Shown: piece after piece, positions 1 to 64,000 of the stretch
Position numbering within the stretch: the first letter of the stretch is position 1
Layout: each line of letters begins with the position of its first letter
Source of the DNA: Burkholderia ambifaria
Lineage (GTDB): Bacteria > Pseudomonadota > Gammaproteobacteria > Burkholderiales > Burkholderiaceae
Length of the DNA: 64,000 nucleotides
Assembly: GCF_001443045.1 (NCBI RefSeq)
Contig: NZ_LKPJ01000029.1
Coordinates: 1 to 64,000, forward strand
Reading direction: 5' to 3'
Program-made: the position numbers and the translations under genes
The notes under the pieces: model-generated
Database searches by the model: none
What the model saw: only the letters and a program-made list of their open reading frames with translations
Told to the model about the DNA's origin: nothing

Positions 1-161
1 CCGCAGCGACGACACGTCGGCGCACACGAAAGCCGCCTGATCCATTTCCATAATCGAGACGAGGACGACATGAACACGCCCACCACCCATCAAGCAGGAC
101 TCCGAATGATCATGATCGCGGCAGGCGTCGCGGCGCTGATGTCGCTGTCCGCGTGCGGCGG
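1..161 (+). repeat. Direct duplicate of 661-821
   Basis: Bases 1-161 are identical to 661-821 (offset 660). They cover the ribosome-binding region and the first 31 codons of the lipoprotein gene at 730. The copy ends at 161, where it joins inverted promoter sequence. The last seven bases (GCGGCGG, 155-161) also belong to the inverted repeat, so the junction lies inside a 7-bp microhomology. The true left extent is unknown because the window starts here. Confidence 0.95.
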
Positions 162-216
162 GCGCATCGTTGTTGTCTCCCTGATTGACCTGTCGCCGTG
201 TCGCGTATTCGCCTGA
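70..216 (+). pseudogene. Truncated second copy of the lipoprotein gene start
   Basis: ATG at 70 opens the same 31 codons as the intact gene at 730, including the signal peptide and the LSAC lipobox. After the junction at 161 the frame runs into inverted promoter sequence, adds 17 unrelated residues and stops at TGA 214-216. The 48-residue product would be a bare lipoprotein signal peptide with a short tail. It is a by-product of the rearrangement, or of an artefact, not a functional gene. Confidence 0.8.
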
Positions 217-653
217 GGCGGAACCCGGAGCGCTTGCAGGACGAATCGTTTGCATTCTTTCGTCTTGCTTGCCGATCGTGCCCGATATCACCGGATTCGT
301 GCGATCAGAGTAGGTCCGTCGGCGTGAGACGTCTTTTAATGATCGTTAAATTGAAGTAAGCGTCCGATTCATTGCCGGAGTCGGGGTAATCACACGACGC
401 ACATCGCGTCGATCGTGATTACCCCGACTCCGGCAATGAATCGGACGCTTACTTCAATTTAACGATCATTAAAAGACGTCTCACGCCGACGGACCTACTC
501 TGATCGCACGAATCCGGTGATATCGGGCACGATCGGCAAGCAAGACGAAAGAATGCAAACGATTCGTCCTGCAAGCGCTCCGGGTTCCGCCTCAGGCGAA
601 TACGCGACACGGCGACAGGTCAATCAGGGAGACAACAACGATGCGCCCGCCGC
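155..653. repeat. 239-bp perfect inverted repeat with 21-nt spacer
   Basis: The arm at 155-393 is the exact reverse complement of the arm at 415-653, separated by the 21-nt spacer 394-414. The right arm is the natural upstream region of the gene at 730 and includes an AT-rich promoter-like stretch near 452-475. Together with the direct copy at 1-161 the structure is gene start, inverted promoter, promoter, gene. No mismatch was found in the segments compared by eye. Confidence 0.95.
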
Positions 654-729
654 GCCACTTCCGCAGCGACGACACGTCGGCGCACACGAAAGCCGCCTGA
701 TCCATTTCCATAATCGAGACGAGGACGAC

Positions 730-1881
730 ATGAACACGCCCACCACCCATCAAGCAGGACTCCGAATGATCATGATCGCGGCAGGCGTCGCGGCGCTGAT
801 GTCGCTGTCCGCGTGCGGCGGCTCCGGCACGCTGAGCCAGGGCACCGGCGGCTCCGGATCGGGGTCCGGCGACACGACTGCGTCGACCGGCGGCTCGGGC
901 AACGGCGCGAGCGGCACGTCGGCCAACGGCGTCGGCCAGACGACCGCGGCATCGAGCAACATCGTGACGGCCGGCGGCGGCGCCATATCGGGTGTCGGTA
1001 CAACGATCGCGGCGCAGTCGCTGCCCGGCACGAACCCCGCGACGACGCAAGGGCTCGGCACGGTCGTGCAGGACGTCGGCGCGGCCGTCACGACGCTCGG
1101 CACCGGCCTCGGCTCGGGTCTCGGCCAGCTCGGCGCGTCGTCGAACCCGGTCGGCACGACGGTCGCGAGCACGGGGGGCGTGGTCACGAATCTCGGGCAG
1201 GCCGTCGCCGCGACGGGCGGTGTCGTGTCGAGCCTCGGCGCCAGCGGTTCGGCACTGGCGCCGCTCGCGCCCGCCACGTCGCCCGTCGGCGGTGCCGTGA
1301 CGACGCTCGGCAACACGATCGCGGGCGGTGGCGCGACGCTCGGCACACAACTGTCGAGCGGCCCGGTCGCCCAGGTGACGGGCACGGCCAGTTCCGCGAT
1401 CACGCCGATCACGACGACGGTCGGGTCGGTCACGCAGACGGTCGCGGCGAGCACGCCGCTCGGCGCACCGTTGACGAATCTCGTGACGACCGTCGGTAAC
1501 GGCGTCGCGAACGCCGGCACGACACTCGCGAATACCGGCAACAATCCGGTCACGACCGGCGTCGGCAACGTCGTGACCGCGACCGGCAACACGGTCGCGA
1601 CCGCGGGCACCGCACTGCTCGGCGGCGGCGCCGCCGCGACGAATCCGCTCGCTCCGGTGACGGGGCTCCTGTCGACCGGCGCGCTCGGCGGCACTGCGGG
1701 CGGCAGCAACCCGGCAGGCGCACTCAAGTCGGCGGTCGGTGCCATGACGGCGGCGGCCGGCACCTCGCCGGTCGGCGGCCTGACGGGCGGGACGGGCGGC
1801 ACCGGCACCGGCGTGCTGTCGAAGACCGGCGGCGGCCTGCTCGCCCCGGTGACGACGACGCTCGGCGCGCTGGCCAGGTAA
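730..1881 (+). CDS. Gly/Thr/Ala-rich predicted lipoprotein (collagen-like type)
   Basis: The 383-residue product starts with a lipoprotein signal peptide: a hydrophobic stretch at about residues 13-27, then lipobox LSAC with the cysteine near residue 29. ATG 730 was preferred to an upstream in-frame start at 517 because 517 lies in the promoter/inverted repeat and adds a non-coding-looking extension. The mature part is almost only Gly, Thr, Ala, Val, Ser, Asn and Pro, in irregular repeats such as GTTVAS, TLGN and GNTVATAG. It has no charged core and no catalytic domain. Burkholderia genomes carry similar proteins that are often labelled collagen-like triple-helix proteins, but a strict G-X-Y register is not seen here, so a repetitive surface or outer-membrane-attached protein is the safe call. 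Function unknown. Confidence 0.75.
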   Translation: MNTPTTHQAGLRMIMIAAGVAALMSLSACGGSGTLSQGTGGSGSGSGDTTASTGGSGNGASGTSANGVGQTTAASSNIVTAGGGAISGVGTTIAAQSLPGTNPATTQGLGTVVQDVGAAVTTLGTGLGSGLGQLGASSNPVGTTVASTGGVVTNLGQAVAATGGVVSSLGASGSALAPLAPATSPVGGAVTTLGNTIAGGGATLGTQLSSGPVAQVTGTASSAITPITTTVGSVTQTVAASTPLGAPLTNLVTTVGNGVANAGTTLANTGNNPVTTGVGNVVTATGNTVATAGTALLGGGAAATNPLAPVTGLLSTGALGGTAGGSNPAGALKSAVGAMTAAAGTSPVGGLTGGTGGTGTGVLSKTGGGLLAPVTTTLGALAR

Positions 1882-2139
1882 CGTCACGTCGGCCGCCCAT
1901 GCGGCGGCCCGTACCGTCGTCGACGGTCGGGCGCCGCGTTCGTTGCGGCACGCGATGGCGCCCGCCCCGCGACCGATCGCCGCGCTTTCCCCGCCATCCC
2001 GCTCTCGATCCTGCGCAGAAATCGGTCCTGAAAGGAAGACACGTTAAACTCTCACCTCGCGTGGTGCGCCGCCCGCACCCGCCATCCATCGCCAGCCGCG
2101 AGCCTCCGGGCCCGCCCCCGACCCATGGAGTGAGTGTCA

Positions 2140-3105
2140 ATGAGCGGCGGACTTCCGTTTCCCGCATCCCGCATGTCGTTCCCGTCTTCGACGGTCTTTC
2201 TGGTGCTCGCAGCCGCCGCGCTGCTGTCCGGCTGCGGGCTGCTGCCGACCCAGAATCCGCCCGCGCCGATCAGCGAGGCGCTCGTCGAGCCGATCGAGGA
2301 AGCCGCCGGCGAACCGCTGACGATGCCGCCCGTGCCGCCGCCCGTGCAGCCGGAAGAACCGGAAGCACCGAAAAAACCGCACCGCGAAGTGACGCGGCCG
2401 AAGCCGGTGCAGCGCACCGAATCGCCGACGCCGACGCCTCCGCCGCCGGCCCCGCTCGTCGCGACCCGCACGCTCGACCGTACGCAGATCCATGCACTGC
2501 TCGACAGCGAAGTCGCGCGCCGCAACGGCAAGGTCATCGGCCGCGCGGTCGACATGGTGGCCGACGCGAACGGCAAGCCGCGCGAAATGATCGTCAACCT
2601 TCAGGGCTTCATGGGTGTCGGCGACCGCAAGGTCATCTTCCCGTGGAACGTATTCCGCTTCACGCCGGGCGGCAAGCAGGAGCCCATCGTGCTCGACGTG
2701 CCGTCGGGCGAACTGCCGCCTGCCGCAAGGCCCAAGGCCGTGCCGCTGTCCGGTTCGGCCGCGGCGTCACCCGCAACGCGACTGCCGATGCTCGACAGCG
2801 ACGTCGAGCGCCCGAACGGCGCGAAGATCGGCCGCGTCGTCGACGTGCTGATCGACCGCGCCGCGCAACCGCAGGCCGTCGTGCTCGACCTCGGCGGGCT
2901 CGTCAATACCGACCGCCGCTCGATCGCCGCGAGCTGGGGCGCGCTGCGCTTCGTCACGCGCGACAAGGCGCTGCATCCGCAGCTCGACCTGAACGATGCG
3001 CAGATCAAGGCGTCGCCGCCCTACGCGGCCGACAAGCCGATCGTCGCGGTCTCACCGCCTGCCACCGCCGCCGCGCCGGCTTCGTCTGCGAGTGCCGCCC
3101 GATGA
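2140..3105 (+). CDS. Predicted lipoprotein with two PRC-barrel-like repeats
   Basis: This is a 321-residue lipoprotein with a signal peptide ending in lipobox LLSGC. A Pro/Glu-rich linker follows at about residues 45-110. Two related segments then follow (about 120-185 and 205-275), each starting with LLDSEV/MLDSDV, continuing R-NG-K-IG-VVD and ending in W-x-x-(L/F)RF. That pattern resembles PRC-barrel domains, which act in envelope or RNA-associated proteins. ATG 2140 is preferred over the GTG two codons upstream because GGAG at 2127-2130 sits nine bases before it. The stop overlaps the ATG of the MFS gene by four bases (ATGA), so the two are probably translationally coupled. The role is not known. 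Confidence 0.7.
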   Translation: MSGGLPFPASRMSFPSSTVFLVLAAAALLSGCGLLPTQNPPAPISEALVEPIEEAAGEPLTMPPVPPPVQPEEPEAPKKPHREVTRPKPVQRTESPTPTPPPPAPLVATRTLDRTQIHALLDSEVARRNGKVIGRAVDMVADANGKPREMIVNLQGFMGVGDRKVIFPWNVFRFTPGGKQEPIVLDVPSGELPPAARPKAVPLSGSAAASPATRLPMLDSDVERPNGAKIGRVVDVLIDRAAQPQAVVLDLGGLVNTDRRSIAASWGALRFVTRDKALHPQLDLNDAQIKASPPYAADKPIVAVSPPATAAAPASSASAAR

Positions 3106-4361
3106 CGATCAAGCATTCCGTCAGCGTTCGCAGTCTCCGGGCTCTCGACTGGCTCAACTTCTTCGTTGCAAACGTTCAAACCGGGTTCGGTCCGTTCATC
3201 GCGTCCTACCTCGCGTCGCACAAGTGGACGCAGGGCGAGATCGGCATGGTGCTGTCGATCGGCACGATCAGCGCGATGGTCAGCCAGGTGCCGGGCGGCG
3301 CCGCCGTCGACGCGCTGAAGAACAAGAAAGGCGCGGCCGCATGGGCGATCGCGGCCATCATCCTGTCCGCGGTGCTGCTCGCGTCGAGCCCGACGATCGT
3401 GCCGGTGATCGCGGCCGAAGTGTTCCACGGCTTCGCGAGCTGCATGCTCGTGCCGGCGATGGCCGCGATCTCGTTCTCGCTGGTCGGCCGCGCGGATCTC
3501 GGCGACCGGCTCGGCCGCAACGCGCGCTGGGCCTCGATCGGCAGCGCAGTTGCGGCGGGCCTGATGGGGCTCACCGGCGAGTATTTCTCCGCGCGGGCGG
3601 TGTTCTGGCTGACCGCGGTGCTGGCGTTGCCCGCGCTGTTCGCGCTCGCGATGATCCAGCCGACGCACGAGGTGATCCCGCATTCGTCGAAGCCCGACGA
3701 CCACGACGAAGGCGAGGAACGCGAGACGCTGCTCGAGTTGCTGCGCGATCGCCGGATGCTGATCTTCGCGGCATGCGTCGTGCTGTTCCACCTGTCGAAC
3801 GCGGCGATGCTCAACCTCGCGGCCGGCGAAGTGACGGCCGGGATGGGCGAGAACGTGCAGCTCGTGATCGCCGCGTGCATCATCGTGCCGCAGGCGATCG
3901 TCGCGATGCTGTCGCCGTGGGTCGGCCGCTCCGCGCAACGCTGGGGACGCCGGCCGATCCTGCTGCTCGGCTTCTCGGCGCTGCCGGTGCGCGCGTTGCT
4001 GTTCGCCGGCGTGAGCAGCCCGTACCTGCTCGTGCCGGTGCAGATGCTCGACGGCATCAGCGCGGCCGTGTTCGGCGTGATGCTGCCGCTGATCGCGGCC
4101 GACGTCGCGGGCGGCAAGGGCCGCTACAACCTGTGCATCGGGCTGTTCGGTCTCGCGGCCGGGATCGGCGCGACGCTCAGCACGGCCGTGGCCGGGTATG
4201 TCGCCGATCATTTCGGCAACGCGATCAGCTTCTTCGGGCTCGCCGCGGCCGGCACGCTCGCGGTGCTGCTGGTCTGGCTCGCGATGCCCGAGACGCGCGT
4301 CGAGAACGGCGACGCGACCGCCGGCGAGCCGGCCGCCGCATCGTCCGAACAGGCGCACTGA
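3102..4361 (+). CDS. MFS transporter
   Basis: A 419-residue inner-membrane protein with about twelve hydrophobic segments. The MFS-type cytoplasmic loop between TM2 and TM3 reads GGAAVDALKNKK, and a charged central loop of Asp/Glu/His residues lies at about 185-205 between the two six-helix halves. The second half carries the matching loop GRSAQRWGRR. The substrate cannot be read from sequence. The gene overlaps the preceding lipoprotein gene by four bases and is followed after 30 bases by the FUSC gene, so the three probably form one operon. A longer open frame reaching back to 1899 is only open-frame noise over the preceding gene. Confidence 0.85.
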   Translation: MTIKHSVSVRSLRALDWLNFFVANVQTGFGPFIASYLASHKWTQGEIGMVLSIGTISAMVSQVPGGAAVDALKNKKGAAAWAIAAIILSAVLLASSPTIVPVIAAEVFHGFASCMLVPAMAAISFSLVGRADLGDRLGRNARWASIGSAVAAGLMGLTGEYFSARAVFWLTAVLALPALFALAMIQPTHEVIPHSSKPDDHDEGEERETLLELLRDRRMLIFAACVVLFHLSNAAMLNLAAGEVTAGMGENVQLVIAACIIVPQAIVAMLSPWVGRSAQRWGRRPILLLGFSALPVRALLFAGVSSPYLLVPVQMLDGISAAVFGVMLPLIAADVAGGKGRYNLCIGLFGLAAGIGATLSTAVAGYVADHFGNAISFFGLAAAGTLAVLLVWLAMPETRVENGDATAGEPAAASSEQAH

Positions 4362-4391
4362 CGCGTCGCCCCCGCTTCCTGGCACGACACG

Positions 4392-4964
4392 ATGGATACG
4401 ATCAGGACACTCAACGAAGCCCGCCAGCAGATCCAGCAGTCGATTTTCGACCTGTTCAAGGGGCTGACCTTCGGCGAACGGCTCACGCAAGGCGCGCTGA
4501 TGGCGCTGCAGGCCGTCTGCGGCGCGTGCCTCGCATACGCGATCGGCCGCGCGCTCCACACCGAGCAGGCCGTGTGGGCGGCGATCACCGCGATCGCCGT
4601 CACGCAGCACAATTACTCGGACACGATGTCGCTGTCGCGCGACCAGTTCATCGGCGCGATGATCGGCGGCCTGGTCGGCTTCGCGGGCGCGGCACTCGGC
4701 GGCGACCGCCTCGTCGCCTATGCGCTTGCGGTCGCGATCACGGTCGTCAGTTGCTGGTGCCTGAACGTCGGCAGCGCGGCACGGCTCGGCGGCGTGACCG
4801 CGACGATCGTGCTGCTGTTCCCCGGCAACGGCCCGCTATGGGACATTCCGCTGATGCGGCTCGGGGAAGTCGCGCTCGGCACCGTCTGTGCGCTGGCCGT
4901 GTGCTGGGCGATGTCGCGAATCGAGCGGCGCTGGTTCCGCCGGGCGGCGGACAAGGGCAACTGA
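4392..4964 (+). CDS. FUSC-family inner-membrane protein
   Basis: A 190-residue protein with a short amphipathic start and about five to six hydrophobic segments. The motif EQAVWAAITAIAVTQ near residues 57-71 and the later GVTATIVLLFP are typical of the fusaric-acid-resistance/aromatic-acid-exporter (FUSC) transmembrane domain. It is a single-domain short version, much smaller than AaeB-type exporters of about 650 residues. It lies 30 bases downstream of the MFS gene in the same orientation. Substrate and need for partners are unknown. Confidence 0.75.
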   Translation: MDTIRTLNEARQQIQQSIFDLFKGLTFGERLTQGALMALQAVCGACLAYAIGRALHTEQAVWAAITAIAVTQHNYSDTMSLSRDQFIGAMIGGLVGFAGAALGGDRLVAYALAVAITVVSCWCLNVGSAARLGGVTATIVLLFPGNGPLWDIPLMRLGEVALGTVCALAVCWAMSRIERRWFRRAADKGN

Positions 4965-5022
4965 CGCGGCTGCCGGGACGCACGCCCCGGCAGCCGGATG
5001 AATCGATGATCGGTGGGAAACG

Positions 5023-5403
5023 TTACGGGCCGACCCGCAGCACGATGCCCGAACCGATCTGCACGAGCAGATAGTCGCCGCCGACGCCGACCCAGTGATA
5101 GCCGCGCGGCGGCGGGCTCAGGTGGTAGCCGCGCCAGTCGTCGACGACGTACTGGCGATCGCGGAATTCGTTCGGAATCCGGTCGCCCTTGTGCCAGTCG
5201 CGGCGCGGCTGGTCGGCCCAGCGCGGCGGCACGTCGTCTTCGTGGCGCATCTGGCCCGGTGGCATGTGCTTCGGGCCGTGGCCGCGCTGCATGCCGTGGT
5301 TCCCGTGGTTGTCGTAGTTACCGTGATCCTGCGCCATCGCGGCCGGCGCGGCGAAACCCGCCGCGACCAGCGCGGCCAGCATCATCCCGTGCATCCTCTT
5401 CAT
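5023..5403 (-). CDS. RcnB-family periplasmic protein
   Basis: A 126-residue product with a cleavable signal peptide ending AMAQD near residue 25. A His/Gly/Asn-rich segment (about 26-60) could bind metal. The C-terminal RcnB signature is DDWRGYHLSPPPRGYHW followed by GGDYLLVQIGSGIV. RcnB proteins help nickel/cobalt homeostasis in the periplasm in enterobacteria; many beta-proteobacterial members are uncharacterised. ATG at 5403 is preceded on the minus strand by GGAGGGAAGG. No rcnA-type exporter gene is adjacent, so a nickel/cobalt role here is only family-based. Confidence 0.8.
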   Translation of the reverse strand: MKRMHGMMLAALVAAGFAAPAAMAQDHGNYDNHGNHGMQRGHGPKHMPPGQMRHEDDVPPRWADQPRRDWHKGDRIPNEFRDRQYVVDDWRGYHLSPPPRGYHWVGVGGDYLLVQIGSGIVLRVGP

Positions 5404-5486
5404 TGTCCTTCCCTCCGTGTTGTCACGTCGAACCGGAAACAATCGGACCTGCACGGTCAAGACTAGCACACCGGCGTGAGCCGCCG

Positions 5487-7268
5487 TCACGCCGCCTGCT
5501 GCTGGTACTGGATCCGGTGGAGGTGCGCGTACAGCCCGCCGTGGCGCAGCAGTTCGTCGTGGCTGCCCTCTTCGACGATCTTGCCGGCTTCGAGCACGAG
5601 GATCCGATCCGCACGCTCGATCGTCGACAGCCGGTGCGCGATCACGAGCGTCGTGCGCCCTTCCATCAGCCGCTCGAGCGCGGCCTGCACGTGGCGCTCG
5701 GATTCCGAATCGAGCGCCGAGGTCGCCTCGTCGAGGATCAGGATCGGCGCGTCCTTGTAGATCGCGCGCGCGATCGCGAGCCGCTGCCGCTGGCCGCCCG
5801 ACAGGCGCATCCCGTTGCCGCCGACCAGCGTATCGAGCCCGTCGGGCATCGCGGCGACCGCGTCGGCGAGGTTCGCGGCCTCGAGTGCCGCCTGCACGCG
5901 TGCGCGGTCGGGCGTCTGGCCGTACGCGACGTTCGCGGCGATCGTGTCGTTGAACAGCACGACGTCCTGGCTGACCATCGCCATCTGGCCGCGCAGCGCG
6001 TGGATGTCGTAGTCGGCCACCGGCACGCCGTCGACCAGGATCGCGCCGTCCGTCGGGTCGAAGAAGCGCGGCAGCAGGTTCACGAGGGTCGTCTTGCCGC
6101 TGCCCGACGGCCCCGCGAGCGCGATCATCTCGCCCGGCGCGACCTTGAACGAAATGCGGTCGAGCGTCGGCCGCTCGGATGCGCCGTAATCGAACGACAC
6201 GTTGCGGAATTCGATCTCGCCGCGCGCGTGCGGCAGCGCGCGGCCGCCGCCTTGCGGCTCGGCCGGCTCGTCGATCAGCCCGAAGATAAGCTCGGCGGCC
6301 GTCATCCCGCGCTGCAGCGGCTGGTTGACGTCGATCAGGTGCTTGAGCGGCGAAATCACCAGCAGCATCGACGTGACGAACGCGACGAAGCCGCCGACCG
6401 TCGTCTGGTCGTTGGTCGACTGCACGACCGCGATCGTGATCACGACTGCGAGCGCGATCGACGCGAGGAACTGCGTCAGCGGCTGCGCGAGCCCGCCCGA
6501 GATCGTCATGCGCATCGCGTAGCCGCGCAGGCGCTTGCTCATCGTCGTGAAGCGGTCCATCTCGTACGTCTCGCCGTTGTGCACCTTGACGACCTTGTAG
6601 CCGCCGACCGTCTCCTCGACGATGTACGACAGCTCGTTGGTCAGCGTCTGGTGCTCGCGGTTCAGGCGGCGCAGGCGGCGGTTGATCTTGCTGACGAGCC
6701 AGCCGATGCCCGGCAGGATCACCGCGACGATCAGCGTGAGCCGCCAGTTCAGGTAGAACAGGTAGCCGAGCAGGAACATCACGGTCAGCGAGTCGCGCAC
6801 GAGCGTGACCATCACGCCGGTCAGCACCGACAGGATCTGGTTGACCTCGAACACGATCGCGTTGATCACGGTGCTCGCGGTCTCGCGCTGGAAGAACGAC
6901 GCACCCGTGTGCAGCATCCGCTGGAACATCTCGAGCCGCAATTGCAGCAGGATGCGGTTCGACACGTAGTTGAGCAGGTAATTCGACGCGTACTGCGACA
7001 CGCCGCGCACGAGTGCAAGGCCGATCACGGCCATCGGCACGTACCATTTCGCGCGGTCGCTGCCGTGCGAGCCGAAGCCGTGGTCGAGCAGCGGCTTGAG
7101 CAGCGCCGGAATCCCGGCTTCCGTGGCCGCGACGACGCCCATCGTCATCACGGCGAGCAGCACGATGCCGATCAGCGGCCGGATGTACGGCCACAGGCGC
7201 TTGAGGACCGTGACCGGCGACGTACCGGTGCCGTCCATCGGTTTGCGAAGAGTGTTCTGGGTTTCCAA
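5487..7268 (-). CDS. msbA: Lipid A export ABC transporter MsbA
   Basis: A 593-residue half-transporter that flips lipid A-core across the inner membrane. The N-terminal six-helix ABC transmembrane domain (about residues 25-330) is followed by the nucleotide-binding domain. Walker [10 protein letters not shown] lies at about 386-394, signature LSGGQ at about 489-493, Walker B ILILDEA at about 509-515, and the H-loop AHRLST follows. The proposed start is TTG at 7268, with AAGGA five bases upstream on the minus strand; it gives the N-terminus (M)ETQNTLRKP. The next in-frame ATG is ten codons later. Divergent LPS-core genes start at 7462, which fits the role. Confidence 0.92.
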
Positions 7269-7355
7269 GGCAATCCTTCTTGAGCCGCGACGCGGCGCCC
7301 GGGGCATGGCTGCCCGGGATTCACCCCGTCCGGCGGGTGCCGAAAAAGGCCCAAC

Positions 7356-7361
7356 ATTATA
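7356..7361 (-). promoter_or_regulatory. -10 box (TATAAT) for msbA
   Basis: The minus strand reads a perfect TATAAT here, about 88 bases upstream of the TTG start at 7268. No good -35 match was found at the usual distance. The leader it predicts contains GC-rich inverted sequence around 7300-7345. Confidence 0.5.
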
Positions 7362-7419
7362 GCTGCACCGCCCCCGCCGGCACGGCCGCTGCCGAAGCGG
7401 CCGCTGGCCGGCGCGCGGG

Positions 7420-7425
7420 TATACT
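7420..7425 (+). promoter_or_regulatory. -10 box (TATACT) for the waaE-like gene
   Basis: GGTATACTG lies 37 bases upstream of the ATG at 7462, in the 193-bp divergent region with msbA. Similar boxes precede the next two LPS genes: TACAAT at 8270-8275 and TATACT at 9244-9249. Confidence 0.45.
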
Positions 7426-7461
7426 GCCGCTCACCGTTTTCTCCGCCTTTTCGACGATTTC

Positions 7462-8214
7462 ATGGCAGAACCCACCCTCGGCGTCGCCCTCATCGCCCTC
7501 AACGCGGCCGCGCGGCTCGCGCAGTGCCTCGACGCGCTGACCTTCGCCGACGACGTCGTCGTGATCGACGGCGGCAGCACCGACGATACCGTCGCGATTG
7601 CCCGCGCGCACGGCGCCCGCGTGATCGTCGAGCGCGACTGGCCTGGCTTCGGTCCGCAGAAGAACCGCGCGCTCGACGCGCTCGACACCGACTGGATCCT
7701 GTCGCTCGACACCGACGAGGTGGTCAGCCCGGAGCTCGCGCAATCGATCCGCGCAGCCATCCGCGCGCCGGGCGCACAGGTCTACGCGCTCGACCGGCTG
7801 TCGAGCTTCTGCGGCCAGTGGATCCGCCACAGCGGCTGGTATCCGGACTGGGTGCCGCGCCTGTTCCGGCGAGGCACCGCCCGCTTCTCCGACGATCTGG
7901 TGCACGAACGGCTCGTGTTCGACACGCCCGCGCAGCGGCTGCCGGGCAAGCTGATGCACTATTCGTACGAGGATTTCGAGACCGTCGTGCGCAAGCTCGA
8001 TGCGTATTCGACGGCCGGCGCGCGCCAGCGCCGCGCGGCCGGCCAGCGCGGCGGCTTCGGCAAGGCGCTCGCGCGCGGCGCGTGGGCGTTCGTGCGGACC
8101 TACGTGCTGCGACGCGGGTTTCTCGACGGCCGGGCGGGCTTCATGATCGCCGTGTTCAACGCGGAAACGGTGTACTACCGGTTCCTGAAGCTCGGCCACG
8201 AAGCGGCCCGCTGA
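7462..8214 (+). CDS. waaE: Family-2 glycosyltransferase, WaaE/KdtX-like (LPS core)
   Basis: A 250-residue GT-A enzyme. The N-terminal nucleotide-sugar fold has VVVIDGGSTDDT (about residues 33-44), and the LSLDTDEVV segment (about 77-85) carries the DxD-type metal site. The C-terminal end RRGFLDGRAGFMIAVFNAE is typical of WaaE/KdtX/LgtF core glucosyltransferases, which add glucose to the first heptose of the LPS inner core. It stands divergent from msbA and upstream of two more LPS genes. The symbol rests on family resemblance and context; the exact sugar and linkage are not shown by sequence. Confidence 0.75.
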   Translation: MAEPTLGVALIALNAAARLAQCLDALTFADDVVVIDGGSTDDTVAIARAHGARVIVERDWPGFGPQKNRALDALDTDWILSLDTDEVVSPELAQSIRAAIRAPGAQVYALDRLSSFCGQWIRHSGWYPDWVPRLFRRGTARFSDDLVHERLVFDTPAQRLPGKLMHYSYEDFETVVRKLDAYSTAGARQRRAAGQRGGFGKALARGAWAFVRTYVLRRGFLDGRAGFMIAVFNAETVYYRFLKLGHEAAR

Positions 8215-8359
8215 GCGCCCCCCGCGCAGCCCTCGCCCTGACGCCGCCGGCATGCGGCCGGCCCGGCGTTACAATGCCGGGCTGCCCGCGTGGCATGCGC
8301 GCCCGAGCGCGGCGCCGCGCCCCGCGCCGCCGACACGACGACCACCGAATCCGACCGCC

Positions 8360-9202
8360 ATGTTCTCCATCATCATCCCGACCTGGAACAACCTGCCGTA
8401 CCTCAAGCTCGTCGTCGACAGCCTGCGCCGTCATTCGGCGTACGACCACCAGATCATCGTGCACGTGAACGACGGCTCGGACGGCACGCTCGACTGGGTG
8501 CGCAGCGAAGGCATCGAGCACACCGCGTCGCCGGCCAACATCGGCATCTGCCACGCGGTGAACCTGGCCGCCGCGCGCGCGACGCGCGACTACGTCGTCT
8601 ACATGAACGACGACATGTACTGCTGCCCCGGCTGGGACGCGGCGCTCGTGCGGCGCATCGAGCAGATGCCGACCGACCTGTTCATGCTGTCCGGCACGAT
8701 GGTCGAGCCGGTCGACACGCGCAACCCGTGCGTCGTCGTCAGCAATTTCGGGCGCGACGCCGAACAGTTCGATGCGGCCGGCCTCGTCGCGGCCACGCCG
8801 CGGCTCGCGCGCGCGGACTGGCTCGGCTCGACCTGGCCGCCGACGCTCGTGCACCGCGACTGGTGGAGCCGCATCGGCGGCTACAGCAGCGAACTGTCGC
8901 CGGGGATGAGCAGCGACAACGACTTCTCGATGAAATTCTGGGACGCCGGCTGCCGGATCTTCCTCGGCGTCGGCGACAGCCTCGTCTATCACTTCCAGCA
9001 GAAGAGCACCGGCAAGATCGTCAAGAACGACGGCCGCCGCCAGTTCCTCAACAAATGGGGCATGACGCAGGCCACGTTCGACCGCTATTACCTGCATCGC
9101 GGCGAGCCGGCCGGCTCGCGCATCGCGCTCGACACGCCGGCCGTCGAAGGACGCCTCAAGCGCGCGCTATTGCGCTCGCGGATCAAGCGCGCATTCGGCT
9201 GA
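8360..9202 (+). CDS. Family-2 glycosyltransferase
   Basis: A 280-residue GT-A glycosyltransferase. It begins MFSIIIPTWNN with VNDGSDGTLDW (about residues 35-45), and YVVYMNDDMY (about 77-86) provides the acidic metal-binding motif. ATG 8360 was chosen because the upstream extension to 8252 is Arg/Pro/Ala-rich non-coding-type sequence and holds a TACAAT -10 box at 8270-8275. It lies between the waaE-like gene and the O-antigen-ligase-like gene, so outer-core LPS or O-unit sugar transfer is likely. The acceptor is unknown. Confidence 0.78.
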   Translation: MFSIIIPTWNNLPYLKLVVDSLRRHSAYDHQIIVHVNDGSDGTLDWVRSEGIEHTASPANIGICHAVNLAAARATRDYVVYMNDDMYCCPGWDAALVRRIEQMPTDLFMLSGTMVEPVDTRNPCVVVSNFGRDAEQFDAAGLVAATPRLARADWLGSTWPPTLVHRDWWSRIGGYSSELSPGMSSDNDFSMKFWDAGCRIFLGVGDSLVYHFQQKSTGKIVKNDGRRQFLNKWGMTQATFDRYYLHRGEPAGSRIALDTPAVEGRLKRALLRSRIKRAFG

Positions 9203-9338
9203 TCAGACCCCGGAAACGACACGGAAACACACGCCGCTTCGCGTATACTGCGCGCTTCGTCCCGGGCACTGCCGCCGCGGGACGCGCGGCGCGCAGCACG
9301 GTGCCCGCATGCCGCATTCGTCCATTCGACAGGTTCCG

Positions 9339-10619
9339 ATGCTTTCGTTTTCCGCTCCCGCCACGCGGCGCCTGACCGCCGCTCGCGCCTTCGCCGTCGT
9401 CGCGCTCTGCATGGTGCCCGTCTCGACCGCGCTGACCAACGTGTTCTGCGGGCTGTTCGCGGCCGCTCTCATCATCTCCCCCGAATTCTGGCGCGACCTG
9501 CGCTCGTTCGTCACCGAACCGGCGTCGCTGGCCGCGCTGCTGATCCTCGCGTCGCTGGCCGCGAGCGTCGCCTATACGGTCGCGCCGCACCCGAAGGCGT
9601 GGAACTGGGTCGCCAAGTACGACAAGCTGCTGCTGCTGCCGTTTGCCGTACTCGCGTTCCGCCATTCGAACTGGGCGCCGATCGTGCGGCGCGCGTGGTT
9701 CGGCACGCTGTGCGTGATCCTGCTGCTGTCGACCACCAACTATCTCGGGCTGACCGCGATCGGGCCCGCGCATGCGTCCGATCTGCCGCTGTCGCGCGCA
9801 TGGGTGTTCAAAAACCACATCGCGGCCGGCATGTTCGGCGCGCTGCTGTTCTACCAGGCCGCCGACCTCGCGCTGGCGGCCCGCACCGCGCTGTCGCGCG
9901 CCGCGTATGCGGCCGTCGCCGCATGGTCGCTGATCAACGTGTTCGTGATGCTGCAGGGGCGCACCGGGCAGGTCATCGCGCTGCTGCTGCTCCTCGTCGT
10001 CGCGGTGCGTTTCATACTGCTGCTGCGCCGCCAGTCGGCACTGCGCGCGGGTCTCGCCGCCGGGACGCTGGTCCTGGCCGGCGTTGCGCTCGTCGTCGCC
10101 GCATGCACGGTGCACAACGGCCGCCTCGTGAAGGTCGTGACGGAAGTGCAGCAGTACCGGCAGACCGATGCGGCCACGTCGACCGGGCTGCGGCTCGAGT
10201 GGTACAAGAAGGGGCTCGAGCTGTATCGCCAGCGCCCGGTAATCGGCTATGGGGCGGGCGGTCTCGAGTCCGAGTTCGAGAAGCTCACGGCCGGCAAGAC
10301 GGCTGCCGAAGGCCAGCTCACGTCGAATCCGCATAACGAATATCTGCTGATGGCCGTACAGCTCGGCACGCTCGGCGTACTGCTGTTCCTGAACCTGATC
10401 GTGCAGATCGCGCGCGGCAGCCGCACGCTCGATCCGCGTTCACGGCACCTGCTGCTCGCGTGGCTCGCGATCTTCGCGATCGGCAGCCTTGCGAATTCGC
10501 TGCTGCTCGATTTCGCCGAAGGTCACCTGCTGGTGCTGCTCGCCGGCATCCTGCTCGGCTGCGCCGAGCGCGGCGAAGCGCTGCCGCGCGAGACGTCGGC
10601 GATCCGGCGCAGCGCGTAA
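9339..10619 (+). CDS. O-antigen ligase/polymerase family membrane protein
   Basis: A 426-residue polytopic protein with about ten to twelve membrane segments. A large periplasmic loop carries the Wzy_C/WaaL signature: TSTGLRLEWYKKGLELYRQRPVIGYG (the span is longer; key points are R-x-x-W, the G-x-G after IGY, and NPHNEYL about 45 residues later). WaaL-type ligases join O-antigen to lipid A-core on the periplasmic face; relatives polymerise or modify. ATG 9339 has ACAGG five bases upstream and was preferred over ATG 9309. A TATACT box lies at 9244-9249. Whether it is the true O-antigen ligase or a core-modifying relative cannot be decided here. Confidence 0.72.
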   Translation: MLSFSAPATRRLTAARAFAVVALCMVPVSTALTNVFCGLFAAALIISPEFWRDLRSFVTEPASLAALLILASLAASVAYTVAPHPKAWNWVAKYDKLLLLPFAVLAFRHSNWAPIVRRAWFGTLCVILLLSTTNYLGLTAIGPAHASDLPLSRAWVFKNHIAAGMFGALLFYQAADLALAARTALSRAAYAAVAAWSLINVFVMLQGRTGQVIALLLLLVVAVRFILLLRRQSALRAGLAAGTLVLAGVALVVAACTVHNGRLVKVVTEVQQYRQTDAATSTGLRLEWYKKGLELYRQRPVIGYGAGGLESEFEKLTAGKTAAEGQLTSNPHNEYLLMAVQLGTLGVLLFLNLIVQIARGSRTLDPRSRHLLLAWLAIFAIGSLANSLLLDFAEGHLLVLLAGILLGCAERGEALPRETSAIRRSA

Positions 10620-10780
10620 CCCGTCACGCACCCGACCGGCGGAACGGCGCGGCCGCCTGCCGCCGGATCGGCTCAATGGCGTCGCACCCGCGTCGCTGCC
10701 GGATACGCGACCACGCGCCTTCGACGCGTCGTGTCGCCGCTCTCAACTGTCCAGATCAGGAAACGCCCGGCTTTCGCGCG

Positions 10781-11959
10781 TCAGTTTGAACGCGCGCGAT
10801 GCAGCCGCGACGTGTCGACGACCGCGTCGGCGGCGCCCGGCGGCTTCAACCCGAGCATCTCGGCCGCCGCCGCCTTGACGCGCTGCGCGCCGAGATTGAC
10901 GAGGCAGTCGCTATGGCTGTCGACATGGCGCTCGCAGCCCTCCTGCCGGCACGGCACGCAATCGCCCTCACCCTGCAGCAGCCACACGTTGCCGTGCCGC
11001 GCGGAGCCGCGCAGTGCCCACGGGTTTTCGGTCGGCGGCCAGTGCTGCGGCCACGGCCCCCAGCGCACCGGGTCGGACGGACCGAACAGCGCGATCGTGG
11101 CGGTGCCCGTCGCGGCCGCGACGTGCGTCGCCCCCGTATCGGGCCCGATGAACAGTCGCGCGCGCCGCACCAGCTCGGCGCTTTCGCCGAACGTGAGGCG
11201 GCCGACCAGGTTCAGCACGTCGCCGCCCGCCTCGGCCGCGACCTGCTCCGCATACTCGCGCTCGCGATCGGCCGGGCCGCCCGACAGCGCGATCGCGAAC
11301 CCCTGCGCGCGCAGCCATTCGATCATCTCGACCCAGCCTTCGAGCCGCCATTGCTTGTAGCGGAACATCGGATACGGATGCAGCACGACGAGCGGCTTGC
11401 CGTCGCGGATGGCCGGCGACTCCGCGAGCCAGGCGTCGAAACGCGCGCGCCGCGCGGGATCGTCGCCGATGCCCGGCGCGACGACCTCGGATACCGGCTC
11501 GATGCCGATCACCGGCGCGAGCGCAAGCGTGCTGACGACCGTATGCGCGGACTCGTGATGATTGATCGCGATGCCGTTCAGCATCATCCGCGTGAGCCAC
11601 GTGACACGGTTCGGATCGACGAGGCCGACGCGCTTGCGGCCGGCGAACCAGCTATAGAAGCGCGGCCGGTCGGAGCTCAGTGCCGCGCACGCGAGATCGT
11701 AGCGGCGCCACATCGACAGCGCGTCGCGCAGCCGCTCCCGGAAGCCGGCGCGCTGCGCGACGACGATCACGCGCCGTACGTCGGGGTTGTGCTCCAGCAC
11801 GCCCTCGGTGCCGCGAAACACCAGCATGTCGATCTGTGCGTCGGGCCAGCGCGCCTTCAGCGAACGCACGAGCGGCGTCGTCAGCAGCACGTCGCCGATG
11901 CGGCGCGGTGCTGCGACGAGAATGGTTCTGGGCGGGCGGGCGGAAGAAAACAGGGCCAC
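10781..11959 (-). CDS. Family-9 glycosyltransferase (heptosyltransferase)
   Basis: A 392-residue GT-B enzyme of the ADP-heptose:LPS heptosyltransferase family. The N-terminal ILVAAPRRIGDVLLTTPL sets the acceptor domain. The C-terminal nucleotide-sugar site includes LHPYPMFRYKQW and FIGPDTGATHVAAATGT, and the later Cys-rich segment CVPCRQEGCERH is common in this family. GTG at 11959 gives the standard start (VALFSSARPPRTILV). The open frame upstream to 13747 is shadow coding opposite intergenic and dnaE sequence. It converges on the O-antigen-ligase-like gene and likely adds a heptose to the LPS core; which heptosyltransferase (WaaC, WaaF or a third) is not resolved. Confidence 0.8.
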   Translation of the reverse strand: MALFSSARPPRTILVAAPRRIGDVLLTTPLVRSLKARWPDAQIDMLVFRGTEGVLEHNPDVRRVIVVAQRAGFRERLRDALSMWRRYDLACAALSSDRPRFYSWFAGRKRVGLVDPNRVTWLTRMMLNGIAINHHESAHTVVSTLALAPVIGIEPVSEVVAPGIGDDPARRARFDAWLAESPAIRDGKPLVVLHPYPMFRYKQWRLEGWVEMIEWLRAQGFAIALSGGPADREREYAEQVAAEAGGDVLNLVGRLTFGESAELVRRARLFIGPDTGATHVAAATGTATIALFGPSDPVRWGPWPQHWPPTENPWALRGSARHGNVWLLQGEGDCVPCRQEGCERHVDSHSDCLVNLGAQRVKAAAAEMLGLKPPGAADAVVDTSRLHRARSN

Positions 11960-12441
11960 GGCAATCGTTCCGTCTAGCTGGCTGGACAAGGCTCGCAATG
12001 TACAGGATTTTGCGGCCGGTGGCGTGGCGTGACGCCGGGGAGCGTGCTGCGGGTGTCGGTGGCACGTCTCGGCGGCGGCCGGTAGCCGGTGCCACCCATT
12101 CCGGCAACGCGACGGCAACGACGCGACACGCGCGGCGGGCCTGCGGCCACCGCTTCTCGTTGCGCACGCTTGCTTTCGCTTGCCCGTCCGGTGGCAGCGC
12201 GGGCAATGCCGGCGCTGCCGGACTTCAGGGACGCTACGAAACGATTGCGCCGCCCCCGGGTGCCGCGAACATGGCGGCCGGAAGCCGCATCGCGCTGCAT
12301 CGCGTGCCGCGCGGAACCGTCCCCGTTTCACGCTCGCGATGTCGCCGCCGGCCGGCGGACGGACCGCGGCCGGCGCCGCATCTGCGTCGCGCGACGGATT
12401 GTATAGCGTCCGGATGACAGCCCCGAGCACCTGCCAGAACG
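11960..12441. other. Intergenic region without recognised gene
   Basis: About 480 bases between the heptosyltransferase start and the dnaE terminator. Open frames on both strands are Arg/Ala/Pro-rich and look like high-GC noise. The region presumably carries the heptosyltransferase promoter near 11960-12040, but no convincing -10/-35 pair was found. Confidence 0.5.
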
Positions 12442-12483
12442 AAAACGGCCCGCCGCACCGCACGATGGCGATGCGACGGGCCG
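12442..12483 (-). terminator. Rho-independent terminator after dnaE
   Basis: On the minus strand, CGGCCCGTCGCA pairs with TGCGGCGGGCCG (12 bp with one T-G wobble) and is followed by TTTTC. It lies 30 bases beyond the dnaE stop. Confidence 0.75.
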
Positions 12484-12513
12484 CACAGGCGACGACCGTC
12501 CGGCGGGGCGCGG

Positions 12514-15500
12514 TCAGTACGTGATTTCGACGACGCTGCCGTCGAATGTCGCGCGCAGCTCCGCGAGCAGCGTGTCGCTCGGCTTCACGCGCCACGCATC
12601 GCCGAGACGCATTTCGCCTTGCGCGCGCGCGTTGCTGTAGTGAACCTGCACCGCGAGCCCGTTCGGCAGCGGTGCCTGCGGGCGACGGCCGCCGTCGCGA
12701 CCGCCGCCGCGCGGCGCGGGCACGTCGACCGCTGGCGCGGCCGCCTGATCGTCCTTCGATACGTGCGGTTCGAGCACACGGCGCAGCGCCCCCGCATCGG
12801 CATTGCCGTTCATCGTGAGCCGCACCGCCTGCGCGTAGCGGCTGCGCGCGCGCTCGAGATCCATCACGGTGTCGGCCGTGAAGCGGATGCCGCCGGTGAA
12901 CGCGTCGTTGCGCGCCTGCCCCTGCACGATCAGCAGTTCGTCTTCCTTGAACAGGGCCTTGTTCGCCTCGAACTGCTCGTTGAAGATCGTGATCTCGCAC
13001 TGGCCCGAACCGTCGTCGAGCAACGCGATCAGCATCTTGCCGCGCTGGGTCATCTGCGTGCGCAACGACGCGATGATGCCCGCGACGAGCTTGTCGCGAC
13101 CTTCCTTCAGGTCGCCGACCTTCTGCCGCACGAACCGGCGCACTTCGTCGCGATACGCGTCGAACAGGTGACCGGACAGGTAGAAGCCGAGCGCGCCCTT
13201 CTCTTCCTGCAGGCGGCGCTTGTCGTCCCACGCGGGTTCGTCGACGAGCGCATGCGCATGCGGCGACTCGGCCCCCATGTCGAACAGGCCGGCCTGCATC
13301 GCGTTCGCCGCGGCCTGCTCGGCCGCTTCCATCGCGAGCGGCACCGACGCGAGCATCTGCGCGCGGTTCGCGTTCAGCGAATCGAATGCGCCGGCGCGGA
13401 TCAGCGCCTCGACCGTGCGGCGGTTGACCACGCGCCGGTCGATCCGCTCGCAGAAGTCGAACAGGTCGGTGAACGGCTTTTCCTCGCGCGCACGCAGGAT
13501 TTCCTCGATCGCGTTCTGGCCGCTGCCCTTCACCGCGCCGAGGCCATAGCGGATCGTGCGCGAGCGCTTGCCGTCGGCTTCGGCGACCGGCTCGAACCGG
13601 TAATGCGACTGGTTGATGTCCGGCGGCAGCACAGCGAGGTTGTTCACGACGCAGTCGTCGAACAGGATCTTCACCTTGTCGGTGTCGTCCATCGCGAGCG
13701 TCATGTTGGCCGCCATGAATTCGGCCGGATGATGCGCCTTCAGCCACGCGGTGTAATAAGCGAGCAATGCGTAAGCCGCCGCGTGCGACTTGTTGAAGCC
13801 GTAGCCCGCGAACTTCTCCATCAAGTCGAAGATCTCGTCGGACTTCTCGCGCGTGAGGCCGTTCGTCGCCGCGCCCTCGGCGAAGATCTCGCGGTGCTTG
13901 GCCATCTCCTCGGGCTTCTTCTTGCCCATCGCGCGACGCAGCAAGTCGGCGCCGCCGAGCGAGTAGCCGCCGATGATCTGCGCCATCTGCATCACCTGCT
14001 CCTGATAGACCATGATGCCGTAGGTCTCTTTCAGGACGGGTTCGACGCGCGGATCCGGATAGTCGACCTTCTCGCGGCCATGCTTTCGTGCGCAGAAGCT
14101 CGGGATCAGATCCATCGGGCCCGGACGGTACAACGACACGAGCGCGATGATGTCCTCGAAACGGTCGGGCTGCGCGTCCTTCAGCATGCCCTGCATCCCG
14201 CGGCTTTCCAGCTGGAACACGGCGACCGTGTTGGCCTTCTTCAGGATCTGGAACGACGCCGGATCGTCGAGCGGCACCTGCGCGAGCGACCAGTCGGCCT
14301 TCGACGCGTCCAGCCGGCGAATGTAGCGCTCGGCCCAGTCGAGGATCGTCAGCGTCGTGAGGCCCAGAAAGTCGAACTTCACGAGGCCGACGGCTTCGAC
14401 GTCGTCCTTGTCGTACTGGCTGACGACACCGCCGTCGTCGCCCTGCGTGTACAGCGGGCAGAAATCGGTCAGCTTGCCGGGCGCGATCAGCACGCCGCCC
14501 GCGTGCATCCCGACGTTACGCGTGAGGCCCTCGACGCGCTGCGCGAGGTCGAGCAGCTGGTGCACTTCGTCCTCGTGGTCGTAGCGCTCCTGCAGTTGCG
14601 GCTCTTCCTTCATCGCGTCGGCGATCGTCACGTGCTTGCCCGGCTTGAACGGGATCAGCTTCGCGACGCCGTCGGTGAACATGTAGCCGAGGTCGAGCAC
14701 GCGGCCGATGTCGCGCACGGCCGCCTTCGCGGCCATCGTGCCGAAGGTGGCGATCTGCGACACGGCGTCCGCGCCGTATTTTTCCTTCACGTACTGGATC
14801 ACGCGATCGCGGCCGTGCTGGCAGAAGTCGATGTCGAAGTCGGGCATCGACACGCGTTCCGGATTCAGGAATCGCTCGAACAGCAGGTTGTAGCGCAGCG
14901 GATCCAGATCGGTAATGCCGAGCGCGTACGCGACCAGCGAACCCGCACCCGAGCCGCGGCCTGGACCGACCGGCACGCCGTTGTTCTTCGCCCAGTTGAT
15001 GAAGTCGGCAACGATCAGGAAGTAGCCGGGGAAGCCCATCTTCGTGATGGTCCCGCACTCGAATTCGAGCCGCTTGTAGTACGTGTCGCGCTGTGCATCG
15101 CGCTCTCCGGTATCCGGATACAGTTGTTCAAGGCGCTTCTCGAGCCCCTCCTTCGACAACTGGACCAGGTAGTCGTCGAGCGACATGCCGTCCGGCGTCG
15201 GGAACAGCGGCAGCTTCGGCTTGCCGAGCTCGAGCTTCAGGTTGCAGCGCTTCGCGATCTCGACCGTGTTCGCGATCGCCGACGGCAGGTCGGCGAACAG
15301 CGCAGCCATGTCGTCCTGCGTGCGGAAGTACTGATCGGTCGTGAAACGCTTCTGGCGCCGCGGATTCGCGAGCATGTCGCCTTCCGAGATGCACACGCGC
15401 GCTTCGTGCGCGGTGAAATCGTCGTCGGTCATGAACTGCGTCGGATGCGTCGCGACGACCGGCAGCTTCAACGACGCGGCGAGCGACGCGGCCTGCTGGA

Positions 15501-16047
15501 TGTACGCCTCGGCGCCCGGCTGGCCGTAACGCTGAAGTTCGATGTAGAAACCGCCCGGGAACACCTTCGCCCAGCGCTCGGCATGGCGGCGCGCGGCTTC
15601 CTCGTTACCGGCAGCGAACGCGAGCCCGATATCGCCCTGCTGCGCGCCCGACAGCGCGAGCAGCCCTTGCGACAGTTCGCCGTCGAGCCAGCTCGCATCG
15701 AGCTCCGCGCGGCCGCGGTACTGGTTCGTGAGCCACGCCTTCGACAGCAGCTCGCACAGGTTCAGGTAGCCGACCTTGTCCTTCACCAGCAGCAGCAGGC
15801 GCGACGGTTTGTCGCGATCGTCCGGATTGGTGATCCAGACGTCGCAGCCGGCGATCGGCTTGATGCCCTTGCCGCGGGCTTCCTGGTAGAAACGGACGAG
15901 GCCGAATGCGTTGCCGAGATCGGTGAGGGCGAGCGCGCCCTGGCCGTCTGCGGCCGCCGCCTTGACGATGTCGTCGAGACGCACGATGCCGTCGGCAATC
16001 GAGAATTCGGAGTGGACGCGAAGATGGACGAAGCGGGGATCTGACAT
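12514..16047 (-). CDS. dnaE: DNA polymerase III alpha subunit
   Basis: The replicative polymerase catalytic subunit, 1177 residues, normal for DnaE1. The PHP domain opens with HLRVHSEFS at about residues 8-16. The polymerase palm holds the catalytic PDFDIDF near 400-406 and [12 protein letters not shown] shortly before it. HhH, OB-fold and C-terminal tau/beta-binding regions follow; the OB segment reads [21 protein letters not shown] basic Gly/Arg-rich insert near residues 1105-1125 ([13 protein letters not shown]) is unlike E. coli DnaE. ATG 16047 gives the canonical [12 protein letters not shown] start. A TACAAT box at 16055-16060 leaves almost no 5' leader. Confidence 0.97.
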
Positions 16048-16054
16048 GGGCGTT

Positions 16055-16060
16055 ATTGTA
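16055..16060 (-). promoter_or_regulatory. -10 box (TACAAT) directly upstream of dnaE
   Basis: The minus strand reads TACAAT with only seven bases between it and the dnaE ATG (16047). A transcript from this box would start at or next to the A of ATG. No strong -35 was seen, and no Shine-Dalgarno sequence lies before the ATG. Confidence 0.45.
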
Positions 16061-16269
16061 GCCGCGTCGTCGCGCAGGCTGCCCAAAAAATCCCCGTGCC
16101 CGGCCGTTCGGCCGATGCGCGCGATGCCGGCCGAACGGTCAGGTGCCGGCGCACGCGCAGTTTGCGGGATAATACGGGTTTTCGAATCATCGCCCCGGCT
16201 TCGCACCCTTTTTTGCGGGGCCGCCGTGCGCCCCGCCGCACGGCCGCGGCCGTTTCCCGTCGGACCATC

Positions 16270-17124
16270 ATGACCATCGTCAACCTCGCCGCCTACCACT
16301 TCGTATCGCTCGACGCGACCGAGCAATGGCGCCCGCTCGTCACCGCCCGCTGCAACGAACTCGGCCTGCGCGGCACGATCCTGCTCGCGCCGGAAGGCAT
16401 CAACCTGTTCATCGCCGGCCCGCGCGAAGCGGCCGACGCGTTCATCGACTACCTCCGCCACGATCCGCTGTTCGAAGGCAAGTTCGCGACGCTGCAGTTC
16501 AAGGAGAGCCTGTCCGACTCGCAGCCGTTCCGCCGGATGCTCGTGCGCCTGAAGCGCGAGATCATCACGATGAAGAAGCCGGCGATCAAGCCCGAGCTCG
16601 GCCGCGCGCCGTCGGTCGACGCACGCACGCTGAAGGCGTGGCTCGACCGCGGCCACGACGACGCCGGCCGCCCGGTCGTGATGCTCGACACGCGCAATGC
16701 ATTCGAAGTGGACGTCGGCACGTTCGACGACGCGCTCGACTACCGGATCGACAAGTTCAGCGAGTTCCCGGAAGTCATCGACGCGAACCGTGCCGATCTC
16801 GAGGGCAAGACGGTCGTGTCGTTCTGCACCGGCGGGATCCGCTGCGAGAAGGCGGCGATCCACATGAAGGAAATCGGCATCGATAACGTGTACCAGCTCG
16901 AGGGCGGGATCCTGAAGTATTTCGAGGAAGTCGGCGGCGCGCACTATCACGGCGACTGCTTCGTGTTCGACTACCGCACCGCGCTGAACCCGCAGTTGCA
17001 GCCGACCGAGAACGTCACGTGCTTCGCATGCCGCGCGGTCGTCACGCCGGAAGCCCAGCAATCGCCGAGCTACGTGCCCGGCACGTCGTGCCCGGCCTGC
17101 GCGCAGGCAGCCAGCGCCGCGTAA
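16270..17124 (+). CDS. trhO: tRNA U34 hydroxylase TrhO (rhodanese family)
   Basis: A 284-residue protein of the YceA/TrhO family, which hydroxylates uridine 34 of certain tRNAs in an oxygen-dependent way on the route to 5-methoxyuridine derivatives. The N-terminal ferredoxin-like domain (about 1-95) has [11 protein letters not shown]. The rhodanese domain (about 110-225) holds the active-site loop CTGGIRCEK, with the cysteine near residue 186. A C-terminal Cys pair set (CFAC ... CPAC) probably binds zinc. ATG 16270 follows a GATAAT-type -10 near 16168. The gluQ gene begins 22 bases downstream, giving a two-gene tRNA-modification unit. Confidence 0.88.
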
Positions 17125-17146
17125 GCGCGCGTTGCGCCGCGCCCCG

Positions 17147-18040
17147 ATGAACGGCTACCGCGGCCGCTTTGCGCCGTCGCCCACCGGTCCGCTGCATTTC
17201 GGCTCGCTGGTCGGTGCGCTCGCGAGCTGGCTCGACGCACGCGCGCACGGTGGCACGTGGCTCGTGCGCATCGAGGACATCGACGGCCCGCGCACGGTGC
17301 CCGGCGCCGCGGACGACATCCTCGCGACGCTCGCGCATTTCGGCATGACGCCAGACGAACCGCCCGTATGGCAAAGCACGCGCGATGCCGATTACGCGGC
17401 CGCGCTCGACCGGCTCGTCGCCGCGGGGCTCGTCTATCCGTGCGGCTGCACGCGCAAGGAAATCGCCGATTCGCTGCGTGCCGTGCACGAGCGCCACACG
17501 ACTCTCGCGTATCCAGGCACCTGCCGCACCGGCCTGCATGGCAAGCCCGCGCGCGCATGGCGGCTGCGCGTGCCGGACGGCGACGATGCGATCGTCACAT
17601 TCGACGACCGCTGGCAGCACACGCAAGCGCAGAACCTCGCGACCGAAGTCGGCGATTTCGTGCTGAAGCGCGCGGACGGCCAATGGGCGTATCAGCTCGC
17701 GGTCGTGGTCGACGATGCCGACGCGGGCATCACCCACGTCGTGCGCGGCGCCGACCTGCTCGATTCGACCGCGCGCCAGATCTATCTGCAGCGCTGTCTC
17801 GGCGTGCCGACACCCGCCTACCTGCACGTGCCCGTCGTCGTCGATGCGAACGGCGAAAAGCTCAGCAAGCAGACGGGCGCGATCGCGCTCGAACGCGACG
17901 ATCCGCTGCCGGCGCTGCAGGCCGCCGCCGCGCATCTCGGTCTTGCGACCGATGGCGATCTGTCGGGCGCCACAATGGATGCCTTCTACGCGGCCGCGAC
18001 CGATGCGTGGGCGCGTCGCTTCGGGCCGCGCGCCGGCTGA
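17147..18040 (+). CDS. gluQ: Glutamyl-Q tRNA(Asp) synthetase
   Basis: A 297-residue paralogue of the GluRS catalytic core that lacks the anticodon-binding domain. It attaches glutamate to the queuosine base at position 34 of tRNA(Asp). The class I HIGH-type motif is within [13 protein letters not shown] (about residues 8-20). A zinc-site cysteine pattern lies at CGCTRKE near residues 101-107, and the KMSKS-type motif is GEKLSKQTG near 242-250. ATG 17147 is preferred over the TTG at 17132. It follows trhO after 22 bases, so both act on the tRNA wobble position and are probably co-transcribed. Confidence 0.9.
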
Positions 18041-18232
18041 ATCGCCCGCGGGACACCGGTCGGTGCCAACCGCGTTCCTGCATCCGTCAGCGCCGCATCC
18101 GATCGCATGAAGGCGTGGCGAAAGCCGGAACCGCACGCCCGCTGACTACCCGGCACCGAGGGCACTCCGTCGACTGCCCCGCCCCCGCTCGGCATGAAAT
18201 CACGCACCTCTTCGCAATCGTCTCGCCCAATG

Positions 18233-18264
18233 AAAAACGGGCGCATGCTCATCGCATGCACCCG
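18233..18264 (-). terminator. Rho-independent terminator after rhlE
   Basis: On the minus strand CGGGTGCATGC pairs with GCATGCGCCCG around a five-base loop and is followed by TTTTT. It lies about 50 bases past the rhlE stop. Confidence 0.75.
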
Positions 18265-18312
18265 CTTCTGCGGCAGCGCTCGCGCGCCGCACCAACCGCC
18301 TGAACCGCCCGC

Positions 18313-19791
18313 TTACGCCGACGGCTTGCGCGGCATCCCGAACCCGCCGAGCAGCGCGGCGACCTGACGCTTCGGCCCCTTCTTCTCGGGCTGCTGCGCG
18401 GACTTCGTCTCTTCCGGCTGCTTCGCCGGCACCGACGGTTCGTACGGCTTCAGGAAGAAATCGTCGACCGGCGCCTCGTGGCGACGGTGATGGCCGCGCT
18501 CGGAACTGCCCGAACGACGCCCCGACGCACCGCGATGCTCTTCGCGATCACGCCGGCCGCCGCGTTCGCTGCTGCGCTCGCCACCGCGATTGCTGCCCCG
18601 CTCGTCGTGATGATGACGCGCCGGCTTGTCGAGCGCGAGCGTCTGCACGTCGAGCGGACGCTTGATCAGTTTTTCGATATCGGCGAGCTGCTTGCGCTCG
18701 TTCGGGCTGCACAGCGACAGCGCATCGCCCGTCGCGCCCGCGCGGCCCGTGCGGCCGATCCGGTGCACGTAGTCTTCCGCGTTGAACGGCAGGTCGAAGT
18801 TGATCACGGCCGGCAGTTCGGCGATGTCGAGACCGCGCGCGGCCACGTCGGTCGCGACCAGCGCCTCGATCTCGCCGCGCTTGAACGCGTCGAGCGCCTG
18901 CATCCGCTCGATCTGCGTCTTGTCGCCGTGGATCGCCGACGCGACCACGCCGTCGCGCTCGAGGTTGCGCGCGAGCCGGCTCGCGCCGATCTTGCTGTTG
19001 CAGAACACGATCACCTGCTTGAGGCCACGATCGCGCAGCAACTGCACGACGGCCGCCTGCTTGTCGCCTTCGGCGACGTCGTAGACGATCTGCGTGACGT
19101 TCGCGTTGGTCGAGTTGCTGCGCGCGACTTCGATCGTCTGCGGGCTGCGCAGGTAGGTCGATGCGAGCTTCTTGATTTCGCCCGAGAACGTGGCCGAGAA
19201 CAGCAGCGTCTGGCGCTCCTTCGGCAGCAGGTTCAGGATGCGCTGCAGATCGGGCAGGAAGCCCATGTCGAGCATCCGGTCTGCTTCGTCGAGCACGAGG
19301 ATCTGGACCTGGCCGAGATTGGCCGTCTTCTGCTGCACGTGGTCGAGCAGGCGGCCCGGCGTCGCGATCAGGATCTCGACGCCGCGGCGCAGCTCGGCCA
19401 TCTGCGGATTCATGTCGACGCCGCCGAACACGACCGCGCTACGCAGCGGCGTGTGCTTCGCATACGCGTGCACGTTCGCGGCGACCTGGTCGGCGAGTTC
19501 GCGGGTCGGCGTGAGGATCAGCGCGCGCACCGGGTGGCGCGCCGGGGACGCGCTCGTGTTGGCCTGCGGCAGCAGGCGCTGGATGATCGGCAGCGAGAAG
19601 CTCGCGGTCTTGCCGGTGCCCGTTTGCGCGGCGCCCATGACGTCGCGGCCGGCGAGCACGACCGGAATGGCCTGCGCCTGGATCGGCGTCGGCGTCGTAT
19701 AGCCCTGCTCCGCAATGGCTTTCAGGATATCGGCGGCAAGGCCGAATTGATCGAAGGTTGCGTCGACTGGCTTGGCGACAGAATCGGACAT
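18313..19791 (-). CDS. rhlE: DEAD-box ATP-dependent RNA helicase RhlE
   Basis: A 492-residue DEAD-box helicase. It has the Q-motif region FDQFGL...PTPIQAQAIP (about 13-41), motif I AQTGTGKT (about 54-61), motif II DEAD, motif III SAT, motif V VATDVAARGLDI and motif VI HRIGRTGRAG. The C-terminal about 115 residues are basic and rich in Arg, Gly, Ser, Glu and His, as usual for RhlE RNA-binding tails. ATG 19791 starts MSDSVAKPVDATF. A TACAAT box at 19993-19998 predicts an untranslated leader of about 190 bases. It likely works in ribosome maturation or mRNA turnover. Confidence 0.92.
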   Translation of the reverse strand: MSDSVAKPVDATFDQFGLAADILKAIAEQGYTTPTPIQAQAIPVVLAGRDVMGAAQTGTGKTASFSLPIIQRLLPQANTSASPARHPVRALILTPTRELADQVAANVHAYAKHTPLRSAVVFGGVDMNPQMAELRRGVEILIATPGRLLDHVQQKTANLGQVQILVLDEADRMLDMGFLPDLQRILNLLPKERQTLLFSATFSGEIKKLASTYLRSPQTIEVARSNSTNANVTQIVYDVAEGDKQAAVVQLLRDRGLKQVIVFCNSKIGASRLARNLERDGVVASAIHGDKTQIERMQALDAFKRGEIEALVATDVAARGLDIAELPAVINFDLPFNAEDYVHRIGRTGRAGATGDALSLCSPNERKQLADIEKLIKRPLDVQTLALDKPARHHHDERGSNRGGERSSERGGRRDREEHRGASGRRSGSSERGHHRRHEAPVDDFFLKPYEPSVPAKQPEETKSAQQPEKKGPKRQVAALLGGFGMPRKPSA

Positions 19792-20288
19792 GGTGGCGTT
19801 TCGCTCAAAAGGCGCGGCGGGGACATCGTGCGTCAGGCCGGCCGGGCCTGCGCTCATCACAATTCGGAAGTAGACGGAGCCGCGGCGCGCCGCGCGGCGC
19901 CGCTCTGGCGCTTGGGACCGGTTCGATTCGAACAGCGGGCGCCACAGGCCGTGCGGACTCCGTTCGGCGCGAATGCCGGCGGAAAGGGCCGTATTGTAGC
20001 ACTGCGCAGCAATCTGTCCGTGACAACGCCGCGAACTGCCCCGGTGGCGGTTCGCGGCGGGTGCCGGCAGGCGGGGCGCGGACGATGCATCGAGCGATCG
20101 GACTATCGCGATCGGCCGATGGTCTGCATTAGGGGTCAAATCCCCGCCATGTCGACCGGAAAAACGCCGGGCGCGGCCGGCGAGCCCGAGCGTCGCCCGG
20201 TTCGCCGCCCGGTTCGAGCCCGCCCCGGCTGGCCGCGCGGTCGCGGCGACCGGCACGCTCGCATGGCATACCCGGTCGCGCGCGGCGC
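19792..20288. other. Intergenic region with long rhlE leader
   Basis: Nearly 500 bases with no credible gene; open frames on both strands are Arg/Ala/Pro-rich noise. On the minus strand TACAAT at 19993-19998 is the best -10 box for rhlE, although TTGTCA lies 22 bases upstream of it, too far for a standard promoter. The part from 20000 to 20288 holds the region downstream of the lysozyme-inhibitor-like gene and shows no clear terminator. Confidence 0.4.
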
Positions 20289-20672
20289 TCAGCCCTTCTT
20301 CTTTTTCTTCTTCTCGACCTGAACGCAGTCGCCAAGCAGCGGTGCCGCATTCTGGTCGGCAATCTCGTCACGCAGCGTCCCTTCCTTGCCCTTCGTCCAC
20401 CACGTATAGCGTCCGGCCTGATAACGCACGCCCGACGCCGATACGGTGTCGACGAACAGCAACTGCTGCCCGTTGACCGGCACCAGCGCGAAGCTCTGGC
20501 CGTTGCCCGCGCGCCAGTACGACACGCGGATCGGCTGCTTCTGGTTCGCGCACTGATAGGCGGTCTGCTGGCGCGAATCGGCGTCGATCTCCTCGACGGT
20601 CAGTTGCGCGGCATGCGCGACGGAAACGGCGGTGCCGGCCAGCGCGAGCGCGGCGAAGGTTTGGCGAATCAT
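20289..20672 (-). CDS. MliC-like lysozyme-inhibitor domain protein
   Basis: A 127-residue secreted protein. The signal peptide MIRQTFAALALAGTAVSVAHA is about 21 residues, with cleavage before AQLTVEE. The mature domain has the MliC/PliC pattern: a YQC near residue 40, then RVSYWRAGNGQSFALV, RYQAGRYTWWTKGKEGTL and a second Cys near 117. These proteins bind c-type lysozyme in the periplasm or at the surface. No lipobox Cys is present, so it is probably periplasmic, not membrane-anchored. It ends in six consecutive lysines plus Gly. ATG 20672 has GAGAGG six to eight bases upstream; the longer frame to 20810 is not needed. Confidence 0.8.
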   Translation of the reverse strand: MIRQTFAALALAGTAVSVAHAAQLTVEEIDADSRQQTAYQCANQKQPIRVSYWRAGNGQSFALVPVNGQQLLFVDTVSASGVRYQAGRYTWWTKGKEGTLRDEIADQNAAPLLGDCVQVEKKKKKKG

Positions 20673-20760
20673 GCAGGTCCTCTCACGAGACGGGTGGAAG
20701 CGCACCCGCGCGGGGCGCGCGGTGGTTATCGCGGGGGGGTATGGATCGAGAGTTCGTCGG

Positions 20761-20955
20761 TCAGGGATCGATGACGTCGGCGCACGCATCGGTGGGCGCC
20801 GCCGCGACATGGCCGACGACCGGCACGATCTTCAGCCCGGCCGATGCGATCCGGCACGGCGCGGCCGCAAGGCCGCATCCCGCGAGACTCGCGACGAGCG
20901 CCAGCGCGGCGCCCAGCCTGCCGATACGGCCGATCCGCTTCCACGTCGATGCCAT
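20761..20955 (-). CDS. Small predicted lipoprotein
   Basis: A 64-residue product with a basic start, a hydrophobic stretch LGAALALVASLAGC and a lipobox LAGC with Cys near residue 27. The short mature part has two further cysteines and the hydrophobic KIVPVVGHVAAAP. A strong GGAGGG lies seven bases before ATG 20955. It starts 18 bases after the purT stop in the same direction, so it may be co-transcribed with purT. Short lipoproteins of this kind are common in Burkholderia; function unknown. Confidence 0.65.
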   Translation of the reverse strand: MASTWKRIGRIGRLGAALALVASLAGCGLAAAPCRIASAGLKIVPVVGHVAAAPTDACADVIDP

Positions 20956-20973
20956 CGCGCCCTCCTGGTCTCG

Positions 20974-22188
20974 TCAGCGCGCCGACACCGGCCGCACAGC
21001 CGCCGCGGCGCGCTTCGCGCGTTCGCGGGCTTCGTCGACGGTCGCGCCGGTCGCGAGTGCGACGCCCATGCGCCGCTTCGCAAAGCTTTCCGGTTTGCCG
21101 AACAGGCGCAGGTCGGCGCCCGGCACGGCCAGCGCGTCGCGCACACCCTCGAACGCGATGCCGCGCTCGTCGAGCCCGCCGTAGATCACCGCCGACGCGG
21201 CCGGCGAACCGAGCGTTGGATCGACCGGCAGCCCGAGAATCGCGCGCGCATGCAGTTCGAACTCCGACTGGCGCTGCGACGCGAGCGTGACGAGGCCGGT
21301 GTCGTGCGGCCGCGGACTCACCTCGGAGAACCAGACGTCGTCGCCGCGCACGAACAGCTCGACGCCGAACATCCCGCGCCCGCCGAGCGCCTCGGTCACC
21401 TTGTGCGCGATCTCGCGCGACTTTTCCAGCGCGACAGCACTCATCGGCTGCGGCTGCCACGATTCGACGTAGTCGCCCGCCACCTGCACGTGACCGACCG
21501 GCTCGCAGAAGTAGGTACGCGTCTCGAGCGTCGCCGGATCGATTGCACGCACGGTCAGCTGCGTGATCTCGTATTCGAAATCGATGAAGCCCTCGACGAT
21601 CACGCGGCCGTGGTTCACGCGGCCGCCCGCCATCGCGTAGTCCCACGCGGGCTTCACGTCGGCTTCGGTCCGCACGACCGACTGCCCCTTGCCCGACGAC
21701 GACATCACCGGCTTCACGACGCACGGCATGCCGATCTTCGCGACGGCCGCGCTGAACGCGTCGAACGATTCCGCGAACGCGTACGGCGACGTCGCGAGCC
21801 CGAGCTCCTCGGCCGCGAGCCGGCGGATGCCTTCGCGGTTCATCGTGAGCTGCGTCGCGCGTGCGGTCGGGATCACCTCGGCCAGGCCGGCCGCCTCGAT
21901 CGCCGCGAGCGCGTCGGTCGCGATCGCCTCGATCTCCGGCACGATCAGGTGCGGACGCTCGGCCTCGACGACCGCGCGCAGCGCGGCGGCGTCGGTCATG
22001 TCGATCACGTGCGCGCGATGCGCGACCTGATGGCCCGGCGCATCCGGATAGCGGTCGACCGCGACGACTTCGACGCCGAGCCGCTGCAACGCGATGATGA
22101 CTTCCTTGCCGAGTTCGCCGGCGCCGAGCAGCATGACGCGCGTGGCCGACGGAGAAAGCGGCGTACCGAGCCGCTGACCGATCTGCAT
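20974..22188 (-). CDS. purT: Formate-dependent phosphoribosylglycinamide formyltransferase PurT
   Basis: A 404-residue ATP-grasp enzyme that makes formyl-GAR from GAR, formate and ATP in de novo purine synthesis. The pre-ATP-grasp fold has [11 protein letters not shown] (about 20-30) and ATVPEIEAI-like [12 protein letters not shown] (about 83-94). The ATP-grasp part has [12 protein letters not shown] (about 159-170), [11 protein letters not shown] and the Mg-binding GVELFV...[10 protein letters not shown] (about 277-300). The length matches E. coli PurT (392) closely. It stands divergent from the META-domain gene. Confidence 0.95.
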
Positions 22189-22427
22189 GTGATTTCCCGC
22201 TGGTTCTGTTGGAGGACGAAAACGGCTTCGATGTTAACACGCTCACCCCACGCTCACCCCACGCGCACCCGCGCCGGTTCAGCCGGTTTCGTCGCGCCGC
22301 TGCCCCCGCCGCGCGCGGCTCGCGGTCGGGCTGCGAACGTTTTCACGCGCGAAGTGTCGGCTCGCCTCGCGCGGGGCGGGTGCGTTACTCTTACGCCTTG
22401 ATCAGAATCCGATGAGGAACGAGGCTC

Positions 22428-22973
22428 ATGTCCCACCTGTCCGCAGCCGCACGCGCACGCACCGGCCTGCTTCGCCCGTTGCGCGCGCCGCTCTGCGCGT
22501 TGACGCTTGCCACGCTTCTCGCCGCCTGCGCGATGCCGACCCACCCCGATTCCGCCGCCCCCGCACCCGACCCGTACAACCCCGCCGCCGTCCAGCTGCT
22601 CGACGACACGAGCTGGGAGCTCACGAGCTGGCTGAACGCCGACGGCACGTCGCGCACGATTCCGCACGGCGACAACGGCGAGCCGATCAAGCTCGCGCTG
22701 TCCACCGAATCGGGTGTCCGGCGCGCGAGCGGCTTTTCGGGCTGCAACCGCTACATGGGCACCTACGCGCTCAAGAACGGCCTGCTGAGCTTCGGGCCGC
22801 TCGCCGGCACGCGCATGGCATGCCCGAACGCGCTCGGCGGCCAGCTCGAGCACGCGTATCTCGATGCGCTCGCGCACATCGAGAAGACCGGCGTGCAGAT
22901 GCGCGAGCCACAGCAATTGCAGATCGTGACCGAAGCCGGCGCGACGCTGACCTTCACGCGCCGGAGCCCCTGA
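22428..22973 (+). CDS. META-domain lipoprotein (HslJ-like)
   Basis: A 181-residue lipoprotein with a signal peptide ending LLAAC, Cys near residue 34. The META domain begins at LLDDTSWELTSW (about 57-68). It contains the typical SGFSGCNRYMGTY (about 103-115) and GPLAGTRMACPN (about 124-135), whose two cysteines likely pair. HslJ-type proteins are outer-membrane heat-shock or novobiocin-resistance-linked proteins; no enzyme activity is known. GAGGAACGAGG precedes ATG 22428. Confidence 0.85.
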   Translation: MSHLSAAARARTGLLRPLRAPLCALTLATLLAACAMPTHPDSAAPAPDPYNPAAVQLLDDTSWELTSWLNADGTSRTIPHGDNGEPIKLALSTESGVRRASGFSGCNRYMGTYALKNGLLSFGPLAGTRMACPNALGGQLEHAYLDALAHIEKTGVQMREPQQLQIVTEAGATLTFTRRSP

Positions 22974-22979
22974 TGCAGC

Positions 22980-23018
22980 GCGCGTGGCGAAGGCCGACCG
23001 GCCGCCCTCGCCACGCGC
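22980..23018. repeat. 11-bp inverted repeat after the META gene
   Basis: GCGCGTGGCGA (22980-22990) is repeated inverted as TCGCCACGCGC (23008-23018), seven bases after the META-domain stop. No T-run follows, so it may be a transcript-end stabiliser, not a full intrinsic terminator. Confidence 0.4.
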
Positions 23019-23154
23019 GGATCCTGGACGCATGCGTCCCGCGGCCTGGAAGCGCATCGACGCCTTCATGCCGCCTTAGAGTCCTGTTCGTCGGCCGGTT
23101 AAACTCGGCGGGTCGCGCACAGCGCTCTCCACCCTCTTCCTGTTTCATCAAAGC

Positions 23155-26100
23155 ATGCACACGGTTGTCTTCGGCTGGTTCGGCGTCTCCGCCGTCTGGT
23201 TCCTCCTTCTCTTCTGGCGTCTCGTCCAGGCGATGCTGCCCGGCGGCGGCGGACTCGCCGGCCGCGGCTCGATTCGACTGTGGCTCGGCTTCGCGGCCGT
23301 ATTCATTGCAAGCTGCACGCTGACGAGCCCGCTGTCGGGCCCCGACACGAATGCGCTCGGCCATGCGTTCTCGGGCGGCTTCGCACACGTGCTCGGCCCG
23401 ATCGGCACGCCGGTCGCGATGGTCGTGCTGTTGTTCGCGGGCCTGCCGTGGCTGACCGGCATCGGCTGGCGGCAGTTCGCCGCGTGGGTCGACACGTCGT
23501 TCGGCGTCAAGCTCGCGCGCGACGTCGACGACGACGATGTGCGCGGCGTCGCCGACCTGCCGCGCAGCGCGCTGCACCGCGACGACGACATCGTGCAACC
23601 GACCACCGCCCATACCGTCAACTCGATGGCGCCGCGGCAGAACGGCCGGTATTCGCGCCCGACGCTGTGGAAACCCGATCCGCAGGCCCGGCCGAAGCCG
23701 CGCAGCAACGCAGCGCCGCGTCCGCTCGCGGAGCCGGTCGCGCCATCGGGCTGGCTGAAGCCGACGCCGGCCAATCGCATGCCCGCGCCACCCGCACCGG
23801 GCACGGCGAGCGCAATGCCCCCCCCGACCACGGGCAGCACCGCCAGCCTCGCGCGCGCCGCCGCGAACGCACAAGTCCCGCGCCCGAGTCCGGCCCCGCT
23901 TCCGGCCGGGTTCGAGCCCGTTCGGCCGCAACCGACCACCGCGCGGCCGGCCGCGGCCGCGCTGAAGCAGCAGGCCGCGCCGCGCACCGCGGTCACGCCG
24001 CGCCCGGCCGGCGCAACGCCGCAGCGCACGCCCGCGCGCCCGATCACGGGAGCCAGCGCTGCCGGCCAGTCGCAGGATGCCGCGCGACGCCGCCCGGCGC
24101 CGCCGACACCGGTACGCGCGCCGCTCTACGCGTGGGTGCAGCAGCCCTCGGAGCCGATCACGCCGGCGCCGAGCGTTCACGACACGCTGCGCTCCATCGA
24201 GGCCAGCACCGCGCAGTGGGCGGCGCTGGATGGTGTGCGGTCGACCGATGCGTCGCCGGCCACGGCCGGCAGCATGGCCGCATCGGCATCGACTGCCGTA
24301 CCGGCGGACGTCGTGACGGGTGCGCATCAGGTCGCGCCTCGCGGCGCAGGCCGTCCGGATGCGCATGAAGCCGCGCCCGTTGCGTACGACGACAACGCAC
24401 CGATCGTGCTGGATGCGTTCGTGCCGGCCGAGCCAAGCGTGCGCGCGCCTGCTGTCGATACACGCACCGGCATCTCGGCGTTCGGTGACGCTGCGCGGCA
24501 TGCCGTGTCGGATCTCGGCGTCGAGGCCGATGCGCCGATGCATGATGCGGACGGCGAGCATCGGCATGACGCCGATGTCCTGGCCGTGCCGGCATTCGAT
24601 GCGCCAATTGACTTTGCACCGTGGGAAGACATCGTCAGCCAGCCGGTTTCCGGATTCGGCCTGTCGCATCCAAGCCGCGTTGCCGCACCGCTGTCGGGCA
24701 CGGGTGAGCCGGCTGCGGCACCCGCGGCTGTCGAAGCGCCCGTGGCCACCGTCACACCCACGGCGAGCAATACGGGGCGCATCGTCGATGCGCAGCATGC
24801 AGCAACGGCCGCGGAAATCGTCGGGCAGTTCCGATCGCAATCCGCACCTCCTGCCGAGGCCGCCATATCGGTCGATGCGAAACAAGACGCGCACGCAGCC
24901 CACGACGGTGTGAAGGCCGTCCAGCACGTCGCGCCGACCACTCCCCTCCCCGCTTCGTCGATCGCGGCAACGCCAACGCGTCCGCTTGCCGACACGACGC
25001 CTGTCGCAGCAGCGACGGCGGCGGCACGGGCCGACGCCGTGACGGGAACGGTCTGGAAGGCAGCGGAACAGCACATCGGCGAAACCGCGCCGCTGCCTTC
25101 AGACACGCAACGCGCGGCGCCGCCGACACCTGCTACGTCGACCTCCGCGAATGCTGAACCTGCTTCCGTCAATGCCACTGCGCCTGCGTCGTGGACGAAA
25201 CCGTTGTCCTCTGAACCCTTCGCTGCCGCGCAGGCAGCGCCGGCAGCCGGTGCGTCGTCACACGTCGGCGCCGCGTCCGGCTCTGCTGCAACGGCACTGA
25301 CGAACACACCGAACGGCATACCTGCCGCCGCAACGCCTTCGTTCGCCGGCGTGACGAACACGGCCTCCGGTTCGCTGTCGCAACCGGCTGCATCGGCTGC
25401 ATCGGCTGCATCGGCCACGCCCGTTGCCTCGGTTGCGCCGTGCGAGCCGGCGCGTGCCACGGGCACTGCGTACGGTTCCAGCGATCGCGTGCCGGCTGCT
25501 GCATCGTCGGCGATCGGCGCCGCGGGTCCGGCATCCGGTACCGTCACGCCGGCACCCGCACCGTTCGCAGCCGCCGCGGTATCCGCGACGGGCGCCTCGG
25601 GTATGACCGCCGCGCAGCCTCTCGCGCCGGCTCCGACCGTGGCAGCCTCCTCGGCACCTGCATCGACCGGCCCGTCCTTCGGCGCAATCGCATCGCAACC
25701 GGCACCGAGCGCGCCGGTGTCGCTTGCCACCGTGTCTTCGGCCCCGTCGGGTAGCGCATTTACCGCAACGTCGACCGCATCGGCCGCACCGTCGGCAACG
25801 CCGTCGAACCGCATGCCCGACGCCTCGGCGATCGGTCGACCGTCCATGTCGACTGGCGCAACACAGATGGCAACCGGCGCCGCGCCCGCCGCCACCGTCC
25901 CGGCATCGTCTTCCGGCGCACTCGCCCCGACGAGCACGGTCGCGGCCGCTTCACCCGCTGCATTCGGCACCGCGCCCGCCGCGACAGGTGGCGCGCTTGC
26001 CTCCATCGCCGCAACCACCGCCGCGACGGCTTCGGCCGCGCTCCCTTCGGCGTCGGCATTGCCGGCCTCCTCCGCTCCGGGCGCATCCATCGACGCAGCG

Positions 26101-27876
26101 ATACCGACGCAACCCATCGGGTCCGCCCTGGCGCCGCAGGCCCAGTCGTTCGCCACCCCGCCGGCCCCCGCTGCTTCGCCTGTGAGCTGGTCCATGCCCG
26201 GCGCCGGTGCAACATCCGCGACCACCGGCACGGCCATCCCGACCGCGACGACCGCAACGCTTCCCGCACCCACAGTGCCGACCGCAGTCGATACCACCCC
26301 CCCCGCGGAATCGAGCGCCCCGGCCCCCGACGCATCGGCCGCACCCGCGCGCCAGCCGCGCCCGAATGCGTTCGAATTCCACGCACCGGCGTCGTTCAAC
26401 GTCGAACTGCCGACGCTCGACCTACTCGAGCCCGCCTCCGACGACGTCGAAACGATCACCGAAGAACACCTCGCGCAGACGGCCCAGGTGATCGAACAGC
26501 GCCTGCAGGAGTTCAAGGTGCCGGTGACGGTGGTCGGCGCATCGGCGGGCCCGGTGATCACGCGCTTCGAGATCGAACCTGCGCTCGGCGTGCGCGGCAG
26601 CCAGATCGTCGGCCTGATGAAGGACCTGTCGCGCGGCCTCGGCCTCACGTCGATCCGCGTCGTCGAGACGATTCCCGGCAAGACCTGCATGGGCCTCGAG
26701 CTGCCGAACGCGAAACGCCAGATGATACGGCTGTCGGAGATCCTAGAATCGCGCCAGTACCAGCATTCGACGTCGCAGCTGACGATCGCGATGGGCAAGG
26801 ACATCACCGGCCACCCGGTCGTCACCGATCTCGCGAAGGCGCCGCACATGCTGGTCGCCGGCACGACGGGCTCGGGCAAGTCGGTCGCGATCAACGCGAT
26901 GATCCTGTCGCTGCTGTACAAGGCGACGCCCGAAGACGTGCGGCTGATCATGATCGATCCGAAGATGCTCGAGCTGTCGGTCTACGAAGGCATCCCGCAC
27001 CTGCTCGCGCCGGTCGTCACCGACATGAAGCTCGCGGCGAACGCACTGAACTGGTGCGTCGGCGAAATGGAGAAGCGCTACCGGCTGATGTCGGCCGTCG
27101 GCGTGCGCAACCTCGCGGGCTTCAACCAGAAGATCCGCGACGCGGAGGCGAAGGAAAAGAAGATCGGCAACCCGTTCTCGCTGACGCCCGACGATCCCGA
27201 GCCGCTGTCGAAGCTGCCGCTGATCGTCGTCGTGATCGACGAGCTGGCCGACCTGATGATGGTCGCCGGCAAGAAGATCGAGGAACTGATCGCCCGCCTC
27301 GCGCAGAAGGCGCGCGCGGCCGGCATCCACCTGATCCTCGCGACGCAGCGGCCGTCCGTCGACGTGATCACCGGCCTCATCAAGGCGAACATCCCGACGC
27401 GCGTCGCGTTCCAGGTGTCGTCGAAGATCGACTCGCGCACGATCCTCGATCAGATGGGCGCCGAATCGCTGCTCGGCCAGGGCGACATGCTGTTCCTGCC
27501 GCCGGGCACGGGCTACCCGCAGCGCGTGCATGGCGCGTTCGTCGCCGACGAGGAAGTGCACCGGATCGTCGAATACCTGAAGCAGTTCGGCGAGCCGCAG
27601 TACGAGGAAGGGATTCTCGACGGCCCGGCCGCCGACGGTGCGACGCAGGACCTGTTCGGCGAAGCGCCGGACGCGGAAGCCGATCCGCTGTATGACGAAG
27701 CGGTCGCGTTCGTCGTGCGCACGCGGCGCGCGTCGATCTCGTCGGTGCAGCGCCAGCTGCGCATCGGCTACAACCGCGCCGCGCGCCTCGTCGAACAGAT
27801 GGAAGCGGCCGGGCTCGTGTCGCCGATGGGCATCAACGGCAGCCGCGAGGTGCTCGTGCCGGCCGCAGCCGACTGA
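23155..27876 (+). CDS. ftsK: DNA translocase FtsK with very long linker
   Basis: A 1573-residue chromosome-segregation translocase acting at the division septum. Three hydrophobic segments occupy about residues 2-100; the first of the usual four FtsK membrane helices is not visible and an in-frame stop precedes the start. A linker of about 930 residues (about 145-1075) is dominated by Ala, Pro, Thr and Ser. The alpha domain begins near [11 protein letters not shown] (about 1080). The motor has Walker [10 protein letters not shown] (Lys near 1242), Walker [11 protein letters not shown], and [12 protein letters not shown]. The C-terminal gamma winged helix [20 protein letters not shown] reads KOPS DNA. 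A strong terminator follows. Confidence 0.93.
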
Positions 27877-27941
27877 GCATGGCGGCCGCACGGCCGCCGC
27901 CGATCGACATGGGCGCGCCGCACAAGCGGCCGCCCGAACGC

Positions 27942-27971
27942 AAAGGGCGCTGCCGAGGCAGCGCCCTTTTT
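27942..27971. terminator. Bidirectional terminator between ftsK and the lactonase gene
   Basis: AAAGGGCGCTGCC pairs with GGCAGCGCCCTTT, with TTTTT on the plus side and AAA on the left. It serves the two convergent genes. Confidence 0.85.
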
Positions 27972-27985
27972 ACATTGACCGCGAT

Positions 27986-29233
27986 TTATTGCGCGACCGG
28001 CACCAGCTTGAAGTCGACCGGGCTGCCCACCGCCACCTTCTGCGGATTCGGGCGGAGCTGCCCCGTTTCGACGTCGCGGCTGAACACGTAGAACGTGTCG
28101 CTGTCCTGGTTGCCGACGATCAGCCACTTGCCGGTCGGATCGATCAGGAATTCGCGCGGCGTCTTGCCGAGGCTCGACTGGCGGCCGACGGTCTTCAGCC
28201 GGCCGTCGGCCTGGTTCACCGCGTAGATCACGATGTCGTTCACGTCGCCGCGGTTGCTGACGTACAGGAAGCGGCCGTCCGGCGACAGGTGGATCGCGCC
28301 GCCGCCGACCTTGCCCTTGAAGCCCGGCACCGTCATCGGCAGCGTCTCGACCGGCGTCAGCTTGCCGGCGTGGTAGCCGAACACCTCGACCGATGCGTTG
28401 AGTTCGCTCGTCACGTACGCGAACCGGCCATCGGCGCTGAACACCATGTGACGCGGGCCAGAGCCGGCCTTCACGGGCGTGTAGCGCGTATCGGTCGGGC
28501 TGATCAGCCCGCGGCTGCCGTCCACCGTGTAGCGGTAGCCGTAGATCTTGTCCGCACCGAGGTCCTGCACGAACAGGTAGCGCCCATCCGGCGAGAACAC
28601 CGTCGAGTGCACGTGTGCGCCGTCCTGGCGCCCCTTCACGGGCCCCGTGCCTTCATGATGCACCGTCAGCACGGCCGCGCCGACCGCGCCGCCGTCGCGG
28701 ATCGGGAACACCGCGAAGCTGCCGCCCGGATCGGCCGCGACCGAGTAGTTGGCCGTGACGAGATACTTGCCGTCCGGCGACAGCGCGAGATAGCAAGGGT
28801 CGTTCCCTTCCGACGACACGCGGTCGATGAACGTGAGCGCCCCCGTCTTCGGATCGAAGCTGAACGCGCTGACGCCGCCGCGCTGCGCGGCCGGCCCGTT
28901 GTCGCCGGGCAGTTCGTTGACCGCGTAGACGGTGCGACCGTCGCGGCTCGGCAACAGATAGGACGGATTCACGGTCTTCGCCGACGACACGGGCGCGACG
29001 CTGCCCGTTTTCGTATCGAAGTGGTACACGTAGATTCCGTCGCTGCCGTGCCCCGTATAGGTGCCGACGAGCAGGTTGTAGACGCCGTCGGCCGGTGCCG
29101 GCGATTGCTGTGCGAAAGCGTGGGTCGCGGACAGGGAAAGCACGACCGCGAAACCTTTCATCCAGTGAGCGAGCCTAAGCGGGAACCCTCGTGTCGAAGC
29201 GCGTGCGTCATGCTCGCGTAAACGGTTGGGCAT
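27986..29233 (-). CDS. Lactonase-family beta-propeller protein, exported
   Basis: A 415-residue seven-bladed propeller of the cycloisomerase/6-phosphogluconolactonase (Pgl-type) family. The N-terminus has a long n-region and a signal peptide ending THAFAQQ (about residue 44), so it is probably periplasmic, unlike cytoplasmic Pgl. Repeated blades show YLALSPDGKYLVTANY, TVFSPDGRYLFVQD, MVFSADGRFAYVTSE and HLSPDGRFLYVSNRG. AAGGAGG five bases before ATG 29233 fixes the start. Because of the export signal the substrate need not be phosphogluconolactone; a periplasmic sugar or aromatic lactone is possible. Confidence 0.82.
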   Translation of the reverse strand: MPNRLREHDARASTRGFPLRLAHWMKGFAVVLSLSATHAFAQQSPAPADGVYNLLVGTYTGHGSDGIYVYHFDTKTGSVAPVSSAKTVNPSYLLPSRDGRTVYAVNELPGDNGPAAQRGGVSAFSFDPKTGALTFIDRVSSEGNDPCYLALSPDGKYLVTANYSVAADPGGSFAVFPIRDGGAVGAAVLTVHHEGTGPVKGRQDGAHVHSTVFSPDGRYLFVQDLGADKIYGYRYTVDGSRGLISPTDTRYTPVKAGSGPRHMVFSADGRFAYVTSELNASVEVFGYHAGKLTPVETLPMTVPGFKGKVGGGAIHLSPDGRFLYVSNRGDVNDIVIYAVNQADGRLKTVGRQSSLGKTPREFLIDPTGKWLIVGNQDSDTFYVFSRDVETGQLRPNPQKVAVGSPVDFKLVPVAQ

Positions 29234-29399
29234 TGAATCCTCCTTGCATCGAGTCGCTTCAAGTGTTGAGATAGGGCGAAACGCCGGCCGTTCATGCGCT
29301 CCGCCGCCCGGCCGAGTATACGGGGCGCGACGCCGGCACGTGAAGCCCGGGCGCCGCAGCCTGCATTGTGAACTCGAATAACCGAAGGACCGCTTGCCC

Positions 29400-31229
29400 A
29401 TGCCTGCCCTGATAGAAGACTACGCCCTCGTCGGCGACGGCCACACCGCCGCGCTGATTTCGAAAGACGGCTCCGTCGACTGGCTGTGCTGGCCCCGCTT
29501 CGATTCGGGCGCCTGTTTCGCGGCGCTGGTCGGCACCCCCGAGCACGGCCGCTGGCTGCTCGCGCCGGCCGCCGACGCCGCGATCACGCACACGACACGC
29601 CGCTACCGCGGCGACACGCTGATCCTTGAAACCGACTACGAAAGCGCCGACGGTGCCGTCACCGTGATCGACTTCATGCCGCCCGGCAACGGCTGGTCGG
29701 AGCTCGTGCGGATCGTCGTCGGGCGGCACGGCACGATGAAGATGCGCATGGAACTGGTGTTGCGCTTCGACTACGGTTTCTCGATTCCGTGGGTCACGCA
29801 GCTGTCGCGCGAGAACGGCGTGAAGGCAATCGCCGGTCCCGATACGGTCGTGCTGCGCACGCCCGTACCGCTCACCGGCAAGAACCTGCATACGCTCGCC
29901 GAATTCACGGTGAGCGCCGACGAGCGCATCCCGTTCTCGCTCAGCTACGCGGCGTCCCACCTGCGGCTGCCGCCCGCGCGCGATTCGCTGTCGATGCTCG
30001 CGCGCGCCGAGAACTACTGGCTCGAATGGTCGGGGCGCTGCCAGGTGCAGGGCCGCTACGCGGCGGCCGTGCGCCGCTCGCTGATCACGCTGAAGGCGCT
30101 CGCGTACGAGCCGACCGGCGGCATCGTCGCGGCACCCACCACGTCGCTGCCCGAGAAGATCGGCGGCAACCGCAACTGGGACTACCGCTACTGCTGGCTG
30201 CGCGACGCGACGATCACGCTGCTCGCACTGATGCGCGGCGGCTACTACGACGAGGCACGCGCGTGGCGCACGTGGCTCGGCCGCGTGATGGCCGGCTCGC
30301 CCGAGCAGATCCAGATCATGTACGGGATCGCGGGCGAGCGCCGGCTGCCGGAAATGGAGCTCGACTGGCTGCCGGGCTACCAGGATTCGAAGCCGGTGCG
30401 CGTGGGCAACGGCGCCGCGAACCAGCTCCAGCTCGACGTGTTCGGCGAAGTGATGGCCGCGTTGCACCTCGCGCGCGTGGGCGGCCTGCAGGCCGACGAC
30501 ACGGTATGGTCCGTGCAGTGTTCGCTGCTCGACCATCTCGAGAAGATCTGGCAGGAACCCGACGAGGGCATCTGGGAAACGCGCGGCGGCCGCCGCCATT
30601 TCACGTTCTCGAAGGTGATGGCATGGGTCGCGTTCGACCGCGCGATCAAGTCGGCCGAGATGTTCCGGCTGCCCGCGTCGCTCGACCGCTGGCGTGCGTT
30701 GCGCGACCAAATCCACGCCGACGTGTGCGACAACGCGTGGCATGAAGGCAAACAGGCGTTTGCACAGAGCTACGGCAGCGACGAGCTCGACGCGAGCGTG
30801 CTGCTGATGCCGCTGCTCGGCTTCCTGCCGCCGGAAGACCCGCGTGTCGTCGGCACGGTCGACGCGGTCGAGCGGGAATTGCTGCACGACGGGCTCGTGA
30901 TGCGCTACCGCACGACCGAGTACGACGACGGTCTGCCGCCCGGCGAAGGCACGTTTCTCGCGTGCAGCTTCTGGCTGGTCGACAACTACGCGCTGCTCGG
31001 CCGGATCGACGACGCGCACCGGCTGTTCAGCCGGCTGCTCGCGCTGTCCAACGACCTCGGGCTGCTCGCCGAGGAATACGACCCGGTCGAAGGCCGGCTC
31101 GTCGGCAATTTCCCGCAGGCGTTCTCGCACGTGGCGCTGGTGCATACCGCGATGAACCTGATGCACCACGAAGAGGCAATGGCGCGCGCGGCCGGCCAGC
31201 CCGCGCCGGCCGTGGCGACGGGGCGCTGA
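29400..31229 (+). CDS. Glycoside hydrolase family 15 protein
   Basis: A 609-residue protein with the typical bacterial GH15 layout. An N-terminal beta-sandwich begins IEDYALVGDGHTAALISKDG and contains DWLCWPRFDS. The (alpha/alpha)6 barrel includes GGNRNWDYRYCWLRDA (about residues 256-271) and the late EGTFLACSFWLV segment (about 517-528), where the general acid and base glutamates of glucoamylases/trehalases reside. No signal peptide, so cytoplasmic; trehalose or maltodextrin hydrolysis is likely. ATG 29400 is used; an in-frame TTG at 29394 is a close alternative since AAGGA lies at about 29384-29388. It is divergent from the lactonase gene. Confidence 0.85.
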   Translation: MPALIEDYALVGDGHTAALISKDGSVDWLCWPRFDSGACFAALVGTPEHGRWLLAPAADAAITHTTRRYRGDTLILETDYESADGAVTVIDFMPPGNGWSELVRIVVGRHGTMKMRMELVLRFDYGFSIPWVTQLSRENGVKAIAGPDTVVLRTPVPLTGKNLHTLAEFTVSADERIPFSLSYAASHLRLPPARDSLSMLARAENYWLEWSGRCQVQGRYAAAVRRSLITLKALAYEPTGGIVAAPTTSLPEKIGGNRNWDYRYCWLRDATITLLALMRGGYYDEARAWRTWLGRVMAGSPEQIQIMYGIAGERRLPEMELDWLPGYQDSKPVRVGNGAANQLQLDVFGEVMAALHLARVGGLQADDTVWSVQCSLLDHLEKIWQEPDEGIWETRGGRRHFTFSKVMAWVAFDRAIKSAEMFRLPASLDRWRALRDQIHADVCDNAWHEGKQAFAQSYGSDELDASVLLMPLLGFLPPEDPRVVGTVDAVERELLHDGLVMRYRTTEYDDGLPPGEGTFLACSFWLVDNYALLGRIDDAHRLFSRLLALSNDLGLLAEEYDPVEGRLVGNFPQAFSHVALVHTAMNLMHHEEAMARAAGQPAPAVATGR

Positions 31230-31292
31230 CCGGGGCCGGGGCGGCTCCTTCAGAGATCGTCAATTCACAAAAGTTTGATGAAAAATCGGGGA

Positions 31293-31330
31293 AATGTTGC
31301 GTTGCAACATTCATCGTTGTCCGATATGAT
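31293..31330 (+). promoter_or_regulatory. phaZ promoter with overlapping palindromic operator
   Basis: AATGTTGC (31293-31300) and GCAACATT (31304-31311) are perfect inverted arms around GTT. The right arm overlaps a -35-like TTGCAA (31302-31307). After a 17-bp spacer comes a -10-like TATGAT (31325-31330). This is the layout of a repressed promoter. The TGC-N3-GCA core resembles sites reported for PHB regulators of the PhaR type, but that assignment is tentative. Confidence 0.5.
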
Positions 31331-31436
31331 CGACTCGATTGTCCGGCCGCACTGCAACATGGCCGGTCGCTGACCCACACGGCACGCCGCGACGCCCCAC
31401 GCCGCCCAGCACCGTCCCCACGCGGGAGTAGTCTGC

Positions 31437-32921
31437 ATGCTTTACCAACTGCACGAATTCCAGCGGGCCATGCTGAGCCCGCTCACGGCCTGGGCCCAGG
31501 CCGCCTCCAAGTCGTTCGCCAATCCGTCCAGCCCGTTCTCGCTGATGCCCGGCGCGACGCGGATGGCCGCCGCGTACGAGCTGATGTACCGGCTCGGCAA
31601 GGATTACGAGAAGCCCGAATTCAACATTCATCAGATCGTCAAGGACGGCCACAACATCCCGATCGTCGAGCAGACGATCGTCGAGAAGCCGTTCTGCCGG
31701 CTGCTGCGCTTCAAGCGCTATTCGGACGACGCCGATGCCGTCACGCAGCTGAAGGACGAGCCGGTCGTGCTGGTCTGCGCGCCACTGTCGGGCCACCACT
31801 CGACACTGCTGCGCGACACCGTGCGCACGCTGCTGCAGGATCACAAGGTGTACATCACCGACTGGATCGACGCGCGGATGGTGCCGGTCGAGGTCGGCCC
31901 GTTCCACCTGCACGACTACATCGCGTACATCCAGGAATTCATCCGCCACATCGGCGCGCGCAACCTGCACGTGATCTCCGTGTGCCAGCCGACGGTGCCG
32001 GTGCTCGCGGCGATCTCGCTGCTGGCGAGCCGCGGCGAGGACACGCCGCTCACGATGACGATGATGGGCGGCCCGATCGACGCGCGCCGCAGCCCGACGT
32101 CGGTGAACTCGCTCGCGACGCAGCACTCGACCGCGTGGTTCGAGAACAACGTGATCCACACGGTGCCGGCGAACTATCCGGGCGAAGGCCGCCACGTGTA
32201 TCCGGGCTTCCTGCAGCACACGGGCTTCGTCGCGATGAACCCGGAACGTCACGCGCAATCGCACTGGGACTTCTACCAGAGCCTGCTGCGCGGCGACGAG
32301 GAAGACGCCGAGGCGCACCGCCAGTTCTACGATGAGTACAACGCGGTGCTCGACATGGCCGCCGAGTATTACCTGGAAACGATCCGCGTCGTGTTCCAGG
32401 AATTCCGGCTCGCGGAAGGCACGTGGGATGTCGCAGGCGAGCGCGTGCGTCCGCAGGACATCAAGCACACCGCGCTGATGACGATCGAGGGTGAGCTGGA
32501 CGACATCTCGGGCAGCGGCCAGACGCACGTCGCGCACGAGCTGTGCACGGGCATCCCGCAAGACGACCGCCGCAGCCTGACCGCCGAGAAGTGCGGTCAC
32601 TACGGGATCTTCTCGGGTCGCCGCTGGCGCACGATCATCTACCCGCAACTGCGCGACTTCATCCGCGAGCATGCGCCGGAGCCGAAGAACGGCGCGACGA
32701 AGACACCCGCCGATGCACCGATCGTGACGTCGCTCGCCGCTGTGCCGACCAGCAAGCCGCAGCCCGAAACGACACGCGCCACCGCCGCGAAGCGCACGCG
32801 CGCGAAGGTACCGGCCGCGACGGTAGCGCCCGCCAGGACGGCAGCCACGAAGGCCGCGCCGGCCGCGAAGCGCGCGGGCAGCACGCGCACCAAGCCCGTT
32901 CGCACGCGCAAGGCCGCCTGA
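31437..32921 (+). CDS. phaZ: Intracellular polyhydroxybutyrate depolymerase
   Basis: A 494-residue enzyme that mobilises native PHB granules in the cytoplasm. It has an alpha/beta-hydrolase-like fold with the cysteine nucleophile in ISVCQPTVPVL; Cys183 matches the position known for the Ralstonia eutropha PhaZa1 family. GGAG upstream supports ATG 31437. The last about 65 residues are a Lys/Ala/Thr/Arg-rich tail resembling histone H1-like or PHB-granule/nucleoid-binding tails, which is longer than in a minimal depolymerase. A promoter with palindromic operator lies about 110 bases upstream and a strong terminator follows. Confidence 0.9.
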   Translation: MLYQLHEFQRAMLSPLTAWAQAASKSFANPSSPFSLMPGATRMAAAYELMYRLGKDYEKPEFNIHQIVKDGHNIPIVEQTIVEKPFCRLLRFKRYSDDADAVTQLKDEPVVLVCAPLSGHHSTLLRDTVRTLLQDHKVYITDWIDARMVPVEVGPFHLHDYIAYIQEFIRHIGARNLHVISVCQPTVPVLAAISLLASRGEDTPLTMTMMGGPIDARRSPTSVNSLATQHSTAWFENNVIHTVPANYPGEGRHVYPGFLQHTGFVAMNPERHAQSHWDFYQSLLRGDEEDAEAHRQFYDEYNAVLDMAAEYYLETIRVVFQEFRLAEGTWDVAGERVRPQDIKHTALMTIEGELDDISGSGQTHVAHELCTGIPQDDRRSLTAEKCGHYGIFSGRRWRTIIYPQLRDFIREHAPEPKNGATKTPADAPIVTSLAAVPTSKPQPETTRATAAKRTRAKVPAATVAPARTAATKAAPAAKRAGSTRTKPVRTRKAA

Positions 32922-32940
32922 CGTTCCGCGTTCCGACGCA

Positions 32941-32976
32941 AAAACGCCGCCGTTGCTTTGCGCACGGCGGCGTTTT
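32941..32976. terminator. Bidirectional terminator between phaZ and the TetR gene
   Basis: AAAACGCCGCCGT (32941-32953) pairs with ACGGCGGCGTTTT (32964-32976) around a 10-base loop, with T runs on both strands. Confidence 0.88.
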
Positions 32977-33016
32977 CCTATCCGGCGGCCGCTGGGCCGC
33001 GTGTCGGCGTGTCGGC

Positions 33017-33649
33017 TTAGCGTCGCAGCAGATACGCGAGCAGCACCTCGGTATTCATCCTGACCATCTCCGCGCGCTCGTCGGCTTCGCTGAAGTCGCG
33101 GCCGAGCGTCGCAGCGAGCGTGAAGCGGTTCGACACGATGTAGTAGCCGAGCCCCGACAGCGTCACGTAGAAGTGCAGCGGATCGACGTCGCCGCGGAAC
33201 AGCCCGGCCTTCTGGCCGCGCATCAGCACGTTGCCGAGCTTCGCGACGATCGGCGACATCATCTCGCGGATCCGCGTCGACTTGTGCAGGTAGCGCGCTT
33301 CGTGCAGATTCTCGTTGTTGATGAGCCGCAGCAGCTCCGGATGATCGCGGTAGTAATCCCACACGAAATGCGCGAGCCGCGTGACGGCTTCGACGGGCGC
33401 GACGCCATCGAGATCGAGCACGCGCTCGGCCTCGGTCAGCGCGGAGAACGCGTGTTCGAGCACGGCCGTAAACAACTGCTCCTTGCTGCCGAAGTAGTAA
33501 TAGAGCATGCGCTCGTTGGTTTCGGCCCGGCGCGCGATCTGGTCGACGCGTGCGCCGAACAGCCCTCCACTCGCGAACTCTTCGGCTGCCGCCATCAGGA
33601 TGCGGCGGCGCGTACCTTCAGGATCTCTTTTGATTTTTGGCTGATTCAT
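33017..33649 (-). CDS. TetR/AcrR-family transcriptional regulator
   Basis: A 210-residue regulator. The N-terminal helix-turn-helix is RRRILMAAAEEFASGGLFGARVDQIARRA (quoted in part; about residues 14-42), followed by the TetR hallmark YYYFGSKEQLF (about 50-60). The C-terminal ligand-binding part includes a segment like TetR_C of the RutR/fatty-acid type: HPELLRLINNENLHEARYL. It converges on phaZ and is divergent from rsxB, so it may regulate itself; no operator was clearly seen in 33650-33820. Target genes are unknown. Confidence 0.85.
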   Translation of the reverse strand: MNQPKIKRDPEGTRRRILMAAAEEFASGGLFGARVDQIARRAETNERMLYYYFGSKEQLFTAVLEHAFSALTEAERVLDLDGVAPVEAVTRLAHFVWDYYRDHPELLRLINNENLHEARYLHKSTRIREMMSPIVAKLGNVLMRGQKAGLFRGDVDPLHFYVTLSGLGYYIVSNRFTLAATLGRDFSEADERAEMVRMNTEVLLAYLLRR

Positions 33650-33901
33650 GGTGGCGTTTTGCTATGTGAGCCGCGTGATCCGGACCGGCACCCCCACCGC
33701 CTCGGCGCCGATCGCCCTGGAACGGGCGCGCCGCGTGCGGCCGCCCTCCTGCTGAGCCCCTGCAAAAAAGCGGTTCGATTATGCGCACAGACGGCCTCCA
33801 GCGCAATGCGGGAAATCGGCGATAATTGAGGTTTGGCAAACCTTTCCGGCCGCACCACACACGGCCGAGAGCCGTTCGGCGTTGCTGCGCCCGTTGTCAC
33901 C

Positions 33902-34816
33902 GTGACCGATTCCAAGACCCTCGCGGATCGCATCGAAGATCTGCTTCCCCAAACGCAATGCACGAAGTGCGGCTATGACGGCTGCCGTCCGTACGCCGAC
34001 GCGATCGCCGCCGGCAACGCGAACTACAACCAGTGCCCGCCCGGCGGCGCCGAAGGCATCGCACGCCTCGCGAACCTGCTCGGCAAGCCCGTGATCCCGC
34101 TGAACCCCGTCAACGGCACCGAGCATCCACGCGCCGTCGCATTCATCGACGAAAGCCTGTGCATCGGCTGCACGCTGTGCATGCAGGCTTGCCCGGTCGA
34201 CGCGATCGTCGGCGCGCCGAAACAGATGCACACGATCATCGAATCGCTGTGCACGGGCTGCGACCTGTGCGTGCCGCCCTGCCCGGTCGACTGCATCGCC
34301 ATGGTCCCCGTGACCGGCGAGCGCACCGGCTGGGACGCGTGGTCGCAGGAACAGGCGGACGCCGCGCGCGAGCGCCACGACCGCCGGCTCGCGCGCCAGC
34401 GTCGCGAGCGCGAGGCCGCCGAAGCGCGCGCTGCCGCGCGCCGCGCGGCCAGCGCCGGTGCGGCCAAGGCGGCGCCGGCCGCGGAAGAACCCGGCACGCA
34501 ACCGCGCACACCGGGCGCCGCGCCGGCCGATGACGCCGACGCGAAGAAACGCGCGATCATCGCCGCCGCGCTCGAACGCGCACGCAAGAAGAAGGAAGAA
34601 CTGTCCGAGCAAGGCGCCGGGCCGAAGAACACCGAAGGCGTGAGCGCGGCCGTGCAGGCGCAGATCGATGCGGCCGAAGCGCGCCGCCAGCGGCTCGCCG
34701 AACAGCAGGCGCAGCGCGACGCCGAGGCCGCGGCAGCCGGTGACGATCACGACGATCCGGACCACGACGACGACCGGAACGGCCCGTCCGCGCCGCCTGA
34801 CAAGAACCGTCCATGA
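33902..34816 (+). CDS. rsxB: RsxB/RnfB-like iron-sulfur protein with extended C-terminus
   Basis: A 304-residue ferredoxin-type protein. The N-terminal 4Fe-4S domain has CTKCGYDGC...CPPGG (about residues 17-45). Two bacterial ferredoxin motifs follow: [14 protein letters not shown] (about 80-93) and [14 protein letters not shown] (about 110-123). After about residue 145 there is a long Ala/Arg/Glu coiled-coil-like and acidic tail ending [11 protein letters not shown]. The membrane anchor helix of canonical RnfB is missing. GTG 33902 is chosen; the TTG at 33833 falls at the expected transcript start below GATAAT 33821-33826. Its stop overlaps nth by four bases. Confidence 0.85.
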
Positions 34817-35457
34817 ACGCCACCAAACGACGCGCGATCTACGAAACGCTGCAAAGCCTCAATCCGCATCCGACCACCGAGCTCGAATACACGACGCCGT
34901 TCGAGTTGCTGATCGCGGTGATGCTGTCCGCACAGGCGACCGACGTGTCGGTCAACAAGGCGATGCGGAAGATGTTTCCGGTCGCGAATACCCCGCGACA
35001 AATCGTCGCGCTCGGTGAAGAAGGCGTCTCCGACTACATCAAGACGATCGGCTTGTACCGTACCAAGGCAAAGAACGTGGTCGCGACGTGCAACATCCTG
35101 CTCGAGCGCTACGACGGAGAAGTGCCGGCCGATCGCGAAGCGCTCGAGAGCCTGCCGGGTGTCGGCCGCAAGACCGCGAACGTCGTGCTGAACACCGCGT
35201 TCGGCCAGCCGACGATCGCTGTGGACACGCACATCTTTCGCGTCGCGAATCGCACGGGGCTCGCACCGGGCAAGGACGTGCGGGCTGTCGAGGCCGCGCT
35301 CGAGAAGTTCACGCCGAAGGAATTCCTGCAGGACGCGCATCACTGGCTGATCCTGCACGGGCGCTATGTGTGCAAGGCGCGCAAGCCCGAATGCTGGCAC
35401 TGCGCGATCGAGCCGCTGTGCGAATTCCGGCCGAAGACACCGCCGCCGAACGAGTGA
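34813..35457 (+). CDS. nth: Endonuclease III
   Basis: A 214-residue base-excision-repair glycosylase/AP lyase for oxidised pyrimidines. The helix-hairpin-helix [13 protein letters not shown] (about residues 114-126) holds the catalytic lysine. The catalytic aspartate is in VDTHIFRV (about 137-144). The 4Fe-4S loop C-x6-C-x2-C-x5-C is complete ([17 protein letters not shown], about 187-203). It overlaps rsxB by ATGA, recalling the rsx-nth operon order of enterobacteria. Confidence 0.96.
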
Positions 35458-35537
35458 GCGTCAGCCGCGGCCGACGGGTCGCGCGCATTGCAACCGGCCG
35501 GCTCCATTGCGACGCCGGCGGCTTCCCCCTTTTCCTG

Positions 35538-36467
35538 CTATGCGTTGGACGTCGCCGTCGCGTCGTCGGCCGCTGCGCCGCCCGCGCGCACGAGCGCCAG
35601 CACGGCCGCGAGGATCGCGACGCCGCCGGCCCACTGCAGCGGCGACAGCGCCTCGCCGAACAGCAGCGCCGCGAGCGCGACGGTCACGACCGGTTCGAGC
35701 GTCGACAGCATCGACGTGCGCGCGGCGCCCAGCCGCTCGAGCCCGGCGAAGAACGCGAGCATCGCGGCGACCGTCGACACCAGCGCGATCGCGAGCATCG
35801 ACGCCCAGCCGGCGGCCGTCGCCGGCCAGCGCGGCGGCGCGCCGAATGCCGCGGTCCGCACGACCGCGATCGCGACGAGCGTCGCGGTCGCCGACAGGCA
35901 GATGATCGCGGTGGTCGCGAGCGGATCGACACCGCGTGTCGCCTTCGTGCCGCCGACGATGTACAGCGAATAGATCACCGCGGCGGCGAGCGCAAGCGCG
36001 ATGCCGAGCGGCTCGCCATGCCCGCCGCCGACCATCAGCGCGGAGCCCGCGACACAGAGCACGAGCGCGACCGCCTTCGCGCGCGTGAGGCGCTCGCCGA
36101 GCCACCAGGCGGCAAGCAGCGTGACGAAGGCCGGATACAGGTACAGCAGCAATGCGACGAGGCTCGCCTGCGCATGCTGGAGCGCGCTGAAATAGCAGAA
36201 CGACTGTCCGACGTAGCCGAGCGCGCCCATCGCCACGAGCGGCGCGAGCCTGCGGCCGCGCGGCCATGCGACATCGCGGTGCCGGGCGATCGCGGCGAGG
36301 ATCGCGCCGCCGATCGCGAATCGCACGATCAGCAGCCCGAGCACGTCGACGCCGGCCGCATATGCATAGCGGCCGAAGATCGCCATCGCGCCGAATGCGG
36401 TGGCGGACAGCGCGACATAGAGCGCGCCCCGAAGCGCGACGGACGATGAACGGGGGGTGGCGGACAT
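35538..36467 (-). CDS. EamA-family (DMT) transporter
   Basis: A 309-residue inner-membrane protein with about ten hydrophobic segments in two EamA repeats. The first ends in LAAWWLGERLTRAKAVALVLCVAGSALM, the second in LFGEALSPLQWAGGVAILAAV (both quoted in part), the typical E-x-L-x-x-x-x-x-G signature of drug/metabolite exporters. ATG 36467 is used; no strong ribosome-binding site precedes it. It converges on nth. Substrate unknown. Confidence 0.85.
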   Translation of the reverse strand: MSATPRSSSVALRGALYVALSATAFGAMAIFGRYAYAAGVDVLGLLIVRFAIGGAILAAIARHRDVAWPRGRRLAPLVAMGALGYVGQSFCYFSALQHAQASLVALLLYLYPAFVTLLAAWWLGERLTRAKAVALVLCVAGSALMVGGGHGEPLGIALALAAAVIYSLYIVGGTKATRGVDPLATTAIICLSATATLVAIAVVRTAAFGAPPRWPATAAGWASMLAIALVSTVAAMLAFFAGLERLGAARTSMLSTLEPVVTVALAALLFGEALSPLQWAGGVAILAAVLALVRAGGAAADDATATSNA

Positions 36468-36695
36468 GATGAGCGGCGCAAGCGCGACGACGGGAATCGT
36501 CGGAGTGTAGCGGCGCGGCGGCCGGCAGCCTAGCCCCCGCTTACCCGTTGCGCCCTGGCTGCGACCGACGCGGCCCGCCTTGCGCGACGGGGCGCGCCCC
36601 GCTCGCGCGCCACCCGCCGCCAGCACCGTGCGCCGACCCGGCGTACAATGCCCGACGCGGCATGAGGCCGCCCGAATCACGACGTTTCCCCCACC

Positions 36696-37130
36696 ATGTT
36701 CAATCCGAGTCGCGACGAAGTCCGTCGCTTTTTCACCGAGACCTGGCGCAAGCAGCGCGCCGGCGAGATCCTGACGCCGCTGGAAGCGATGGCCGCCGAC
36801 TGGATCGTCGAGCACCCCGAATACCACGACGACCTCGCAGACGCCGACGGCGCCGCCGCGCGCAACTACACGCCCGAGGAAGGCCGCACGAACCCGTTCC
36901 TGCACCTGTCGATGCACCTCGCGATCAGCGAGCAGCTGTCGATCGACCAGCCGCCCGGCATCCGCGCCGCGCACGACAAGCTGGCCGCGAAGCTCGACTC
37001 GACCCACGACGCGCAGCACGTGATCATGGAATGCCTCGGCGAGACGATCTGGGAAGCACAGCGCACCGGCACGCCACCCGATACGGACGCGTACCTGCAG
37101 CGCATCCTGCGCCGCGCGTCGCGCGACTGA
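36696..37130 (+). CDS. DUF1841-family protein
   Basis: A 144-residue soluble protein, full length for DUF1841. It begins FNPSRDEVRRFF and contains NPFLHLSMHLAISEQ (about residues 65-79) and HDAQHVIMECLGETIWEAQR (about 101-120), whose His and Glu residues resemble a metal- or cofactor-binding set. The family is conserved in beta- and gamma-proteobacteria without known function. A TACAAT -10 box lies at 36644-36649. Confidence 0.88.
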   Translation: MFNPSRDEVRRFFTETWRKQRAGEILTPLEAMAADWIVEHPEYHDDLADADGAAARNYTPEEGRTNPFLHLSMHLAISEQLSIDQPPGIRAAHDKLAAKLDSTHDAQHVIMECLGETIWEAQRTGTPPDTDAYLQRILRRASRD

Positions 37131-37141
37131 GCGCCGCACAC

Positions 37142-37173
37142 AAAAAAATACCCCGCCGTGGCGGGGTATTCTT
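37142..37173 (-). terminator. Terminator after the cytochrome c pair
   Basis: AATACCCCGC (37147-37156) pairs with GCGGGGTATT (37161-37170) around CGTG. On the minus strand it is followed by a T run. It can also act weakly for the DUF1841 gene on the plus strand. Confidence 0.82.
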
Positions 37174-37202
37174 GCTGCACGAACCGGGCAGGCCGGGCGC
37201 GC

Positions 37203-37562
37203 TTACTTCTTGAAGACGAGATCGGTCTCTTTGAGCGACTCGATGTAGGCCGCGATGTCCTTCATGTCGCTGACCGACAGGTTCTGGACCTGCGCCTGCA
37301 TGATCGCGTTGTTGCGACCGAGCAGCGGGTTCGTCAGCCCCATCTGGTACTGGCGCATCGCCCACACGAGGTAGTCGGCGTGCTGGCCCGCGAGGCGCGG
37401 ATACTCGGCGTTGATCGGCTTGTTCAGCTGCGCGCCGTGGCAGGCCGCGCAGTTATGCGATTCGACCAGCTCCTTGCCCTTCGTGGTGTCCGCCGCATGC
37501 GCGGTACCGATCGCGAGGCCGGCCGCCAGTGCAACCGCCGCCGTCTTGAATGCGTTGTTCAT
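37203..37562 (-). CDS. Periplasmic class I cytochrome c (second of pair)
   Basis: A 119-residue protein with a signal peptide ending GTAHAAD (about 24). One haem site CAACH lies near residues 38-42, and the distal methionine is probably in the QYQMGLTNPLLGRNN segment. It resembles a half of cytochrome c4 or cytochrome c553. AGGAG precedes ATG 37562. It lies 40 bases downstream of the first cytochrome gene, so both are probably transcribed together and may form a two-haem electron carrier pair for a terminal oxidase. Confidence 0.85.
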   Translation of the reverse strand: MNNAFKTAAVALAAGLAIGTAHAADTTKGKELVESHNCAACHGAQLNKPINAEYPRLAGQHADYLVWAMRQYQMGLTNPLLGRNNAIMQAQVQNLSVSDMKDIAAYIESLKETDLVFKK

Positions 37563-37602
37563 GAATGCTCCTGTCCCGCCGGTCAGATCGGCGGCGCGCG
37601 CT

Positions 37603-37962
37603 TTACTTGTAGGGATTGTCCTTCGTGTCGGCCTTCTGGGCGGCATAGTAGGCCGCCAGATCCGCGATGTCCTGGTCCGTCAGCGAACCGGCGATCGCAT
37701 TCATCGACGGGAAGTGACGATCCTTCTTGCGGTAGGCCTTCAGCGCGTTCTCGAGGTATTGCTGGTTCTGGCCGCCGAGGACGGGCACCCGGTAGACCTC
37801 CGGGTACGCCGCGCGGTAATCCTGGATGCCGTGGCAACCGATGCACATGGCGGCCTTGCTTGCCCCGTCCTTCGGGTTGCCGACCACACCGGCCGCCTGC
37901 GCGCTGCCCGCGAGCGCCACGAGCGCTGCGACAACGACGTGTTTGCCGACGAATTTGTTCAT
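37603..37962 (-). CDS. Periplasmic class I cytochrome c (first of pair)
   Basis: A 119-residue protein with a signal peptide ending GSAQAAG (about 24). The haem-binding CIGCH is near residues 40-44, and LGGQNQQYLENALKAY (about 63-78) is shared with cytochrome c4-like domains. It is clearly related in length and layout to the next gene, suggesting an old tandem duplication or the two halves of a c4-type dihaem protein encoded separately. Confidence 0.85.
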   Translation of the reverse strand: MNKFVGKHVVVAALVALAGSAQAAGVVGNPKDGASKAAMCIGCHGIQDYRAAYPEVYRVPVLGGQNQQYLENALKAYRKKDRHFPSMNAIAGSLTDQDIADLAAYYAAQKADTKDNPYK

Positions 37963-38169
37963 AGCTCTTGTAACCTAGCTTGAGGGGAAACTGGCGCCGA
38001 AGCGGCAACGGCCCGCGCCGTTTTGCTTATCGGATCGCCACGCAGGCCAAAAAAAACGGCCAGATTGTACCGCGTCGGCGGGGAATGCGTCCATATGGCG
38101 CCCCGGTCCGCCCCGCCGCAGCCCCGCAACGATACGTGGCCCCGGTCCAACCGGACAGCCCTTCTGACT

Positions 38170-38175
38170 TATACT
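38170..38175 (+). promoter_or_regulatory. -10 box (TATACT) for the MoxR-VWA unit
   Basis: GACTTATACTGGG lies 31 bases before the MoxR ATG in the 244-bp divergent region with the cytochrome genes. TTCTGA upstream is too close to serve as -35; the -35 element is weak. Confidence 0.4.
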
Positions 38176-38206
38176 GGGTTTTTTTGCGATTAAGAAGAGC
38201 GCCGCC

Positions 38207-39049
38207 ATGCGTTTCGAAGGATCCTCGCACTACGTCGCCACCGACGACCTGAAGCTCGCGGTCAACGCCGCGCTGACGCTGCAACGCCCGCTGCTGATCA
38301 AGGGCGAGCCCGGCACCGGCAAGACCATGCTCGCCGAGGAAGTGGCCGCCGCGCTCGACATGCCGCTGTTGCAGTGGCACATCAAGTCGACGACGAAGGC
38401 GCAGCAGGGCCTGTACGAATACGACGCGGTATCGCGGCTGCGCGACTCGCAGCTCGGCGACGAGCGCGTGAAGGACATCTCGAACTACATCGTGAAAGGC
38501 GTGCTGTGGCAGGCGTTCGACGCCGAGCGCCCGAGCGTGCTGCTGATCGACGAGATCGACAAGGCCGACATCGAATTCCCGAACGACCTGCTGCGCGAGC
38601 TCGACCGGATGGAATTCCACGTGTACGAGACGCGCGAGACCGTGCGCGCGAAGCACCGCCCGCTCGTGATCATCACGTCGAACAACGAGAAGGAACTGCC
38701 CGACGCGTTCCTGCGCCGCTGCTTCTTCCACTACATCCAGTTCCCCGATGCGTCGACGATGCAGAAGATCGTCGATGTCCACTTCCCGAACATCCGCGAG
38801 GAACTGCTGCACGCGGCGCTCCAGAGTTTCTTCGAGTTGCGCGGCGTGTCGGGGCTGAAGAAGAAGCCGTCGACGTCCGAGCTGCTCGACTGGCTGAAGC
38901 TGCTGCTCGCCGAAAACATCCCGGCCGACGCGCTGCGCGGCGCCGACGCGAAGCAGATCGTGCCGCCGCTCGCGGGCGCGCTGCTGAAGAACGAGCAGGA
39001 CCTGAGCCTGCTCGAGCGGCTCGTCTACATGAACCGGCACAACCGGTAA
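38207..39049 (+). CDS. MoxR-family AAA+ ATPase
   Basis: A 280-residue AAA+ ATPase. Walker A is GEPGTGKT (about residues 32-39), Walker B LLIDEIDKAD (about 113-122), sensor 1 IITSNNEKELPDAFLRRC (about 150-167, including the Arg finger). MoxR ATPases act as chaperones that help insert cofactors or assemble complexes, together with VWA proteins. The VWA gene starts 21 bases downstream. Subfamily resembles the CoxD/YeaC-type ATPases; the client is unknown. Confidence 0.88.
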   Translation: MRFEGSSHYVATDDLKLAVNAALTLQRPLLIKGEPGTGKTMLAEEVAAALDMPLLQWHIKSTTKAQQGLYEYDAVSRLRDSQLGDERVKDISNYIVKGVLWQAFDAERPSVLLIDEIDKADIEFPNDLLRELDRMEFHVYETRETVRAKHRPLVIITSNNEKELPDAFLRRCFFHYIQFPDASTMQKIVDVHFPNIREELLHAALQSFFELRGVSGLKKKPSTSELLDWLKLLLAENIPADALRGADAKQIVPPLAGALLKNEQDLSLLERLVYMNRHNR

Positions 39050-39070
39050 TCCACCCGCGAAGGCCCGGCC

Positions 39071-40246
39071 ATGCTGCTCAATTTCTTCTACGCGCTGCGC
39101 GCAGCCAAGCTGCCCGTCTCGGTGAAGGAATACCTGACGCTGCTCGAATCGCTGAAAGCCGGGCTGATCTCGCCGTCGATCGACGCGTTCTACTTCCTCG
39201 CGCGAATGACGCTCGTCAAGGACGAGCAGTACTTCGACAAGTTCGACCAGGCGTTCGGCGCGTATTTCCACGGCGTGTCCGCGCTGCCGTCCGATGCGTT
39301 CGACCTTCCGCTCGACTGGCTCGAGAAGCGCCTCGAGCGCGAGCTGTCGCCGGAAGAAAAGGCGCAGATCGAAGCGATGGGCGGGCTCGACAAGCTGATG
39401 GAGCGCCTGAAGGAACTGCTCGACGAGCAGAAGGAACGCCACGAAGGCGGCAACAAGTGGATCGGCACCGGCGGCACGTCGCCGTTCGGGCACGGCGGCT
39501 ACAACCCCGAGGGCATGCGCATCGGCGGCCCGTCGAACGGCAACCGCACCGCGGTCAAGGTGTGGGAAGCGCGCGCGTACCGCGACTACGACGATTCGGT
39601 CGAGATCGGCACGCGCAACATCAAGGTCGCCTTGCGGCGCCTGCGCCGCTTCGCGCGCGAAGGCGCGGCCGAGGAGCTCGACCTGCCCGGCACGATCCGC
39701 AGCACGGCCGCGAACGCCGGCTGGCTCGACCTGCGGATGGTGCCCGAGCGCCACAACAACGTGAAGGTGCTGATGCTGCTCGACGTCGGCGGCTCGATGG
39801 ACGACCATATCAAGCGCACCGAGGAACTGTTCTCGGCCGCGAAGGCCGAGTTCAAGCACCTCGAGTTCTACTACTTCCACAACTGTGTGTACGACCACCT
39901 GTGGAAGAACAACCGCCGCCGTCACGCGGAGCGCACCGCGACGTGGGACGTGCTGCACAAGTTCACGCCCGACTACAAGCTGATCTTCGTCGGCGACGCG
40001 ACGATGAGCCCGTACGAGGTGCTGCAGCCTGGCGGCTCGGTCGAATACAACAACCCGGAAGCCGGCGCCGTATGGCTGCGCCGCCTCGCCGACCAGTTCC
40101 CCCACCATGCCTGGCTGAACCCCGAGCCCGAGCGGCTATGGGAATACCGGCAATCGGTCGCGGTGATCCGCGACCTGCTCGGCCAGCGCATGTATCCGCT
40201 GACGCTCGCGGGCCTCGAAACCGCGATGCGCGCACTCAGCAAGTAA
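39071..40246 (+). CDS. VWA-domain protein (CoxE-like), partner of MoxR
   Basis: A 391-residue protein. The N-terminal half (about 1-210) is the alpha-helical CoxE-type region. The VWA domain follows near 230-385, with a MIDAS reading DVGGSMDD (about 238-245) instead of DxSxS, a variation usual in this subfamily. VGDATMSPYE later in the domain carries another conserved acidic site. It lies 21 bases after the MoxR gene, the standard two-gene chaperone unit. Confidence 0.87.
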   Translation: MLLNFFYALRAAKLPVSVKEYLTLLESLKAGLISPSIDAFYFLARMTLVKDEQYFDKFDQAFGAYFHGVSALPSDAFDLPLDWLEKRLERELSPEEKAQIEAMGGLDKLMERLKELLDEQKERHEGGNKWIGTGGTSPFGHGGYNPEGMRIGGPSNGNRTAVKVWEARAYRDYDDSVEIGTRNIKVALRRLRRFAREGAAEELDLPGTIRSTAANAGWLDLRMVPERHNNVKVLMLLDVGGSMDDHIKRTEELFSAAKAEFKHLEFYYFHNCVYDHLWKNNRRRHAERTATWDVLHKFTPDYKLIFVGDATMSPYEVLQPGGSVEYNNPEAGAVWLRRLADQFPHHAWLNPEPERLWEYRQSVAVIRDLLGQRMYPLTLAGLETAMRALSK

Positions 40247-40266
40247 CGAACCCACCCTGCAGACAC

Positions 40267-40290
40267 GAAGGCCGCGTCCGAGCGGCCTTC
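40267..40290 (+). terminator. Inverted repeat after the VWA gene
   Basis: GAAGGCCGC pairs with GCGGCCTTC around a six-base loop, 20 bases past the VWA stop and 13 bases before the BenE-type ATG. No T-run follows; it may attenuate or stabilise the transcript. Confidence 0.4.
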
Positions 40291-40302
40291 CCCGGAGATA
40301 GC

Positions 40303-41514
40303 ATGAACCCTTCGCCCACCGCGAGCGCTGGCCGCGCCGGCGGCCGCCGCTTTTTCACCGATACCTCCGTCTCCGCGCTCGTCGCCGGCTTCGTCGCGAT
40401 GATGACGGGCTACACGAGCTCGCTCGTGCTGATGTTTCAGGCCGGCCGCGCCGCGCACCTGACCGATGCGCAGATCTCGTCGTGGATCTGGGCGCTGTCG
40501 ATCGGCATGGCATTGACGACGATCGGCCTGTCGCTGCGCTTTCGCGCACCGGTCGTGGTCGCCTGGTCGACGCCCGGCGCCGCGCTGCTGATCGCGTCGC
40601 TGCCCGGCGTGCCGTATGCCGAGGCGATCGGCGCGTTCGTCGTGTGCGCGCTGCTGCTGACGGCCGTCGGCGTGAGCGGGCTGTTCGACACGCTGATGCG
40701 GCGCATTCCGGCCGGCATCGCGGCCGCGTTGCTCGCGGGCATCCTGTTCGAGATCGGCATCGAGATCTTCCGCGCCGCGCAGTTCCAGACCGCGCTCGTG
40801 CTCGCGATGTTCTTCACGTATCTGATCGTCAAGCGGCTCGCACCGCGCTATGCGATCGTCACGACGCTGATCGTCGGCACCGCGGTGGCCGGCGGCCTCG
40901 GCCTGCTCGACTTCAGCCGCTTCCACATCGCGCTCGCGCAACCGGTGTTCACGATGCCCGCGTTCTCGATCGCATCGATCGTCAGCATCGGCATCCCGCT
41001 GTTCGTCGTCGCGATGGCGTCGCAGAACGTGCCGGGCATCGCGGTGCTGCGCGCGGACGGCTATTCGACGCCGTCGTCGCCGCTGATCGCGACCACCGGC
41101 CTCGCATCGCTGCTGCTCGCACCGTTCGGTTCGCACGGCGTGAACCTCGCGGCGATCACCGCCGCGATCTGCACGGGCCCCGAAGCGCACGAGGATCACG
41201 CGAAGCGCTACACGGCCGCCGTGTGGTGCGGCACGTTCTATTTGATCGCCGGAATCTTCGGCGCGACGATCGCCGCGCTGTTCGCGGCGCTGCCGAAGGC
41301 GCTCGTCGTGTCGGTCGCCGCGCTCGCGCTGTTCGGCTCGATCATGAGCGGGCTTGCGAACGCGATGCAGGACGTGAAGCAGCGCGAAGCCGCGCTCGTC
41401 ACGTTCATGGTCACCGCATCGGGACTCACGCTGCTGTCGATCGGCTCGGCGTTCTGGGGGCTCGTCGCGGGGATCGTCACGCAGGTGATCCTGAATGCAC
41501 GGCGGCCCGCGTGA
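40303..41514 (+). CDS. BenE-family benzoate/proton symporter-like protein
   Basis: A 403-residue polytopic inner-membrane protein with about twelve segments. BenE family marks are AWSTPGAALLIAS (about 87-99), the repeated G-rich helices, GIPLFVVAMASQNVPGIAVLR (quoted in part, about 229-249) and PFGSHGVNLAAITAAICTG (about 267-285). Benzoate is the known substrate of E. coli/Acinetobacter BenE, but no benzoate catabolic gene is nearby, so the substrate here is open. CCGGAGATAGC precedes ATG 40303. Confidence 0.82.
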   Translation: MNPSPTASAGRAGGRRFFTDTSVSALVAGFVAMMTGYTSSLVLMFQAGRAAHLTDAQISSWIWALSIGMALTTIGLSLRFRAPVVVAWSTPGAALLIASLPGVPYAEAIGAFVVCALLLTAVGVSGLFDTLMRRIPAGIAAALLAGILFEIGIEIFRAAQFQTALVLAMFFTYLIVKRLAPRYAIVTTLIVGTAVAGGLGLLDFSRFHIALAQPVFTMPAFSIASIVSIGIPLFVVAMASQNVPGIAVLRADGYSTPSSPLIATTGLASLLLAPFGSHGVNLAAITAAICTGPEAHEDHAKRYTAAVWCGTFYLIAGIFGATIAALFAALPKALVVSVAALALFGSIMSGLANAMQDVKQREAALVTFMVTASGLTLLSIGSAFWGLVAGIVTQVILNARRPA

Positions 41515-41682
41515 CGCGGCGCGCCGACCACCGCGACGCACGTCGGGCATGCCAAAACGTGCGCGACACGAATCGGGCCTAAAATGATGGATCGGAGGCG
41601 GCACCCGGTGCCGCCTCGCTTCGCCGCCGCGCTCGCGCGGCCCGTGAGAACCCGGCGCCCCGCGCCCTTCTTCCGAATCGCC

Positions 41683-42636
41683 ATGACTACCGCACTCGAC
41701 CAGCTGAAGCAGTACACGACCGTCGTCGCCGACACGGGCGATTTCCAGCAGCTTGCGCAATACAAGCCGCAGGACGCGACCACGAACCCGTCGCTGATCC
41801 TGAAGGCCGTCCAGAAGGACGCGTACAAGCCGATCCTCGAGAAAACCGTCCGCGATCACCGCAACGAAAGCACCGATTTCATCATCGACCGCCTGCTGAT
41901 CGCATTCGGCACCGAGATCCTGAAGCTGATCCCGGGCCGCGTGTCGACCGAGGTCGACGCGCGCCTGTCGTTCGACACGCAGCGCTCGATCGACAAGGGT
42001 CGCGAACTCATCAAGCTGTACGAAGCCGCCGGCATCGGCCGCGAGCGCATCCTGATCAAGCTCGCGTCGACGTGGGAAGGCATTCGCGCGGCCGAAGTGC
42101 TGCAGAAGGAAGGGATCAAGTGCAACATGACCCTGCTTTTCTCGCTCGTGCAGGCCGCCGCGTGCGCGGAAGCCGGCGCGCAGCTGATCTCGCCGTTCGT
42201 CGGCCGCATCTACGACTGGTACAAGAAGCAGGCCGGCGCCGATTGGGATGAAGCGAAGAACGGCGGCGCGAACGACCCGGGCGTGGAGTCGGTGCGCCGC
42301 ATCTACACGTACTACAAGACGTTCGGCTACAAGACCGAAGTGATGGGCGCGAGCTTCCGCACGACGAGCCAGATCACCGAGCTCGCGGGCTGCGACCTGC
42401 TGACGATCAGCCCCGACCTGCTGCAGAAGCTGCACAACAGCAACGACACGGTCGAGCGCAAGCTGTCGCCGGACGCGCTGCACGACAAGCCGGCCGAGCG
42501 CGTCGCGATCGACGAGGCGTCGTTCCGCTTCCAGCTGAACGACGAGGCGATGGCGACGGAAAAACTGTCCGAAGGCATCCGCGTGTTCGCCGCCGATGCG
42601 GTAAAGCTCGAGAAGCTGATCGACGCGCTGCGCTGA
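41683..42636 (+). CDS. tal: Transaldolase
   Basis: A 317-residue TalB-type transaldolase of the non-oxidative pentose phosphate pathway. The Schiff-base lysine is in RILIKLAST at about residue 126. ATTNPSLI (about 32-39) and MGASFR near residue 223 are other conserved active-site segments. ATG 41683 gives [11 protein letters not shown]; the upstream frame to 41584 is not conserved-looking and contains the TAAAAT -10 region at about 41580. A strong terminator follows. Confidence 0.96.
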
Positions 42637-42707
42637 GCCGCACTGCACGTCGGCGCTGTCAGTTGAACTGTCAGCAAGCCTGACAACAGCCGTCAGCAAG
42701 CGCTGCG

Positions 42708-42747
42708 AACGGCCGCGAACAACGTGTTCGCGGCCGTTTTATTTTTC
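42708..42747 (+). terminator. Rho-independent terminator after tal
   Basis: AACGGCCGCGAAC (42708-42720) pairs perfectly with GTTCGCGGCCGTT (42726-42738), loop AACGT, then TTATTTTTC. Confidence 0.9.
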
Positions 42748-42881
42748 ATTCCATCGTCAGGCGCGCACACTACAATCCACGTCACGAGTGCGCCGGCCGC
42801 ATCCTGGTGCGCTCTTCCCGGTCAATCTTGGAAGTACCCGCGCCGGCACCGACACGCCGGCCCGGTCAACAGGAGACAACG

Positions 42882-43337
42882 ATGCAAGTCCAACCGTATC
42901 TGACGTTCTACGGCCGCGCGGAAGAAGCCCTTCAGTTCTACGAAAAGGCGCTCGGCGCGAAGACGATGTTCAAGATGCATTTCAAGGATGCGCCGCCGAA
43001 TCCCGATTACCCGATGACGCCGGAGATGGCCGACAAGGTGATGCATGCGAGCTTCACGATCGGCGACTCGATGATCATGTGCTCGGACGGCGACTGCAGC
43101 CAGCCAGGCGGCGGCACGCACGCCGGCTATTCGCTGTCGCTGAACCCGGCGACGGTCGAGGAAGGCCGGAAGCTGTTCGATGCGCTCGCCGACGGCGGCG
43201 AAGTGACGATGCCGTTCGGCAAGACGTTCTGGGCGCTCGGCTTCGGGATGGCGAAGGATCGCTTCGGCGTGCACTGGATGGTCAACGTCGAGGATCTGTC
43301 GCAGCGCGAGGATCTCGCCAAACGCGCACAGGGCTGA
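42882..43337 (+). CDS. VOC-fold (PhnB/glyoxalase-like) protein
   Basis: A 151-residue single-domain protein of the PhnB/3-demethylubiquinone-methyltransferase-like VOC family. It starts QPYLTFYGRAEEALQFYEKALGAK and ends FGMAKDRFGVHWMVN (both typical; first quoted in part). These small dimeric VOC proteins may bind metal and small electrophiles, but the substrate is unknown. AGGAGA precedes ATG 42882 and TACAAT at 42771-42776 is a good -10 box. Confidence 0.85.
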   Translation: MQVQPYLTFYGRAEEALQFYEKALGAKTMFKMHFKDAPPNPDYPMTPEMADKVMHASFTIGDSMIMCSDGDCSQPGGGTHAGYSLSLNPATVEEGRKLFDALADGGEVTMPFGKTFWALGFGMAKDRFGVHWMVNVEDLSQREDLAKRAQG

Positions 43338-43351
43338 CGCCAGCGAAAACG

Positions 43352-43384
43352 CCCGCCGCTTCGCAGCGGCGGGTGTTGTTGTTG
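43352..43384. terminator. Bidirectional terminator between the VOC and symporter genes
   Basis: CCCGCCGCT (43352-43360) pairs with AGCGGCGGG (43365-43373) around TCGC. TGTTGTTGTTG follows on the plus strand and GCGTTTTC on the minus strand. Confidence 0.75.
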
Positions 43385-43420
43385 TGGCGCGATGCGCGGC
43401 CCGCGGCCGCGCCGCCCGTA

Positions 43421-44971
43421 TCAGCCCTCAACGACGTCGAGATAGTCTTCCGGCCGCGTGCGGTCCTCCGCATGCGCCATGCCCATCGCGCGCACCAGCA
43501 CGCTCACCACCACCGCCACCACCAGGTTCACGACCAGCGACCACACGGCCGCGTAGCCGGGAATCGCGACACCGAACAGGTGGATCGTGAAGATCGAGCT
43601 GGCCAGCTTCAGCGAGATCGCCATCCACGTACCGCACACGATGCCGGCCGCCCAGCCCGCCAGCAGGCCGCGATGGTCGAGCACGCGCGTGTACAGGCCG
43701 AGCACGATCGCGGGCAGCGTCTGGATGATCCAGATCCCGCCCAGCAGCTGCAGCTGGATCGCGTAGGTCAGCGGCAGCCCGAGGATGAACGCGACCGCGC
43801 CGACCTTCACGATCAGCGACACGAGCTTCGCGACGTGCGTCTCCTGGTCGTGCGACATGTTGCGGTTCACGAACTCGCGGTGGATGTTGCGCGTGTACAG
43901 GTTCGCGGCCGCGATCGACATGATCGCCGCCGGCACCAGCGCGCCGATGCCGATCGCCGCGAACGCGACGCCGACGAACCACGACGGGAAGTACTCGAGG
44001 AACAGCGCGGGCACCGCGAAGTTCGGGCCGAACGCCTTGAAGTACGGCGCGTACTGCGGCATGTCCTTCACGCCCGAGGCGAGCGCCATGTAGCCGAGCA
44101 GCGCAAGCAGGCCGAGCACGAACGAGTACGCGGGCAGCATCGCCATGTTGCGGCGGATCGAGTTGCCGGACGACGACGACAGGATCGCCGTCACCGAGTG
44201 CGGATACAGGAACAGCGCGAGCGCCGAGCCGATCGCGAGCGTCGCATACGCGCTGTAGCCGTTCAGGCTCATCGCGTCGGGCGCCTTCAGCAGCAGCTTC
44301 GCGGGCGGCACGCTCGCGAAGATGTGCCCGAAGCCGCCGAGCTTCGCCGGGATCACGATGACCGCCGCGGCAATCGTGATGTAGATCAGGATGTCCTTGA
44401 CGATCGCGATCATCGCGGGCGCGCGCAGGCCCGACGTGTACGTGTACGCGGCGAGGATCGCGAACGCGATGATGAGCGGCAGGTCGCCGACGAAGCCGGT
44501 CGTGTCGAAGCCGAGCGCGCCGATCACGACTTCGATACCGACGAGCTGCAGCGCGATGTACGGCATCGTCGCGAGGATGCCCGTCACCGCGATCGCGAGC
44601 GCGAGCATCCGGCTGCCGTAGCGCGCGTTCACGAAGTCGGCGGCCGTCACGTAGCCGTGCCGCTTCGCGATGCTCCACAGTTTCGGGAACACGACGAACG
44701 CGAACGGATAGATCAGGATCGTGTAAGGCAGCGCGAAGAAGCCCATCGCGCCGGCGCCGAACACGAGCGCGGGCACCGCGACGAACGTATAGGCCGTATA
44801 GAGATCGCCGCCGAGCAGGAACCACGTGACGATCGTGCCGAAGCGGCGTCCGCCGAGGCCCCATTCGTCGAGATGGGCGAGATCGCCGCGCCGCCAGTTC
44901 GCGGCCAGAAAACCGATGATCGTGACGCCGATGAACAGCAGGACGAAGACGAAGGTTGCGCCGAGATTCAT
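43421..44971 (-). CDS. Sodium:solute symporter family protein
   Basis: A 516-residue protein of the SSF (LeuT-fold) family with about thirteen membrane segments. It begins MNLGATFVFVLLFIG. It carries the SSF signature region GLRAPAMIAIVKDILIY (about 193-209), the Na2-site-like stretch AILSSSSGNSIRRN (about 265-278) and GVAFAAIGIGALVPAAIMSIAAANL (quoted in part). The substrate is probably a monocarboxylate or amino acid. AAGGAGG lies seven bases before the ATG, and the gene overlaps the upstream DUF3311 gene by four bases (ATGA), the usual two-component arrangement. Confidence 0.9.
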   Translation of the reverse strand: MNLGATFVFVLLFIGVTIIGFLAANWRRGDLAHLDEWGLGGRRFGTIVTWFLLGGDLYTAYTFVAVPALVFGAGAMGFFALPYTILIYPFAFVVFPKLWSIAKRHGYVTAADFVNARYGSRMLALAIAVTGILATMPYIALQLVGIEVVIGALGFDTTGFVGDLPLIIAFAILAAYTYTSGLRAPAMIAIVKDILIYITIAAAVIVIPAKLGGFGHIFASVPPAKLLLKAPDAMSLNGYSAYATLAIGSALALFLYPHSVTAILSSSSGNSIRRNMAMLPAYSFVLGLLALLGYMALASGVKDMPQYAPYFKAFGPNFAVPALFLEYFPSWFVGVAFAAIGIGALVPAAIMSIAAANLYTRNIHREFVNRNMSHDQETHVAKLVSLIVKVGAVAFILGLPLTYAIQLQLLGGIWIIQTLPAIVLGLYTRVLDHRGLLAGWAAGIVCGTWMAISLKLASSIFTIHLFGVAIPGYAAVWSLVVNLVVAVVVSVLVRAMGMAHAEDRTRPEDYLDVVEG

Positions 44972-45210
44972 CGCGCACCTCCTTGCGGGCCGCTCGCCTT
45001 CCACGCGTTCCTGGTCTTGAAGTACACGAACGCGGTAATCACCGCGCTGATGAAGACCCACAGCAGCTGGTACCAGTAGAAAAACGGAAAACCGAACAAC
45101 TGCGGTTCGATCTTGCTGTACGACGGTACCCAGACCATCGCGATCAGCGGCAGTACCAGTAGCCAGAGCCAGCGCTTGGCGGCTCGGTTGGCGTCGGCAT
45201 CGTGAGCCAT
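44968..45210 (-). CDS. DUF3311-family small membrane protein
   Basis: An 80-residue protein with two hydrophobic helices (WLWLLVLPLIAMVWVPSY and FYWYQLLWVFISAVITAFVYF, second quoted in part) and DUF3311 features. Such proteins accompany SSF symporters, much as YhjB/ActP partners do, and may help their assembly. AGAGGAGA precedes ATG 45210. The stop overlaps the symporter start. Confidence 0.85.
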   Translation of the reverse strand: MAHDADANRAAKRWLWLLVLPLIAMVWVPSYSKIEPQLFGFPFFYWYQLLWVFISAVITAFVYFKTRNAWKASGPQGGAR

Positions 45211-45407
45211 GACGTCTCCTCTTGTTTCCCGGTTATCGATCTTGTTGAGCGGGTACGGCACCGAGAGGAGCGCAAAACGGGTAGGCTGCGGCTCCCCTGG
45301 CTTCGCGCCAGTATAGGAGCCGCGAGCGCGCGGTCAAGCGGGGGCGAACCCGAGGTGATCCGCCCCCAGTCGCGCGGTTGCACCGGCATGCGGCCGGCGC
45401 ATGAGCG

Positions 45408-46325
45408 TCAGATCGCGAACGCGGATTCGCGTGCGCCCGTCGTTTCTTTCAAAGCTTTCACCCACTTGCGCGCGGGCAGCTTCAGCGTGTCCTCGATCAG
45501 CTTCGCGCGTGCTTCCAGCTGCGCGAACGACACGTCGAGCGCGGGGCCCGAGAACGCGATCGCGATCCGGTTGCCGTCGTGCACTTCCGGCAGCGCGATC
45601 ACGCGATGATCGAATGCCGCGTTCAGGTGCTTCATGTTGCGCACGAAGCTCGGATGGTCGCCGAACAGGTTGATCGTCGCGATGCCCGCGTCGGCGAGGC
45701 AGCCGCGCACCGCGCGGTAGAACGCGACGCTGTCGAGCACCGGGCCGCGCGCGGTCGCGTCGTACAGGTCGATCTGCAGCGCGCCCGTGGTGCCGCGATT
45801 GGCCGGATCGTTGACGAAATCCCATGCGTCGGCTTCGTGCACGACGAGGCGGTCGTCATCGGGCGGCAGCGCGAACATCGTGCGCGCCGCGACGATCACG
45901 GCCGGATTCAGTTCGACGGCCTCGACCTTCGCGTGCGGCAGGAAGCGGTGCGAGAACTTGGTCAGCGCGCCGGTGCCGAGGCCGAGCTGGACGATCCGCT
46001 TCGGCGTTTCGAGGAACAGCAGCCACGCCATCATCTGCTGCGCGTATTCGAGTTCGATGGCGAGCGGCTTCGAGATCCGCATTGCGCCCTGCACCCATTC
46101 GGTACCGAAGTGCAGGAAACGCACGCCGCGCTCTTCCGAGAACGTGACGGGCGCGAAGCGCGGCTTGCGCGGCGCGTCGAGGACGGGCACGTCGTCGTGT
46201 TCGTCGATCTCCGGGCGGCGCTTCACGCGCGGCGGCTGGAGCTTGTCGGAACCGTTGTAGGCGGACGCCTTGCGTTGCTTGAACGCGCGCGCCTCGGCGG
46301 ATGCGCGCTTGATGAGTCGGGTCAT
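45408..46325 (-). CDS. Spermidine-synthase-like methyltransferase-fold protein
   Basis: A 305-residue protein. After a basic N-terminus (about 1-60), the Rossmann-type domain contains VQLGLGTGALTKF (about 123-135) as the nucleotide/AdoMet-type loop, VEAVELNPAVI (about 146-156), and DAWDFV then LQIDLYDATARGP (about 190-202) as in polyamine aminopropyltransferase-like proteins. The classic spermidine-synthase GGGDG is replaced by GLGTG, so the activity may be different. ATG 46325 (MTRLIKRAS) is used rather than the earlier frame start. Confidence 0.75.
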   Translation of the reverse strand: MTRLIKRASAEARAFKQRKASAYNGSDKLQPPRVKRRPEIDEHDDVPVLDAPRKPRFAPVTFSEERGVRFLHFGTEWVQGAMRISKPLAIELEYAQQMMAWLLFLETPKRIVQLGLGTGALTKFSHRFLPHAKVEAVELNPAVIVAARTMFALPPDDDRLVVHEADAWDFVNDPANRGTTGALQIDLYDATARGPVLDSVAFYRAVRGCLADAGIATINLFGDHPSFVRNMKHLNAAFDHRVIALPEVHDGNRIAIAFSGPALDVSFAQLEARAKLIEDTLKLPARKWVKALKETTGARESAFAI

Positions 46326-46469
46326 GATTGAATCTCGCTGGGTAATGCTGGATGAGCGGACGAGAGGATAGCATTGGTGGAGGGCCGGCCATGACGGGCC
46401 CACTCGCGCTCATGCATGACGCCCCATCCCGTTGGCACTACGCTACATCCAGCAATCGATGGAGGGCAC

Positions 46470-46724
46470 ATGACCGCGAACGACAGGAAGATCTGGTTTC
46501 CGGCAAAGCGCTACGGATGGGGATGGGGTTTGCCGGTCGCATGGCAGGGGTGGATCGTGTTGCTCCTGTTCGCGATCGGGATCGTCGTCGCCGCATGGAT
46601 TCTGCCGCCGCAACGATCGCCGCTTGCATACGGCGCCTGCATCGTGGTGCTGGTCGCGCTGCTGACCGCCGTTTGCTGGCTCAAGGGCGAGAAGCCTCGG
46701 TGGAGATGGGGCAAGGACGATTGA
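46470..46724 (+). CDS. Small two-helix membrane protein
   Basis: An 84-residue protein: a hydrophilic start with the aromatic WFPAKRYGWGWGLPVAWQGW, then two hydrophobic helices (about 28-46 and 53-70) and a charged C-terminus WRWGKDD. GGAGG seven bases before ATG 46470 supports the start. The same type of short protein is widespread in proteobacteria without a known role. It stands alone between divergent and unrelated neighbours. Confidence 0.7.
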   Translation: MTANDRKIWFPAKRYGWGWGLPVAWQGWIVLLLFAIGIVVAAWILPPQRSPLAYGACIVVLVALLTAVCWLKGEKPRWRWGKDD

Positions 46725-46954
46725 TCGTCTGGCGCGATACGTACGCGACGCACGCGGAACGGCCGAATTGTCCCAAGTCTCCACGCGACGCAAGAATGTG
46801 AAGGAACGGCCGCGGGCCGGAATATCGCATGCGCGCTCGCGTTCCACACCACGCACTCAAATGCCGAACCGACATCCGCTGTCGGCGTTCGCCGCCTGCC
46901 TGCCCCGCTCCTGACGCCGCGTACGAACGGCTGCACCGTGCTGCCGCGCGCGCC

Positions 46955-46982
46955 TTGAAATATACCCAAATAGGGATAAATT
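46955..46982 (+). promoter_or_regulatory. AT-rich promoter/operator of the toxin-antitoxin pair
   Basis: TTGAAA (46955-46960) is a fair -35. CCC AAATA GGG (46965-46975) is a short inverted repeat just before the ATG of the toxin, where HigA-type antitoxins often bind. AT content is clearly higher than in flanking DNA. Confidence 0.35.
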
Positions 46983-46987
46983 CGTCG

Positions 46988-47350
46988 ATGGATCCATACA
47001 CCAGACCGCTCTACTGGCTCGGCTCCGCGCGCAAGGACCTGAAGGCGATGCCCGAAACCGTGCAGGACACGTTCGGCTATGCGCTGTACCTGGCACAGAC
47101 GGGACGCAAGCACGATCAGGCCAAGCCATTGAGAGGATTCGGATCGGCCGGTGTGCTCGAGATCGTGGAATCGGAAGACAACGGCACGTACCGTGCCGTA
47201 TATACGGTGAAGCTCGGGAACAGCGTGTACGTGCTGCACTGCTTCCAGAAAAAATCATCGAGCGGCATCGCGACACCGAAGCCGGCCGGCGACCTGATCC
47301 GCGAACGTCCGAAAGCGGCCGAAGCTCACGCAAAGGGAGAAAAGCGATGA
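46988..47350 (+). CDS. RelE/HigB-type toxin (Gp49-like)
   Basis: A 120-residue basic protein of the phage-derived Gp49/HigB toxin family. It begins PLYWLGSARKDLKAMPETVQ and contains GRKHDQAKPLRGFGSAGVLEI (quoted in part, about 42-62), YRAVYTVKLGNSVYVLHCFQKKS (about 73-95). Members of the family are ribosome-dependent mRNA interferases neutralised by the downstream antitoxin. ATG 46988 was chosen because homologues start with PLYW close to Met; the earlier frame to 46829 is Arg/Ala-rich noise. It overlaps the antitoxin gene by four bases, toxin first, as in higBA. Confidence 0.82.
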   Translation: MDPYTRPLYWLGSARKDLKAMPETVQDTFGYALYLAQTGRKHDQAKPLRGFGSAGVLEIVESEDNGTYRAVYTVKLGNSVYVLHCFQKKSSSGIATPKPAGDLIRERPKAAEAHAKGEKR

Positions 47351-47670
47351 TCGAAATCGAACAGGGCAGCGGAAACGTCTACGCTGATCTGGGTATGCGC
47401 GATGCCGACGAAATGCGTGTGAAGGCCCAGCTCGCCGCCAAGATCGCGGAGATCATCAAGGCCCGCAAATGGACGCAGCAACACGCGGCCCGGTTGCTTG
47501 GCATGACGCAGCCGAAGCTGTCGAACATGCTGCGCGGGCGGTTTCGCGGTGTGAGCGAAACGAAGATGCTCGAATGTCTGGCGAAGCTCGGGCGCGACGT
47601 GCAGATTGTCGTCGGGCCGGACCGTCAGTCGGACGTCGAAGGGCACATCGAAGTCGTGTTCGCCGCCTGA
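47347..47670 (+). CDS. XRE-family antitoxin (HigA-like)
   Basis: A 107-residue protein with a helix-turn-helix at about 28-85: QLAAKIAEIIKARKWTQQHAARLLGMTQPKLSNMLRGRF (quoted in two parts here: KARKWTQQHAARLLGMTQ then PKLSNMLRGRF). A VSETKMLECLAKLGRDVQIV segment follows, typical of the antitoxins paired with Gp49 toxins. It probably represses its own operon together with the toxin. Start overlaps the toxin stop (ATGA). Confidence 0.85.
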   Translation: MIEIEQGSGNVYADLGMRDADEMRVKAQLAAKIAEIIKARKWTQQHAARLLGMTQPKLSNMLRGRFRGVSETKMLECLAKLGRDVQIVVGPDRQSDVEGHIEVVFAA

Positions 47671-47876
47671 CGAGGCACGGCGAGCGGCACGCTCATGATT
47701 CCGTGGAGCGGCCGATCCCGAAGTGATGCGCAGCCGTGACACGGCCACGGCAGCCGAAGTGGATCCCGCTGCGCGACCCGGCTGCGTCGCCAAGTCGGAT
47801 GACAGCCCCGCATGACGCAAACGGCGCAAGCCGCCGTAACGCCGCGGATCGTCAAACTCCCGCCACAGCACTCAAG

Positions 47877-47887
47877 TTGTATATACA
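47877..47887. promoter_or_regulatory. HutC-type operator, distal
   Basis: TTGTATATACA includes the perfect 10-bp palindrome TGTATATACA and fits the HutC/GntR consensus GT-N-TA-N-AC. It lies 225 bases upstream of the binding-protein start. Confidence 0.5.
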
Positions 47888-48019
47888 TTAATAATTTCAA
47901 CCGACCGTTCCGATTCCTGCGCCGAATGTCATTTCACGCGCAAGGCCCGTCGAATAGGAAGGTGTGCTGCGTGCTGTCAGCGAAAACCCCACTTCTGTCA
48001 CTCTCTCCAATTCGTTATC

Positions 48020-48031
48020 TTGTCTATACAA
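48020..48031. promoter_or_regulatory. HutC-type operator, proximal
   Basis: TTGTCTATACAA has inverted TTGT/ACAA ends and the GT-N-TA-N-AC core. It lies 81 bases upstream of the binding-protein ATG. The two sites are 143 bases apart and could allow repression by looping. Confidence 0.5.
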
Positions 48032-48111
48032 CTAGGCTGATGAAACAGCCCGGTTGAATGTGCTGCGCCCTGCCAGGGCGCGCTGACGATCCTATTTGAA
48101 ATTCCAAGTCG

Positions 48112-48888
48112 ATGAAGAAGCTTGCCCTGTGCATCGCGATCCTGGCGATCGCAACCTCCGCCTCCGCCAAGGAGTGGTCCACCGTCCGGTTCGGCGTCGA
48201 TGCGAGTTATGCACCGTTCGAATCGAAGAGCACGGACGGCAAGCTGGTCGGCTTCGACATCGATCTGGGCAACGAGATCTGCAAGCGCCTGAACGCGAAG
48301 TGCGTGTGGGTCGAGAGCGCGTTCGACGGCATGATCCCGGCGCTGAAGGCACGGAAGTTCGACGGCGTGCTGTCGTCGATGTCGATGACGCCGCAGCGCG
48401 AAGCGCAGATCGCATTTTCGACGAAGCTGTTCCACACGCCGACGCGGCTCGTCGCGAAGAAGGGCGCGAATCTGAAACCCACGCCGGAATCGCTGAAGGG
48501 CAAGACGATCGGCGTCGAGCAGGGAACGATCCAGGAAGCGTACGCGAAGGCGAACTGGGCGCCGCTGGGCGTGCAGATCGTGCCGTACCAGGATCAGGAC
48601 CAGGTGTATGCGGATCTGGTCTCGGGCCGTCTCGACGCAGCATTGCAGGACGCGGTACAGGCCGACATGGGCTTCCTGAAGACCGCGCGCGGAACGGGCT
48701 TCGCGTTCACGGGCGGCGACCTGAGCGATCCGAAGGGCGCGCTCGGGCACGGCGCCGCCATCGGCCTGCGCAAGGAAGACACCGACCTGAAGGCGAAGAT
48801 CGACAAGGCGATGGCCGACATGATCCAGGACGGCACATACAAGAAGATCGAAGCCAAATACTTCAGCTTCGACGTGTACGGCAGCTGA
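48112..48888 (+). CDS. Periplasmic amino-acid-binding protein (HisJ/ArgT type)
   Basis: A 258-residue solute-binding protein for a polar amino acid ABC transporter. The signal peptide is MKKLALCIAILAIATSASA (19 residues). The family-3 signature GFDIDLGNEICKRLN (about 47-61) and the cleft residues in FDGVLSSMSMTPQR (about 83-96) point to lysine, arginine, ornithine or histidine binding. HutC-type operators upstream suggest histidine or urocanate control. No ABC membrane or ATPase subunits are adjacent; the next gene is an M14 deacylase. Confidence 0.85.
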   Translation: MKKLALCIAILAIATSASAKEWSTVRFGVDASYAPFESKSTDGKLVGFDIDLGNEICKRLNAKCVWVESAFDGMIPALKARKFDGVLSSMSMTPQREAQIAFSTKLFHTPTRLVAKKGANLKPTPESLKGKTIGVEQGTIQEAYAKANWAPLGVQIVPYQDQDQVYADLVSGRLDAALQDAVQADMGFLKTARGTGFAFTGGDLSDPKGALGHGAAIGLRKEDTDLKAKIDKAMADMIQDGTYKKIEAKYFSFDVYGS

Positions 48889-48946
48889 CAGGCAATGGCG
48901 CGGGCGCGCCCCGCGCCCGTATGGCGTCCTGCACATTCACACCATC

Positions 48947-50062
48947 ATGCAAACACGAACCCATCCGCTGATTTCCCCGTCGCTCGGCACCGAGCGGCAA
49001 CTGACGAGCTTCCACTACGGTCCGACGGGCGGACAGAAGATCTACATCCAGTCGTCGCTGCATGCCGACGAACTGCCGGGCATGCTGGTCGCATGGGAAC
49101 TGCGCAAACGCCTTGACGCCCTCGAGACGGCGGGCAGGCTGCGCGGCGAAATCGTCATCGTGCCGGTACCCAATCCGATCGGCCTCAACCAGCGGCTGCT
49201 CGGCCACATGGTCGGCCGCTTCGAAAGCGGCACCGCGGCGAACTTCAACCGCAACTTCCATCACCTGGCCGAACTCGTGATGCCGCGCATCGAGTCTCGC
49301 CTGACCGATGACGCGCAACAGAACCTGCTCGCCGTGCGCGCCGCGATGCGCGAAGCGCTCGACGAGCAAACGCCGGCCACCGAGCTCGAATCGCAGCGCC
49401 TCGCGCTGCAGCGCCTGTCATATGACGCCGACGTCGTGCTCGACCTGCACTGCGACTTCGAAGCGGCGATGCATCTGTTCACGAATCCCGACACGTGGCC
49501 CGACGTCGAGCCGCTCGCGCGCTATCTCGATGCGAAGACGTCGCTGCTCGCGCTCAATTCGATCGGCAATCCGTTCGACGAGATTCACAGCTTCAGTTGG
49601 TCCGAGCTGCGTGCCCGTTACGGCGAACGCTATCCGATTCCCCATGGTTCGATCTCGGTGACGATCGAGCTGCGCGGCCAGGCGGACGTGAGCTACGCAT
49701 TTGCCGAGCGCGACGCGAACGCGATCGTCGAATACCTGACGCTGCGCGGCGTCATCGACGGCACGCCCGCGCCGCTGCCGGAACTCGCATTCGCGGCCAC
49801 GCCATTCTCCGGCAGCGAACCGCTCGTCGCGCCGATCTCCGGCGTGCTCGTGTTCCGTGCGCCGCTCGGTGTCTGGGTCGAACCCGGTGAGCCGATCGCC
49901 GATATCGTCGACCCGCTGACCGGCCGCGTCGTCACGGTCGCGAACGCCGTCGCTGGCGTGCTGTATGCGCGGCAACGCACGCGCTTCGCCACCGCGGGGC
50001 TGGAAGTCGCGTGCGTCGCGGGCGCCACGCCGATTCGAAGCGGTTCGCTGCTGCCGAACTAG
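48947..50062 (+). CDS. M14-type succinylglutamate desuccinylase/aspartoacylase family protein
   Basis: A 371-residue zinc amidohydrolase-like protein. Zinc ligands are in SSLHADELPG (HxxE, about residues 37-46) and the later VLDLHCD (about 164-170). NPIGLNQRLLGHMVGR and NFNRNF are also typical of AstE/AspA relatives. The C-terminal third (about 280-371) is a barrel-like domain with PISGVLVFRAPLGVWVEPGEPIADI, resembling biotinyl/lipoyl-type folds seen in this family. It follows the binding-protein gene after 58 bases and may deacylate an N-acylated amino acid taken up by it. Confidence 0.8.
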   Translation: MQTRTHPLISPSLGTERQLTSFHYGPTGGQKIYIQSSLHADELPGMLVAWELRKRLDALETAGRLRGEIVIVPVPNPIGLNQRLLGHMVGRFESGTAANFNRNFHHLAELVMPRIESRLTDDAQQNLLAVRAAMREALDEQTPATELESQRLALQRLSYDADVVLDLHCDFEAAMHLFTNPDTWPDVEPLARYLDAKTSLLALNSIGNPFDEIHSFSWSELRARYGERYPIPHGSISVTIELRGQADVSYAFAERDANAIVEYLTLRGVIDGTPAPLPELAFAATPFSGSEPLVAPISGVLVFRAPLGVWVEPGEPIADIVDPLTGRVVTVANAVAGVLYARQRTRFATAGLEVACVAGATPIRSGSLLPN

Positions 50063-50233
50063 GCTCGCCTCGCGCATCTCCAACGGTTTTCGTCACGGAT
50101 CGCGGCGCCGGAATCGCCGCCGCGCGCTTGCCGCCGCGCCCGCGCGCGGCGGTGCCGTTTCCTCGGCGATGGTGGGTCGTTCATTTCGTTCGGCACATCG
50201 CGATACGTTGCGCCGCCATCCGGGCGGACAACC

Positions 50234-50600
50234 TCAGGAAAGAATCCCGCGCCAATGCGAGAGTTTCCGTTCGAACGACAGCATCGCGTTCGCGGGGCTC
50301 GACGAAGGCAATACGAGCGTCGTGTAGCCGGCCTCGCCGATCACGTCGGCGAAGCGCCCCGCCGTCTTCCCGTTGAAACACACGTTCTCCAGCAACGGCG
50401 CATGCTCGCGCAACGACGCGAAGTCGTTCGGCTTCGCATGGCGGATCGCGGAATCGAGACTGCCTTGACGATGGCAAGCGTCGAGGACATCCCAGATGCC
50501 GATGTCGTGCGAAAGCACGCGTTCGAGCCCCGCGTCATACGCGAGCTCGCGCAGCGCGGGCTCGCCGAGCGCCACGCCCAACAGTCGCCAGAACTGATTG
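50234..50600 (-). pseudogene. Displaced 3' fragment of the deoxyinosine-glycosylase gene
   Basis: This fragment encodes NQFWRLLGVALGEPAL through the C-terminus but lacks the N-terminal GSFPG and QYYAHPRN motifs needed for catalysis. Bases 50271-50600 match 51578-51907 without gaps (30 mismatches in 330 by hand, about 91% identity), in the same orientation. The homology stops sharply at 50600, after GAACTGATTG. The frame stays open to a stop at 50234 but has no proper start. Confidence 0.85.
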
Positions 50601-51907
50601 ATATTTTGTCCGGTTTGACACCGCTGTCGATCACACAGCATGCTGCTGCCACGCACGCATTTCGTTTCGACGTGAGCTGTTTCGTCGTTACGTCACCGAA
50701 ACCTGCTAACGTCGGTTTCAGCCATACCTGCTCCACCACACGGGATCCGTAAGCATGAGTCACATCCACTTCATTGGCGGGGAAAAAGGCGGCGTGGGCA
50801 AATCGCTCGCCGCTCGCGTGCTAGCCCAGTATTTCATCGATCGGAGCGTGCCCTTCCTGGGCTTCGATACCGACCGATCGCATGGCGCGCTGCTGCGGTT
50901 CTATTCGGACTTCGCCGCGCCTGCCGTTCTCGACCAGCATGACAGCCTCGATCCCGTCCTGGAATCGGCCGTCGAAGATCCGCAGCGACGCATTCTGGTC
51001 GATCTCGCCGCCCAGACGCAGCAGTCGCTCGCCGAATGGCTCGACGATTCGGACGTGTTCGGTTTTGCCGAAGAACACAACCTCACGCTCACGTGGTGGC
51101 ACGTCATGGACACCGGACGCGATTCGGTCGACCTGTTACGGCGGTGGCTCGACGAGTTCGGCGGACGAATCAAGCTGATACTCGTGCTAAACGAAGTGCG
51201 CGGCGATCGTTTCGAGATCCTGGAGGCATCCGGCGAGCGCGAACGGGCCGAAGGGCTTGGCGCCAGCGTAATAACGCTGCGCCGCCTGCCCGATACGACC
51301 ATGCAGAAGATCGATCGACAGAGCGCCAGCTTCTGGGCGGCGGTCAATCATCCGGACCGTGCCGCCACCGGGCTCGGCTTGCTGGAGCGGCAGCGCGTCA
51401 AGGTATGGCTGCATCGCACATATACGGAGCTGGACGGGGTTACGTTGTAGGCTGATCCCACTCTGCGCGCGGTGCATGGGGAGTGATCCGGTCCCACGGC
51501 AAGCAGCGAGCGAGGAAGCCCGCTGCCTGACACGCTACAGGTTAATCGCGATCGCGCGCCAGAGATGCAATTTCTGCTCGAACGACAGCATCGCATTCGC
51601 CGGGCTCGACGACGGCAGCACGAGCGTCTCGTAACCGGCCTCACCGATTACGTCGGCAAACCGCCCCGCCGTCTTGCCGTTGAAGCACACTTTCTCCAGC
51701 AACGGCGCATGTTCACGCAACGACGCGAAGTCGTTCGGCTTCGCATGGCGGATCGCGGAGTCGAGACTGCCTTGGCGATGGCATGCATCGAGGACGTCCC
51801 AGATGCCGATGCCGTGCGACAGCACGCGCTCGAGCCGCGCGTCATACGCGAGCTTGTGCAGCGCGGGCTCGCCGAGCACCGCGCCCAACAGTCGCCAGAA
51901 CTGATTG
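50601..51907. mobile_element. Putative 1.3-kb insertion carrying a ParA-like gene and a replacement gene end
   Basis: The segment lies between the displaced 3' fragment (ending 50600) and the homologous point in the intact glycosylase gene (51907). It contains the ParA-like gene and the 3' part of the intact gene. A 24-bp identical stretch ends both boundaries (CCAACAGTCGCCAGAACTGATTG-type sequence, key end CTGATTG). The part 50601-50754 is distinctly AT-richer than the background. No recombinase is encoded. Interpretation as an integrated cassette that restored its target gene is an inference. Confidence 0.45.
50755..51450 (+). CDS. ParA-like P-loop ATPase
   Basis: A 231-residue protein with a deviant Walker A GGEKGGVGKSL at residues 8-18, typical of the ParA/MinD/Mrp class. 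FLGFDTDRSHGAL (about 34-46) and RRILVDLAAQTQQSL (about 79-93, Walker A'/B-like) follow. It lacks a ParB-type partner and an N-terminal DNA-binding domain, so it is a small orphan ParA resembling plasmid mobilisation or partition ATPases. GC is lower than in neighbours. It is flanked by the two copies of the glycosylase gene end. GAAACC and GGTTTC inverted arms lie at 50698-50719 upstream. Confidence 0.75.
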   Translation: MSHIHFIGGEKGGVGKSLAARVLAQYFIDRSVPFLGFDTDRSHGALLRFYSDFAAPAVLDQHDSLDPVLESAVEDPQRRILVDLAAQTQQSLAEWLDDSDVFGFAEEHNLTLTWWHVMDTGRDSVDLLRRWLDEFGGRIKLILVLNEVRGDRFEILEASGERERAEGLGASVITLRRLPDTTMQKIDRQSASFWAAVNHPDRAATGLGLLERQRVKVWLHRTYTELDGVTL

Positions 51908-52017
51908 CGCGGATGCGCGTAGTACTGCGCGGCATCGAGCGACGCCTCGCCCGGAAAGCTGCCGAGGATCATCGTGTGCGTATTCGGCGCGACGACCGGC
52001 GGAAAGCCTTGCAGCAT
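51535..52017 (-). CDS. DNA-deoxyinosine (hypoxanthine) glycosylase-like protein
   Basis: A 160-residue member of the MUG/uracil-DNA-glycosylase superfamily. ILGSFPGEASLDAAQYYAHP (about residues 17-36) holds the active-site motif and is followed by RNQFWRLLG. LPSSSPANAML near residue 136 is the second conserved motif. These enzymes remove hypoxanthine from deaminated DNA. Its ATG (52017) overlaps the ubiC stop by one base. Its 3' half (up to 51907) is duplicated at 50271-50600. Confidence 0.85.
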   Translation of the reverse strand: MLQGFPPVVAPNTHTMILGSFPGEASLDAAQYYAHPRNQFWRLLGAVLGEPALHKLAYDARLERVLSHGIGIWDVLDACHRQGSLDSAIRHAKPNDFASLREHAPLLEKVCFNGKTAGRFADVIGEAGYETLVLPSSSPANAMLSFEQKLHLWRAIAINL

Positions 52018-52619
52018 CACACAGCTCCGCGCGACCCGACGGATCCGGGCCCATCGCCGTGCGCGTCGAGATGCCGCCACAGCGCGGGCAGCATGCACTC
52101 GGTCACCATCAACGGCTTGCCGTGACGCTGGAACACCGAGCGCCGCGCGGCGAACGCGTGCGGTGCTCGCGCACCGCCAAGCGCATGGCTCGCCAGCGCA
52201 TACAGCGGATGGCCGGCGATCACGCGCCGGCTGACGAGCGCCGAGCGCTCGACCTGCGGATCGCTGTACAGCAGCTCCGCCAGCGGCCGCGTGCGCAGCC
52301 GCCGCATGGCCTGCCACACGCCCTTGCTGGCCGCGAGCGGCGCGAGGCTGTGCGCGGCGACGTACGGCGTGCCGTCGACCGACAGGATCACCTCGCGCAC
52401 CCACATCGGCGCGCGCGGTGCACTGTCGAGCGCGTCCGGCTCGTCGAACCACGGGCAGTCGACGGCCTCGCGCGTCACACGCACGTTCACGCTGCCGAGC
52501 CGCGCGAGATGCGCGGTCAGCGAACCGCCGCGCGTCAACCAGTCGCGCTGGTCGAGCGTGCAGCCGGGCCGGGGCGTTTCGCGCCAGCCCGCCTGTGCGC
52601 CGTCGAATCGCATCCGCAT
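52017..52619 (-). CDS. ubiC: Chorismate-pyruvate lyase
   Basis: A 200-residue protein that makes 4-hydroxybenzoate from chorismate for ubiquinone synthesis. Family features are [12 protein letters not shown] (about 27-38), [19 protein letters not shown] (about 73-91), and the conserved C-terminal [23 protein letters not shown] (quoted in two parts: [17 protein letters not shown] and MLPALW). It begins two bases after htpG and its stop overlaps the glycosylase ATG, so the three are probably one operon. Confidence 0.87.
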
Positions 52620-52621
52620 GT

Positions 52622-54520
52622 TCACGCGGTGCGCGACAGCAGCAGCGCGTTGGTCCGCTTCACGAAGCTCGCCGGATCGTCGAGCATCCCGCCTTCGGCC
52701 AGCAACGCCTGGTCGAACAGCAGATGGCACCAGTCGCCGAAATCGGCGCTGTCGGCGTTCAGCTGCTTCACGAGCGCATGGTCCGGGTTGATCTCGAGGA
52801 TCGGCTGCATCGCCGGCGCGTTCTGGCCGGCCGCCTTCAGCATCCGCTGCAGGTAGCCGCTCATGTCGTTGTCGTCCGCGACGAGGCACGACGGCGAATC
52901 GGTCAGGCGGAACGTGACGCGCACTTCCTTCACCTTGTCGCCGAGCGCTTCCTTCATCTTCTCGACGACCGGCTTGACCGCCTCGCCCGCCTGCTCCTGC
53001 GCCTTCTTTTCCTCGTCGTTCAGCTCGCCGAGGTCGAGATCGCCGCGGGCGACGCTCGCGAGCGGCTTGCCGTCGAATTCATGCAGGAACGACAGCATCC
53101 ATTCGTCGACGCGGTCGGTCAGCAGCAGCACCTCGACGCCCTTCTTGCGGAACACTTCCAGATGCGGGCTGTTCTTCGCGGCCTGCCACGTATCGGCGGT
53201 CACGTAGTAGATCTTGCTCTGCTCGGGCTTCATGCGCGACACGTAGTCGGCGAGCGACACGTCCTGCGCATCGGTGTCGCCGTGTGTCGATGCGAAGCGC
53301 AGCAGCTTCGCGATGCGCTCGCGGTTCGCGTGATCCTCGCCGAGACCTTCCTTCAGCACCTGGCCGAACGCGCTCCAGAACGTCTTGTACTTCTCCTTGC
53401 CGGCATCCTCTTCCGCGTTCGCGAGCTCCTCGAGCATCGACAGCGCGCGCTTGGTCACGCCTTCGCGGATCGCCTTTACGTCGCGGCTTTCCTGCAGGAT
53501 TTCACGCGACACGTTCAGCGGCAGGTCGGCCGAGTCGACGACACCTTTCACGAAGCGCAGGTATTGCGGCAGCAGCTGCTCGGCGTCGTCCATGATGAAC
53601 ACGCGCTTCACGTACAGCTTCAGGCCGCCGCGGTAGTCGCGGTTCCACAGGTCGAACGGCGCGTGCGCCGGCACGAACAGCAGTTGCGTGTATTCGCTGC
53701 GGCCCTCGACGCGGTTATGCGTCCACGTGAGCGGATCCTGGTGGTCGTGCGCGATGTGCTGGTAGAACTGCGTGTACTGCTCGTCGGTGACCTCGCTCTT
53801 CGAACGCGTCCACAGCGCGCTCGCCTGGTTGACGGTTTCGTCCTCGTCCTTCAGGACCATCTCGCCCTTTTCCTGATCCCACTCTTCCTTGTGCATCAGG
53901 ATCGGCAGCGCGATGTGATCGGAGTACTTCTGGATGATCGACTTCAGGCGATGCGACGACAGCAGCTCGTCCTCGCCTTCGCGCAGGTGCAGCGTGATCG
54001 TCGTGCCGCGCTGTGCGCGCTCGATCGCGTCGATCGTGAAATCGCCCTCGCCCGCGCTTTCCCAACGCACGGCTTCGTTCGCCGGCAGGCCGGCGCGGCG
54101 CGTCTCGACGGTGATCTTGTCGGCGACGATGAAGCCCGAGTAGAAGCCGACGCCGAACTGGCCGATCAGCGCCGCATCCTTCTGCTGGTCGCCCGATAGC
54201 TTCGTGAAGAATTCCTTGGTGCCCGAGCGCGCGATCGTGCCGAGGTTCGCGATCGCCTCGTCGCGGCTCATGCCGATGCCGTTGTCATCGATCGTGATCG
54301 TGCGCGCGGCCTTGTCGTAGCCGATGCGGATGCGCAGGTTCGGATCGTTCTCGTACAGCGCGTTGTCCGCGAGCGCTTCGAAACGCAGCTTGTCGGACGC
54401 GTCGGACGCGTTCGACACCAGTTCGCGCAGGAAGATTTCCTTGTTGCTGTAGAGCGAATGGATCATCAGGTGGAGGAGTTGCTTGACCTCTGCCTGAAAG
54501 CTCATCGTTTCGTGTGCCAT
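52622..54520 (-). CDS. htpG: Chaperone HtpG (Hsp90)
   Basis: A 632-residue Hsp90. The N-terminal GHKL ATPase domain has [14 protein letters not shown] (about 35-48), [13 protein letters not shown] (about 79-91), [12 protein letters not shown] (about 118-129) and GTTITL. The middle domain and C-terminal dimerisation domain complete a normal-length HtpG. The ATG at 54520 is preceded by AAGAGGAAAC. Cytoplasmic; heat-stress protein folding. Confidence 0.96.
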
Positions 54521-54658
54521 GGATGCTGTTTCCTCTTACTTGAACTTGAATGGTGTGGCGCGGGTGCCCGGCGCGCGATGCCGGCGAGCCCGTCAAGGAC
54601 GACCGCCCGGCGCAAGCGGTTTGCGCGGGTATCTGGGGCCGGGCGGCCGGATTTCAAG

Positions 54659-54674
54659 GGGCGGCGAGCCGCCC
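54659..54674 (-). terminator. Weak hairpin after the MocR-type gene
   Basis: GGGCGG-CGAG-CCGCCC lies four bases past the regulator stop. Only a short T stretch follows on the minus strand, so its terminator activity is doubtful. Confidence 0.35.
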
Positions 54675-54678
54675 GCCA

Positions 54679-56139
54679 TCACGACGCGCGCCGCGCAGCC
54701 GACTCGATATAACGCGCGAGAAACCCCGGCAGCGCCGGATCGCCGCAGTTCGCGACGTTGAAGCGCGTCCACGTCGACGACGACTGCTGCGGCGAGAACA
54801 GGCTCCCCGGTGTCAGCAGGAACCCTTCCTCATGCGCGGCAGCCGCGAGCGCGTCCGAGTCGACACCGGTATCGGCCCACAGGAACATCCCCGCCGCCGG
54901 CATCGTGAAGAGCCGCAGCCCGGTGCGCTCGAGCATCCGCGCGGTCTTGTCGCGCACGCCGTCGAGCCGTGCGCGCAGCCGCTCGACGTGGCGCCGGTAA
55001 TGCCCTTCGGTCAGGATCTTGTAAAGCACGCGCTCGTTGAGCTCCGGCGTCGTCATCCCGACCAGCATCTTCTGGTCGGTGATCGCCTTCGCGATCTCGG
55101 GCGCGCACGCGACATAACCGACCCGCAAATTCGCCGCGAGCGTCTTCGAATAGCTGCCGAGGTAGATCACGCGCTTCAACTGGTCGAGGCTCGCGAGTCG
55201 CGTGGCCGGATAGCTCGGCGGGCACAGGTCGCCGTACACGTCATCCTCGACGACGAGGAAGTCGTATGCCTCCGCGAGCTTCAGGATCCGGAACGCCTGC
55301 GCGGCCGACAGCGACGTGCCGGTCGGATTCTGCAGCACCGAATTGATCACGAGCATCTTCGGCCGCCACATCTGCACGAGCGTTTCCAGCGCGTCGAGAT
55401 CGGGGCCGTCGGGCGTGTACGGCATGCCAACCAGTTGCGCGCCCTGCGACGCGAAGCGACCGAACATCTGAAACCACGCGGGGTCGCCGACGATCACCGC
55501 ATCGCCGGGGCGCACGTAGATCCGCGAGATCAGGTCGATCGCCTGCGTGATGCCCGACACCAGCACGAGCTGCTCGGGCTTCGCGCCGATCTCGACTTCC
55601 GCGAGCCGCGTCTGCAATTGCTGGCGCAGCGGCAGGAAGCCCTGCGCGGTGCCGAAGCCGAGCATCTGCGCGCCGGACTGGCGCCCGAGCGCGCGCAGCG
55701 CGCCGGTAATCAGCTCGCCGTCGAGCCAGCGGCCCGGCAGGTAACCGAGACCCGGCCCCTTTTCCGGACTGACGGTATGCAGCATGTTGCGCAGCAGCCA
55801 GACGACGTCGATCGTGTTGTGCACCGGCGCGGCCTCGGCCACGCGCACGACGTTGTCGGCCAGCTGCGGCCCCGCGGCCGTGCGCTCGCGCACGTAGAAG
55901 CCCGAGCCGCGCCGCGAGTCGAGGTAGCCCTGCGCGACGAGCCGTTCGTACGCCTCGACCACGGTGAAGCGCGACACGCTCTTGTCGAGCGCGAGCTTGC
56001 GGATCGACGGCATCCGCATGCCGGGCCGGAACACGCGTTCGTCGATACGGCGCCGCGCCCACTGGACGAGCTGGTCGACAAGCGTGAGCGTGGCCGTATC
56101 GTGCGGGACGGGAATCTGGGCGAGAGGGACGGTGGACAT
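54679..56139 (-). CDS. MocR-type GntR/aminotransferase transcriptional regulator
   Basis: A 486-residue fusion of a GntR winged helix and a fold-type I aminotransferase domain. The helix-turn-helix covers about residues 25-85: RPGMRMPSIRKLALDKSVSRFTVVEAYERL (quoted in two parts: MRMPSIRKLALDKS and VSRFTVVEAYERLVAQGYL). In the aminotransferase part, the PLP lysine is in YLGSYSKTLAANLRVGY (about 333-349) and NPTGTSLS is near 276-283. MocR regulators use PLP or amino acid adducts as ligands. It is divergent from the VOC/EamA group, which is probably its target. Confidence 0.88.
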   Translation of the reverse strand: MSTVPLAQIPVPHDTATLTLVDQLVQWARRRIDERVFRPGMRMPSIRKLALDKSVSRFTVVEAYERLVAQGYLDSRRGSGFYVRERTAAGPQLADNVVRVAEAAPVHNTIDVVWLLRNMLHTVSPEKGPGLGYLPGRWLDGELITGALRALGRQSGAQMLGFGTAQGFLPLRQQLQTRLAEVEIGAKPEQLVLVSGITQAIDLISRIYVRPGDAVIVGDPAWFQMFGRFASQGAQLVGMPYTPDGPDLDALETLVQMWRPKMLVINSVLQNPTGTSLSAAQAFRILKLAEAYDFLVVEDDVYGDLCPPSYPATRLASLDQLKRVIYLGSYSKTLAANLRVGYVACAPEIAKAITDQKMLVGMTTPELNERVLYKILTEGHYRRHVERLRARLDGVRDKTARMLERTGLRLFTMPAAGMFLWADTGVDSDALAAAAHEEGFLLTPGSLFSPQQSSSTWTRFNVANCGDPALPGFLARYIESAARRAS

Positions 56140-56152
56140 GGGCTGCAGCTCC

Positions 56153-56217
56153 AACTGTACCGAAGGGTATCGCGCCGATTGTACCGTTACTGTGCCGGTG
56201 GCGACGATTACAGTTGA
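56153..56217. promoter_or_regulatory. Repeated TGTACC-type sites between MocR and VOC genes
   Basis: ACTGTACCG (56154-56162), ATTGTACCG (56178-56186) and ACTGTGCCG (56189-56197) are direct copies, and an inverted relative, ATTACAGTTG, ends at 56217. The starts are 24 and 11 bases apart. MocR-family proteins typically bind direct repeats near their own promoter. Confidence 0.45.
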
Positions 56218-56368
56218 CCGCAATGGCGATCGTGCGGCCGCCGTTCCGGCCCTGCCGCACGCGGGGCAGCACCGCCCGGCGCGCATCGCAGCCGGGCACC
56301 GGCCGGCCGCGCAACCGCCCGGCACATCGCCCGCCCACCATGACACTTTCGTTTCCCGACCGACGTTC

Positions 56369-57061
56369 ATGCCAGCCCGCTCCCTGACCCTCGACCATCT
56401 CGTGATCGCCGCGCGCACGCTCGACGACGGCGTGCGCCATGTCGCCCACGCGCTCGGCATCGAACCGGCCGGCGGCGGCCGCCATCCGCTGATGCGCACC
56501 CATAACGCGCTGTTCGGTGCGTGGGGCGGGCTGTACCTCGAAGTGATCGCGATCGATCCCGACGCCCCCGCCACCGGCGACGACGCCACGCCGCCGCGCG
56601 CGCGGCTGTTCGCCCTCGACGACCCGGCGATGCACGCACGGCTTGCGCAGGGCCCGTTCCTCGCGCACTGGGTCGCGCGCGTCGACCGCCCGCGCCAGCT
56701 CGCGCTGTGGCAAAGCCAGTACCCGGCGCGCATCGCGCCGGTCGTCGCGATGCGGCGCGGCGACCTGAGCTGGGGCCTCACGGTGCCCGACGACGGCGCG
56801 TTCCCGGCGTGGCAGGGCGCCGGCGACGGCCTCGCGCCGTCGCTGATCCAGTGGGACAGCCCGCACCATCCGGCCGAATCGCTGCCGAACCACGGCGTCG
56901 CGCTGAAGGCGCTCAAGGGCGTCCACCCGCGTGCGGACACGATTCGCGAGCAGCTCGACTGGCTCGGCGCCGACCATCTGCTCGACCTCGAAACCGGCGA
57001 CGGCCCGCCCGCGCTCGTCGCCGAATTCGATACGCCGCAAGGCACACGCACGCTGCGCTGA
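56369..57061 (+). CDS. VOC-fold (glyoxalase-like) protein
   Basis: A 230-residue protein of the large glyoxalase-like-domain type. It starts LTLDHLVIAARTLDDGVRHV with a conserved His, then HPLMRTHNALFGAWGG (about 38-53) and LYLEVIAIDPDA. The C-terminal half repeats a VOC-like pattern. No catalytic role can be assigned. It starts the group VOC, EamA, aminotransferase, RidA, PhzF. Confidence 0.8.
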   Translation: MPARSLTLDHLVIAARTLDDGVRHVAHALGIEPAGGGRHPLMRTHNALFGAWGGLYLEVIAIDPDAPATGDDATPPRARLFALDDPAMHARLAQGPFLAHWVARVDRPRQLALWQSQYPARIAPVVAMRRGDLSWGLTVPDDGAFPAWQGAGDGLAPSLIQWDSPHHPAESLPNHGVALKALKGVHPRADTIREQLDWLGADHLLDLETGDGPPALVAEFDTPQGTRTLR

Positions 57062-57115
57062 CCGCCCGGCCGCCCCTCGATTACACGAACCCAGCAATAC
57101 GGAGACACCCAGTAC

Positions 57116-58024
57116 ATGAATTCGCGCGAAACCCGGGGCATGCTGCTCGGCCTGATCGGCGTGATGATCTTCAGCCTGACGCTGCCGATGACGCGGATCG
57201 TCGTCTCCGAACTCAATCCGCTGCTCAACGGGCTCGGCCGCGCGCTTGCCGCGTCGGTGCCGGCCGGCCTGCTGCTGTGGTGGCGCCGCGAACGGCTCCC
57301 GACGCGCGCGCAGCTGAAAAGCCTCGCGGTCGTGTCGGCCGGCGTGATCATCGCGTACCCGGTGTTCTCCGCATGGGCGATGAAAACCGTGCCGGCGTCG
57401 CACGGCGCGGTGGTCAACGGGCTGCAGCCGCTGTTCGTCGCGCTGTACGCGGCGTGGCTGTCGCACGAACGGCCGTCGAAGGCGTTCTGGGCCAGCGCGC
57501 TGGCGGGCAGCGCGCTCGTGATCGCATTCGCGCTGCGCGACGGCGGCGGCACGGTGCAGGCCGGCGATGCGCTGATGCTCGTCGCGGTCGGCATCGGCGC
57601 GCTCGGCTATGCGGAAGGCGCGCGCCTCGCTCGCCAGATCGGCGGCTGGCAGGTGATCTGCTGGGCGCTCGTCGTATCCGCGCCGTTCCTCGTGCTGCCG
57701 GTCGGCTGGCTCGCGTGGACTCAGCACGTCGCGCACCCCGCCCCGCTCGCGCTGCGCACGTGGCTCGCGTTCGGCTACGTGACCCTTTTTTCGCAGTTCA
57801 TCGGCTTTTTCGCGTGGTATGCGGGGCTTGCCATCGGCGGCATCGCGCGCGTCGGCCAGGTGCAACTGCTGCAGATCTTCTTCACGATCGCCTTTTCCGC
57901 GCTGCTGTTCGGCGAAACGGTGACGCCGTCGACGTGGTTGTTCGCGGCCGCCGTGATCGCGACCGTGATGCTCGGCCGGCGCTCGGCGGTGGCCACGGCC
58001 CCGCGTCCCGCTCGCGCCGGTTGA
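57116..58024 (+). CDS. EamA-family (DMT) transporter
   Basis: A 302-residue transporter with ten predicted helices in two EamA repeats. The first begins GMLLGLIGVMIFSLTLPMTR; the second contains FSQFIGFFAWYAGLAIGGIA and ends LFGETVTPSTWLF. It lies 54 bases after the VOC gene and 152 bases before the aminotransferase gene. An amino-acid or metabolite exporter role is plausible from the operon context. Confidence 0.85.
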   Translation: MNSRETRGMLLGLIGVMIFSLTLPMTRIVVSELNPLLNGLGRALAASVPAGLLLWWRRERLPTRAQLKSLAVVSAGVIIAYPVFSAWAMKTVPASHGAVVNGLQPLFVALYAAWLSHERPSKAFWASALAGSALVIAFALRDGGGTVQAGDALMLVAVGIGALGYAEGARLARQIGGWQVICWALVVSAPFLVLPVGWLAWTQHVAHPAPLALRTWLAFGYVTLFSQFIGFFAWYAGLAIGGIARVGQVQLLQIFFTIAFSALLFGETVTPSTWLFAAAVIATVMLGRRSAVATAPRPARAG

Positions 58025-58176
58025 TGAGGTGCGCCATAATGTCCGTTTTGCCTGAACGGTTCTGCCCACCCGGCCGCGACGGCCCGATCGTGCTCCCGCG
58101 TGCCCATCCGGCCGCGTCGACACGATCTGCCTGATCGACCTTTCTTGACTGACCACGATATCCGAACGAGGAGACT

Positions 58177-59358
58177 ATGAATCCGAGCGACCTGCACCCG
58201 CCGCACTGGCAGCTTTCCGAACGCGCCCGCAAGCTGACGAGCTCTGCGATCCGCGAGATCCTGAAGGTCACGGAACGCCCCGAGGTCATCTCGTTCGCAG
58301 GCGGCCTGCCCGCTCCCGCGACGTTCCCGGCCGAACGCATGCGTGCCGCGGCCGACCGCGTGCTGCGCGATGCGCCCGCCGCCGCTCTCCAGTACAGCGC
58401 GACCGAAGGCTACCTGCCGCTGCGCGAATGGATCGCCGAGCGCTACAGCGTGCGCGTGTCGCAGGTGCTGATCACGACCGGCTCGCAGCAGGCGCTCGAC
58501 CTGCTCGGCAAGGCGCTGATCGACCCGAACAGCCCGATCCTCGTCGAAACGCCGACCTACCTCGGCGCGCTGCAGTCGTTCTCGCTGTACGAGCCGCGCT
58601 ACGTGCAGGTGCCGACCGACGAGCAGGGCCTGCTGCCCGAAGGCCTCACGCCCGATCTCACGCAAGGCGCGCGCCTGCTGTACGCGCAGCCGAACTTCCA
58701 GAACCCGACCGGCCGCCGCCTGCCCGTCGAGCGCCGCCGCGCGCTCGCCGCGTTCGCGCAGTCGAGCCCGTTCCCGGTGCTGGAAGACGACCCGTACGGC
58801 GCGCTGAACTACCAGGGCGAGCCGCTGCCGACGATGCTGTCGATGGCACCGGACCACGTCGTGCACCTCGGCACGTTCTCGAAGGTGCTCGCACCGGGCC
58901 TGCGCATCGGCTACATCATTGCCCCCGAAGAACTCCACTTCAAGCTCGTGCAGGCCAAGCAGGCCACCGACCTCCACACGCCGACGCTCACGCAGCGCAT
59001 CGCGCACGAAGTGATCAAGGACGGCTTCCTCGACGAGCACATCCCGACGATCCGCCAGCTGTACGGCGCGCAATGCGAAGCGATGCTCGCGTCGCTCGCA
59101 CGACACATGCCGGAAGGCGTCACGTGGAACCGCCCGGACGGCGGGATGTTCATCTGGGTGAACCTGCCGGCGCAGATCGACAGCATGAAGCTGCTCGAGG
59201 CGGCGGTCGCCGACCATGTCGCCTTCGTGCCGGGTGCGCCGTTCTTCGCGAACGACCCGCAGCAGAACACGCTGCGCCTGTCGTTCGTGACGGTGCCGCC
59301 GGAGAAGATCGAGGAAGGCGTCGCGCGCCTCGGCAAGCTGCTGCGCGAGCGTCTCTGA
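58177..59358 (+). CDS. PLP-dependent aminotransferase (2-aminoadipate/LysN-like)
   Basis: A 393-residue fold-type I aminotransferase. FAGGLPAPATFP near residue 40, QYSATEGYLPLREWIAE (about 72-88), TGSQQALDLLGK (about 101-112), NPTG near 174-177 and LEDDPYGALNY (about 203-213) are typical. The PLP lysine is in LGTFSKVLAPGLRIGY (about 231-246). Relatives are 2-aminoadipate and multi-substrate aminotransferases. Together with RidA and PhzF neighbours it suggests amino acid breakdown or synthesis. Confidence 0.85.
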   Translation: MNPSDLHPPHWQLSERARKLTSSAIREILKVTERPEVISFAGGLPAPATFPAERMRAAADRVLRDAPAAALQYSATEGYLPLREWIAERYSVRVSQVLITTGSQQALDLLGKALIDPNSPILVETPTYLGALQSFSLYEPRYVQVPTDEQGLLPEGLTPDLTQGARLLYAQPNFQNPTGRRLPVERRRALAAFAQSSPFPVLEDDPYGALNYQGEPLPTMLSMAPDHVVHLGTFSKVLAPGLRIGYIIAPEELHFKLVQAKQATDLHTPTLTQRIAHEVIKDGFLDEHIPTIRQLYGAQCEAMLASLARHMPEGVTWNRPDGGMFIWVNLPAQIDSMKLLEAAVADHVAFVPGAPFFANDPQQNTLRLSFVTVPPEKIEEGVARLGKLLRERL

Positions 59359-59401
59359 TCCCCTTTTTCCCTGTCACGACTCTCTACGAGGAATCGAACA
59401 C

Positions 59402-59860
59402 ATGGCTAACGTCTACGACAAGCTGAAGTCGCTCGGCATCGAGCTCCCGACCGCCGGCGCACCGGCCGCCGCCTACGTGATGAGCGCGCAAAGCGGCAAC
59501 ACGGTCTACCTGTCGGGCCACATCGCGAAGAAGGAAGGCAAGGTCTGGGCCGGCAAGCTCGGCGCCGACCTGCAGACGGAAGACGGCAAGGCGGCCGCGC
59601 GCTCGATCGCGATCGACCTGCTCGCGACGCTGCACGCGCACACCGGCGACCTGAACAAGGTCACGCGCATCGTGAAGCTGATGAGCCTCGTCAACTCGAC
59701 GCTCGAGTTCACCGAACAGCACGTCGTCACGAACGGTGCGTCGGAACTGATCGCCGAAGTGTTCGGCGACGCGGGCAAGCACGCGCGTTCGGCATTCGGC
59801 GTCGCGCAGATTCCGCTCGGCGCATGCGTCGAGATCGAACTGATCGCCGAAGTCGCCTGA
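59402..59860 (+). CDS. RidA-family protein
   Basis: A 152-residue protein of the RidA/YjgF/Rid superfamily, somewhat longer than the 128-residue RidA. The fold begins KLKSLGIELPTA, has VYLSGHIAKK near residue 37 and the C-terminal GVAQIPLGACVEIELIAEVA. The key arginine of true RidA (IRVTV-A-L) is not clear, so imine deaminase activity is uncertain. It follows the aminotransferase by 43 bases; Rid proteins often neutralise reactive enamines from PLP enzymes. Confidence 0.85.
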   Translation: MANVYDKLKSLGIELPTAGAPAAAYVMSAQSGNTVYLSGHIAKKEGKVWAGKLGADLQTEDGKAAARSIAIDLLATLHAHTGDLNKVTRIVKLMSLVNSTLEFTEQHVVTNGASELIAEVFGDAGKHARSAFGVAQIPLGACVEIELIAEVA

Positions 59861-59894
59861 GCGACGTAAACCTCCTCGTCACGCAATCGTCACG

Positions 59895-60776
59895 ATGACC
59901 AGCCGCCGCGTCCGCTTCAAACAGGTCGACGTCTTCACGTCGGTGCCGTTCAAGGGCAACCCGCTCGCGGTCGTGTTCGACGCCGACCCGCTCGGCGACG
60001 ACGACATGCTCGCGATCGCCCGCTGGACGAACCTGTCGGAAACGACGTTCGTGTGCGCGCCGACCGATCCGGAGGCCGATTACCGCGTCCGGATCTTCAC
60101 GCCGGGCGGCGAACTGCCGTTCGCCGGCCACCCGACGCTCGGCACCGCACACGCGTTTCTCGAAAGCGGCGCGCGGCCGCGCACGCCGGGCCGGCTGATC
60201 CAGCAATGCGGGGTCGGCCGGGTCGAACTGCGCGAGCAGGCCGATGGCTGGGCATTTGCCGCGCCGCCCGCACGGTTCACGCCGCTCGACCGTTCGGACT
60301 ACCCGGCGCTGGCTGCCGCGTTACGCAGCGACGTGATCGATCCGGACGCCGAACCGTGCGCGGTCGACAACGGCGCGCCGTGGCTCGTCGTGCGGCTCAC
60401 GTCGGCCGAGGCCTGCATCGGCCTCGCGCCCGATCCGGCCGCACTCGAGGCCATCACCCATCGCTACGGCGCGCACGGCCTCGCGGCCTATGCGCCCCAC
60501 CCCGACGGCGGCCCCGCGACGTTCGAAATTCGCTGCCTGATGGCGGGCGGCAGTTTCGGCACCGGCGAGGACCCCGTCACCGGCAGCGCGAACGCCGCGC
60601 TGGCCGGGCTGCTGAGCCGCCAGCAGCGCCGCCCCGGCCCGTCGTACACGGCCCGCCAGGGCACGGCGATCGGCCGCGAAGGCCGCATTGCCGTTCGCTA
60701 TGACGACGACGGCACGATCTGGATCGGCGGCCACGTCGTGACGGTCGTGGACGGCACGTTCCAGGCGCCTGCCTGA
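59895..60776 (+). CDS. PhzF-family isomerase
   Basis: A 293-residue protein of the PhzF/diaminopimelate-epimerase-like fold. The N-terminal half has VDVFTSVPFKGNPLAVVFDA (about 9-28), NLSETTFV near residue 46 with the catalytic glutamate, and PGGELPFAGHPTLGTAH (about 71-87). The C-terminal half has GEDPVTGSANAALAGLL. The enzyme type is isomerase or epimerase of unknown substrate; PhzF itself acts in phenazine synthesis, but no other phenazine genes are present. Last gene of the MocR-associated group. Confidence 0.88.
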   Translation: MTSRRVRFKQVDVFTSVPFKGNPLAVVFDADPLGDDDMLAIARWTNLSETTFVCAPTDPEADYRVRIFTPGGELPFAGHPTLGTAHAFLESGARPRTPGRLIQQCGVGRVELREQADGWAFAAPPARFTPLDRSDYPALAAALRSDVIDPDAEPCAVDNGAPWLVVRLTSAEACIGLAPDPAALEAITHRYGAHGLAAYAPHPDGGPATFEIRCLMAGGSFGTGEDPVTGSANAALAGLLSRQQRRPGPSYTARQGTAIGREGRIAVRYDDDGTIWIGGHVVTVVDGTFQAPA

Positions 60777-60885
60777 CGTTTCGCCATGTGCGATGGCGTC
60801 GACCCGGCTGGCGCCCTACGGTTCCCCCGGCTATCGCAAAAACGTTCCAGCCAGTAATATCGGGCCTAATCCGTCGCTTCGGCGG

Positions 60886-60994
60886 GTCTGTCCATGGTTG
60901 CGCATCCCGCGAACGAACAGACGCCGGTGCGGCCCCAACCATAGCCACCCATCTTGAGAGGGTGGCAAACGAGAGCAGGCGCCACCCTTTTTCG
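60886..60994 (+). promoter_or_regulatory. Structured leader with alternative hairpins before the GGDEF-EAL gene
   Basis: GTCTGT (60886-60891) can pair with ACAGAC (60917-60922), and ATGGTTG (60894-60900) with CAACCAT (60936-60942); these two stems cross, so they form a pseudoknot if both exist. GGGTGGC (60960-60966) can pair upstream with GCCACCC (60944-60950) or downstream with GCCACCC (60981-60987). The downstream form, extended by A-T, is followed by TTTTT (60988-60992) and then CG-ATG. This is terminator/antiterminator geometry; the purine-rich GAGAGCAGG is inside the terminator loop. No known riboswitch consensus was recognised. Confidence 0.5.
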
Positions 60995-63334
60995 ATGAGC
61001 TCCGCCCGGACAAACCACACGCCGCCGACCCGGCCGCTGCGCGCACCGCGCAAGTCGCGCCGGCGCGCGCTGTTCGCGATCCCGCTGCTCGGGATGCTGG
61101 CGCTCGCGCTCCTATGGGCGGTGATCATCGCGCGGCTGGCGGTCGAAAAGGACAGCGCGTACAAGGAAGCGGCGGCATCCGCGGCGATCCTGTCGTCCGC
61201 GCTCGAGCAGCATACGGTCAAGGCGATCCACCAGGTCGACCAGATCACCCGCTTCGTCAAGTTCGAATTCGAGAAATCGCCCGCCCGCTTCAACCTCGCG
61301 AGCGCGGTCGAAAAAGGTGTCGTACCGAGCGACACGCTGATCCAGGTCTCGCTCGTCAACGCGAAGGGCATCCTGTTCGCGAACACGGCCGAACGCCATC
61401 CGCAGCCGATCAACCTGTCCGACCGCGAGCACTTCAAGGTCCACCTCACGCACAACGACGACCGCCTGTACATCAGCAAGCCCGTGCTCGGCCGCGTGTC
61501 GAGCCACTGGACGCTGCAGATGACGCGGCGCCTGAACAACCCCGACGGCAGCTTCGCGGGCATCGTCGTCGTGTCGGAAGACCCAAGCTACTTCACGAAC
61601 GACTTCTACAACAACGCGGCGATCGGCAAGGAAGGCGTGATCGCCGTGGTGTCCGACACGGGCGCCGTGCTGGCGCGGCGCACCGGCTCGGTCAACAACG
61701 CACCGGGTGCGTTCTCCGCATCGGGTGTCTACCCGATCGCCGAGCGCGTGACGGGCACGATCATCGACCCGATCGACGGCGTGATGCGCATCGTGTCGTA
61801 CCGCCACCTCGACGGCTACCCGCTCGCGGTGATGGTGGGGCTGTCGCAGAGCGAGGAATTCACGGACTACTACCACACGCGCAACGTCTATCTGCTGATG
61901 TCGAGCTTCATCACGCTCGCGATGCTCGCGTTCTTCGGCGTCGCGACGGGGCTGATCGGCAAGCTGCTCGGCCGCGAGCGCGAGATGACCCAGCTCGCCG
62001 AATACGACCTGCTCACCGGGCTCGCGAACCGCTACGCGACGCTGCGCGGGCTGCGCAACGACGTGGCGATGCCGACCAGCCTGTCGCGGCTCGGCCTGCT
62101 GTTCATCGACCTCGATAACTTCAAGACCGTCAACGACACGCTCGGCCACAACGCCGGCGACATCGTGCTGCAGATGACCGCGTCGCGCCTGTCGGACGCC
62201 GTCGGCGACGAAGGGTCGCTCGCGCGGATCGGCGGCGACGAGTTCGTGGTCGTGATGAAGGGCGACGACGTCGAGCGGCGCGCGGTGCGGCTCGCGGAAG
62301 CGATCATCCGGATGTTCAGCGATCCGTTCGACGTGCGCGGCAGTTCGTTCGTGCTGCATGCGAGCATCGGCATCGCGCTGCACACCGTCGCGAACGAGAG
62401 CGAGATCGACCTGCTGAAGAAGGCCGACCTCGCGATGTACAGCGCGAAGGACGCCGGCAAGAACTGCTATCAGTTCTACGCGCCGCACCTGTCGCACCGC
62501 GCGGACCACCTGATGCGCTGGGAGCAGCAGTTGCGGGTCGCGCTCGCCGAAGGGCAGCTGTTCCTCGCGTACCAGCCGAAGATCGACCTGACGCACCGCA
62601 CGATCACCGGCTTCGAGGCGCTCGCGCGCTGGGACCACCCCGAGCATGGAATCATCTCCGCGAACGAATTCATTTCGATCGCCGAATCGACGGGCCTGAT
62701 CGTGCCGATCGGCGACTTCGTGATCCGCACCGCGTGCGAACAGATCGCGCGCTGGCGCGACGACGGCCACGACACCCTGACGCTCGCGATCAACATCTCG
62801 CCGGTGCAGTTCTGGCGCGGCGACCTGATCGAGACGATTTCCCTGGCGCTGCAGGACACCGGCATCGACGCGAACCGGCTCGAACTCGAGATCACCGAGA
62901 CCGCGATGATGGAATATCCGGAGCTCGTGTCCGAGAAGATCGTCGCGTTGAAGAAGCTCGGCATCCGGATCGCGCTCGACGATTTCGGCACCGGCTATTC
63001 GTCGCTGTCGTACCTGCACCGTTTCTCCGTCGACACGCTGAAGGTCGATCGCTCGTTCGTGCAGGCGATCCCGAACGATCGCAGCGTGTGCGTGATGGTG
63101 TCGTCGATCGTGCATCTCGCGCGCTCGCTCGGCCTGACGGTCGTCGTCGAGGGCACCGAGACCGAGGAGCAGATCGCCTGGCTGTCCGCGCTCGGCGAGA
63201 TCGAGGCGCAGGGCTTCCTGTTCTCGCGCCCCGTGCCGGCCGATGCGATCCCCGCGCTGATCGCGCGCTTCGGCGTGCGTGGCGACCGGCCGAGCGTCCT
63301 CACGCACCGCGCGACCGGCAGCACGGGCGCCTGA
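60995..63334 (+). CDS. CACHE-GGDEF-EAL cyclic-di-GMP protein
   Basis: A 779-residue membrane sensor. An N-terminal helix (about 25-48) and a second helix (about 300-320) flank a periplasmic dCACHE-like domain (about 50-295). The cytoplasmic GGDEF domain keeps an intact GGDEF (residues 413-417). The EAL domain keeps EALARW (about 541-546), the ELEITET metal motif, DDFGTGYSSLSYL, DTLKVDRSFV and VVVEGTET, so both c-di-GMP synthesis and hydrolysis look possible. ATG 60995 follows a structured leader; the frame upstream to 60788 lies inside the leader and is not coding. Confidence 0.92.
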   Translation: MSSARTNHTPPTRPLRAPRKSRRRALFAIPLLGMLALALLWAVIIARLAVEKDSAYKEAAASAAILSSALEQHTVKAIHQVDQITRFVKFEFEKSPARFNLASAVEKGVVPSDTLIQVSLVNAKGILFANTAERHPQPINLSDREHFKVHLTHNDDRLYISKPVLGRVSSHWTLQMTRRLNNPDGSFAGIVVVSEDPSYFTNDFYNNAAIGKEGVIAVVSDTGAVLARRTGSVNNAPGAFSASGVYPIAERVTGTIIDPIDGVMRIVSYRHLDGYPLAVMVGLSQSEEFTDYYHTRNVYLLMSSFITLAMLAFFGVATGLIGKLLGREREMTQLAEYDLLTGLANRYATLRGLRNDVAMPTSLSRLGLLFIDLDNFKTVNDTLGHNAGDIVLQMTASRLSDAVGDEGSLARIGGDEFVVVMKGDDVERRAVRLAEAIIRMFSDPFDVRGSSFVLHASIGIALHTVANESEIDLLKKADLAMYSAKDAGKNCYQFYAPHLSHRADHLMRWEQQLRVALAEGQLFLAYQPKIDLTHRTITGFEALARWDHPEHGIISANEFISIAESTGLIVPIGDFVIRTACEQIARWRDDGHDTLTLAINISPVQFWRGDLIETISLALQDTGIDANRLELEITETAMMEYPELVSEKIVALKKLGIRIALDDFGTGYSSLSYLHRFSVDTLKVDRSFVQAIPNDRSVCVMVSSIVHLARSLGLTVVVEGTETEEQIAWLSALGEIEAQGFLFSRPVPADAIPALIARFGVRGDRPSVLTHRATGSTGA

Positions 63335-63532
63335 GCGCCGCCCCCACGCGCGGCACCGTTGCGCAACACGCCGATTGTTTCGGCCTCCAATCCGGCTGTT
63401 TAGTTCGTTTACTAGCGTTTTCGCGCATGGCAGTGTCACGATGCGCGGCGGACAATCCGGAGGGCTATCGTGTCGGCGGGCCGCCGGCACGTTCCTATGC
63501 GCGAGACCAGGCCCAGCACCAACAGCACAATC

Positions 63533-64000
63533 ATGACCACCGTCGAAGTCGAAGCGGCCGAACGTGTCGAACAGGCACAGGCATCCCTGTGGACCTTGTT
63601 CAAGGTCATCGCCGGCATTTCCGCCATCTCGTGGGGCGGGCTATCGATGATGGCGCAGCTCGAACGCCATTACGTCGACCGGTTGCAGCGCATCGAGCCG
63701 CACGTGTTCGCCGATCTCGTCGCACTCGCATGGCTCGTGCCCGGCCCCGTCGGCTGCAATGTCGCGGTGCAGGTCGGCCAGACGCTGCACGGCCGCGCCG
63801 GCGCATGGGTCGCAGGCATCGCGAGCGTGCTGCCCTTCTCCGTGCTGATGACGCTGTTCGCGATCTTCTACCGCACGCCGATCGTGCGCTCGCTCGCCGC
63901 GCCGATGCTGATCAATCACTTCGGGATGGTGCTCGCCGCGCTGATCGGCGTCACGTGGCTCAAGCAGTTGCGCACGCTCGTGCGCACGCGGCTCGAACAG
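63533..64000 (+). CDS. Chromate transporter family protein, truncated by window end
   Basis: The first 156 codons are present and the frame is open at the window end. After a hydrophilic start come the CHR-family motifs: AISWGGLSMMAQLERHYVD (about 32-50), ADLVALAWLVPGPVGCNVAV (about 66-85, the PGP motif), and two to three hydrophobic helices. Single-domain CHR proteins often come in pairs that form an efflux system for chromate or related oxyanions. ATG 63533 fits well; the gene lies 198 bases after the GGDEF-EAL gene. Confidence 0.85.
   Translation, partial: MTTVEVEAAERVEQAQASLWTLFKVIAGISAISWGGLSMMAQLERHYVDRLQRIEPHVFADLVALAWLVPGPVGCNVAVQVGQTLHGRAGAWVAGIASVLPFSVLMTLFAIFYRTPIVRSLAAPMLINHFGMVLAALIGVTWLKQLRTLVRTRLEQ

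Follow-up and report, generated by a model that had tools for sequence, protein, structure and literature searches.

A probable gene-specific promoter and structured 5' untranslated region upstream of a dCache-GGDEF-EAL gene in Burkholderia ambifaria

Bcal2449 of B. cenocepacia H111 is described, in the parts of PMC6335245 drawn on here, as one of five composite GGDEF-EAL proteins, with a periplasmic Cache sensor and with GGDEF and EAL domains that are both highly conserved. The same parts of that study report that loss of Bcal2449 alters colony form and virulence in insect larvae, and they defer the signals acting on the protein to later studies (PMC6335245). Such signals would presumably reach Bcal2449 via its Cache domain. 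With respect to transcription in this species, the portion of PMC4603805 on which we rely gives a -10 consensus of TAnAAT.

Here, we describe the region upstream of a gene of this type in B. ambifaria, carried on a 64,000 nt stretch of DNA (the window). An earlier note on this DNA had read positions 60886-60994 as a riboswitch-like leader preceding a c-di-GMP enzyme gene. We consider the region to be, with fair probability, a gene-specific promoter followed by the ordinary structured 5' untranslated region (UTR) of a c-di-GMP turnover gene, which shifts the focus from the leader to a promoter core and one simple hairpin at the ribosome site.

The gene and its probable ortholog

The gene is located on the + strand at 60995-63334 and encodes a 779 aa protein with Pfam matches to EAL (E-value: 2.1e-71) and GGDEF (E-value: 1.4e-38) domains, while the match to the dCache_1 sensor is under the curated cut-off (41.9 vs 45 bits). 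RIGGDEF and FEALARW are found in the translation, and the GGDEF and EAL motifs look intact. The upstream neighbour (59895-60776, + strand) is PhzF-like and the downstream neighbour matches chromate transporters; the assembly is a draft of 8.1 Mb in 82 contigs. An ortholog was identified in 65 of the 65 genus genomes searched. Following the ATG at 60995, substitutions show a codon-like pattern (0.96, 0.32 and 3.28 at the three codon positions). The ortholog behind leader L053 (genome G017, near position 724) lacks the codons that follow the third, as far as approximately codon 37, such that its first membrane helix is shortened; the L053 leader resembles the others.

This gene is the probable ortholog of Bcal2449, a match made by domain description and chromosome only. 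Genes with the BCAL prefix belong to chromosome 1, and two records in which the conserved block described below precedes the gene are titled chromosome 1, which is consistent with a BCAL gene. In both proteins, a Cache sensor is combined with conserved GGDEF and EAL domains, as far as Bcal2449 is characterized in the cited parts of PMC6335245. CdpA was ruled out as the ortholog because that protein, as described in the portion of PMC5835511 used here, has a PAS domain and is without a membrane segment; the remaining composite GGDEF-EAL proteins of B. cenocepacia were ruled out in part only. When a plasmid collection was searched for copies of the gene that carry a name, only partial matches were obtained.

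A conserved block with features of a promoter

The DNA upstream of the 65 Burkholderia orthologs was compared. A leader was retained if it contained CAGTAATATC within 250 nt before the start codon; 61 of the 65 could be aligned, and collapsing identical leaders (L024, L035 and L060) left 58 distinct ones. As CAGTAATATC represents the first ten bases of the conserved block, conservation there is partly a selection criterion. In L061, L062, L063 and L065 the gene is present and CAGTAATATC is absent from the 250 nt before the start, and these four were left out of the alignments. Alignment A1 contains the 50 long leaders, with the 8 short ones left out, and alignment A2 contains both the long leaders and these 8, which are missing approximately 45 nt in the middle. 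Substitution rates were counted in 49 leaders (L053 was left out because of the deletion after its start codon), with upstream intergenic DNA (3.31 per site) and third codon positions (3.28) as references.

The strongest conservation was seen in a 20-base block, CAGTAATATCGGGCCTAATC (60852-60871, + strand), which shows 0 substitutions in 20 sites among the 49 long leaders and is identical in 50 of 50, its first ten bases having served for selection. Its second half is altered in 6 of the 8 short leaders. The block includes a -10-like TAATAT (60855-60860), similar to the TAnAAT given for B. cenocepacia in the cited portion of PMC4603805, and we predict that it is a promoter core. A second element, CTATCGCAAAA (60831-60841, + strand; 1 substitution in 11 sites, 49 leaders), is a conserved upstream promoter element in the -35 region that is not TTGACA-like. 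The sites between the two elements (60842-60851) carry 3.0 substitutions per site, and upstream of both the DNA varies freely. From the position of the -10-like sequence, we infer a transcript start near 60867; the sequence is invariant up to 60873, and this includes part of what may be transcribed. A standard sigma-70 scan found no promoter at this location, as there is no TTGACA-like -35. For the same reason, an activator or an alternative sigma factor may be needed at this promoter.

In its own genome the block is single-copy even when 3 mismatches are allowed. With 2 allowed, 41 of 299 family genomes, all of them Burkholderia, contain it once each, and the other-genus genomes listed among the 299 do not contain it. 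Of 35 genome-contig stretches containing the 20-base block, 34 are from Burkholderia. The 35th match, in an unrelated MAG, was taken as chance; by eye, the surrounding DNA looks coding. Other genera were represented by 30 hand-picked genomes from 8 genera, 24 of which have an ortholog at E ≤ 1e-150 and 6 of which gave no match. The core GTAATATC is located approximately 60 to 185 nt before the start in 13 of these 24 orthologs, occurs twice and further upstream in L149, and was not found upstream of the other 10. By eye, an element related to CTATCGCAAAA is found at the same place in other genera, and the other-genus leaders differ in length and sequence between the core and the start codon. 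Within the long-leader lineage the promoter core hardly varies, and it turns up again in other genera. A CTTAAT-like element followed by CCAnnCAGTAATATC (corresponding to 60831-60871 of the window) recurs upstream of this gene in L135, L138, L140, L142 and L144-L147.

Stem-loops of the leader and a terminator-like helix

A long imperfect stem-loop (60873-60933, + strand) was assessed by its pairing relative to shuffled and slid versions. The outer helix P1 (60873-60877/60929-60933, GUYGY/RCRAC) encloses P2 (60886-60891/60917-60922, GTCTGT/ACAGAC), a stem that the earlier note had already pointed out, and P2 encloses P3 (60898-60902/60908-60912). Among the 797 cells of P1-P3, 97.1% were paired and 41 were changed on both sides, as opposed to 6.8 in shuffled data; neither value was reached in any of 500 shuffles. 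Slid versions paired much worse, with none equal to 97.1%. Pair types were no more numerous than in shuffled data (152/500), and two P1 pairs alternate U-A, U-G and C-G among the leaders. Under a purpose-written tree-aware null, whose tree was derived in part from the DNA being tested, no covarying column pair was significant (best E-values: A1, 2.9; A2, 2.7). In A1, the E-values of the two alternating P1 pairs were approximately 17, and these pairs showed 1 and 3 events per side. The 297 substitutions in A1 give covariation tests low power. Based on its pairing in the leaders compared, the stem-loop is likely, not proven, to be real.

The earlier note had combined P2 with ATGGTTG/CAACCAT (60894-60900/60936-60942) into a possible pseudoknot aptamer. 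Both stems are present in the window and do cross, and over the 50 long leaders the first is 97.7% paired. The second is 85.6% paired, a value at least equalled by 472 of 500 shuffles, and one of its pairs is unpaired in 18 of the 50. This second stem was ruled out on conservation; as it fails against shuffles, a crossing-stem pseudoknot aptamer is unsupported as a conserved device. In single-sequence ensembles, P2 had a probability above 0.5 in 20 of 58 folds, compared with 7 for the crossing stem, and the arm 60886-60922 is absent from 8 of the 58 distinct leaders. In two short leaders without the inner arm, L054 and L055, the P1 strands adjoin as a small hairpin with mean P1 probabilities of 0.59 and 0.97, respectively. 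Folding of the 141 nt leader of the window gave a z-score of -1.88, with 9 of 200 shuffles equally stable, which is a slight excess only.

Closer to the gene is hairpin H1 (60944-60966, + strand), in the window GCCACCC/GGGTGGC. Its homologous register is 60949-60954/60960-60965, which is CCATCC/GGATGG in relatives; in the window this register is weakened and the shifted pairing 60944-60950/60960-60966 is stronger. The corresponding stem of the earlier note is accordingly retained as a hairpin in most of the 58 leaders, but in a slightly shifted register. Across the 58 leaders, 382 of 406 H1 cells were paired; when 6 pairs were counted, the paired share was 96.5% of 346 cells (a percentage reached by 42 of 500 shuffles) and two pairs were changed on both sides (matched by 35 of 500). 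The covariation score was reached by 426 of 500 shuffles, so H1 is not supported by covariation as such. It is supported by its rate pattern of conserved arms and a free loop, with 1.0 and 1.17 substitutions per site in the arms and 6.67 in the loop (3 loop sites scored). The H1 region folds at z < -2 in 50 of 58 leaders (the 8 exceptions include L059, L064 and L066), and in single-sequence ensembles started near 60867 H1 has a probability above 0.5 in 36 of 58. According to alignments A1 and A2, an AGG at 60977-60979 (+ strand) is the remnant of an AGGA Shine-Dalgarno-like site found in relatives, whose GGA is kept in 55 of 58 leaders and is absent from the window. This site lies approximately 14 nt before the ATG, which exceeds the usual distance and leaves the ribosome site uncertain.

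The earlier note had built a terminator/antiterminator switch on three repeats, GCCACCC (60944-60950), GGGTGGC (60960-60966) and GCCACCC (60981-60987), followed by TTTTT (60988-60992) and the ATG at 60995. All of these are present in the window, and the two helices that they allow are mutually exclusive, with strand 60960-60966 common to both. The second, terminator-like helix (60960-60992, + strand; GGGTGGC/GCCACCC plus T5) has a loop of 14 nt, and its T run stops 2 nt short of the ATG. In most relatives GGGTGGC is GGATGGC, and opposite the downstream CGCCRCCC a central mismatch arises in 52 of 58 leaders, which rules out this helix as a conserved device. The 7 bp helix is complete only in the window and L006 (2 of 58, with one U-G in L006), and five T precede the start in 4 of 58 (the window, L017, L045 and L048). 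Because the complete helix and T5 occur together in the window alone (1 of 58), the terminator is confined to this lineage among the leaders compared, and the proposed switch did not hold up as a conserved device. A terminator scan of 60700-61100 found none, the scan taking loops of 3-8 nt and thus being blind to one of 14 nt. The ensemble of the window gives 0.90 for the terminator fold and 0.10 for H1, and by partition function the competing helix has a probability above 0.5 in 6 of 58 leaders, including the window. Of the four stems of the earlier note, 60886/60917 and 60944/60960 are supported by the comparison of leaders and 60894/60936 and 60960/60981 fail it, and no covarying pair was significant under the tree-aware null.

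Counts of similar repeats provide a chance expectation. A 7-mer with its reverse complement on both sides within 45 nt occurs 27 times on the + strand of the window, and a mean of 21.8 times in 20 dinucleotide shuffles; in itself, a doubly flanked 7-mer is common in this GC-rich DNA. When five T follow, a single case is found on the + strand, with none on the - strand or in the 20 shuffles, and among 2000 shuffles of the 143 nt leader 27 contained a flanked 7-mer and 0 contained one with five T. A flanked 7-mer followed by five T is rare by chance. Judging from the leaders compared, the terminator switch has the appearance of a coincidence restricted to this one genome, not of a riboswitch; a convincing-looking switch of this type can arise in a single GC-rich genome.

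Interpretation and comparison with known systems

At the gathering threshold, Rfam gave 0 matches in the window, including to c-di-GMP-I/II, SAH, SAM and guanidine families, in agreement with the earlier note, which had recognized no GEMM (c-di-GMP-I/II), SAM, SAH or guanidine consensus. At E ≤ 10, five sub-threshold matches were found in 60777-61100, none of which is a riboswitch. A covariance model of the leader has one strong place in its own genome, this leader (147.3 bits), and three further matches at E ≤ 1 (26.7, 17.9 and 17.2 bits). The 26.7 bit match was rejected as a second copy of the RNA and taken as chance, with mainly a short GC stretch in common. Of 5 divergent genus genomes searched with the model, 4 gave the ortholog leader, as opposed to 0 of 7 genomes from other genera; since the model misses the leaders of other-genus orthologs, the gene can do without this leader. 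In other genomes, the model also gave weak matches (E-values 0.004-0.95) at places away from the ortholog. Among the papers listed in literature searches, none was seen to deal with this leader.

If the region is a gene-specific promoter with an ordinary structured 5' UTR, the nearly invariant core at 60852-60871 probably starts the transcript near 60867, giving a leader of approximately 128 nt. In the long-leader lineage, this RNA would fold into the stem-loop at 60873-60933 and then, just before the ribosome site, into H1. Most likely H1 is a fixed structural element that blocks the pairing of GGATGGCG with CGCCRCCC beyond the AGGA, and it would thereby set the openness of the ribosome site and the stability of the mRNA, affecting translation. 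We infer that no ligand is sensed. In the present genome, a few point changes would have completed the competing pairing, which is then followed by five T; the resulting terminator-like look, which no other lineage of the set shares, need not be regulated. Should the fold have an effect, the state in this species would be the less open one.

Neither a riboswitch nor an attenuator is demonstrated, and several other explanations were weighed. That H1 acts in this species as an antiterminator against the GGGTGGC/GCCACCC-T5 terminator, the choice being made by a ligand or by the pace of polymerase or ribosome, is unlikely: both helices are complete in the window with one strand in common, the terminator fold dominates its ensemble and the repeat with five T is rare by chance, but the complete helix with T5 is confined to 1 of 58 leaders and the mismatch extends to 52, the 14 nt loop and a T run stopping at the start codon are unfavourable, and past 60891 the loops are the more variable parts of the leader in terms of substitution rate. 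Control by a leader peptide is possible but unlikely. Here, ribosomes on a putative 16-codon upstream ORF (60894-60944, + strand, ATG to TAG) would open H1 and alter access to the main start, by coupling or attenuation. An NTG start is found at the equivalent of 60894 in 42 of 50 long leaders (38 ATG, 3 TTG and 1 CTG), and a GGAGG is positioned 7 nt upstream in 25 of 58 leaders. In 27 of 58 the stop codon finishes 4 nt short of H1; leaders that have lost it show a frame that overlaps the main start (L006, L014 and L042) or reaches it in-frame (L039, L041 and L043). However, the peptide is unconserved by eye, with codon 4 varying at its first and second positions and L042 having a one-base deletion within the frame; the GGAGG is altered in the remaining long leaders, including the window (GGCGGG); and the start is absent from 8 of 50 long and 7 of 8 short leaders. 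It is this lack of peptide conservation, together with the missing starts, that makes such control unlikely.

A combination of these ideas, in which a Burkholderia-specific cis-acting RNA would alternate between H1 and a helix looping out the ribosome site, be tuned by the upstream ORF and here have turned into a transcription terminator, is improbable; if true, a translational switch would be seen evolving into a transcriptional one. Very improbable is the reading preferred in the earlier note, a metabolite riboswitch with a pseudoknot aptamer. The leader does precede a c-di-GMP enzyme gene and one crossing stem is conserved, but the second crossing stem fails against shuffles and rarely forms in single-sequence folds, the arm is missing from 8 of 58 leaders, the loops are variable, the leader model has one strong place in the genome and finds none of the other-genus ortholog leaders, and no Rfam riboswitch matches. 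CsrA-type control through two GGA motifs, one in the 3' arm of H1 and one in the AGGA site, can almost be dismissed: both motifs are present in 49 of 58 leaders, but both are absent from the window, and the search for the CsrA family, which was positive in E. coli and B. subtilis controls, gave no match in the source genome (G000, scored as 100% complete), for which CsrA control was rejected.

Returning to the preferred reading of a promoter with an ordinary structured 5' UTR, three kinds of known system can be compared with this leader. Like the c-di-GMP riboswitches GEMM-I and c-di-GMP-II, it precedes a gene for c-di-GMP turnover; unlike these, it is absent from Rfam matches to E 10 and has one strong genomic place. 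As in terminator/antiterminator attenuators, one strand can pair either way and the second helix is followed by T5, but the terminator here is unconserved, its loop is 14 nt and its T run is at the start codon. Structured 5' UTRs in which a hairpin adjoins the ribosome site form a general class, and the leader is similar to these in that H1, with its conserved arms and free loop, lies directly upstream of the Shine-Dalgarno-like site. It differs from the general class in that, among the genomes searched, the H1 leader was seen only in this genus and before one gene.
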